This document shows positions 1 through 34,535 of a DNA stretch of 34,535 nt, in pieces (position 1 is the first letter of the stretch; each line of letters opens with the position of its first letter). The notes below the pieces were generated by a model, which searched no databases, was not told where the DNA came from, and saw only the letters and a list, made by a program, of their open reading frames with translations. The stretch lies in the NCBI GenBank assembly GCA_004299085.1, contig SCQV01000221.1, forward strand, positions 1 to 34,535, in the 5' to 3' direction. Made by a program: the position numbers and the translations under genes. This DNA is from Chitinophagaceae bacterium (GTDB lineage: Bacteria; Bacteroidota; Bacteroidia; Chitinophagales; Chitinophagaceae).

Positions 1-65
1 AGTGAGGTGATAATATTACCTTGATTATCAGGGTGAAATGGCACGAACTCACCTTCGTTTACTTC

Positions 66-2312
66 TCACTTCCTCTCCGCAAAATCCTTACCCTGTAATT
101 GCAAAGTTGTCGTCGTTGTAGCAGGAGTCTTTTGTGGAACGTTCATTTCCGTTTTTTGCTCCTGTGTATTAGCCGTTTCTGGAACGGTATGATAAATGCT
201 CGCTAAAGTAGGAGCAATGACCAATGATACAATGGCAGTCAGCTTGATTAAGATGTTCATGGAAGGTCCGGAAGTATCTTTGAAAGGATCGCCCACGGTG
301 TCGCCGGTTACAGAAGCTTTATGGTGTTCAGAACCTTTATAATGGGTTTCGCCATTAATCGTTACGCCTTTCTCGAAAGATTTTTTAGCATTATCCCAGG
401 CGCCGCCGGCATTTGACTGAAACATTCCCATCAATACGCCCGTTACCGTAATACCTGCCAGGGCGCCACCCAATACTTCCGGGCCGAAAATAAACCCTAT
501 GGCCACCGGAAAAAGAATGGCAATAGCGCCCGGCGCCATCATGGAACGGATAGAAGCATTCGTGGAAATAGCCACGCATTTTTCATATTCAGGTTTCCCT
601 TTTCCTTCGAGGATACCCGGTATTTCCCGGAACTGGCGGCGAACTTCTTCTACCATGCTCATGGCAGCTCTGCCAACGGCAGAGATGGCCAGAGAAGAAA
701 ATAAGAATGGAATGACTGCGCCGACAAATAATCCTGCTAATACCTTAGCCTGATAAATGTCAATATGTTGAGTAGTGGGGTCCGGCATGGCCACACCTAC
801 AAAGGCGGCAAATAATGCCAGGGATGTCAACGCTGCAGAAGCAATGGCAAAGCCTTTTCCGGTAGCTGCTGTTGTATTTCCCACCGCATCTAAAATATCT
901 GTTCTGCCCCGGACTTCTTTCGGCAATTCGCTCATTTCGGCGATACCGCCCGCATTATCAGCAATAGGGCCGAATGCATCAATAGACAATTGCATAGCAG
1001 TAGTCGCCATCATCCCTGATGCTGCAATAGCGACTCCATACAGTCCTGCGAATGCAAAGGAACCATAAATGCCGGCAGCTAACACAATCATAGGTAAGAG
1101 CGTAGATTCCATTCCTATTGCCAGGCCTCCGATAATGTTCGTTGCATGACCCGTCGAAGATTGCCTCACAATAGACAACACCGGACGTTTACCCATAGCA
1201 GTATAATATTCCGTTATGACGCTCATTAAGGTCCCTACGATCAATCCCACGATAACAGCACCGAAAACTCCGGTTGAGGTAAAATCATGCCCCCGCAAAA
1301 TCATGTCGGTTGGAAGCATATTTACGATAATAAAATAAGAGGCTATGGCGGTTAAGATGACTGCAAGCCAGTTCGCGCGGTTCAGTGCTTTCTGCACATT
1401 TCCGTTTTCTTTAATTTTTACAAAGTAGGTGCTCAGAATGGATAAGAGCGTACCTACTCCTGCAATGACCATGGGAAGTATTACTGGTGATAATCCCCCA
1501 AAATTATCTTTGGCAACAATTTCCCTGCCTAATACTACCGTTCCAATAATAGTGGAGACAAAAGAACCGAACAAATCAGCACCCATGCCTGCCACATCAC
1601 CTACGTTATCGCCAACATTATCAGCGATAGTTGCAGGATTACGGGGGTCATCTTCCGGGATACCTGCTTCTACTTTTCCTACCAGGTCGGCGCCTACATC
1701 AGCAGCTTTCGTATAAATACCACCGCCAACGCGGGCGAATAATGCAATACTTTCTGCACCAAGAGAAAACCCTGTCAGCGCTTCCAATGCTTTTTCCAGA
1801 CTTTCATGAGACTGCATGATGCCTGATGAACTATAAACACCAAACAGATGCAGGAATATGATTAACAATGCTCCAAGTCCCAGGACGGCTAAACCTGTTA
1901 CGCCAATTCCCATCACTGAGCCACCTTTGAAGGAAACTTTTAAGGCGCTGGCTAAACTACTTTTTGCAGATTCTGCTGTTCTTACGTTGGCTTTGGTAGC
2001 AATACGCATACCGTTAAAACCGGCGAAAGCTGACAATACTCCACCTAATATAAACGCAATGGAAATAATCCAGCTAGATTTGGGATTAACATAACCCATA
2101 TACCCTAAAAGGATGGCTACGATGATGATGAAATAAGAAAGTATCTTGTATTCTGATTTCAGAAAAGCCATGGCACCGTTGGCTATATGACTTGCAATTT
2201 CTTTCATTTTATCAGATCCGGCGCTTTGGCGGGAAACCCAGGCGCTCTTTATACCCATGAAGATAAGGGCAATAATTCCCATCAGTGGAATGACGTACAG
2301 AAAACTGCTCAT
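66..2312 (-). CDS. hppA: Membrane-bound ion-translocating pyrophosphatase, K+-dependent type
   Basis: This 748-residue polytopic protein hydrolyses cytoplasmic pyrophosphate and couples it to H+ or Na+ export across the inner membrane. The substrate-site signature [11 protein letters not shown] is at about residues 205-215, followed by the acidic [20 protein letters not shown] stretch. NTTAATGKG (about 479-487) has Ala rather than Lys at the position that separates K+-dependent from K+-independent enzymes, so K+ dependence is expected from family knowledge. I cannot tell from reading whether the pumped ion is Na+ or H+. The length is normal, with a hydrophilic Thr/Gln-rich C-terminal tail. 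The ATG at 2312 starts a hydrophobic N-terminus. A -7-like TATTTTTG lies at 2347-2354 on the minus strand without a clear -33 box. The gene appears monocistronic relative to the nnr gene upstream (60-nt gap). Confidence 0.97.
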
Positions 2313-2372
2313 AGAAAAAATCTTTATTTTCCAATTTTAAGGAGCGCAAAAATAGGATATAAACTCCAGATT

Positions 2373-3872
2373 TTAGAGAGTTTTAAAGGCTTCGCCCAAA
2401 TAATCGCTAATATCTGATGCAATCAGGCTTTCCTGTGATAAATCTTCTGCTGCCAGGTCGCCTGCCAATCCGTGCAGATAAACTCCAAAGATGGCGGTTT
2501 CTGCAGGGCTGTAGCCCTGTGCCAGCAAGGCGGTGAGAATACCGGTCAGTGTATCTCCGCTGCCGGCAGTTGCCATACCCGCATTTCCGGTAGCGTTAAA
2601 ATAACAAGGACCTTCCGGCGTGCTGATGCAGGTATAATGCCCTTTCAAAATAATATAGACGTGATATTCTTTGCTTTTTTGTATTTGTAAATGCAATCTT
2701 TCAAACTCATTCTCCGTTTTCCCGAATAATCTTTCAAACTCTTTCGGATGCGGTGTCAGCAGAGCATTGGCGGGAATCTTTTTTAATAATCTTTTTTCTC
2801 CGATAATATTTAATGCGTCTGCATCCAGCACCACCGGCTTTTGAATAGTGGATAATGTTTTTTCCAATACTTTTACAGTATCCGCATCTTTTCCAATCCC
2901 GGGGCCAATACCAATAGATGCATATTGTTCCAATCTTTCAGGCATTGCTATCCAACGTGTTTCGTCAGCATCCACTTCACACATAGATTCGGGGATAGCC
3001 GTCTGTAGTATGTCATAACCACATTTCGGAATATGGCAGGTTAACAGACCTACGCCACTTTTAAGACAGGCTTTTGCAGACAATACTGCTGCACCTATTT
3101 TACCATAGCTGCCGGCTATCAATAAGGCATGGCCAAAATTGCCTTTATGGGAAAAAATATTTCTGGGCTTGTAAATGGACTGTATATATTCTTTATCCGT
3201 GAGGACAACAGAAGCATCGGTATTTTTAATATAATCTTCATGAATGCCTATCGGCAAAATATGTACCTGCCCGCAGAAAGATGCATTTTCAGGGATGAGG
3301 AAGGCTAATTTATAAAACTGAAAGCTAAGAGTATGCGTGGCTTTTACGACTTTTCCTTCGAGTGAAGATTCATCGGCCATTAATCCCGAAGGCAAATCAA
3401 TGGAGATGACCGTATTTTTTTGTGCATTCACCCATGCAACGGTTTTAGCTGCCAGTCCGCTTAATGGACGGTTAAGTCCTGTGCCGAAAAGTGCGTCTAT
3501 GATTACAGCGTCCGGTGGAATGGTGGGAAAATCTTTTTCGGAATGAATAGCGGCTAAATGAGAATCATACGCATGTTCCAAACGATGCTTGTTCGTTTTG
3601 CAGTCCGTCGAGAAATGGTCACTGGAAAAAACAATAAAAGTATGCTTTTGATAACCCGCTTCACCCAGTAATCTCGCCATGCCTAATCCGTCTCCGCCGT
3701 TATTCCCTGTTCCGCAGAATATATAAAAAGAAGCCTCATCCTGAAACCGGCCTTTTATCCAGGCAACGCAGGCATCGGCTGCTCTTTCCATCAGGTTTAT
3801 GCTGCTGACAGGCTCATGACCAATCGTATAGGCATCTCCTTCACGGATTTGTTGTGATGTGAAAATTTTCAT
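2373..3872 (-). CDS. nnr: Bifunctional NAD(P)H-hydrate epimerase / ADP-dependent NAD(P)H-hydrate dehydratase
   Basis: This enzyme repairs damaged NAD(P)H. The N-terminal YjeF_N half (about 1-215) epimerises R/S-NADHX, and the C-terminal ribokinase-like half (about 225-499) dehydrates S-NADHX using ADP. Visible motifs are GTGNNGGDGLGMAR in the epimerase half, and LTPHPKEFERL and NAGMATAGSGDTLTGIL (nucleotide/NADHX site) in the dehydratase half. The ORF can be extended three codons to a GTG at 3881, but the ATG at 3872, giving MKIFTSQQIREGD, matches the usual N-terminus and is preferred. The fused two-domain form is common in bacteria. It lies upstream of hppA on the same strand with a 60-nt gap. 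A TACTTTTG element lies at 3903-3910 on the minus strand, inside the 3' end of the decayed toxin gene. Confidence 0.96.
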   Translation of the reverse strand: MKIFTSQQIREGDAYTIGHEPVSSINLMERAADACVAWIKGRFQDEASFYIFCGTGNNGGDGLGMARLLGEAGYQKHTFIVFSSDHFSTDCKTNKHRLEHAYDSHLAAIHSEKDFPTIPPDAVIIDALFGTGLNRPLSGLAAKTVAWVNAQKNTVISIDLPSGLMADESSLEGKVVKATHTLSFQFYKLAFLIPENASFCGQVHILPIGIHEDYIKNTDASVVLTDKEYIQSIYKPRNIFSHKGNFGHALLIAGSYGKIGAAVLSAKACLKSGVGLLTCHIPKCGYDILQTAIPESMCEVDADETRWIAMPERLEQYASIGIGPGIGKDADTVKVLEKTLSTIQKPVVLDADALNIIGEKRLLKKIPANALLTPHPKEFERLFGKTENEFERLHLQIQKSKEYHVYIILKGHYTCISTPEGPCYFNATGNAGMATAGSGDTLTGILTALLAQGYSPAETAIFGVYLHGLAGDLAAEDLSQESLIASDISDYLGEAFKTL

Positions 3873-3923
3873 TTGGAACACTTACTAAAAAAAGTACCTC
3901 CTCAAAAGTAGGAATAAATCAGC

Positions 3924-4230
3924 TCAATATTTCTTTTTGGGACTACGGGGAAGTATGGAAGACGGAAAGGACTCTGATAATCTTTTCTCTTTTGTCAATC
4001 TTAAAAATAATAAGAAATGGGAAACGTTTAACCCTCACCTCCCGGTAGCCTTTATATCTGGTTATATAAAGTTCAGGATGAACTTCAATGTCGTGAATTC
4101 TATTCATGATAGTTTCAACAAATAAATCTCCTAATCCTTTTTGCTGTTCATCATACTAATCCCATGAAGTGAGGATTTCATCTTGAGCACGGGTAGAAAT
4201 TACAATGGAATAGAAAGGATTATTTATCAT
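3924..4230 (-). pseudogene. Broken RelE/ParE-family toxin gene
   Basis: Reading the minus strand from the ATG at 4228-4230 gives a RelE/ParE-like protein. It starts MINNPFYSIVISTRAQDEIL and continues through YDEQQKGLGDLFVETI, HPELYITRYKGYREVRV and KRFPFLIIFKID to RVLSVFHTS. Two lesions are visible. The first is an in-frame TAG at codon 25 (4156-4158), exactly where the family usually has Trp before Tyr, so one G-to-A change from TGG would explain it. The second is an extra base in the C run (plus-strand GGGG, 3947-3950). In frame the gene ends at TAG (3943-3945); removing one base restores HTSRSPKKKY and a stop at 3924-3926, a typical family C-terminus. The start overlaps the antitoxin stop, the standard antitoxin-toxin arrangement. 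The toxin activity is inferred lost unless TAG is suppressed. Confidence 0.85.
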
Positions 4231-4471
4231 ATTTTTTTCGGCGGGCATTGCTAATGACTTCTTTTGTCTGAGAGATAGAATATCCTTTATCGTTTCCCCT
4301 TTCTAAAGCCTTATAACGGATATCTAACTCTTTTACAAACTGCTCATCTCGCCACCATAAGATAGATTCCTCTATTTCATCCTCTAACAGATCGTACGAA
4401 GCATGAATCTTTTTTTCGTCTGCAACACGAATATAATCAGATAATTTATCACGAATTGTTGAAGGTGCCAT
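4220..4471 (-). CDS. Small antitoxin-like protein (addiction-module component)
   Basis: This 83-residue acidic, helical protein resembles the antitoxin-type 'addiction module component' proteins paired with RelE/ParE toxins in Bacteroidota. It has an N-terminal helical region (MAPSTIRDKLSDYIRVADEK), a central acidic DLLEDEIEESI and a C-terminal segment of the form ELDIRYKALERGNDKGYS that ends the typical member. Its stop overlaps the start of the following RelE/ParE gene remnant. The reading frame is intact, so the antitoxin has outlived its toxin. A 6-bp inverted repeat upstream (4487-4508) could be its operator. The family call rests on pattern resemblance plus the neighbouring toxin remnant. 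Confidence 0.75.
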   Translation of the reverse strand: MAPSTIRDKLSDYIRVADEKKIHASYDLLEDEIEESILWWRDEQFVKELDIRYKALERGNDKGYSISQTKEVISNARRKKYDK

Positions 4472-4486
4472 TGACGTTTATTTTTG

Positions 4487-4508
4487 AGTCCAGAATTTTA
4501 TTTGGACT
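4487..4508 (-). promoter_or_regulatory. Inverted repeat upstream of the antitoxin, possible operator
   Basis: AGTCCA (4487-4492) and TGGACT (4503-4508) form a perfect 6-bp inverted repeat with a 10-nt centre, 16 nt upstream of the antitoxin start. No T tract follows on the minus strand, so a terminator for the outer-membrane gene upstream is less likely. Antitoxins of this kind commonly bind palindromes in their own promoter; that role here is inferred. Confidence 0.35.
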
Positions 4509-4528
4509 TGCAATTTACTCATTATTTC

Positions 4529-5020
4529 TCAGAAAGTAAACCGGATACCCAGCCCTCCCCAGATGCCAAAACCTCCATCAGGGACACTGACTTCCGGTTG
4601 TATATCCAGACTTAGGTCAATCGGTGCACGATTAAATTTATAGTCCAGACCCAACACGCCATCTACGCCAAAGAATGCACCGCCGGTACCACTGTGATGA
4701 TCTCTGTAGCTTGTATTCCAGAATCCTATATGCGCACCGGGACCTACATACCATAACAAGCCGGGAGCACCTTCAATAGGCCCGTGAAATTCATATAATC
4801 CTGTAATGGTAAACCAATCCGGCCCGAATCCGAGCTGCCCTTCTAAAGCCTTGGTAGGCTGCATAAAATACTTAATATCCAGCGCACCACCGCCCCAATA
4901 ACCCAGTTTCACACCAACTCCGGTGGTATAGGAAGTGCCCAATGCCTGCGCATTGGATTTAGATGGCACAGCAAGAATGCTGATAGCGGCAATCAGAGGG
5001 ATGAAGAATAATTTTTTCAT
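4529..5020 (-). CDS. Predicted small outer-membrane beta-barrel protein
   Basis: The 163-residue product has a clear signal peptide (MKKLFFIPLIAAISILAVPS, cleavage near SNAQA). The mature part alternates aromatic and glycine residues, as expected of amphipathic beta strands, for example GVGVKLGYWGGGALDIKYF and LLWYVGPGAHIGFWN, and it ends in IRFTF. A C-terminal phenylalanine is typical of barrels inserted by the BAM complex. The size suggests an eight-stranded barrel. No specific family or function is recognised. The gene is divergent from the TM2-domain gene; a -7-like TATTTTTG lies at 5087-5094 on the minus strand, and a perfect 19-nt dyad sits between it and the start codon. Confidence 0.75.
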   Translation of the reverse strand: MKKLFFIPLIAAISILAVPSKSNAQALGTSYTTGVGVKLGYWGGGALDIKYFMQPTKALEGQLGFGPDWFTITGLYEFHGPIEGAPGLLWYVGPGAHIGFWNTSYRDHHSGTGGAFFGVDGVLGLDYKFNRAPIDLSLDIQPEVSVPDGGFGIWGGLGIRFTF

Positions 5021-5062
5021 AACATAGATTTTTACTTTTAAATAAATGATTTTTCCACTTTT

Positions 5063-5081
5063 TTATTGTGATACACAATAA
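5063..5081. promoter_or_regulatory. Perfect dyad TTATTGTG-ATA-CACAATAA, candidate operator
   Basis: Two 8-bp arms (5063-5070 and 5074-5081) form a perfect inverted repeat around a 3-nt centre. It lies in the divergent region between the outer-membrane barrel gene (start 5020) and the TM2-domain gene (start 5206). It sits just downstream of the TATTTTTG (5087-5094) that probably serves the minus-strand gene, so a bound repressor would cover the transcription start. The odd-centred 19-nt size fits a homodimeric regulator. The regulator is not identifiable here. Confidence 0.45.
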
Positions 5082-5127
5082 AGTTGCAAAAATACTGCCA
5101 AAAGGCAACCTTTTAAAAAAAGAAAAA

Positions 5128-5158
5128 TTTGGAGAAATAATTTTTTTCGTTACATTTA
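5128..5158 (+). promoter_or_regulatory. Bacteroidota-type promoter for the TM2-domain gene
   Basis: TTTG at 5128-5131, a 19-nt spacer, then TACATTTA at 5151-5158 match the TTTG/TAnnTTTG consensus except for the final base. Transcription would begin near 5165, leaving about 40 nt of leader before the ATG at 5206. Confidence 0.5.
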
Positions 5159-5205
5159 TGCCTTAAAGTTATTCTCTTATATTACTCATCTAAATCATCA
5201 TTTGT

Positions 5206-5661
5206 ATGAAAAAGGTACTCCTTACTTTATGTCTTGGTGCTATGGTGATAGCAGCCAAAGCTGACCCTGGTCAAAATGCTTACACTGTGAATGACCAGCA
5301 AGTTGAGTCTGTATTTCAGCACAGTGTTAATGCCTCTATTACTAATCTCGTTCAAAATACAGGTTTATCACTTATGCCTGGTTTGGCCACTAATGCATCA
5401 AATGGTGCGCTTGTTTCCGATGCCGGAGGCAAAAGTTTTGTCGCAGCGCTTTTATTAGATTTATTCCTTGGCGGGCTTGGTATCCATCGTCTTTATCTGG
5501 GAACCAAAACAATGACATGGGTTGGATATATCCTGACATGCGGGGGTATTTTTGGTATAGTTCCCCTTGTGGATCTTGTGGTGTTAATAGTGCATAACGA
5601 GGACATTAGTCCTTATGTAAATAATCCGAAATTCTTTATGTGGGCAGGGGGTAATATGTAG
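5206..5661 (+). CDS. Exported TM2-domain protein
   Basis: The 151-residue product begins with a signal peptide (MKKVLLTLCLGAMVIAAKA). A short exported linker follows, then a C-terminal TM2 domain of two helices: SFVAALLLDLFLGGLGIHRLYLG with the typical G-hHRhYLG turn, then TWVGYILTCGGIFGIVPLVDLVVL. TM2 domains are small membrane hairpins of unclear biochemical role. The signal peptide plus terminal TM2 hairpin resembles the C-terminal hairpins of the two helical-repeat proteins encoded convergently at 5744-7424, so all three may belong to one envelope function; this is an inference. The final residues (NPKFFMWAGGNM) are unusual for the domain. Confidence 0.8.
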   Translation: MKKVLLTLCLGAMVIAAKADPGQNAYTVNDQQVESVFQHSVNASITNLVQNTGLSLMPGLATNASNGALVSDAGGKSFVAALLLDLFLGGLGIHRLYLGTKTMTWVGYILTCGGIFGIVPLVDLVVLIVHNEDISPYVNNPKFFMWAGGNM

Positions 5662-5675
5662 CCGGCGATTTTTTA

Positions 5676-5712
5676 TGAACAATTGAGAAATAATTCAAAT
5701 GTTCATTGTTCA
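5676..5712. terminator. Stem-loop between convergent genes, possible terminator
   Basis: TGAACAAT (5676-5683) and ATTGTTCA (5705-5712) form a perfect 8-bp stem with a 21-nt loop in the gap between convergent genes. A T run precedes it on the plus strand rather than following it, so it is not a textbook intrinsic terminator. Confidence 0.3.
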
Positions 5713-5743
5713 ATTCAATTAGGGGAACAATTTAAATATTTAT

Positions 5744-6613
5744 TTAAGGTGTTCCCTTATTTATTACAGCTAAAAGCTGATTCCTAATCATAGTGTTAAA
5801 TTGTATTGTTTTTTTCTCATTATATTTTTCAGCCAGCCATTTCGCCCTGCGAGTTCCTCCATGATAAAAAGCAGCATATCCCCCCACTCCAATAAGCACC
5901 CCGGTGATATAACGTTCCATTAAAATGCTGTAAGCTCCGAATGCAGCGAAGCTGGCCTGAAGAGCAATGCTTAGTAATCCTTCCGGAACATTGCCGGCAT
6001 AGAATAAACCTGCGCCGGTAAAAGGAAGATAAGCGGATAGCTTTTCCGCCTTTTCCGGATCTTTAAGCCGGGGAATCTTCAGATAAGGATTGGACGGCAC
6101 AGCAGAATGATTGAAAGCCGTCATAAAATTCCTGTAAATAGTGTCAGCTTCTTTCCATTGTTGCATTTCATTTAAGCATAGAATTTTCATAAAGAGAACA
6201 TCTTTATTGTGCGAAGAATCCGGATAATAATAGCAGAGGCTTGCTAATTTTGAAAATGATGAATTTTCTTCATGCGCGAGATAAGAATTCAGCAATGACT
6301 GAAATAATATCTGATATTTTAATTTGGGGTCAGGAATATTCTCCATATTTACTGCATCCAGAAGAGAGGCTGCCTCATCGTATCTTTTGAGCATTTTCAT
6401 ACAGTCTGCACCTTTCAGGGTAGCTTCGGCTTTTATGGTGGGAGAGGCATTCTCGAACGCTATCCTTTCGTACTCCACCGTTGCCAGTGTAAAATTACCG
6501 GCATGGCGGATACTGTCTGCATAATTAAAAACATTTCCCTGTGCCTTAATTAAAAATGGTACGCAAAGGAATTTGCAGATCAAACAAAATCTTCTGATTA
6601 ATACTTTTTTCAT
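5744..6613 (-). CDS. Exported helical-repeat membrane protein, last gene of the yidD-like operon
   Basis: The 289-residue product has an N-terminal signal (basic MKKVLIRR, then a hydrophobic core ending FLIKAQG). A helical region of tetratricopeptide character follows (about 30-170), with phrases such as ATVEYERIAFENASPTIKAE and MKMLKRYDEAASLLDAV. A hydrophobic C-terminal segment (about 195-260) starts LPFTGAGLFYAGNVPEGLLS, a Gly/Pro turn like that in the gene upstream. It is a diverged paralogue of the 292-residue neighbour by architecture. Its start lies 68 nt inside that gene, a long but plausible overlap because the signal peptide begins there. No biochemical function is recognised; a scaffold or substrate-handling role at the inner membrane is only a guess. 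Confidence 0.75.
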   Translation of the reverse strand: MKKVLIRRFCLICKFLCVPFLIKAQGNVFNYADSIRHAGNFTLATVEYERIAFENASPTIKAEATLKGADCMKMLKRYDEAASLLDAVNMENIPDPKLKYQILFQSLLNSYLAHEENSSFSKLASLCYYYPDSSHNKDVLFMKILCLNEMQQWKEADTIYRNFMTAFNHSAVPSNPYLKIPRLKDPEKAEKLSAYLPFTGAGLFYAGNVPEGLLSIALQASFAAFGAYSILMERYITGVLIGVGGYAAFYHGGTRRAKWLAEKYNEKKTIQFNTMIRNQLLAVINKGTP

Positions 6614-7424
6614 GATCTTCCCTGTTTATCTTTACAGCAAATACACTTCCCCATATATTGCCCACGTAGAATACGGTTAACAATGCTCCGAATCCATAAA
6701 ATTCGGCACTATGAGGTCCCCTTTTATGATATGATTCATTGGTCAGTAAAGCTAAAGCGACTATTGGTAACATACTTGCAATGCCCTGGTATGTTTTCCC
6801 GGCATATATTTTTCCCGTTCCGGGAATTATTGCGGACATCAATCCGGCAACAACAGGTGACCGTTTTTTTATTCCCTGCAATTGTTTTTTGTAATTTAAA
6901 AATCTTTTTTCCTGTGCGGATAATGCATAAAAATTGTAAGAGAAATTGCTGCTTAAAGTATCAAAAACAGGATAATTCTTTTTCAATAAGGCTATTCCTG
7001 CCTGCTCAAAATATTTTGTTTCCTCGTTTATCGGATTCATTCCGGCAAGGTTGTTAAGGATTTTCGCAGCCTCATCGTAATACTGCAGATAAATAAAGTT
7101 GTATGCCCCGAAAAATCTCGATTTAGCATATAAGGTAAATGGAGTGTCAACCTTTAACAAATAAAAAGAGGATGAATCCAGCGATTTGATATTATAAAAG
7201 CTCCAGCCTTTTAGATAATTCAATGAGTCTTGCTGACTGGGGTTAAGAGTAGAAACAGGTATTTCATTCAAGGCTATAATGGCATTTTGATATTGGCCTT
7301 TGTCCTGAAGATATTGGACAAAACTCATATCTTCCTGAAATGACCGCATCAACTGTTGTGCATGAAGATCCGCAAAGATGAAGAGGGCAAAAATGCACAA
7401 CAGGATCTTTTTTATGGATGCCAT
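6546..7424 (-). CDS. Exported helical-repeat protein with C-terminal membrane hairpin
   Basis: The 292-residue product has a signal peptide (MASIKKILLCIFALFIFADL, cleavage near HAQQ), then a TPR-like stretch (about 35-170) with pairs such as YLQDKGQYQNAIIALNEI and YLQYYDEAAKILNNLAG. The C-terminal hydrophobic domain (about 188-272) begins VVAGLMSAIIPGTGKIYAGK, a 'PGxGxxYAGxxxxG' turn resembling TM2/DUF5683-type hairpins. It overlaps the YidD-like gene upstream by 13 nt and the next gene by 68 nt, so the cluster is almost certainly one transcript. Function is unknown. The combination with YidD-like and LolA-like proteins points to the envelope. Confidence 0.8.
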   Translation of the reverse strand: MASIKKILLCIFALFIFADLHAQQLMRSFQEDMSFVQYLQDKGQYQNAIIALNEIPVSTLNPSQQDSLNYLKGWSFYNIKSLDSSSFYLLKVDTPFTLYAKSRFFGAYNFIYLQYYDEAAKILNNLAGMNPINEETKYFEQAGIALLKKNYPVFDTLSSNFSYNFYALSAQEKRFLNYKKQLQGIKKRSPVVAGLMSAIIPGTGKIYAGKTYQGIASMLPIVALALLTNESYHKRGPHSAEFYGFGALLTVFYVGNIWGSVFAVKINREDHEKSINQKILFDLQIPLRTIFN

Positions 7425-7876
7425 GTGTATCTGCTTGGAGGATCTATGATATGATGTGTTTGGGGGTCAAAATCTATGGTAGGTACTTCCAACAGGCTTA
7501 TTCTGTTACAACGCATCAGCCGGTCAGCGGCTATAGCCGTTCCCTTTATGATTCCGAAGTCCTCTATGCTTTGTTTAGCAAAATTAGAACAACTGATTTG
7601 ATAGGGACACGGTGATGACAATTCGGGGGAAATAATATTTTGATAGGTCCACATGCTTCCTTTTAATAAGAGTGAAACAGGATTATATCTGGCGGCCAAT
7701 CCTTTTTCCCGGCTTTTCATGATGGCTGAAGAATTACCCGGTAACTGGTAAAATGAGAAATCATTTTTATGATAGAAGTCAGTTGTTTGAATTAATGAAA
7801 GATCACTCTTGGAGAGTTGTGCGAATGCAGCCTGGCAGGTAACTGTCAACAAATATAGAATGAATAGCTTTTTCAT
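7412..7876 (-). CDS. YidD-like protein with an added signal peptide
   Basis: The C-terminal half (about 65-154) matches the YidD (membrane protein insertion efficiency factor) family: MWTYQNIISPELSSPCPYQI, SCSNFA, and GTAIAADRLMRC with the conserved cysteines C90, C96 and C123. Canonical YidD is about 70-85 residues, cytoplasmic-side, and sits beside rpmH-rnpA-yidC. This protein has 154 residues and begins with an evident signal peptide (MKKLFILYLLTVTCQAAFAQ) plus a 45-residue linker, so it is probably exported or anchored facing the periplasm. It overlaps the LolA-like gene by 4 nt (ATGA) and the next gene by 13 nt. The family assignment is firm; the role of this secreted variant is unknown. 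Confidence 0.85.
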   Translation of the reverse strand: MKKLFILYLLTVTCQAAFAQLSKSDLSLIQTTDFYHKNDFSFYQLPGNSSAIMKSREKGLAARYNPVSLLLKGSMWTYQNIISPELSSPCPYQISCSNFAKQSIEDFGIIKGTAIAADRLMRCNRISLLEVPTIDFDPQTHHIIDPPSRYTWHP

Positions 7877-8592
7877 TGCGTGACTAATTTGGCGTTAGAT
7901 GGTATTTTAAATTCGAACATCGAATTATTAGCCTGGTTGTTTATTTTAAATTCAGAATATGCTGTTTTCGTAATAACTGAATCTTTTTTTTGATAGAGAA
8001 TCTCTGTAAAAGTTCTGGGAAAATCAATGCCACTAAGATTAATGTAATTATAATAATATACTTTCCGGATTACATTTTTACCTGCATTTTCATAATCCAT
8101 ATAAATGGGATTATTTCTTTCATGCACCAGCTTCACATAACGAATGGGATCTTTGTCGCTGATATGGGAAGCTTTCCAAAGTGTTATCTTCAGAGTTTTA
8201 TCAAACTTTGTTTCAATAACATGATACCCTGCCTGGCGCAATCCCATATCTTCTGTCTTTCCTGAAAGGAAATAATAAAAAGGAGTAATGTTGGAGCTAA
8301 GCAAATTATTCTGTAATTGAATGACTGTATTCTCCTGTGGATTATAAATACGCATTTCCCCTTTACTGTTTGTTACGACAATATAATTCTTAGGTGAAGA
8401 AAAATAGGAAATCATATCACCATTAGCCGAATAGTAAATATCTCCTTCCAGAGAAGCTTTGTAGCCATTTTCAGCTTGCCGTGTAAAAATATGGGCAGAA
8501 ATCTTTTGAATACCAGATTGAGCGTTTGATAATCCTGGTAAAATAACGATGAGTATTATCAAATTTACTAACAGATTAGTAAACTTCTTCAT
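7873..8592 (-). CDS. LolA-like exported protein, first gene of the yidD-like operon
   Basis: The 239-residue product has a signal peptide (MKKFTNLLVNLIILIVILPG, cleavage after SNAQ). The mature part reads as a beta-rich LolA/LolB-like fold: DIYYSANGDMISYFSSPKNY, then VTNSKGEMRIYNPQENTVIQ, and closing strands ending in FEFKIPSNAKLVTQ, the usual 'F.f.iP.gak' ending of LolA-type proteins. LolA proteins carry lipoproteins across the periplasm; this one is divergent and its cargo is unknown. It starts the four-gene operon, with a 4-nt overlap to the YidD-like gene. A TATTTTCG (one mismatch to the -7 consensus) lies at 8642-8649 on the minus strand without a matching -33 box. Confidence 0.7.
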   Translation of the reverse strand: MKKFTNLLVNLIILIVILPGLSNAQSGIQKISAHIFTRQAENGYKASLEGDIYYSANGDMISYFSSPKNYIVVTNSKGEMRIYNPQENTVIQLQNNLLSSNITPFYYFLSGKTEDMGLRQAGYHVIETKFDKTLKITLWKASHISDKDPIRYVKLVHERNNPIYMDYENAGKNVIRKVYYYNYINLSGIDFPRTFTEILYQKKDSVITKTAYSEFKINNQANNSMFEFKIPSNAKLVTQ

Positions 8593-8681
8593 ATTGGCCT
8601 CTGTTTATATTTAGCGTTTATTCATAAAGGGAAATGGGAAACGAAAATAGATATTTTTATAACATAAATCTTATTTCTCGA

Positions 8682-9860
8682 CTAAATCTTGTTTTTATAC
8701 TTCCTTGAAAATAAATTCAGGAAATAATATCCTGCGACTCCGGATATAACAGACCCCACTATAATTGCAATCTTAGAAATGACCTGCAATTCCTCTTCTT
8801 TATATGCCAGCGTAGCAATAAAGATAGACATGGTAAAACCAATACCTGCAATCATGCCCGCCCCTAATATTTGTTTCCAGTGTGTATCAGAAGGAAGAGA
8901 GGCGATTTTTAATTTTACAGAAAGGAAAGAAAAAATGCATATTCCGATTGGCTTTCCTAATACCAGTCCTAAAACAATGCCGAAAGTGATGGGAGAATGA
9001 ATAATATGCCCGAACGCTGAAGGGAAAACGATGGCTGTATTTGCTAAGGCAAACAAGGGCATGATAACAAAATTGACCACATGGTATAAAGCGTGTTCCA
9101 ACGAAGAAATTCGTGATAAAGGAATGCAAAAAGCCAATAACACGCCTGCGATCGTTGGATGAACCCCCGAATTCAGGAAACAATACCAAACGATGATTGC
9201 GGGAATAAAGTAAAATATCATCCTTTGAACTTTTAATAAGTTAAGTATCACAGGAATGATCATGATGCCAAGACCGAAAAATAAATAACCAAAATGCATA
9301 TCTGTGGCATAAAAAACGGCAATGACCACGATAGCGCCTAAATCATCAATGATAGCCAGGGCTGTTAAAAATATTTTGAGCTGAACGGGTACACGATTCC
9401 CCAATAATGAAATAATGCCAAGTGAAAAAGCAATATCCGTGGCCATGGGAATGCCCCAGCCATGATGAAAGGGTGTACTTCCGTTAAATGTGAAAAAGAT
9501 AAGTGCGGGAACAATCATTCCTCCTAATGCTGCCAATACCGGTAGCATGGATTTTTGAATGGATGCTAATTCGCCGATCATCAGTTCCCGTTTTATTTCC
9601 ATTCCCACCAGGAAAAAGAATACTGCCATCAGGCCATCATTGATCCAAGCCAGCAGATCATGAGGTAAATGCGGCCCTGTGGCAGAAAGGGATATATGCG
9701 CTGTCCAGAAGTGTGTATAACTTTCTCTGGCAAAATCAATATTAGACAGAGCCAGCGAAATGATCGTGCATGCGATAAGCACTATGCCGATAGCACGGCT
9801 GTCATTCAGAAAGTCTTTTAAAGGGCTGAATATACGGCGATGAATATATTTTGCAGGCAT
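8682..9860 (-). CDS. nhaA: Na+/H+ antiporter NhaA
   Basis: This 392-residue inner-membrane antiporter exports Na+ or Li+ in exchange for protons, giving salt and alkaline pH tolerance. Key acidic residues of the family are present: ATDIAFSLG (D142, equivalent to E. coli D133) and AIIDDLGAIVVI (D172/D173, equivalent to D163/D164). The N-terminal FFFLVGMEIKRELMIGEL motif is also present. The length matches the family. The ATG at 9860 is the natural start. A TATTTTTG element at 9865-9872 is so close to the start that it is unlikely to be the functional promoter. It stands alone between an envelope operon and an ABC permease on the same strand. Confidence 0.97.
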   Translation of the reverse strand: MPAKYIHRRIFSPLKDFLNDSRAIGIVLIACTIISLALSNIDFARESYTHFWTAHISLSATGPHLPHDLLAWINDGLMAVFFFLVGMEIKRELMIGELASIQKSMLPVLAALGGMIVPALIFFTFNGSTPFHHGWGIPMATDIAFSLGIISLLGNRVPVQLKIFLTALAIIDDLGAIVVIAVFYATDMHFGYLFFGLGIMIIPVILNLLKVQRMIFYFIPAIIVWYCFLNSGVHPTIAGVLLAFCIPLSRISSLEHALYHVVNFVIMPLFALANTAIVFPSAFGHIIHSPITFGIVLGLVLGKPIGICIFSFLSVKLKIASLPSDTHWKQILGAGMIAGIGFTMSIFIATLAYKEEELQVISKIAIIVGSVISGVAGYYFLNLFSRKYKNKI

Positions 9861-9949
9861 TCGGCAAAAATACGCGCAATTCTGACAAAATAATCCTCAC
9901 TGGAAATTTTGCATACGTCTTTTCTACGGGTGATTTTATATTTTTGTAG

Positions 9950-11164
9950 TCATACTTTTCCTTTCACATCCATCGCATCTCTTAATCCGTTGCCCAAAAG
10001 ATTAAATGCCAATACCATGATCATAATGGCAATGCCGGGTACGATGGCTAAAAACGGATTATGGGTGATGATAAATCCGTAATTTTCTTTTAGCATTAAT
10101 CCCCAGGAAGGAGTGGGAGGCTGTACCCCTACTCCTAAAAAGCTTAATCCCGCTTCGATAATAATAGCGGCAGCAAAATTATTGGCGGCAATAACAAGTA
10201 CCGGTCCTAAAATATTCGGGAGAATATGTTTTCCGATAATTCGTAAATGACTAAAGCCCATCGCATGCGCTGCTTCAATATATTGCATTTCACGCACACT
10301 CATCACCTGTCCGCGTATAATACGGGCCACGCTGACCCATAGTGTTAATCCCACCGCAATAAATATCTGCCAGAATCCTTTTCCTATGGCAATAGTCAGC
10401 GCAAATACCAACAGCAAAGAAGGAACTGACCATACTACGTTGATCAGCCACATCACGATATCATCTGTTTTTCCTCTGAAATATCCGGCAATAGATCCTA
10501 AGAATATTCCGATAACCAACGAAATAATAACCGCGACCAAACCCACGCTCAGACTGACTCTTACGCCCACAATAATCCTGCTCAGGATGTCCCTTCCAAA
10601 CCGGTCTGTTCCCAGCCAGTAAGTCTTTTGAAATATCTGATGATCACGGATTTGCTTTTCCAACTGAGCCACGCCGACTTTCTTCATTTCTCCGGATTCA
10701 TTTATATAAAAAAGAATACCGGCTTGTTTTTTAATAATCCTGTTGCCGGTAGGCAGTGGATACACAATATGCAGCATATCCATATATTCTGCCACCGAAG
10801 TATCTTCGTCCACATAATGGCGGTAATGCACGCTGTCGCCGGAAAATTTCCACCCGCTAATGGGGATGAAAGTATAAGCAGAAGGAGCGCCATGCAGCAA
10901 TCTTTCCCATAAAGAAACCTTGGTGATAGGAACTTCTTTATGAACCGCCAGCAATTCGACACGAAAACCAGGCCTTTTACCGCTGAGTTCCAGTGTCATT
11001 TCATTGGCGTCCGGTGTATGATCCGGAGAAACATAATAGGCAAAAATACCCAACAGCACAGCCAGCACAATAACGATCAGTCCGGCCATAGCGCCTTTGT
11101 TCTTTTTCAAACGCATCCATGCCAATTGCTTAAAAGAATATGATTTGTCCGCTTTTTTAGCCAT
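9950..11164 (-). CDS. OppC/DppC-type ABC transporter permease
   Basis: This is an inner-membrane permease of the peptide/nickel ABC transporter group. It has the N-terminal OppC_N segment (one membrane helix near LKKNKGAMAGLIVIVLAVLL), then a large periplasmic insertion of about 120-140 residues. The BPD-transporter domain contains the GTDRFGRDILSRII entry and the ATPase-coupling EAA loop EAAHAMGFSHLRIIGKHILP. The ORF can be extended to a TTG at 11197, but ATG at 11164 (MAKKADKSYSFKQLAW) is a better start and gives 404 residues, longer than typical OppC proteins (about 300) because of the insertion. No ATPase, partner permease or binding protein is adjacent, so the partners must be elsewhere. 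The substrate cannot be inferred. Confidence 0.9.
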   Translation of the reverse strand: MAKKADKSYSFKQLAWMRLKKNKGAMAGLIVIVLAVLLGIFAYYVSPDHTPDANEMTLELSGKRPGFRVELLAVHKEVPITKVSLWERLLHGAPSAYTFIPISGWKFSGDSVHYRHYVDEDTSVAEYMDMLHIVYPLPTGNRIIKKQAGILFYINESGEMKKVGVAQLEKQIRDHQIFQKTYWLGTDRFGRDILSRIIVGVRVSLSVGLVAVIISLVIGIFLGSIAGYFRGKTDDIVMWLINVVWSVPSLLLVFALTIAIGKGFWQIFIAVGLTLWVSVARIIRGQVMSVREMQYIEAAHAMGFSHLRIIGKHILPNILGPVLVIAANNFAAAIIIEAGLSFLGVGVQPPTPSWGLMLKENYGFIITHNPFLAIVPGIAIMIMVLAFNLLGNGLRDAMDVKGKV

Positions 11165-11409
11165 GTGAATGTTATGGGCGTAAAGATAATGATTCAATCT
11201 TTAGAAAAAGGTTGAAGACGGAAATTTATGGGAAGGCGGATTATTGATATTATGCAAAAATATATCTGGCCTTTACATGGATTTGCAGTGAAACAGAGGA
11301 CACGGTAGATATCGGAGATCATCAAACCTGTCTTTACAGGCAAGTCGGCGATCATTAAATGTGCATAGTTATCTTTGCATTTGAAAAAAGATAATTCTAT
11401 ATTCTTAAC

Positions 11410-12609
11410 ATGTACACCGTTCATTCAACCATACACCGATTTTCTGCCAATCTTATGTTTGACGGAAAACGTTTTGTCAATGATAAAACGCTAATAACCG
11501 ATAGTAAAGGTAAAATACTGGATTTAATTCCATCCGTGGATGCAGGCGAAGACGTCAGGTTTTTGGAAGGAATATTATGTCCTGGGTTTATAAATGCGCA
11601 TTGCCATCTGGAGCTTTCTCATCTGAAGGATAAAATTCCAATGCATACAGGCTTGATTGATTTTCTGATGACCGTGATGCAAAGCAGAAATGAAAATGAT
11701 CCGGAAGAAATAATTGCCTTTTCTCAAAAAGCCAACCGTGAAATGGCTGATAACGGAATTATGGCGGTGGGTGATATTTCCAATAATACCGGTAGCATTC
11801 CGGTCAAGAAGAACAGCGATTTGTATTATCATACATTTGTGGAAGCAACAGGTTTTCTGGATTTTAATGCAAGAGAGCGGTTTGCCTATATGAAAAGAAT
11901 TCATCAGGATTTCATGAATAACGGATTAACGGCATCTTTGGTCCCGCATGCGCCTTATTCCGTATCGCATTCTCTTTTTCAATTGATCAATGACGTAAGC
12001 CAAAAAGACATTATTAGCATTCACAACCAGGAATGTGAAGAAGAAAATACCATGTATGAAACAGGTAAAAGCAATTTTAAAAGATTGTATGACAACTTAG
12101 GCATGGATATCAGCGGATTCCGGCACACCGGTAAATCTTCCTTAAAAAGCTGGTTCCCTTATTTTAATATGCAGCATCCGATCATTTTAGTTCATAATAC
12201 ATTTACAGATGAAAGTGACATTGCATTTGTGAACGAATCGGGGCACAGCGCATTTTGGTGTCTCTGTCCAAATGCCAATGCCTATATTGAAAACCGGATG
12301 CCTCCGGTGGAATGGTTATTGAAACGAGGCGCTAAAATAGTATTGGGGACTGATAGTCTCGCATCTAATCATCAACTTTCCATATTGGAAGAGATAAAGA
12401 CATTGCTGAAACATTTTCCGGATATCCCGTTGGAAAAAATGCTATCTTGGGCAACGCTAAATGGTGCTCAGGCACTACAATGTGAGGATAAATACGGCAG
12501 CTTTGAAAAGGGGAGGACACCGGGAATTATACATATCTTTCCTTCAGGGAAAAATGCCGGCGGGGAAATAAAATTATCGGAGACAGCGAAAGTAGAAAGG
12601 TTAAAATGA
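11410..12609 (+). CDS. Metal-dependent amidohydrolase (ATZ/TRZ-type deaminase family)
   Basis: This 399-residue enzyme of the amidohydrolase superfamily has the metal and catalytic set in order: NAHCHLELSH (H64, H66), VPHAPYSVS (H180), SIHNQECEEEN (H205 and acidic partners), VHNTF (H262) and LGTDSLASN (D315). This layout is that of cyclic amidine deaminases such as MTA/SAH, guanine or aminofutalosine deaminases. The HCHLELSHL opening is reminiscent of aminodeoxyfutalosine deaminase-like proteins, but no other menaquinone gene is present, so the substrate is undetermined. A TATCTTTG element (11370-11377) gives a plausible -7 box 32 nt before the ATG, without a clear -33. It is divergent from the permease gene. 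Confidence 0.85.
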   Translation: MYTVHSTIHRFSANLMFDGKRFVNDKTLITDSKGKILDLIPSVDAGEDVRFLEGILCPGFINAHCHLELSHLKDKIPMHTGLIDFLMTVMQSRNENDPEEIIAFSQKANREMADNGIMAVGDISNNTGSIPVKKNSDLYYHTFVEATGFLDFNARERFAYMKRIHQDFMNNGLTASLVPHAPYSVSHSLFQLINDVSQKDIISIHNQECEEENTMYETGKSNFKRLYDNLGMDISGFRHTGKSSLKSWFPYFNMQHPIILVHNTFTDESDIAFVNESGHSAFWCLCPNANAYIENRMPPVEWLLKRGAKIVLGTDSLASNHQLSILEEIKTLLKHFPDIPLEKMLSWATLNGAQALQCEDKYGSFEKGRTPGIIHIFPSGKNAGGEIKLSETAKVERLK

Positions 12610-12696
12610 TTTTCCTGTGCGAATGATATGGCCTCATTTTCTGATTCAAAGATGAGCAATTTTATTATCTTTGTTTAACAACATAGTACTCTTTAC

Positions 12697-13959
12697 ATGA
12701 GTCAGGCACAACTTATTTTATTGATAATCCTCCTTTTGCTGGCAGGTTTTTTCGCCGGAATTACCGTGGCTTTTATACGCATTAATAAGCTGAAAATAGA
12801 AATACAGAAAAAGCAGGGAAAAATGTCGGGCCGTATCTTATCCCGGTTTGGAGAGCAGCCGGGCCGGTTTATAACCACCAGCGTAGCCGGCTTTACCATA
12901 GTGATGGTCATATTTGGAATTTTGGCGGCGGAGATTATTAAAAACTTATGGAAGATTTCTGTCCTGAATGAAATTCCCTCCGCGTATCTCCAGATGCTGG
13001 CTGGCATCATAGTATCCACGCTTATTATGTTGCTGTTCGGATTGTTGATTCCGCGCAGCTTGTTCCGAGCCAAAGCAGATCGGCTGCTCGTGATATTGGC
13101 GTTACCTATATCCTTTTTTAGTCAAATATTGCAACCGGTCAATAATGTGATGTCGGGTATTTCCCGCTGGATATTGAAATACTTATTTAACGTAAGAATT
13201 ACTTCTGACAGCCGGAACTTTCAGATAAATGATCCTGAAAATTTCATCATTCAATCGGAAACAGGAGAAGCCGGGCATCAGCATCTGAATACAGCATTAT
13301 TTGAAAATGCGCTAAGTCTTCCCCAGATAAAAGTAAGGGGCTGCATGATTCCCAGAAAAGAGGTGGAATCGCTGGAAGTAAATACCGGCGTTCAGGAAGC
13401 GACCAATAAATTTATTCAAACCAATCTTTCAAAGCTGATTATATATGAAGATAATATAGATAACATATTAGGATATATTCATCAGTTAGATTTGTTTAAG
13501 GAGCCTCATGACATTCACTCCATTATTTATCCCATTCTTGCCATACCGGAAACCATGAGTGCTATTGATTTGTTGAGCCGTTTTACGAAAGAGAATAAGA
13601 GCATAGCCTGGGTGGTGGATGAGTTTGGTGGTACGGCCGGTATTGTTACTATGGAAGATGTCCTGGAAGAAATCTTTGGCGATATCAGAGATGAACATGA
13701 TATAGAAGAATTTGTGGAGAAGCAGATTGCCGAAAAAGAATATATTTTCTCCGGCAGGTTAGAGATAGATTATCTGAACGAAAAATACGGCTTCAATTTC
13801 CCGCCTACCGAGAGCGAAACACTTTCCGGCTTTATTATCTCACATTATGAAGCCATACCCCGCGAGCGGACCCGCATTATTATTGACGACTTTGAGTTTG
13901 ACGTCCTGGATGTCACCGAGACAAGGATTGAGATGGTGAAAATGAGGATTTTGAGGTAA
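12697..13959 (+). CDS. Hemolysin C/CorC-type DUF21-CBS protein
   Basis: The 420-residue membrane protein has the standard three-part architecture: an N-terminal DUF21 (CNNM) domain with about four helices (1-165), a CBS pair (about 205-330) containing VRGCMIPRKEVESLEV and AWVVDEFGGTAGIVTMEDVL, and a C-terminal CorC_HlyC transporter-associated domain (about 340-418) containing SGRLEIDYLNEKYG. Such proteins are linked to Mg2+/Co2+ homeostasis. A related protein, GldE, serves gliding motility in this phylum, but no gld genes are nearby, so that role is not supported. A TATCTTTG element (12666-12673) lies 23 nt before the ATG. It follows the amidohydrolase by 87 nt and may have its own promoter. 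Confidence 0.92.
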   Translation: MSQAQLILLIILLLLAGFFAGITVAFIRINKLKIEIQKKQGKMSGRILSRFGEQPGRFITTSVAGFTIVMVIFGILAAEIIKNLWKISVLNEIPSAYLQMLAGIIVSTLIMLLFGLLIPRSLFRAKADRLLVILALPISFFSQILQPVNNVMSGISRWILKYLFNVRITSDSRNFQINDPENFIIQSETGEAGHQHLNTALFENALSLPQIKVRGCMIPRKEVESLEVNTGVQEATNKFIQTNLSKLIIYEDNIDNILGYIHQLDLFKEPHDIHSIIYPILAIPETMSAIDLLSRFTKENKSIAWVVDEFGGTAGIVTMEDVLEEIFGDIRDEHDIEEFVEKQIAEKEYIFSGRLEIDYLNEKYGFNFPPTESETLSGFIISHYEAIPRERTRIIIDDFEFDVLDVTETRIEMVKMRILR

Positions 13960-14076
13960 TTCGATAATTATAGTTAACCCCTCGTTAATGGCATGAATTT
14001 TGGCAAAATGTGGCATTGGATTTGAATTAACTAATCTAATCTAATGTTAAAAAAATAAAAAATAAAAATTTAAAAC

Positions 14077-14535
14077 ATGAAAAAGATCACATCACTTCTC
14101 CTGGCCCTGAGCATGATCATCGCTTTCGGCGCAACGCAGGCACAGAGCAAAAAAAGCCATGTAAAAAAGGCTAAGACTGAGATGACTCAGAAAAAAGATC
14201 AAGTTAAAAAAGAAGCGAAAAAAGAATCAAAGAAGGCTTCTGAAAAAGTAGCTAAGACAGAAAAGAAAACATCTGAAAAAGCAGCTAAAGCAGAAAAGCA
14301 CGGCAAAGAGATGAAAGCTGAAGCAAAAAAAGACGCCTCTACTGCAGAAGCCAAAGCTTCAGACAAAGCTGAAAGAGTAAGCAAAAAAGCTAAAAATGCT
14401 ACCGAAGCAGGTCAGGTGGATAACAGCACCAAGGGCCCACACGGTGAAAAAGTTTACACCGGACCGAGAGGTGGTAAGTACTTCATCAATAAAAACGGCA
14501 AAAAGGAATACCTCAGCAGCCTGAAAAAACACTAA
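14077..14535 (+). CDS. Secreted lysine-rich protein with C-terminal GPRGGKY module
   Basis: The 152-residue product has a signal peptide (MKKITSLLLALSMIIAFGAT, cleavage after QAQS). A low-complexity Lys/Ala/Glu region (about 27-115) of histone H1/LEA-like helical character follows, with repeats such as KAEKHGKEMKAEAKKD. The C-terminal module (about 128-148) reads VYTGPRGGKYFINKNGKKEY, which matches the small 'PBCV-specific basic adaptor' type motif found at the ends of varied proteins. The function is unknown; the strong positive charge suggests binding of nucleic acid or polyanionic surface polymers. The leader is A-rich just before the ATG, as is common for well-expressed genes of this phylum. 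Confidence 0.8.
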   Translation: MKKITSLLLALSMIIAFGATQAQSKKSHVKKAKTEMTQKKDQVKKEAKKESKKASEKVAKTEKKTSEKAAKAEKHGKEMKAEAKKDASTAEAKASDKAERVSKKAKNATEAGQVDNSTKGPHGEKVYTGPRGGKYFINKNGKKEYLSSLKKH

Positions 14536-14706
14536 GGTACTTTCCCTCAATGTAGGATTTTTTGATTTTTTAATTAAAATCCTTATCTTGTGCCCTGATT
14601 GAAGCCAGTGTAACATTTTGCAGGAATGCTTGCCAAGGTGAAATGATGAAACTGGTTTTATAAAGTAAGGTTAAATTTTTTGGGGTTAACAAACAATGGA
14701 TGAAAG

Positions 14707-14731
14707 GCCTGCCTGATTTTTGAGGGCAGGC
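14707..14731. terminator. GC-rich stem-loop downstream of the NadR-like gene
   Basis: GCCTGCC (14707-14713) and GGCAGGC (14725-14731) form a perfect 7-bp stem with an 11-nt loop. It is placed just past the end of the minus-strand NadR-like gene and about 170 nt past the plus-strand lysine-rich gene, so it may end both transcripts. Neither side has a strong T run. The rest of 14536-14752 shows no gene. Confidence 0.45.
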
Positions 14732-14752
14732 TATTTCATTATAAGCAGTTTC

Positions 14753-15289
14753 TCAGGCCGTTTTTATACAGCGGTCAATGGCAATGATACTCTGACTCAT
14801 ACGTGTTTCGTGGCTGCCCCGGACGTCTGCCCATGGTACTCCGGAATGAATCACAATATCCCTGTAAATCCGGTAAAAATATTCACGCATGGCAGGTTCA
14901 GGGTGCTCGCGTTGGGGATCAGGCTGCCAGGGAATGTCAATGTAGGTTAACAGATAAAGATCATATTTCCTTTGGGAAATTTGTTGTAGTGTCCATAAAT
15001 CACAATGATCATATTTATGTTCACTCCAGACTTTTAACACGTAAAGATCTGTATCGCAGAAAAATAAATTATTTTTCGCTTCTATCAGGTTTTTTTCTTC
15101 CAGAACAACTTGCTTTTTGGCAATTTCGGGTAAATCTTCTTCCACATATTCCCTTTGTAAGTTCTCAATATATTCTCTCGCGTATTCCGGTGTAAAAGAA
15201 GTATGATAGTATTGTGCAAGTTGTTCCGTCAAAGTACTTTTACCGGTAGATTCCGGTCCTATTATAACTATTTTCTTGGGTGATATCAT
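14753..15289 (-). CDS. NadR-like ATPase / nicotinamide riboside kinase-type protein
   Basis: The 178-residue P-loop protein has Walker A GPESTGKST at residues 11-19 and the family phrases TPEYAREYIE, CDTDLYVLKVW and DIPWQPDPQREHPE, matching the kinase domain of NadR and stand-alone homologues annotated as AAA ATPases. In NadR this domain phosphorylates nicotinamide riboside to NMN for NAD salvage. The adenylyltransferase and DNA-binding domains of enterobacterial NadR are absent. It is co-directional with the glycosyltransferase upstream, 27 nt apart, probably one transcript. The substrate is inferred from family membership only. Confidence 0.85.
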   Translation of the reverse strand: MISPKKIVIIGPESTGKSTLTEQLAQYYHTSFTPEYAREYIENLQREYVEEDLPEIAKKQVVLEEKNLIEAKNNLFFCDTDLYVLKVWSEHKYDHCDLWTLQQISQRKYDLYLLTYIDIPWQPDPQREHPEPAMREYFYRIYRDIVIHSGVPWADVRGSHETRMSQSIIAIDRCIKTA

Positions 15290-15316
15290 TGATAATAATT
15301 AAAATTCGATCCGGAT

Positions 15317-16411
15317 TTATAATTGATCTATAAAACCCTTAAGCACATCATGATATTCTTCCATAGATACTTCCGGAAGACAAAATTTGAAATGATCGGC
15401 CTCCTGAAGCGCTTCTGATAATCTGAATCCTTGTTGTTTTATAGTTAAAAAATATTTTTTTTTCATTAAGTAGTTGCCTAAATATTCCTGTTCTGTTTGT
15501 CCTGGCGTTGGAACAAGAATAGCCTTTTTCCGCAACTTGATCAAATCCATTACAGTAGTATATCCCGACCGACTGATGATTAATTCACTTTGTAAAAAAA
15601 CTTTATTTAATTCCTTGCTGTCCAAATGATTTACATGACGAATATTTTCAGTGATCTGGTGATCGAAAGGAGATTCAGGTTTTCCGCCGACAATAATAGC
15701 TTTTATTGCAGGCTGCCTGATTTGGTCAAGGATCATTTTCTCAAAAATGCTCCTTTGTGGTTCTGGCCCGGAAATCAAAACGAGCAGATCATATTTTAAT
15801 GGCTCGCCGGAGTGAAATTCAAACCGGGATAACGCCCCTAAGTATTGTAACTCCATAGCGGGTAATACTTCAGGATGAGAAAGGTCTCCCGCTAAGTTTT
15901 CACTTCCGTCAAAATCAACTACCCAGCAGGCATTAAATTTTTGAAGAAAATAATAATTCAGCTTTTGTAAATTTTTTTCAATTAAATCGGAGAAAGGAGA
16001 TTTCAGATGCAACTGATGGGTCATAATCACAGAAGGGATCTCCGGATAATGCAATCCGAAACGGTTATCTGAGATCACGGCGTCAACTTGATAATCAAGG
16101 ACTATTTGCTTCAGCCATTCTTTTTCTCTTCTTATAACCCTGCCGATCCTGGGAAGCTGTCTCGCTATTTTTAAAGCGTAGCCTTTATTCCCATGATTGT
16201 ATTTAATCCTGTAACCCTGCAGCGGCAAAATGAGAATATCGGGAAACTCCTGATGCAGCAAAGCCGCCTGTTGTCCTTCGGCACCGATCAGTACGTGGCA
16301 TCCTAAATGGCATAATTCGCTGATAAGTGGAATACATCGCGTCGCATGACCTAATCCCCAATCAAGAGGCGCAACAAGAATTGTCTTTTCTTTTGAATCA
16401 ATACTGGGCAA
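15317..16411 (-). CDS. MurG-like (GT-B, family 28 type) glycosyltransferase
   Basis: The 364-residue product opens with TILVAPLDWGLGHATRCIPL, the glycine-rich loop typical of GT-B enzymes acting on lipid-linked acceptors. Its C-terminal half contains ISRSGYTTVMDLIKLRKKAI and VPTPGQTEQEYLGNYL, the sugar-nucleotide site of the MurG/MGDG-synthase type. It probably transfers a sugar from a nucleotide donor onto a lipid or envelope precursor on the cytoplasmic face. No ATG is available at the N-terminus; the start used is the TTG at 16411, which places the glycine-rich loop at the expected distance. The upstream 155 nt (16412-16566) hold no gene. Confidence 0.85.
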   Translation of the reverse strand: MPSIDSKEKTILVAPLDWGLGHATRCIPLISELCHLGCHVLIGAEGQQAALLHQEFPDILILPLQGYRIKYNHGNKGYALKIARQLPRIGRVIRREKEWLKQIVLDYQVDAVISDNRFGLHYPEIPSVIMTHQLHLKSPFSDLIEKNLQKLNYYFLQKFNACWVVDFDGSENLAGDLSHPEVLPAMELQYLGALSRFEFHSGEPLKYDLLVLISGPEPQRSIFEKMILDQIRQPAIKAIIVGGKPESPFDHQITENIRHVNHLDSKELNKVFLQSELIISRSGYTTVMDLIKLRKKAILVPTPGQTEQEYLGNYLMKKKYFLTIKQQGFRLSEALQEADHFKFCLPEVSMEEYHDVLKGFIDQL

Positions 16412-16566
16412 AAAGGTAAATTTGAACGAAAATAATATAAATTATTTATCGGTCACTACAAAAATTCGAAAAGCTATAAAGAGATTCTGTTTGCAAAGCC
16501 GTATTCAATGAATGGTGACCATACTTTACAAAAACCGTCATCTTTTGTTAACTATGCTTAACAACT

Positions 16567-19500
16567 TCAGATATGCTTTCTGTATCTCATTCTGAGTAAG
16601 GTCGGTAAAACGACCAGCAAAAGCGGCATGGCAATAATAAAACCGCCGATAACGGCAATAGCCAGCGGTTGATGTAATTGTGCTCCCGCTCCGATGCCCA
16701 AAGCCAACGGCAATAATGCTACAATTGCACCAATAGCAGTCATCAGTTTTGGCCGCAACCGTGTGGAAATGGCATATACGATGGCATCATCTGCGTTACC
16801 GGTTTTTAAAGTATCATTGAATTGTAAATAGGTGAAGATGGCATTCTCGCCAATGATGCCCACGATCATAATGATGCCGGTATAGCTGCTTACATTCAGT
16901 GGAGTTCCAGTTATAAATAAAGCCAGCAAACAGCCTGCTGTGCCTAAAGAAGCGATCAATAAAATAATTAATGACGTCAGGAAATCTTTGGAAAAGAATA
17001 AGACAACACCAAATACCAGCAATCCGGCAGAGATCAATATCATCAGCAATTCTTTGAAAGATTGCTGCTGCTCCTGGTATTGTCCGCCATATTCAATATG
17101 ATAACCCTGAGGCAAAAAAACATGTTGGCTGACTGCATTCCGAATATCCTTCATCACGCTTCCCAGATCGCGGTTATTCAGTCTGGCGGTGACAACAGAC
17201 ATATTTTGTAAATTCTCCCGTTGGATTTCATCGGCTCCTTTTTCAATCTGGACCGTAGCCAGATCTGTTATAGGCTTTAATTTTCCATTGGGTAAAAAAA
17301 CATCGGACTGGGTTATCCCGTTGATCCCTGTTTGCTGCGCATTAGGATAAATCATTCTGATATCAGTTAGTTGTTGTGGCTCCAGTATTTGTCCGACTAC
17401 TGTACCTTCGAGATGGGTTTGCATCTGGTATTGCAGATCTTGCGGAGTTAAGCCATACTGTGCCAGTTCGGCAGGATGAGGAATGACCTGGACTGAAGGT
17501 CCTGCGACGACAATTCCGTCAAATACGTCGGCGGTGCCATTTACACTATCTGTAACATCGGCTATTTGTTCAGCCAGTTGATTCAGCTTTTGCTGGTCAT
17601 TGCCGAATATTTTGATTTCAATAGGCTGCACTGAAGAAGTAAGGTCACCCAGCATATCTGATATTACCTGACCAAAATCTATGCGTAATGCAGGTTGTGA
17701 AGACTCTATTTTTCTGCGAAGATCATCAATCACCTGAAAAGTGGTCATCTTATGATTTTTCTTCAACGTGATCTGATAGTCGCCGGTGTTGGGCTCTGTG
17801 ATGAAAAAGCCCATCTGTGTGCCGGTTCTTCGTGAATAGCTTTGCACATCCGGCTCGCTCATGATGATTTTTTCCATTTGCAGACACATGGAATTGGTTT
17901 CATCCAGCGAAGTGCCGGGTGGTGAAGTATAATCCATCACGATAGTGCCTTCATCCATCTTTGGTAAGAAACCGGAACGTAAATGTGGAATTATGAGAAT
18001 AATAAGAACGATCAGGCCCCCGATGATAAATAGGCTGACAACAGGATGATGCACAAACCATGATACCCACCGGCGTTGTTTTACATGGTGTTCTTTCTCT
18101 TGTTTTTTTCTTTTCTTTTTTGAAAATAGTAAATAAACTACCGGTAAACCAAGCCATGTCACCAGAAAAGAACATACCAGCGTGATGATCATAGAGTTGG
18201 CAAGCACTTTGAAATAAGCCCCTGCTACGCCGGTCATCATGATGAATGGAATAAAGATAACAATGGTGCTCAGGGAAGAAGCGATCATCGCGGGAAATAA
18301 GTAATGGATAGCCTTATGCACCATCGAAGGATGTTCCTCATCCGGGTGCTCTTCATGCGTACGGTGTATCTGCTCCACCACGACAATAGCATCATCAATG
18401 ATCAACGCTATAGCAGCTACCAGAGCGCCCAGAGTCATTATGTTCAACGTATAACCTACAAAGTGCATCACGATCAAAGTAAACGTAAGTGATATCGGAA
18501 CAATAATCAATAAGGTTATACTTGCTTTCCATGAACGCAGAAAGATAATGGCAACAATGATAGCCAACAAGATCCCAATCCATAAAGCATCACTTACACT
18601 GTGAACAGCATCTTTTACAAAATCAGCCTGGATGTAAGACGGCTCAATGACAACACCTTGTGGAAGAATATTTTTTAATGATTTAATCTTTTCTTCTACC
18701 TTTTGAGAAACATCAATCAGGTTGGCATTGGGTTGCTTTTCTACGGCAATTAAAACGGTAGGCTTACCATTGGCATTGACCCTTATATATTCGATAGCCG
18801 GGTGCACTTTTATGGTAGCAATGTCTTTCAATTGTATGACCCTGTCTCCGTTATTACTGATCACTACGTCGCCTAATTCTTCCGTACTATTGACCGTAGC
18901 ATTGGTAACTGTAAGATATAAACGGCGATAATCCGGGAGAAAGCCATTGGATAAAATAAAATTGGTGTTGTTTAAAGCGGTTGCAATCATGGTGGGCGTA
19001 ATGGATAGCTGTGTCATTTTTTGCGGGTCCAGCTCTATCCAGTACTCTTTAGTTTTGCCGCCGATGATGGCCACTTTTGAAACACCTGAAACCTGTGACA
19101 GGAAAGGTTTGATGGTATATAATGCCAATTGCTTCAGGGCTATTGGAGATAAATTTTTACTCTCCAGCGTATATCGCATGACGGGCAAGATGGACGGGCT
19201 CATTTTTGCCACCGTGATTTGTACGCCCGGCGGTAAATTATTTCTCACTTCATTGATGCGCGATTCGATTTGCTGTTTTTCAAGATCAATGTTAGTGTTC
19301 CATTTCATGAACGCTGATATTTCGCAACTGCCGCGGCTGGTGGTGCTTCGTACATAATTCAGGTTAGGAACTTCTTTTATAGCATCTTCCAACGGCTTGG
19401 TGACGCTTACCATCATTTTATGCACCGGTTGCAAACCGTCATCTGCGATAATTTTTATTTTAGGAAAGGTAATTTCCGGAAATAAGGATCTTTGCATGTT

Positions 19501-19584
19501 GGTATATGTCAGCAATCCGCCAACGATGATCAACACCAATACAACAATAATGGGATTCTTATGTGTGCTGAAATAAGATTTCAT
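16567..19584 (-). CDS. RND-family efflux pump inner-membrane subunit
   Basis: The 1005-residue protein has the RND layout: a helix at the N-terminus (NPIIVVLVLIIVGGLLTYTN), a periplasmic porter loop, a six-helix block with IALIIDDAIVVVE (proton-relay Asp pair in TM4), a second loop and the last helices. In TM10 it reads IIGENAIF where AcrB has SAKNAI, so the family Lys is replaced by Glu, as in the metal-exporting CusA group. The porter loops otherwise look like the general COG0841 type. The substrate is unknown. It is the last gene of the operon and its ATG overlaps the stop of the upstream PAP2 gene by 4 nt, evidence for coupled translation. Confidence 0.95.
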   Translation of the reverse strand: MKSYFSTHKNPIIVVLVLIIVGGLLTYTNMQRSLFPEITFPKIKIIADDGLQPVHKMMVSVTKPLEDAIKEVPNLNYVRSTTSRGSCEISAFMKWNTNIDLEKQQIESRINEVRNNLPPGVQITVAKMSPSILPVMRYTLESKNLSPIALKQLALYTIKPFLSQVSGVSKVAIIGGKTKEYWIELDPQKMTQLSITPTMIATALNNTNFILSNGFLPDYRRLYLTVTNATVNSTEELGDVVISNNGDRVIQLKDIATIKVHPAIEYIRVNANGKPTVLIAVEKQPNANLIDVSQKVEEKIKSLKNILPQGVVIEPSYIQADFVKDAVHSVSDALWIGILLAIIVAIIFLRSWKASITLLIIVPISLTFTLIVMHFVGYTLNIMTLGALVAAIALIIDDAIVVVEQIHRTHEEHPDEEHPSMVHKAIHYLFPAMIASSLSTIVIFIPFIMMTGVAGAYFKVLANSMIITLVCSFLVTWLGLPVVYLLFSKKKRKKQEKEHHVKQRRWVSWFVHHPVVSLFIIGGLIVLIILIIPHLRSGFLPKMDEGTIVMDYTSPPGTSLDETNSMCLQMEKIIMSEPDVQSYSRRTGTQMGFFITEPNTGDYQITLKKNHKMTTFQVIDDLRRKIESSQPALRIDFGQVISDMLGDLTSSVQPIEIKIFGNDQQKLNQLAEQIADVTDSVNGTADVFDGIVVAGPSVQVIPHPAELAQYGLTPQDLQYQMQTHLEGTVVGQILEPQQLTDIRMIYPNAQQTGINGITQSDVFLPNGKLKPITDLATVQIEKGADEIQRENLQNMSVVTARLNNRDLGSVMKDIRNAVSQHVFLPQGYHIEYGGQYQEQQQSFKELLMILISAGLLVFGVVLFFSKDFLTSLIILLIASLGTAGCLLALFITGTPLNVSSYTGIIMIVGIIGENAIFTYLQFNDTLKTGNADDAIVYAISTRLRPKLMTAIGAIVALLPLALGIGAGAQLHQPLAIAVIGGFIIAMPLLLVVLPTLLRMRYRKHI

Positions 19585-20183
19585 TTTAGTTTATACTTTT
19601 TATCAATCCATTGTTGAACCTTATACGATAACCAGGCGGAGCCGGTACCAATCAAAGCGCCTGCAATCACGTCGCTTGGATAATGTTGTCCCAGATCAAG
19701 CCGTGAATACGCCACAGTGGTTGCCCATAAAAAGGAAGGGGCGATTACATACCATTTCGGATAATGCAGGCTCAGTGAGGTGGCTGTTGCGAAAGCTACT
19801 GTTGCATGCCCTGATGGGAAAGAGGGATCACTTTCTGTGGTTTTATGTTGAATGTAAGGATAAGTCACATAAGGCCTGGGACGGCGAATCGTATATTTTA
19901 ACCCTTCTGTAATAACCGTTGAAACAGCGAGAGCACCCACAACCTGGATAGCATTGTATTTTAAGCTGTTGTCTTTTTCTAACAATCCGGTAACAAACAT
20001 GCCGATGGGAACTGCCACAGCAATGGGTTCGGCAGTATTAGATATACCCTGAAATACAGGATCCAATGATTGGGGACGATGAAGGTTGATCGCATTTAAA
20101 ATATGGATGTCAATATTCTGAGCCTGTAAGGGATTGCTTAAAGGCAGAATGAATAGCAGCCATATCAGTAGTTTTTTCATCAT
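19581..20183 (-). CDS. PAP2-family membrane phosphatase (second of a tandem pair)
   Basis: The 200-residue protein carries all three PAP2 motifs: KYTIRRPRPYV, FPSGHATVAFA and SRLDLGQHYPSDVIAGALIG. The active site therefore appears intact. PAP2 enzymes remove phosphate from lipid phosphates such as undecaprenyl pyrophosphate or phosphatidic acid. An N-terminal hydrophobic stretch (LLIWLLFILPLSNPLQAQ) looks like a cleavable signal peptide, and the catalytic residues would face the periplasm. Two ATGs are adjacent (20183 and 20180). It is a close paralogue of the next gene upstream and is translationally coupled to the RND pump downstream. Confidence 0.93.
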   Translation of the reverse strand: MMKKLLIWLLFILPLSNPLQAQNIDIHILNAINLHRPQSLDPVFQGISNTAEPIAVAVPIGMFVTGLLEKDNSLKYNAIQVVGALAVSTVITEGLKYTIRRPRPYVTYPYIQHKTTESDPSFPSGHATVAFATATSLSLHYPKWYVIAPSFLWATTVAYSRLDLGQHYPSDVIAGALIGTGSAWLSYKVQQWIDKKYKLK

Positions 20184-20192
20184 GTTTGTTTA

Positions 20193-20813
20193 TCAAATGC
20201 TATTAGGCTTTATTCCGGGAGAAGCATATTTTTTTCTGATCCTTAAAAATATGGTATAAACGATCCATGATATAATAAAGCCAATAAAAGCGCCGGCTAT
20301 CACATCACTTGGATAATGCATTCCGAGATCCAGTCTGGAAAATGCCACAAGGATTGCCCACGCAAAAAATATAATCCCAATATAGTTTTTGCGATAATTC
20401 AGGCTCAGAATAGTGGCCACTACAAAAGTTACCGCCGTATGTCCGGAAGGAAAGGATGGATTACTTTTAGAAGCAGCATGCCAAAGAGTTGGGTCGGTAA
20501 TATAAGGGCGTGGCCTGCCAACACTATGTTTCAAAAGAACGACAATAATAGTGGTAATGATAAGCCCTCCTACGATTTGAATTGAGGTAAGCTTAAGCTT
20601 TCTGTTCTTTTTTATCAGCCCGAGAATAAAGATGATGATAAAGGATAACACGACAATGGGCTTTGCCGTCTTGGTTATTAAAAGAAATAAATGATCCAGG
20701 GATTGGGGCCTGTTTATGACGATATCTTTTAATAAAGTCATATCTATCCCATGTGATTGTGCTGAACAGATTACAGGGATCAATAGTACAGGCAATATCA
20801 GAAATTTCTTCAT
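20193..20813 (-). CDS. PAP2-family membrane phosphatase (first of a tandem pair)
   Basis: The 206-residue protein has complete PAP2 motifs: KHSVGRPRPYI, FPSGHTAVTFV and SRLDLGMHYPSDVIAGAFIG. It shares with its neighbour the N-terminal plan of a signal-like segment (MKKFLILPVLLIPVICSAQS) followed by a region with NRPQSLDHLF (HRPQSLDPVF in the neighbour), so the pair arose by tandem duplication. The two copies have diverged mainly in the membrane helices and at the basic C-terminus (RIRKKYASPG). It ends 9 nt before the next gene and begins 31 nt after the membrane fusion protein gene, so it belongs to the efflux operon. The lipid substrate is unknown. Confidence 0.93.
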   Translation of the reverse strand: MKKFLILPVLLIPVICSAQSHGIDMTLLKDIVINRPQSLDHLFLLITKTAKPIVVLSFIIIFILGLIKKNRKLKLTSIQIVGGLIITTIIVVLLKHSVGRPRPYITDPTLWHAASKSNPSFPSGHTAVTFVVATILSLNYRKNYIGIIFFAWAILVAFSRLDLGMHYPSDVIAGAFIGFIISWIVYTIFLRIRKKYASPGIKPNSI

Positions 20814-20844
20814 ATAAATTATTTCCTTCGTATTTTATTTCATG

Positions 20845-21768
20845 TCAGTGTTGTACGCTCACCAGGGCAGTATCGGGTAATCCATAGTTTCCAGAAGTCA
20901 ATATCCTGTCGGTGGGCGAGAACTGCGGTGTAATAATCTGTACGGTACTATCCGATTCTAATCCTTTTTCAACGGGAATTTTCACTGCCGTGCTGTCATT
21001 GTTCATTTTCATGATCCACCATTGTGTTTGATTTACGTTAGTCAGCAACGCAGATTTTGGCAATACGTTGGCGTTGGGGATAACCGATTTTAGGATGCTG
21101 ATTTTTGCTATCAGGTTTTCCGGTAAATGTATTGCCGGATTTATTTTTATAATATATAATTGCGTTTGAGTTACCGGATTGACCATGGGAACTTTGGAGG
21201 CTATTCTTCCGGTTATATGTTGCCCGTCTGAAAGAATAATGTCACAGTGGTGGCCTACTTTCACGTAAGGAGTTAATTCGAATGGTACCTCCAGTTGGAA
21301 AACAAAGCTGCTCCTGTCCGCAATGATGCAAAGTTGCTCTCCATCCATTACATAATCACCCTGTTGGTGATCAAGTTGGGTAATAAAACCGTTTTGTGAG
21401 GCTTTAATCCCGATAGTGCCGGTGAATTGCAACGTGGAATCTATGGTCTGATTACCCAGCGCCCGTGCTTCTTTGGTTTTCATGACAAAAAGCATCTGTC
21501 CGTTATTTACGGCCTGTCCCGGGTTAATCATTTCCTTCTCCACATATCCGTTTACGTTAGATTTGATGACGCTTTTCTTTTGAAATACGGAGACTGCATT
21601 CAGCAGGATATTATCAGACATGGGTTCTTTGATAATGTGAGTTACGGTAACGGGCGTAATCACTTCTCCACCCTGATCGCCTCCTTCGTCAGAAGATGAT
21701 TGGTTCTTACAGGAAAAGAGCCCACAGGTGAGCATAATGCAAAAAATAATATATATTTTCTTGATCAT
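20845..21768 (-). CDS. Periplasmic membrane fusion lipoprotein of the RND efflux system
   Basis: The 307-residue adaptor links the RND pump to the TolC-like channel. A lipoprotein signal is visible (MIKKIYIIFCIMLTCGLFSC, lipid-modified Cys at 20), followed by an acidic linker. Two half-lipoyl motifs follow (GYVEKEMINPGQAVNNGQML and QNGFITQLDHQQGDYVMDGE) and then beta-barrel strands. The helical hairpin between the lipoyl halves is very short (about 20-30 residues), so it is a compact adaptor. No His/Met-rich metal-binding extension is seen. The gene begins 3 nt after the TolC-like gene stop. Confidence 0.92.
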   Translation of the reverse strand: MIKKIYIIFCIMLTCGLFSCKNQSSSDEGGDQGGEVITPVTVTHIIKEPMSDNILLNAVSVFQKKSVIKSNVNGYVEKEMINPGQAVNNGQMLFVMKTKEARALGNQTIDSTLQFTGTIGIKASQNGFITQLDHQQGDYVMDGEQLCIIADRSSFVFQLEVPFELTPYVKVGHHCDIILSDGQHITGRIASKVPMVNPVTQTQLYIIKINPAIHLPENLIAKISILKSVIPNANVLPKSALLTNVNQTQWWIMKMNNDSTAVKIPVEKGLESDSTVQIITPQFSPTDRILTSGNYGLPDTALVSVQH

Positions 21769-21771
21769 AAT

Positions 21772-23115
21772 TTAATGATTCCAATAATTCAGTTGATTGA
21801 TGATTTGAAAACGGGCGATCTCTGACTGATCGAGGTTATTTTTTATAGTCAGGTAGTTGTTGATTGCCAGAATATAATCAGTAATGCGCAGGTCTCCCAC
21901 ATTCAATTGCTTTTTATCCAGGTCAATCAATAATTGTGAAGCCTTCAGTTTTCCCTGTATCTGAGAAATCATATTCTCGGATTCAGTTAATTGCTGTATG
22001 AGCATTGCACGTTGCTGATTATACTGATGATTAAAAAAGGAAGCATAGTCTGCGCGTGTATTCTCAGCGATTTCCAGCTTCTGATAATTCAGCTTTCGTT
22101 GTTTGCCATCATAAATAGGGATGCTTAGGTTTAGGCCGAAGTCGGCGCCAAAACTTTTGTAAATAATATCCGGCCGGGAAGCTTGCAGCCCGGCATCCGC
22201 AAACCAGTTGACAGAAGGCTTATACCTGGCATCTACTATAGATTTGTTATTAGCTATTTTCAGACTGTCAATGGTAAATTGCCTGAAGAAAACACTATTG
22301 GATTTGTTATAATATCCGGCGGAAGATATGTCCGGCTCTGTAAGCAATACCATAGCCGTATCATTAATTCCGCAAAGGTAATTCAGCGTGGCAACATCCG
22401 TTTTGTATTGCATGATTAACTGACTTACGGTAATTTCCTGCGACTGTAACGCTACTTCTAAATTTAAATAATCTGTTTCTTTATAAAGACCGCCTTGCAC
22501 CAGCTTTTTTAATAGATCCTGTTGTGTATATAACAACTGATATACTTCTTTATTGGATAAAAGTTGTTGGTAAGTCGCATACGCTGTTATATATTGAGCT
22601 GAAATATTTTTCTTCAGGTCTAACTTACTGATTTGTGAATTATTGCCTAAGGTTTGGTCTTGTAATGCAATGCTGCGGTATTGTGGCGCTAAAATACCTT
22701 TATTAAAAATGGGCTGCGAAACGGTTACTAATGCTGCATAATTACCGCCGTTGGTGATCGCCTGATCGTAGCCGTATCCATTTAGAGAAGGCGAGATGGT
22801 TACTTGGCCGTTTGCCAGCACTTGTGGACGATTAGCCGCTTTGACCAGCATACTGTCATAAGCGCTTGTTTTAATTTGATTTTGGTAATCTTTTAACAGC
22901 GGACTGCTGTTTTCTCCTCTTTGCAAATAATAATTCAGGTCGTTTGTCGTTTGGGCACTGGATGTAAAAGCTATGGCGGAAAAGAGCAACATAACAAAGG
23001 TTAGCCGCAGATGCCGGTATGCGAGGCGAGCAACCGCTAAGGCGCGGAGCTGATCCAGAGTGGAAAAATGATGAATAGCTGATTTATATGTTGACTCCGG
23101 TTTTGAAAGATACAT
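21772..23115 (-). CDS. TolC-family outer-membrane efflux protein
   Basis: The mature part (from SAQTTNDLNYYLQRG) reads as an outer-membrane efflux protein: periodic helical repeats, TVSQPIFNKGILAPQYRSIA and NLSIPIYDGKQRKLNYQKLE at the two equivalent 'hxhPLhdgg' positions, and a NYLTIKNNLDQSEIARFQII closing segment. It forms the outer-membrane exit duct for the RND system. The start is uncertain. The ORF extends to 23190, overlapping the EamA gene by 61 nt; ATG at 23115 avoids the overlap but leaves about 40 residues before the signal peptide core (TFVMLLFSAIAFTSSAQ); ATG at 22992 begins inside that core. The N-terminal extension is encoded by a GC-rich stretch (23004-23060) unlike its surroundings. 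Confidence 0.88.
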   Translation of the reverse strand: MYLSKPESTYKSAIHHFSTLDQLRALAVARLAYRHLRLTFVMLLFSAIAFTSSAQTTNDLNYYLQRGENSSPLLKDYQNQIKTSAYDSMLVKAANRPQVLANGQVTISPSLNGYGYDQAITNGGNYAALVTVSQPIFNKGILAPQYRSIALQDQTLGNNSQISKLDLKKNISAQYITAYATYQQLLSNKEVYQLLYTQQDLLKKLVQGGLYKETDYLNLEVALQSQEITVSQLIMQYKTDVATLNYLCGINDTAMVLLTEPDISSAGYYNKSNSVFFRQFTIDSLKIANNKSIVDARYKPSVNWFADAGLQASRPDIIYKSFGADFGLNLSIPIYDGKQRKLNYQKLEIAENTRADYASFFNHQYNQQRAMLIQQLTESENMISQIQGKLKASQLLIDLDKKQLNVGDLRITDYILAINNYLTIKNNLDQSEIARFQIINQLNYWNH

Positions 23116-23129
23116 TGCAAAAGCATTGT

Positions 23130-23543
23130 TTATAAAATCAATACAATGGTTCCGCCAATGATTAACAAAGCGCCGATAGCCACTTTCCATGTCAAAGGCT
23201 CACCCAGGAATAAAATGGATAAAATTATAACTAAGGCCAGGCTTAATTTATCCACCGGTGCCACCTGCGAAGCCCTGCCTATCTGTAGCGCTTGAAAGTA
23301 AAACAACCAGGAGGCGCCTGCCGCCAGGCCGGAAAGCACAAGAAACAAAAGATCATTCTTCGAAACAGCCTGCATGTTCCGGGTCTCTCCTCTGAAAAAA
23401 GCTATCCCCCAAACCATGATCAGAATCACTACGGTTCGAATAGCGGTTGCCAGGTCTGAGTTAATATTTTTTAATCCTACTTTGGCAAAAATAGTTGTCA
23501 ATGCTGCAAATAAAGCTGCCAGCAAGGCGTATATCCACCACAT
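23130..23543 (-). CDS. Half-size EamA/DMT-superfamily transporter
   Basis: The 137-residue hydrophobic protein contains a single EamA repeat: about five helices, starting MWWIYALLAALFAALTTIFAK and ending WKVAIGALLIIGGTIVLIL, with GRASQVAPVDKLSLALVII in between. Two-repeat members are about 300 residues, so this is the single-domain type that works as a dimer or oligomer. The substrate is unknown. It leads the efflux operon, 14 nt before the preferred TolC start, though it may have been joined to it secondarily. A TAGCTTTG element (23624-23631, minus strand) lies about 80 nt upstream without a clear -33. Confidence 0.85.
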   Translation of the reverse strand: MWWIYALLAALFAALTTIFAKVGLKNINSDLATAIRTVVILIMVWGIAFFRGETRNMQAVSKNDLLFLVLSGLAAGASWLFYFQALQIGRASQVAPVDKLSLALVIILSILFLGEPLTWKVAIGALLIIGGTIVLIL

Positions 23544-23759
23544 ATTATTATAATATATAACATCCTTAAAAAAAAGAACAAACCTAATATTATTTTTCCA
23601 TTCCCTTATAAGGAAACGATCCGCAAAGCTAAAACGGGAATTTGAATAGATCCTGAATTTAAGATTATGGGGGGAGATAAGATTTCACTTCATGGGTTAA
23701 AGCCTGTCCACATTCCAAATATTCTCAATATTTTTGACGCTTAAATATCTTTATTCGAC

Positions 23760-24632
23760 ATGAAAGTCACCGGCTTTACCTTTGTACGAAACGCTATTAA
23801 ATATGATTATCCTGTAGTGGAAGCGATCAGATCCATCTTGCCGGTTTGTGATGATTTTGTGGTAGCGGTGGGCAACTCGGAGGATGCAACTTTGAAATTG
23901 ATTGAAAACATTGATCCCTCTAAAATAAAGATAGTAAATACTGTATGGGATGATTCGCTGCGGGAAGGGGGGAAGGTATTAGCCGTGGAAACCGATAAAG
24001 CATTTCAGGCCATTGGTAACGAAAGTGACTGGTGCTTTTATATTCAGGGCGATGAGGTGGTGCATGAGAAATACTTAAATACCATTTATAATTCCATGAA
24101 GCAATGGAAAGATGCTCCTGAAGTGGATGGCTTGTTATTCAAATATCTGCATTTTTACGGTTCTTATGATTATATACTGGCTTCCAACCGGTGGTACAAG
24201 TATGAAATACGGGTTATCCGGAATAATAAGAATATTTATTCTTATCGTGATGCCCAGGGATTCCGGAAAAATGATAGTCAGAAGTTGCATGTGAAAGCGG
24301 TGGATGCGTATATTTATCATTATGGATATGTAAAGAACCCACGCAAAATGAAATTAAAAGTGGAGAATTCTTCTAAGCTATACCACGATAATAACTGGTT
24401 GGAAAAAAATATTCCACAGGGAGATGAATTTGATTTCGGTGGAAAAGATACTTTCAAATACTTTACAGACACACATCCGCAGGCAATGCTCCAGAGAATA
24501 GCAGAAAAAAACTGGGATTTTAATTATCAGGATTCGCAGAACAGAAGTACGCTTAAAGATCGGTTTAAAAATTTTATGAATGATTACCTGAATATTAACC
24601 TGAATTATAAAAACTATATTTTGATTAAATAG
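23760..24632 (+). CDS. Glycosyltransferase family 2-like protein
   Basis: The 290-residue protein has a GT-A type N-terminus: FTFVRNAIKYDYPVVEAIRS, a VGNSEDATL nucleotide-sugar loop and an acidic IQGDEVVHEKYL motif (QGDE in place of the classic DxD). The second half is rich in aromatic and basic residues (NRWYKYEIRVIRNNKNIYSY, then HYGYVKNPRKM), as in bacterial glycosyltransferases acting on surface glycans. No membrane helices are evident. The acceptor and sugar are unknown. It stands alone, followed after 59 nt by the FUSC gene, which has its own promoter. Confidence 0.83.
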   Translation: MKVTGFTFVRNAIKYDYPVVEAIRSILPVCDDFVVAVGNSEDATLKLIENIDPSKIKIVNTVWDDSLREGGKVLAVETDKAFQAIGNESDWCFYIQGDEVVHEKYLNTIYNSMKQWKDAPEVDGLLFKYLHFYGSYDYILASNRWYKYEIRVIRNNKNIYSYRDAQGFRKNDSQKLHVKAVDAYIYHYGYVKNPRKMKLKVENSSKLYHDNNWLEKNIPQGDEFDFGGKDTFKYFTDTHPQAMLQRIAEKNWDFNYQDSQNRSTLKDRFKNFMNDYLNINLNYKNYILIK

Positions 24633-24639
24633 CTGGATG

Positions 24640-24670
24640 TTTGGAAGGCAAACTGAAATAATTACTTTTG
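24640..24670 (+). promoter_or_regulatory. Consensus Bacteroidota promoter for the FUSC gene
   Basis: TTTG at 24640-24643, a spacer of exactly 19 nt, and TACTTTTG at 24663-24670 match both boxes of the TTTG/TAnnTTTG consensus. Transcription should begin near 24677, only about 15 nt before the proposed TTG start codon. Confidence 0.65.
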
Positions 24671-24691
24671 TTCTGTTAATATTTCCAACTG

Positions 24692-26869
24692 TTGAAATCA
24701 ATCCATCAAATTGTCCTCAATGAATATTTTGAGCCGGCTGCAGGTCGTGCAGTGAGGGTGACACTCGCTTTCGTATTACCTCTGATTTGGGGAATGGTAA
24801 CCGGTAATATGGCGCCCGCTGTTTGGATTTGCATTACTGCACAGATTTTATCTAATGTAACTATTCAGGGAAGCTATCCTTTGAAATTATTGATATTAAG
24901 CGGTGGCGTGCTTGCCTGTGCGGTATGTGGAGCTTTGGGAACGCTGGCGGGCCATCATTGGCTGGTAGCGGCCGTTTTGATGGCGATTTTGGCATTCCTG
25001 GGCGGATTTGTTCGCCAGAGCGGAAATTATGGGCCGGGCATTACCATTGGCGTTTTATTAATTTATTTATTGGCGTTGGATCATCCTGGCGACAGTGTGT
25101 TAGCCGGTGAAATGTTTGCATGGATATTGATTGGCGGAGTATTAGCCTTATTATTTACATTACTGGCATGGATGTTTGTTCCTTTCAGTCCGTTCAGGAG
25201 ATCTATTGCGCTCACCTGGAAAGCGCTGGCTGATTGGCTGGATATTTTTGAAGAAGCAAATGAAACCGGCTCATCCGAAAACAGTTCTGTTACCTCGCTG
25301 GATGAGAAGGAATTATTGCTTAGAAATGAATTGAACAGTTCAATGGAATTGCTCAGCAGAAAGCAGGCGTTGGCTCATGCGAAGCAAAACCGCTATTCCT
25401 TTCGTTTGGTAGAATTACGGAGAATGGCTTCAGAAGCAGGCAACGCGCTTTCTTCTTTTCAAACCTTAAAAGAATCGGTAAACGATCTTGCCGGTTTTCC
25501 TGAAGAATTATTCCATCATTTGACGGGCAATCTGGCACAGGTTGCCAGGCGCATCGCCATCAGTATTATAACCCATCGTCCGGAAGATATTTATGCCGCC
25601 GGGCTGAGCATTAAAAAAAGCAGGCAGAGTATTGCCTTATGGCAAAAAGAAATTGATGGCAAATTACTCACGGCACCACTGATTCCAATGAGTGAATCTT
25701 TGAATAAACTGATCAATGTTTTTGAAGATGCACAAATGTTGATAGAAAAAGCGTTTCCCTCTAAAGGAAACATGACATTTTTCCTTCGGAATTTTCTGAC
25801 AGGAGCCACTATCCCGCAACAGGTTCCCTGGGTACAGTTTGAATTTAATTTCCGTTCATTTACTTTTCGTTTTGCGCTGCGCCTGGCGTTGGGGATGGGG
25901 ATTGGTATAGCAGTATATAAATATTTTCATATTCCGCACGGATACTGGATTGCCATGACCGTGATGATTGTGCTACAACCTGAGTTTGGCGCTACCATTA
26001 AAAAAGCGTTTCACCGCATGAAAGGAACTGTTCTCGGCGTGGTGGTGGGCACACTTATTTTTCTCTTTCATTTTCCACTACCGGTGAATGTAGCGATTGT
26101 AACTGTATGTTCTCTTTTGATGACCTGGTATATATTAAAAAATTATGCGGTGGCTGCATTTTTTATTACCATTATGGTGATCGCATTATTCCATTTAATT
26201 GAACCCGTAACTTGGCAGTTAGGCGGCATTCGTTTGATCAATACGCTGGCGGGTTGCGGACTTGCTTTACTGGGTGGCTTTGCGTTTTGGCCCTTATGGG
26301 AAAAGTACCGTTTCCCTTTATTGATTTATCAAGCTATTGATGCCAACAGAAAATATTTAGACAAAATAAAAAATGCATTGGAGAAAGGAGAGAAAAAATC
26401 ATTTAACGATTTTATTAGAGTTCGCCGTGAAGCTGAAATGACCAATAACAACGCGTTTCAGTCGCTTAGAAGAATGGAAGAGGAACCCGGCAAAGAACAA
26501 CAAAACCTTCAACAGTTTTATATTATTACAGGTCACAGTGTGAGGATTACCAGATTGTTAAACACATTAAACCAACAAATCATTCTGCAACAAAATCCTG
26601 CGCCCATGCCATGGGTTAACAGCTATATTTCTGGCATAGATAATTCTTTGCAACGAACTGAAAATATTTTTGGTAATAATACATCCGGTGATTTAAAGAA
26701 TATTCCTGTTAATAGAAAAGATGTGGGATCTGGCGAGGTCCGTCCTAAAAGTTATCCGGGTAAAAAGGATGTTTTTACGGAAACTATCCTTTCGCTTTTG
26801 AATAAAATAGCCGGAGAAGCAACCGGAATGAATAGCACAACAGAAGAAATCAGCGACCATTTGAAATAA
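24692..26869 (+). CDS. FUSC-family (YccS/AaeB-like) inner-membrane transporter
   Basis: The 725-residue protein has two membrane blocks: residues about 20-165 (six hydrophobic segments, for example FVLPLIWGMVTGNMAPAVWI) and about 385-535 (LRLALGMGIGIAVYKYFHIP, GYWIAMTVMIVLQPEFGATI). Each block is followed by a cytoplasmic helical domain. The motif GYWIAMTVMIVLQPEFGATI with KKAFHRMKGTVLGVVVGT is the hallmark of FUSC/aromatic acid exporter proteins. Such proteins are thought to export aromatic acids or similar compounds. An in-frame TAA upstream (24677-24679) and lack of ATG make TTG at 24692 the likely start, consistent with the promoter position. A Thr/Ser-rich tail is present. Confidence 0.9.
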   Translation: MKSIHQIVLNEYFEPAAGRAVRVTLAFVLPLIWGMVTGNMAPAVWICITAQILSNVTIQGSYPLKLLILSGGVLACAVCGALGTLAGHHWLVAAVLMAILAFLGGFVRQSGNYGPGITIGVLLIYLLALDHPGDSVLAGEMFAWILIGGVLALLFTLLAWMFVPFSPFRRSIALTWKALADWLDIFEEANETGSSENSSVTSLDEKELLLRNELNSSMELLSRKQALAHAKQNRYSFRLVELRRMASEAGNALSSFQTLKESVNDLAGFPEELFHHLTGNLAQVARRIAISIITHRPEDIYAAGLSIKKSRQSIALWQKEIDGKLLTAPLIPMSESLNKLINVFEDAQMLIEKAFPSKGNMTFFLRNFLTGATIPQQVPWVQFEFNFRSFTFRFALRLALGMGIGIAVYKYFHIPHGYWIAMTVMIVLQPEFGATIKKAFHRMKGTVLGVVVGTLIFLFHFPLPVNVAIVTVCSLLMTWYILKNYAVAAFFITIMVIALFHLIEPVTWQLGGIRLINTLAGCGLALLGGFAFWPLWEKYRFPLLIYQAIDANRKYLDKIKNALEKGEKKSFNDFIRVRREAEMTNNNAFQSLRRMEEEPGKEQQNLQQFYIITGHSVRITRLLNTLNQQIILQQNPAPMPWVNSYISGIDNSLQRTENIFGNNTSGDLKNIPVNRKDVGSGEVRPKSYPGKKDVFTETILSLLNKIAGEATGMNSTTEEISDHLK

Positions 26870-27070
26870 TGAGATAGATTGAAATAGCCTAAGGTGTTAA
26901 TTTGAATAACGCTATGGGCACAATCCGTAGTAAAAGCACTTAATAGTCCCTAATCCCCGAAGAGGTTGAATCAAATCATTACCCCATCAGATGATGGAAC
27001 CGGCAAAAATTAAGTCCATTTTTCGGTTTAATTTTGCACCTTTAAAAAGACAGGAAACAGGATTTTTTAG

Positions 27071-28300
27071 ATGAAGCAAATTAATGAAGCAAACAGAAGG
27101 CCCGCCGCCGTATTAGCTTTTATATTAGTACCCTTATCCGGATTGGCGACGGATCTCTATCTTCCCTCTTTTCCTCAAATGACACAAGTGTTTCATGCCT
27201 CGCCTGCACAAGTGCAGCAGACATTAGCCGCATTTTTGATCAGTTATGGAGTAGGACAGTTTTTTATCGGCAGCATATTGGACAGCTTTGGCCGTTATCG
27301 CCCTACACTTATTGCCATCGTCGTTTTTATATTGAGCAATTTACTGATTGTCGGTTCAAGAAATATTGTAGTGGTGGATATGATTCGCGTTGTTCAGGGG
27401 ATTTGTGCCTCCTTTATTGCAGTGAGTAAACGAACTTTTTTCGTAGATGCCTATACAGGCGAGCGGCAAAAGAGTTATACCGCCTTACTTACAATTGTAT
27501 GGGCTGCCGCTCCCATCACAGCACCTTTTATTGGTGGCTTTTTGCAGAAACATTTCGGATGGGCTTCCTGCTTTTATTTCCTCGGTATATATGCCCTTAT
27601 CGTATTCTTCTTTGAATTAATTTATGGAGGTGAAACCATGAAAATGCCTGCTCCGTTCAGATTAAAGCCAGTGGCGAAAGTGTATGGAAAGCTTTTGAAC
27701 ACCAGAGATTTTACAGTGGGAGTGGTGGTGTTAGGTGTAAATTTTTGTGTGGTGATGTCCTTTAATATGTCCATTCCTTTTATTGTTGAAAAAATATTTC
27801 ATCTTTCTCCCGTCATAACCGGTTATTGTGCTTTATGTTCGGGAATGGCGCTTTTCTTTGGCGGGTTGTTGGGCAGAAAGCTTAAGATAACACAACTGTT
27901 TAAAAAGTTAATGATCCTTTCTTCGATACAAGTGGTTTTTATCCTGCTGATGTTGAGTTCCACACATTATCTCAATGACATTTTTGTGCTGATGGCTTTT
28001 GTGATCCTGATACATTTTACCGGTGGTATTTTGTACAATTTATTCTTTACCCATTGTCTGACAAGGTTTCCGGAAAATGCGGGAACGGCCGGTGGCATTA
28101 CAAGCGGAGGTTCTTATATTGTTCTTTCCATCGCTATCAACGGACTTTTAGCTTTGTTGACTATCACCGACCAGAGCAGGCTTGCCGTCAGCTACCTTAT
28201 TTTATCTTTCACGGTGACTGTTCTTCTGTTGATATTTCGTAAATCTATTTTACGCGGTTCAGAGGAAATAAAGATGGATGAATCACTTTCAGTGAATTAA
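27071..28300 (+). CDS. Bcr/CflA-type MFS drug-resistance transporter
   Basis: The 409-residue protein has 12 predicted helices and the drug:H+ antiporter signature of this subfamily: SGLATDLYLPSFPQMTQVFH in helix 1, QTLAAFLISYGVGQFFIGSI with LDSFGRYRP (motif A) in the 2-3 loop, and RVVQGICASFIAVSKRTFFV (motif B) in helix 4. Members export bicyclomycin, chloramphenicol, sulfonamides or metabolites; the natural substrate here is unknown. A TAATTTTG element (27029-27036) lies 35 nt upstream. The 201-nt gap after the FUSC gene has no recognisable gene, so the two are probably separate transcripts. Confidence 0.93.
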   Translation: MKQINEANRRPAAVLAFILVPLSGLATDLYLPSFPQMTQVFHASPAQVQQTLAAFLISYGVGQFFIGSILDSFGRYRPTLIAIVVFILSNLLIVGSRNIVVVDMIRVVQGICASFIAVSKRTFFVDAYTGERQKSYTALLTIVWAAAPITAPFIGGFLQKHFGWASCFYFLGIYALIVFFFELIYGGETMKMPAPFRLKPVAKVYGKLLNTRDFTVGVVVLGVNFCVVMSFNMSIPFIVEKIFHLSPVITGYCALCSGMALFFGGLLGRKLKITQLFKKLMILSSIQVVFILLMLSSTHYLNDIFVLMAFVILIHFTGGILYNLFFTHCLTRFPENAGTAGGITSGGSYIVLSIAINGLLALLTITDQSRLAVSYLILSFTVTVLLLIFRKSILRGSEEIKMDESLSVN

Positions 28301-28371
28301 TTAAGCCATGCCTTAAAGCAGTCCTGATTAATAATTAAATGTTTATCTTGAAAAATCCAATAGACAGATGT

Positions 28372-28842
28372 TTATCTATTCAATTGGAGAGTTTCAGCGT
28401 TCTTTATTCTATTGAATGATTTTATGGCTAATAAGTAAAATAATATCTGTATAATCAGAGCAAAAATAAAATAGGTAATATTTTTTACCGGATTATCTTT
28501 CCTGACATCGAAGAAATTCAGAGCAATCGCAAAAAAAATGAATGTAACTATTACAAGTTTGACTCTAATCACCCACGTTAAAGCAAAATATCTTTTTAAG
28601 AATTCTCGGCCATCAATTTCATTGTTAATTTTAAATACTTGAATAAGCCCTAAAATTGCTATTATTATTCCGAGCAAATAGGATAATGAATTAGGTGCAT
28701 GTTTAAAATTAATGATAGCATGAAAAAATAAATATACTGTGCCGAATATCCCGGTAGCTAAATAATAGTAGAACCCATCTTTTTCGGTAAGCTGATTTTT
28801 TAAAATCTTATTTTCTACCTTTTTAATTTCGAACCATATCAT
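28372..28842 (-). CDS. Small four-helix membrane protein of unknown function
   Basis: The 156-residue protein is not recognised. A basic N-terminus (MIWFEIKKVENKILKNQL) is followed by four hydrophobic segments: about 22-45 (YYYLATGIFGTVYLFFHAII), 52-73 (LSYLLGIIIAILGLIQVF), 85-110 (TWVIRVKLVIVTFIFFAIAL) and 123-144 (ITYFIFALIIQILFYLLAI). It has no charged motif suggesting an enzyme. It is convergent with the Bcr/CflA gene and separated from the next gene upstream by a 429-nt non-coding stretch. Its codons are more AT-rich than the neighbours, so it may be a recent acquisition; this is only suggestive. Confidence 0.7.
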   Translation of the reverse strand: MIWFEIKKVENKILKNQLTEKDGFYYYLATGIFGTVYLFFHAIINFKHAPNSLSYLLGIIIAILGLIQVFKINNEIDGREFLKRYFALTWVIRVKLVIVTFIFFAIALNFFDVRKDNPVKNITYFIFALIIQILFYLLAIKSFNRIKNAETLQLNR

Positions 28843-29271
28843 TTCTTAAATATATTTTATTTTTAAATAAGGGAGTAGGAAGGGTTATAATTGTCACCAC
28901 AATAATAATGAAAAATCTAATTAAATCTTTGGTTTTATGTTTAATTAAAAACTAGTTGGCTAATATAAATAAAGAAATTGTTGATAACAAGGTCTTTACC
29001 TTAGTAGAATTACAATTCCTACCTTATCTCGACCTTATTACCTTCTTTTTACTGGATAGGGCAGAAGTTCCACTGATCTTTTATGTACCTCAAATAAGGT
29101 AACAAGGTTCAAATCATTCTCCTCATTCTTGTTCTACTAAGGTCAGTCAGTCTAAACAAAGTTGGATATTATGATAAATATGTCTCACAGCAACAAGATT
29201 TGGAACTTTTCAACGTCAAAAAAATAATTTATCCAATTTAATCAGTCTGTTAAAAAGTGTATATTTTTTAA
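28843..29271. other. Gene-free stretch with nested inverted repeats
   Basis: No credible coding region is visible in these 429 nt; the longest start-led reading I noticed is 15 codons. Its main structure is two nested inverted repeats spanning 28998-29143, listed separately. The rest is AT-rich with no recognised RNA gene or promoter. Confidence 0.6.
28998..29143. repeat. Nested inverted repeats, possible MITE remnant or long RNA hairpin
   Basis: Outer arms ACCTTAGTAGAA (28998-29009) and TTCTACTAAGGT (29132-29143) are perfect 12-bp inverted repeats. Inner arms ACCTTATTACCTT (29032-29044) and AAGGTAACAAGGT (29096-29108) match at 12 of 13 positions. The spacing between outer and inner arms is nearly equal on both sides (22 and 23 nt), so the two halves could fold into one long interrupted hairpin. 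The ACCTTA core recurs at 29021-29026 as well. No transposase is present. Confidence 0.6.
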
Positions 29272-29934
29272 CTATTTTCCCAATTCTTTTAATTCATCTT
29301 CCGTAAAATCCTTTAATGAATTTAACTGCATGTCAGCTAAGGAATATCGCGGATCCTTGCGATTGTGAGGCTCAGGCACGACTGCCACTTTCATACGGGC
29401 GGCTTTTCCTGCAATCATTCCATTTACGGAATCTTCAAAGACTATACATTCTAATGGAGAACTATTTAATTCGTTTGCACAAGATAAATAAACCGCCGGA
29501 TGCGGTTTACCATAAAGTTCATGTTCAGCAGAATAAACCGCTTTAAAATATTCCTGGATGTCAAGATGGTTTAGCACACTGAGAATGAGCCGCATCGGAG
29601 AAGAGGATGCCAGGCCCGTTTTGAATTGTCTGGCTTTAAAAAAATCCAAGATATAATACAATCCATCCATCGCCTTCCCGTTCTGCCATATTTTATGAGT
29701 AACATTGTCCACAATGGCTTCTGTTATTTCTTCCGGCGATTGTCCGTTTTCCCACTTAAAATGAGCGTACCAGTATGCAACTACTTCGCTGGTTCTCAAT
29801 CCGGTGGTGAGGGTATAATCTTCCGGCTTCAGATAGACGCCCAAGTCTGCAAATATCTCACCCATCGCTTCTCCCCAAAGAGGTTCACTGTCTATAAGCA
29901 GCCCATCCATGTCAAAAATAACAGTCGTCAACAT
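29272..29934 (-). CDS. HAD-superfamily sugar-phosphate phosphatase (HxpB/beta-phosphoglucomutase group)
   Basis: The 220-residue enzyme has the HAD catalytic motif VIFDMDGLLIDSEPLW (nucleophile D8, acid/base D10), motif II TGLASSSPMRLI, and motif III/IV GKPHPAVYLS with VFEDSVNGMIAGKAA. A helical cap domain lies at about 15-85. This places it with the hexitol/2-deoxyglucose-6-phosphatases and beta-phosphoglucomutases. The lack of neighbouring maltose/trehalose genes favours a phosphatase role over mutase, but this is uncertain. It has a good promoter on the minus strand (29960-29989), back to back with the promoter of the sulfite reductase operon. Confidence 0.88.
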   Translation of the reverse strand: MLTTVIFDMDGLLIDSEPLWGEAMGEIFADLGVYLKPEDYTLTTGLRTSEVVAYWYAHFKWENGQSPEEITEAIVDNVTHKIWQNGKAMDGLYYILDFFKARQFKTGLASSSPMRLILSVLNHLDIQEYFKAVYSAEHELYGKPHPAVYLSCANELNSSPLECIVFEDSVNGMIAGKAARMKVAVVPEPHNRKDPRYSLADMQLNSLKDFTEDELKELGK

Positions 29935-29959
29935 TTTCGATTTATATAATTTTTGCCTG

Positions 29960-29989
29960 CAAAATTAATTTTTTTAAAAATCTTTCAAA
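29960..29989 (-). promoter_or_regulatory. Promoter of the HAD phosphatase gene
   Basis: On the minus strand TTTG (29986-29989) and TAATTTTG (29960-29967) are separated by 18 nt, one short of the usual spacing. The -33 box lies 4 nt from the -33 box of the divergent promoter, and together they form the inverted repeat CAAATTTATTTG. Confidence 0.5.
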
Positions 29990-29993
29990 TTTA

Positions 29994-30024
29994 TTTGGAG
30001 AATATTGAGTGAGTACTATCTTTG
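29994..30024 (+). promoter_or_regulatory. Consensus promoter of the sulfite reductase leader
   Basis: TTTG (29994-29997), a 19-nt spacer, and TATCTTTG (30017-30024) match the Bacteroidota consensus at every fixed position. Transcription should start near 30031, about 20 nt before the Cys-rich leader ORF and about 200 nt before the sulfite reductase ATG. That leaves a long leader unlike the short ones elsewhere in the window. Confidence 0.75.
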
Positions 30025-30051
30025 CATCACTCTATTAATCCTATAGACTAT

Positions 30052-30120
30052 ATGAAAGTTAGATTCTGTTCATTCCGAATGTGTAATGGCTGCTGTAATT
30101 TATACCGGCAGGCAGGTTAG
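30052..30120 (+). CDS. Cys-rich leader peptide (22 codons) of the sulfite reductase operon
   Basis: A short ORF starts at ATG 30052 and stops at TAG 30118-30120. It begins MKVRFCSFRM and continues CNGCC before ending in YRQAG. Four of 22 codons are Cys (30067, 30082, 30091, 30094), the last two adjacent. It lies on the leader between a consensus promoter and an intrinsic terminator, directly upstream of an enzyme of cysteine-precursor synthesis. This is the design of an amino-acid attenuation leader such as those of trp or his operons, here sensing charged tRNA-Cys. The peptide itself probably has no function beyond being translated. Expression is inferred, not shown. Confidence 0.7.
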   Translation: MKVRFCSFRMCNGCCNLYRQAG

Positions 30121-30176
30121 GCATATAGACCATATTGTATAAGATGTTTTGGTGTACTTGTTAAAAGCCTTTCCTG
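30113..30176 (+). promoter_or_regulatory. Candidate antiterminator helix of a cysteine attenuator
   Basis: CAGGTTAGGC (30113-30122, covering the leader-ORF stop codon) can pair with GCCTTTCCTG (30167-30176) at 8 of 10 positions with two central U-U mismatches. The second strand is the 5' arm of the terminator, so the two folds exclude each other. A ribosome stalled at the Cys pair (30091-30096) would leave the first strand free; a ribosome at the stop codon would cover it. The mechanism is inferred from this geometry. Confidence 0.55.
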
Positions 30177-30200
30177 AATAAAAAGTGAGAGGCTTTTTTT
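30163..30200 (+). terminator. Intrinsic terminator in the leader, upstream of the sulfite reductase gene
   Basis: AAAAGCCTTTC (30163-30173) pairs with GAGAGGCTTTT (30187-30197) as an 11-bp stem with one G-U pair and a 13-nt loop, and a run of seven T's occupies 30194-30200. It lies 35 nt before the sulfite reductase ATG and downstream of that gene's own promoter, so it must be conditional for the gene to be expressed from that promoter. Confidence 0.8.
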
Positions 30201-30234
30201 ATGAAACAGTTTAAATTATTATAAACACACACGC

Positions 30235-32340
30235 ATGTTAAGTTTTCGTACTGAATTGGAAAATCCTGTGGTAGAAAAAGAAATTCTGGAATTAGACAGG
30301 AAGATTAAGGCGTATCGCGATGGTACGATGCCTGAGCAATATTTCAAAAGCCTGCGACTGGCAAGGGGTATTTACGGACAAAGACAGAAAGGCGTACAGA
30401 TGATACGCATTAAGTTACCGCACGGGAGGCTGAAATTATCACAATGGAAACGCATTGCTGATATTGCTGATGAATATGCTACGGGCAAATTGCACCTGAC
30501 TACCCGGCAGGATATACAACTGCATTTTGTGAGCCTGGATAAGACTCCTGAGCTGTGGGCCAGGCTGGCGGAAGATAAAATCACTATAAGGGAAGCTTGT
30601 GGAAATACGGTCAGAAATATTACGGGTGCTGCTTTTGCAGGCATTGATCCGGATGAACCGTTTGATGTTACGCCTTATGCGCAGGCTGCTTTTGAATATT
30701 TTGTACGCAATCCTATCTGTCAGGATATGGGCAGGAAATTTAAAATTGCTTTTTCTTCCAGTGAAAAAGACAATGCGTGGAGCTTTATTCATGATGTAGG
30801 ACTTATTCCAAAAATAAAAGAACAAGATGGAAAAACGATTCGTGGGTTTAAGGTTTTAATCGGGGGAGGGCTTGGCGCTCAGCCCTATTTAGCGCATGAA
30901 GTGTTCGATTTTTTGGAAGAAGATGTGGTATTCCCATACATTGAAGCGGTTATTCGCGTATTCGACCGTTATGGTGAAAGAACCAACCGGATGAAAGCGC
31001 GCATGAAATATCTGATTGCCAAATTAGGTCTGGAAGAGTTTACACGCCTCGTAAAAGAAGAATGGAAAGCATTAAAAAATAAGCATTTTCAAATCCCGTT
31101 GATTGAAGAAGAAATAAAACTTCCATCTGTTCATATACAATTGCCGGAGATAAAAATAAATAGTCAGGAGCAATATGAAAGGTGGAGAAAAACCAATGTA
31201 TTTTTGCAGAAGCAATCCGGTTATTTTGCCGTGGGTATTCGAATTCCATTAGGAGATATTTCCACGAACACCTCAAGGCAATTAATTGAAAAGCTAAAAC
31301 CATTTATTGCAGATGATGTGCGGGTGACTCCCAACCAGGGTTTCTTGCTGCGATTTATCAAAGAAGAACATCTTCCTCATGTGTTCAGTATTTTGGAAGA
31401 GGAGCATGTGGATAAGGCAGGTTTTGACAGTACCGCAGATATCACTGCCTGCCCGGGCACTGATACCTGTAATTTGGGAATCAGCAGCAGCACCGGCATT
31501 GCCGAAGCTTTAGAGGAAGTAATTGAATACGAATTTGAAGATTTGATTTACAATAATGATATCCACATTAAAATAAGCGGATGTATGAATTCCTGCGGGC
31601 AGCACGGTATTGCCGAGATTGGATTCCATGGAAGCTCCATGCGGAGTGGTAAGTTAACGTTACCTGCATTACAGGTCTTGTTAGGTGGAGGAATCATAGG
31701 AGAGGGTAAGGGGAGGGTAGCGGATAAGGTGATAAAAATCCCGAGCAAAAGAGGTCCCGATGCACTTCGGCTCTTAATGCATGATTATGAGACGAATAAA
31801 CAGGACCGCGAACGGTTCAATGATTATTACGACCGGCAGGGTAATAAATATTTTTATGCCTTGTTAAAGCCGCTCACTGATTTGGAAAATATTCAGGAAA
31901 GTGATTTCATAGACTGGGGCAGGGAAGAGCAGTTTGTGCCTGCCATTGGTACTGGGGAATGTGCCAGCGTAGTGATTGACTTAATTGGTGCTCTGTTGAC
32001 AGATGCCGGAGAGAAGCTGGATTTTGCCGGTGAAGCTATGGAGGAATTCAGGATGGCAGACGCTATATATCACGCTTATTCCTCTTTTATTAATACCGCG
32101 AAGGCGCTCTTATTGGATAAAGAAATTGTATGCAATACGCAAATCGGCATACTTAAAGATTTCGATCAGTATTTTAGCGAGGAGAAAACTTTTTCTTTTC
32201 CCAGAGGATTTCGTGAATATGTTTTAAGAATTAATCAGCATGAGCCGGAGTTTGATTTTGCCACCGCCTATATTTCTTCTGCAAAAGAATTTTTGGAAAA
32301 TGCAAAGATCTATCGTGAAGAAGGGGCCTTGGTAATATAG
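30235..32340 (+). CDS. Siroheme-dependent sulfite (or nitrite) reductase with C-terminal HEPN-like domain
   Basis: The 701-residue enzyme has the duplicated ferredoxin-like/siroheme architecture of sulfite and nitrite reductases. The first half contains QMIRIKLPHGRLKLSQW and TGKLHLTTRQDIQLHFV (siroheme-binding arginines); the second has the 4Fe-4S/siroheme ligands TACPGTDTCN (C406, C412) and ISGCMNSCGQHG (C450, C454). Residues about 580-695 form an extra helical domain of HEPN type (AMEEFRMADAIYHAYSSFIN) not found in E. coli CysI. The following genes make siroheme, and the Cys leader upstream favours sulfite rather than nitrite as substrate, producing sulfide for cysteine synthesis. The electron donor is not encoded nearby. 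Confidence 0.92.
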   Translation: MLSFRTELENPVVEKEILELDRKIKAYRDGTMPEQYFKSLRLARGIYGQRQKGVQMIRIKLPHGRLKLSQWKRIADIADEYATGKLHLTTRQDIQLHFVSLDKTPELWARLAEDKITIREACGNTVRNITGAAFAGIDPDEPFDVTPYAQAAFEYFVRNPICQDMGRKFKIAFSSSEKDNAWSFIHDVGLIPKIKEQDGKTIRGFKVLIGGGLGAQPYLAHEVFDFLEEDVVFPYIEAVIRVFDRYGERTNRMKARMKYLIAKLGLEEFTRLVKEEWKALKNKHFQIPLIEEEIKLPSVHIQLPEIKINSQEQYERWRKTNVFLQKQSGYFAVGIRIPLGDISTNTSRQLIEKLKPFIADDVRVTPNQGFLLRFIKEEHLPHVFSILEEEHVDKAGFDSTADITACPGTDTCNLGISSSTGIAEALEEVIEYEFEDLIYNNDIHIKISGCMNSCGQHGIAEIGFHGSSMRSGKLTLPALQVLLGGGIIGEGKGRVADKVIKIPSKRGPDALRLLMHDYETNKQDRERFNDYYDRQGNKYFYALLKPLTDLENIQESDFIDWGREEQFVPAIGTGECASVVIDLIGALLTDAGEKLDFAGEAMEEFRMADAIYHAYSSFINTAKALLLDKEIVCNTQIGILKDFDQYFSEEKTFSFPRGFREYVLRINQHEPEFDFATAYISSAKEFLENAKIYREEGALVI

Positions 32341-32362
32341 TGAGAGGTAAAATGCCAATGAT

Positions 32363-32410
32363 GAGTAGTGAACAGTAGGAAGTGTAAGTGGTAAGTAGTA
32401 AGTAGTAAGT
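32363..32410. repeat. Degenerate AGTAGTA heptanucleotide repeat
   Basis: The gap between the sulfite reductase gene and cobA holds a run built from AGTRGTA-type units, most regular at 32388-32408 (AGTGGTA, AGTAGTA, AGTAGTA) and decaying upstream. It is non-coding in context. The remaining leader before the cobA ATG is AT-rich. Confidence 0.6.
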
Positions 32411-32440
32411 GATATTTTAAAAATATTTAAATTCTAAGTT

Positions 32441-33229
32441 ATGTCAGTTAGAAATTCAATATCAGAAAAGAAGCCGCGGCTGACTTTGGTGGGTGCCGGT
32501 CCTGGAGACCATGAACTGATAACCATTAAAGGCGCTAAAGCTTTGCAGAATGCAACCGTCATTTTGTATGATGCTTTAATAGATCCTAAAATATTTGAGT
32601 ATGCTTCGCCGCGTGTTATCAAACGTTTTGTGGGGAAACGTTGCGGCTTACACACGTATTCACAGGAAGAAATTAACGAAATGATTGTGAGTTATGCCCT
32701 TACTTATGGTCATGTGGTCAGGCTAAAAGGCGGCGACCCATTTGTTTTCGGCAGAGGTTATGAAGAATTGGCTTATGCAGGAAGCTTTGGGATTGAAACT
32801 GAGATAATTCCTGGAGTTACAAGTGCTACTTCTTTACCTGCATTAAAAAAAATCCCTTTAACCACACGCGGGCTGAATGAAAGCTTCTGGGTATTGACAG
32901 GCACCACTGCGGATCGTAAAGTATCGAATGATATATTTTTAGCCGCACAAACAAACGCTACTGTGGTCATCCTGATGGGATTGAAAAAGCTGGGTGAAAT
33001 TACCGAAATTTATAAAGAAGCCAACAAGGAAAATTTGCCGGTAGCTATCATTGTAAATGGCAGCCTTCCGAATGAACAATTTATTACAGGCACAATAAAA
33101 GATATCGGATTAAAGGTGAATGAATCTGATATCCATGGGCCGGCGCTGATACTTATTGGAGAAGCAGTAAGCTTACAGTTAGATAAAACCGCAACCTTTA
33201 TTAAAAATATAGAAAATCAATTAGCCTGA
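32441..33229 (+). CDS. cobA: Uroporphyrinogen-III C-methyltransferase (SUMT)
   Basis: This 262-residue enzyme uses two S-adenosylmethionine molecules to convert uroporphyrinogen III to precorrin-2, the first step to siroheme. The family motifs are clear: LVGAGPGDHELITIKGAKAL at the N-terminus, VVRLKGGDPFVFGRGYEELA (SAM-binding region), EIIPGVTSATSLPALKKIPL, and VVILMGLKKLGEI. It is the single-domain form, not fused to CysG N-terminal or HemD domains. It begins 100 nt after the sulfite reductase gene and its stop codon shares one base with the next gene's start (33229), so it is in the siroheme operon, supplying cofactor to the reductase. Confidence 0.96.
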   Translation: MSVRNSISEKKPRLTLVGAGPGDHELITIKGAKALQNATVILYDALIDPKIFEYASPRVIKRFVGKRCGLHTYSQEEINEMIVSYALTYGHVVRLKGGDPFVFGRGYEELAYAGSFGIETEIIPGVTSATSLPALKKIPLTTRGLNESFWVLTGTTADRKVSNDIFLAAQTNATVVILMGLKKLGEITEIYKEANKENLPVAIIVNGSLPNEQFITGTIKDIGLKVNESDIHGPALILIGEAVSLQLDKTATFIKNIENQLA

Positions 33230-33819
33230 TGAATGCTGGCCACGATAGGAATACATTATTCCCTGTTTTTTTAAAAACAGATCGTCTTCGTACGCTTATT
33301 GTTGGTGGAGGACATGTTGGATTCGAAAAGCTGCGGGCAGTGATTACTAATTCCCCTGATGCAACTATTACTTTAGTCGGGACGGAGATTCTTCCCGAAA
33401 TAAAAAAGCTGGCTTCACTTTCATCGAATCTTCAATTAGCTGAAAGAGACTTTTCCGGTTGCGATCTTTACGCAAAAGATATAGCTATCATTGCGACAAA
33501 TGATGCCGCCGAGAATAAAAGGATCCACGACATCGCCAAATCCATGCGGGTTTTAGTGAATGTTGCTGATACGCCGGATTTATGTGATTTCTACTTGGGA
33601 TCTATTGTGCAAAAAGGAAACGTCAAAATTGCTATTTCTACGAATGGCAAATCTCCGACTGTGGCAAAACGGATCCGCGAAGCACTCACAGACTTAATTC
33701 CGGATGAAATGGAAGAATTGCTGAGCAATTTGGAACAAATCCGGAAAAAGATAAAAGGGAATTTTGCAGAGAAGGTAAAACAACTTAATAAAATAACTTC
33801 TTCCCTTGTAGAAAAATAA
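33229..33819 (+). CDS. Precorrin-2 dehydrogenase / sirohydrochlorin ferrochelatase-type protein (SirC/CysG-N like)
   Basis: The 196-residue enzyme has the NAD-binding loop LIVGGGHVGFEKLRAVITN, AIIATNDAAENKRIHDIA, and the conserved LVNVADTPDLCDFYLGSIVQ with the Asp that serves both activities in Met8p and CysG. The phrase ISTNGKSPTVAKRIREAL follows. It oxidises precorrin-2 to sirohydrochlorin; whether it also inserts iron is uncertain, because at 196 residues it is SirC-sized and no separate SirB chelatase is visible in the window. Translation is coupled to cobA by a 1-base stop/start overlap. With cobA it completes most of the siroheme branch. Confidence 0.93.
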   Translation: MNAGHDRNTLFPVFLKTDRLRTLIVGGGHVGFEKLRAVITNSPDATITLVGTEILPEIKKLASLSSNLQLAERDFSGCDLYAKDIAIIATNDAAENKRIHDIAKSMRVLVNVADTPDLCDFYLGSIVQKGNVKIAISTNGKSPTVAKRIREALTDLIPDEMEELLSNLEQIRKKIKGNFAEKVKQLNKITSSLVEK

Positions 33820-33864
33820 TACTTCTTCATTTAATTTTTATAACTTCGGCATAAGAGTAACAGG

Positions 33865-34535
33865 ATGCTTATGCTTAGTTTGTCACAATTAATAATCCGC
33901 CTGGTATTGGCTACCGTGCTGGGCAGCTTGGTCGGATTGGAACGTCAACGTTTAGATTGGGCCGCCGGTCTTCGAACACACATGATGGTATGCGTGGGAA
34001 GCGCTTTGATAGTCATCGTTTCCGCTTATGGATTTAATGATGTCATCCTTGCCGGTAAGATCATGTTAGATCCTTCAAGAATAGCCGCGCAGGTAGTCAG
34101 TGGTATTGGATTTTTAGGAGCGGGGACTATTTTATTTTTAAGACATGAAGTAATCCGCGGATTGACCACGGCAGCCGGATTATGGACGGTAGCAGGCATT
34201 GGCCTGGCAGTAGGAAGCGGGTTATACCTGGCGGCTGTTATTACCACTGCTTTGGCGCTTATTATCCTTGCCCTGATAAAACCCCTGGAGAGACGAATGT
34301 TTTTCAGGAAAAATATGAGGACCATCAATTTAATTATCAACAGGCAGATTGCTTCCCTCGAATTAATTGAACAAGCCATTAACCAGGAAAAATTAGATTT
34401 GATGCAAATGGTCGTGCAACGCGGCGATAATCCGGACGAGGATTATGTGAAATTACTATTGAGCCACAGCACTCCGAGAGAGAAAGTGCCCCCGCTTTTA
34501 GATAAATTCAGAACATTAAACGGAATTAAAGAAAT
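33865..34535 (+). CDS. MgtC/SapB-family membrane protein (truncated by window end)
   Basis: The reading frame from ATG 33865 (or 33871) stays open to the window edge, giving 223 residues without a stop. The N-terminus LIIRLVLATVLGSLVGLERQ and the segments AAGLRTHMMVCVGSALIVIV, SGIGFLGAGTILFLRH and RGLTTAAGLWTVAGIGLAVG are the MgtC/SapB signature, with about four to five helices. A soluble C-terminal domain begins near residue 150. MgtC proteins are linked to Mg2+ limitation and inhibition of F-type ATP synthase in some bacteria; the role here is not known. It lies 45 nt after the siroheme genes on the same strand and may be co-transcribed. Confidence 0.92.
   Translation, partial: MLMLSLSQLIIRLVLATVLGSLVGLERQRLDWAAGLRTHMMVCVGSALIVIVSAYGFNDVILAGKIMLDPSRIAAQVVSGIGFLGAGTILFLRHEVIRGLTTAAGLWTVAGIGLAVGSGLYLAAVITTALALIILALIKPLERRMFFRKNMRTINLIINRQIASLELIEQAINQEKLDLMQMVVQRGDNPDEDYVKLLLSHSTPREKVPPLLDKFRTLNGIKE

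Follow-up and report, generated by a model that had tools for sequence, protein, structure and literature searches.

How is the sulfite reductase gene of this Chitinophagaceae bacterium regulated, and could the short leader in front of it monitor the supply of cysteine? The window, a stretch of 34,535 nucleotides (positions 1-34,535 of contig SCQV01000221.1, assembly GCA_004299085.1), carries downstream from this leader a sulfite reductase-type gene, cobA and sirC, in this order. The product of the first gene scored below the cut-off against NirA, CobG, CysI and other NCBIfam models, and is here assigned as assimilatory sulfite reductase. As described below, the leader very likely works as a ribosome-mediated transcription attenuator, with charged tRNA-Cys as its signal and sulfite reduction under its control, and the operon is very probably switched on when cysteine is short. 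Siroheme synthesis would also be controlled if reductase, cobA and sirC share one transcript.

Organization of the leader

The original prediction had named a consensus promoter, a 22-codon ORF with four Cys codons including an adjacent pair, and an intrinsic terminator with seven T residues, and all three were found (Table 1). The promoter boxes, separated by a 19-nt spacer, fit the Bacteroidota consensus TTTG/TAnnTTTG as given in the available text of PMC7366714, which also describes Bacteroidota mRNAs as being without classical Shine-Dalgarno sequences. The uORF would start about 20 nt downstream from the transcription start predicted from these boxes. Its Cys codons begin at 30067 (Cys6), 30082 (Cys11), 30091 (Cys14) and 30094 (Cys15). 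The stem of the terminator (30163-30197) gave −15.5 kcal/mol when folded alone.

Table 1. Features of the leader and the downstream genes in the window
Feature	Position	Strand	Basis or remark
−33 box TTTG	29994..29997	+	consensus in PMC7366714 (available text)
−7 box TATCTTTG (TAnnTTTG)	30017..30024	+	consensus in PMC7366714 (available text)
Palindrome-like element ACTCTATTAATCCTATAG	30029..30046	+	same place in Chitinophaga leaders
Leader uORF MKVRFCSFRMCNGCCNLYRQAG*, 22 codons	30052..30120	+	sequence, translation
Cys codon 11	30082..30084	+	kept in G001
Strand 1, overlapping Cys codons	30087..30095	+	fold; partner 30106-30114
Adjacent Cys codons 14-15 (TGC TGT), proposed stall site	30091..30096	+	kept in G001
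Strand 2, antiterminator 5' side, overlapping uORF stop	30109..30123	+	pairs with 30159-30176 when ribosome is on Cys14/15
Six-codon ORF MFWCTC*, abutting terminator	30144..30164	+	inside block 30141-30165
Intrinsic terminator (strands 3 and 4), T7 at 30194-30200	30163..30200	+	sequence, fold
Nitrite/sulfite reductase-fold protein, 701 aa	30235..32340	+	Pfam NIR_SIR and NIR_SIR_ferr
cobA, uroporphyrinogen-III C-methyltransferase	32441..33229	+	TIGR01469 above cut-off
sirC/CysG N-terminal-type precorrin-2 dehydrogenase	33229..33819	+	TIGR01470 above cut-off

Conservation within the genus was examined in one same-genus genome (G001). The promoter, the palindrome, Cys11, Cys14, Cys15 and the terminator are all kept there, including the complete identity of a 40-nt stretch (30016-30055) containing the −7 box and of a 25-nt block (30141-30165) containing the MFWCTC* ORF, a sequence present only in L001 and L002 among the 233 upstream regions described below. 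The expected conservation of the Cys codons thus held for three of the four: Cys6 is not kept in G001, where the uORF cannot be aligned over its first part and has its stop shifted downstream. Among nine full-length loci of the same family, the unit of Cys uORF and terminator was detected in the window and G001 only, L003-L009 being without it.

Predicted competing helices within the leader RNA

In attenuators of the trp and his type, the leader peptide contains clustered codons for the end product, and the leader RNA forms a 1:2 protector, a 2:3 antiterminator and a 3:4 terminator. The window leader shares the clustered codons, the protector and the terminator, and its folds give a candidate antiterminator. 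The ribosome-free fold consists of the 1:2 helix (30087-30095 with 30106-30114, −10.3 kcal/mol) and the terminator, the former setting the Cys codons against the antiterminator strand as in trp; this helix had been missed in the original prediction, the anatomy of which was otherwise borne out. With a ribosome on Cys14/15, the antiterminator formed in a transcript ending before the terminator 3' arm, while with a ribosome at the uORF stop the terminator alone remained. The exclusive helix first proposed (30113-30122 with 30167-30176, 8 of 10 pairs) was confirmed by inspection, while the minimum-energy antiterminator extends further and is slightly shifted in register (30109-30112 with 30173-30176, 30114-30118 with 30166-30170, and 30120-30123 with 30159-30162). 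The terminator persisted in the equilibrium fold of the full-length transcript with a stalled ribosome, indicating that the switch must be kinetic.

Compared with shuffled spacers, the antiterminator of the window alone was not better than expected (p = 0.33; G001, p = 0.15). For 67 units from 57 loci, units that are not independent of each other, the median probability of sequestration of the antiterminator 5' arm was 0.74 with the ribosome stalled at the last Cys codon, as against 0.16 with the ribosome at the stop codon and 0.45 with shuffled spacers, and 29 of the 67 units gave p <= 0.05 (60 shuffles each).

Compensatory changes, another expectation of the original prediction, were observed for the terminator. 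In a five-member group of related leaders its pairing stands at 95% and includes two doubly compensated pairs; this level of pairing was reached in 1 of 500 shuffles. In the same group the antiterminator is paired in 40/40 cells (at most 48.5% when slid) and pairing of the protector helix amounts to 87.5%, against no more than 40% when slid, strand 1 being located just 5' of the Cys codons. The antiterminator is retained in a seven-member group, with one doubly changed pair that was equalled by 161/500 shuffles. Column shuffles reaching the observed value (500/500 for the antiterminator, 301 to 500 of 500 for the protector) are uninformative on these two helices because the columns hardly vary. 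For a third group, A5, RNAalifold recovered the terminator plus a different long helix instead of the proposed antiterminator, and this result was given no weight.

Recurrence of the unit upstream of reductase homologues

The unit was defined as a uORF with adjacent Cys codons plus a terminator-like hairpin located 5-62 nt past its stop, with a T tract being required, and hairpins were detected by a simple custom script. The scan covered the upstream regions of reductase homologues, 233 distinct ones after removal of 5 of 238 with less than 200 nt upstream. L177 (contig ending at the match) was omitted and L344 unused; the matches G240, G683, G524, G446:C72, G605 and G581 were left out, each being a partial or weak match or one truncated at a contig end.

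The CC unit was detected in 92/233 regions, against 0/233 on the reverse strand and a mean of 0.4 per 233 shuffled regions (5 rounds), supporting the trp/his-type Cys attenuation originally proposed. In agreement with the expectation of a short ORF with clustered Cys codons in relatives, C.?C uORFs (CC or CxC) followed by a terminator were found in 96/233 regions (reverse strand, 1), 93 of the 96 starting with ATG, and CCC uORFs in 60/233 (reverse strand, 0). Control loci, amounting to 436 kb of strand, gave 4 units, one of which is a real-looking leader near cysD. The remaining 137/233 regions were without a unit by the scan criteria, and several of these negatives resemble units by eye, including L031-L033 (CxxC), L083, L085 and L090. 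Two units in tandem are present in 24/233 regions. From this recurrence across relatives, the window leader is, as judged by sequence comparison, one member of a Bacteroidota family of predicted Cys attenuators.

The specificity for Cys was examined with ATG-started uORFs only (153 regions, after 5 of 158 were removed as duplicates). A terminator-like hairpin was present in 82/153 regions, of which 51 contained Cys-Cys (1.6 expected) and 36 contained Cys-Cys-Cys (0.1 expected), as against 4 for Leu-Leu-Leu, 1 for Ala and 1 for Val; such an excess of runs was observed for Cys alone. The reading of the repeat (TGY)n as runs of Leu or Val/Ala was ruled out by these counts. When TTG and GTG starts were allowed, tripled Leu appeared in 32/233 regions against 60/233 for Cys; the Leu count is tentatively attributed to TTG starts that fall within the repeat. 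Met codons are enriched adjacent to the Cys runs, so that joint sensing of Cys and Met is possible.

Possible other target genes

A CysM-type cysteine synthase gene is preceded by the unit in 13 of the 19 homologues for which 200 nt or more of upstream sequence was available, the 13 including two loci that prompted the search. Among the 14 closest homologues (>374 bits, a cut set after seeing the result) the unit is present in 13. The six of the 19 without it are L404 (207 nt upstream only), L417, L418, L419, L421 and L422. For cysD, 30 loci and 20 longer upstream stretches gave one convincing unit, G155, which precedes a 201-aa ORF adjoining cysD; a second scan match near cysD, L236 (11 aa), was rejected on visual inspection. 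No unit was found before cysS in the 23 cysS loci scanned.

A repeatedly evolved Bacteroidota regulon can be proposed tentatively, as a reading we consider somewhat less probable than its opposite: leader peptides rich in both Cys and Met would sense both charged tRNAs and control sulfite reductase and the CysM-type synthase, and in some lineages would be doubled in series, multiplying two termination decisions to give a steeper response.

Probable mode of regulation

When cysteine is ample, the ribosome would reach the stop codon (30118-30120) and cover the antiterminator strand, allowing the terminator to form. When charged tRNA-Cys is scarce, the ribosome would wait at Cys14/15 and cover strand 1, leaving strand 2 free to pair with the terminator 5' arm, and transcription would continue into the operon. 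Without translation, the 1:2 helix would capture strand 2 and the terminator would form.

The palindrome at the predicted transcription start is probably an operator, and suggests a second, protein-mediated layer of control. That a protein bound to this element, perhaps of Rrf2 type, is the main regulator and the leader a relic is very unlikely: the element is identical in G001, occupies the same place in Chitinophaga leaders, and is retained in L003 and L034, which have no Cys uORF, but its regular expression matched only 11/233 upstream regions, and none of their reverse strands, against 96/233 for the C.?C unit, and in G001 Cys11/14/15 and the terminator were kept where neighbouring sequence was not. 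The same reading gains from Rrf2-like C-terminal ends located 5' of the reductase gene. Such ends, labelled by eye, were noted in L004 and several Mucilaginibacter loci. None of the three Rrf2 proteins in the genome of the window was linked to the palindrome, and its matches elsewhere in the genomes scanned lie before varied genes or none.

Many amino-acid operons elsewhere are controlled by a riboswitch, a T-box or an RNA-binding protein. Use of the present terminator and leader by such a switch, with the uORF incidental, would accord with the identity of the 25-nt block in G001. It is nevertheless very unlikely, since no Rfam 15 family reached the gathering score in the window or 16 related loci, Cys runs persist while leader peptides differ between lineages, and Cys stands out among the residues of ATG-started uORFs. 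Equally slight is the chance that the uORF acts on reductase translation, by coupling or start unmasking as reported for mycobacterial polycysteine uORFs, since uORF and gene are separated by a terminator, the window uORF stops 114 nt from the gene start, many units in the scan have stems of 13-15 bp, and Actinobacterial leaders are described in the accessible part of PMC1262725 as being without conserved terminator hairpins.

Relation to known attenuators

Transcription attenuation by a Cys leader peptide thus remains the favoured mode. The type of mechanism is already known from trp and his, from which the present leader differs in its use of Cys, its occurrence in Bacteroidota, the closeness of the uORF to the predicted transcription start, and the tandem units of its relatives. 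In the sources as far as available, Cys versions have been published for Rhodobacterales and Actinobacteria. The Rhodobacterales uORFC-8-2, with tandem Cys codons, two stems and a terminator, is predicted to act by transcription attenuation and is reported in the text available of PMC8632094 exclusively upstream of cysS; the tandem-Cys uORF and terminator are common to both, whereas the present units precede sulfite reductase and CysM-type cysteine synthase genes. Actinobacterial polycysteine uORFs likewise place Cys-codon runs before cysteine-biosynthesis genes, without the conserved terminators that would correspond to the one following the uORF here (PMC1262725, in part); they are reported as leaderless and, in M. 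smegmatis, as acting on translation (Canestrari et al. 2020, as cited in other papers). In Flavobacterium psychrophilum, also of the Bacteroidota, leader-peptide attenuation was inferred from transcript maps for amino-acid biosynthesis operons, a cysteine attenuator not being among those named in the available text of PMC9723704.

No description of a Cys attenuator in Bacteroidota was found in full-text searches of an open-access library, and leader-peptide attenuation as such is little described for this phylum in the literature examined. The attenuator signals of the Salmonella mgtCBR leader are Mg2+ and ATP. That leader, as far as presented in the portion of PMC3641672 consulted, has two short ORFs proposed to govern transcription of the operon. 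It differs from the tandem units in its signals and in not being a doubled amino-acid attenuator.

A recurrent Cys attenuator that can be recognised from sequence would allow a direct genetic test of transcription-translation coupling and trp-type control in Bacteroidota, and may provide a cysteine-responsive expression part. The family shows a possible tuning of assimilatory sulfur genes, and its tandem units could serve as a ready system for asking the effect of a doubled attenuator. The longest Cys run, reaching ten codons in the leader peptide of L012, is striking in itself.

Organization of the leader and the operon

The promoter, the 22-codon uORF with four Cys codons including an adjacent pair, and the intrinsic terminator of the original prediction were all located in the window (see table of features). 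The assignment of the downstream 701-residue protein as sulfite reductase depends on the adjoining siroheme genes and, in a partly circular manner, on the Cys leader itself, because the sulfite and nitrite reductase models of NCBIfam match it with scores all below their cut-offs.

Features of the Cys-codon leader and the adjoining genes in the window
Feature	Position	Strand	Remarks
TTTG promoter box	29994-29997	+	fits Bacteroidota consensus quoted in excerpt of PMC7366714
-7 box TATCTTTG	30017-30024	+	19-nt spacer from TTTG box; consensus quoted in excerpt of PMC7366714
Palindrome-like element	30029-30046	+	directly after -7 box
uORF, 22 codons	30052-30120	+	Cys at codons 6, 11, 14, 15
Terminator	30163-30200	+	sequence and fold
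701-aa reductase gene	30235-32340	+	NIR_SIR and NIR_SIR_ferr domains; then cobA, then sirC/CysG-N-type gene
MgtC/SapB-family protein gene	33865-34533		45 nt past siroheme genes; runs off contig

Recurrence of the leader upstream of reductase homologues

Regions upstream of reductase homologues were collected from an initial set of 12, from 80 named loci and from further searches, and after removal of 5 duplicates 238 regions were left, 233 of them with at least 200 nt. A unit was defined as a uORF of 8-60 codons that contains Cys codons in a C.?C arrangement and is followed, 5-62 nt past its stop, by a terminator-like hairpin. Such units were detected in 96 of the 233 regions on the coding strand versus 1 on the opposite strand, those with adjacent Cys codons in 92 versus 0, and those with three consecutive Cys codons in 60 versus 0. 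Shuffled regions gave 0.4 units per 233, and control loci around cysD and cysS gave 4 units in 436 kb of strand. The positives came from the initial set (5/12), the named loci (22/75), further members of the order (34/61) and a class search (35/85). The 22 named positives include species of Chitinophaga, Mucilaginibacter, Pedobacter and Rhodocytophaga, one bacterium of the Fulvivirgaceae, and MAGs whose record titles give Cyclobacteriaceae and Flammeovirgaceae, taxa that we take to represent three orders. By the scan criteria, the other 137 regions carry no unit, and neither do 7 of the 9 full-length loci of the window's own family in the initial set. Judged from sequence, the window leader is one member of a family present in many, not most, of the examined regions.

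The leader peptides vary widely across lineages with the Cys runs kept (up to ten Cys), a pattern suggesting that the units arose repeatedly or turn over fast. Two adjacent-Cys units were found in tandem in 24 of the 233 regions (L010, L133, L137, L139, L143, L146, L148, L149, L150, L151, L153, L156, L157, L191, L202, L210, L212, L292, L297, L301, L304, L331, L334 and L341).

In G001, the one same-genus genome compared, Cys codons 11, 14 and 15 are kept and Cys6 is not. The window and G001 leaders show no difference over the 40 nt at 30016-30055, which cover the -7 box, the palindrome and the start codon. The first third of the uORF cannot be aligned between them, the uORF stop has moved, and a terminator stem is kept. 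A 25-nt spacer block (30141-30165) is identical amid the diverged leader; it holds a six-codon frame, MFWCTC*, that ends at the terminator arm. Of the 233 regions, the window and G001 were the only ones in which the sequence of this frame was found.

Specificity for Cys codons

When uORFs with ATG starts only were considered before terminators (82 regions), Cys-Cys was present in 51 regions versus 1.6 expected and Cys-Cys-Cys in 36 versus 0.1. No other residue showed a comparable excess, the next being Met-Met (13 versus 0.7 expected). Once GTG and TTG were also accepted as starts, tripled Leu appeared in 32 of 233 regions versus 60 of 233 for tripled Cys, a frequency ascribed to TTG within the repeat. 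The Cys codons of the 113 adjacent-Cys units are 341 TGT and 193 TGC. Non-initial Met lies beside the Cys run at position -1 in 41 and at +1 in 34 of these units, against a background of 16/793 residues further upstream and 49/6194 off-frame, as exemplified by MCMCMCMCCC in L334. This enrichment could reflect joint sensing of Cys and Met, a second start near the run, or needs of RNA pairing.

A search for runs of six Cys codons in ten genomes yielded a second target, a cysteine synthase gene whose product has cysM as its best NCBIfam match, below cut-off; in the single case scanned, a JAB-domain gene comes next. Upstream sequence of at least 200 nt is available for 19 of 21 homologues, and 13 of these 19 carry a unit (L402, L403, L405-L413, L415 and L416; L405 alone in tandem), 2 of the 13 being the loci that had prompted the search. 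All 13 fall among the 14 homologues scoring above 374 bits, a cut chosen post hoc. Lying in the same pathway, this target gives independent support for cysteine as the signal; as far as sequence can say, the attenuator interpretation is right, and the leader would respond to cysteine.

In another genome, G155, a poly-Cys unit precedes a 201-aa ORF upstream of cysD (L274, 3576-3770), the only unit in 20 cysD upstream stretches, and tandem poly-Cys units lie on the reverse strand of L389 at a contig end that cuts off the downstream gene.

Leader-peptide attenuation is a classical mechanism. Cys attenuators are described in excerpts of reports on Rhodobacterales cysS (PMC8632094) and Actinobacteria (PMC1262725), and mycobacterial Cys uORFs in those of PMC13236596 and PMC9031893. 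For Bacteroidota, short ORFs resembling leader peptides appear in the excerpts of PMC9723704 and PMC7366714, which name no cysteine attenuator; no report of one was found among the full texts of an open-access library. Rfam 15 gave no match in the window or in 16 related loci.

Predicted folding and the proposed switch

The predicted ribosome-free fold has 30106-30114 paired to the Cys-codon region and includes the terminator. If the ribosome sits on Cys14 or Cys15 and the transcript ends before the 3' arm, 30109-30123 is predicted to pair with 30159-30176 in a long antiterminator hairpin; with the ribosome at the stop codon this hairpin is absent. As modelled, these three folds follow the four-strand trp logic. 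The full-length stalled leader still holds the terminator at equilibrium, and therefore the antiterminator must win by forming first, as it does in known attenuators; upon stalling at Cys14 or Cys15 it would form ahead of the terminator.

The probability that the terminator 5' arm pairs upstream was calculated for 67 units from 57 loci. Its median was 0.74 for a ribosome on the last Cys, 0.45 when the spacers were shuffled, and 0.16 for a ribosome at the stop codon. A ribosome at the stop exposes less RNA, so the difference between the stalled and stop positions is in part trivial, a weakness that the shuffle comparison does not share. Against shuffles, 29 of the 67 units reached p <= 0.05 and 42 reached p <= 0.1, and combining all of them gives a p of about 4e-21, which would be valid only for independent units, and the 67 are not. 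Taken singly, neither the antiterminator of the window (p = 0.33) nor that of G001 (p = 0.15) reaches significance.

Across five related leaders, all 40 cells of the antiterminator (2:3 helix) are paired (slid partners at most 48.5%), the terminator (3:4) is 95% paired (at most 50%) and the protector (1:2) 87.5% (at most 40%). Two terminator pairs differ on both strands, and column shuffles support this helix, 1 of 500 being as well paired; for the other two helices the shuffles are uninformative. A five-pair antiterminator shared by seven leaders of the Mucilaginibacter/Pedobacter type is 97.1% paired and has one doubly changed pair, which 161 of 500 shuffles equalled. The consensus fold of a third leader group shows the terminator and no antiterminator.

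Palindrome next to the promoter

A palindrome resembling ASTCTAYWAAWHYTATRG directly follows the -7 box in 11 of the 233 regions and in none on the reverse strand (among them the window, L003, L031-L034, L038, L039, L115 and L117). It is retained in L003 and L034, both devoid of a Cys uORF, and is likely the operator of some regulator.
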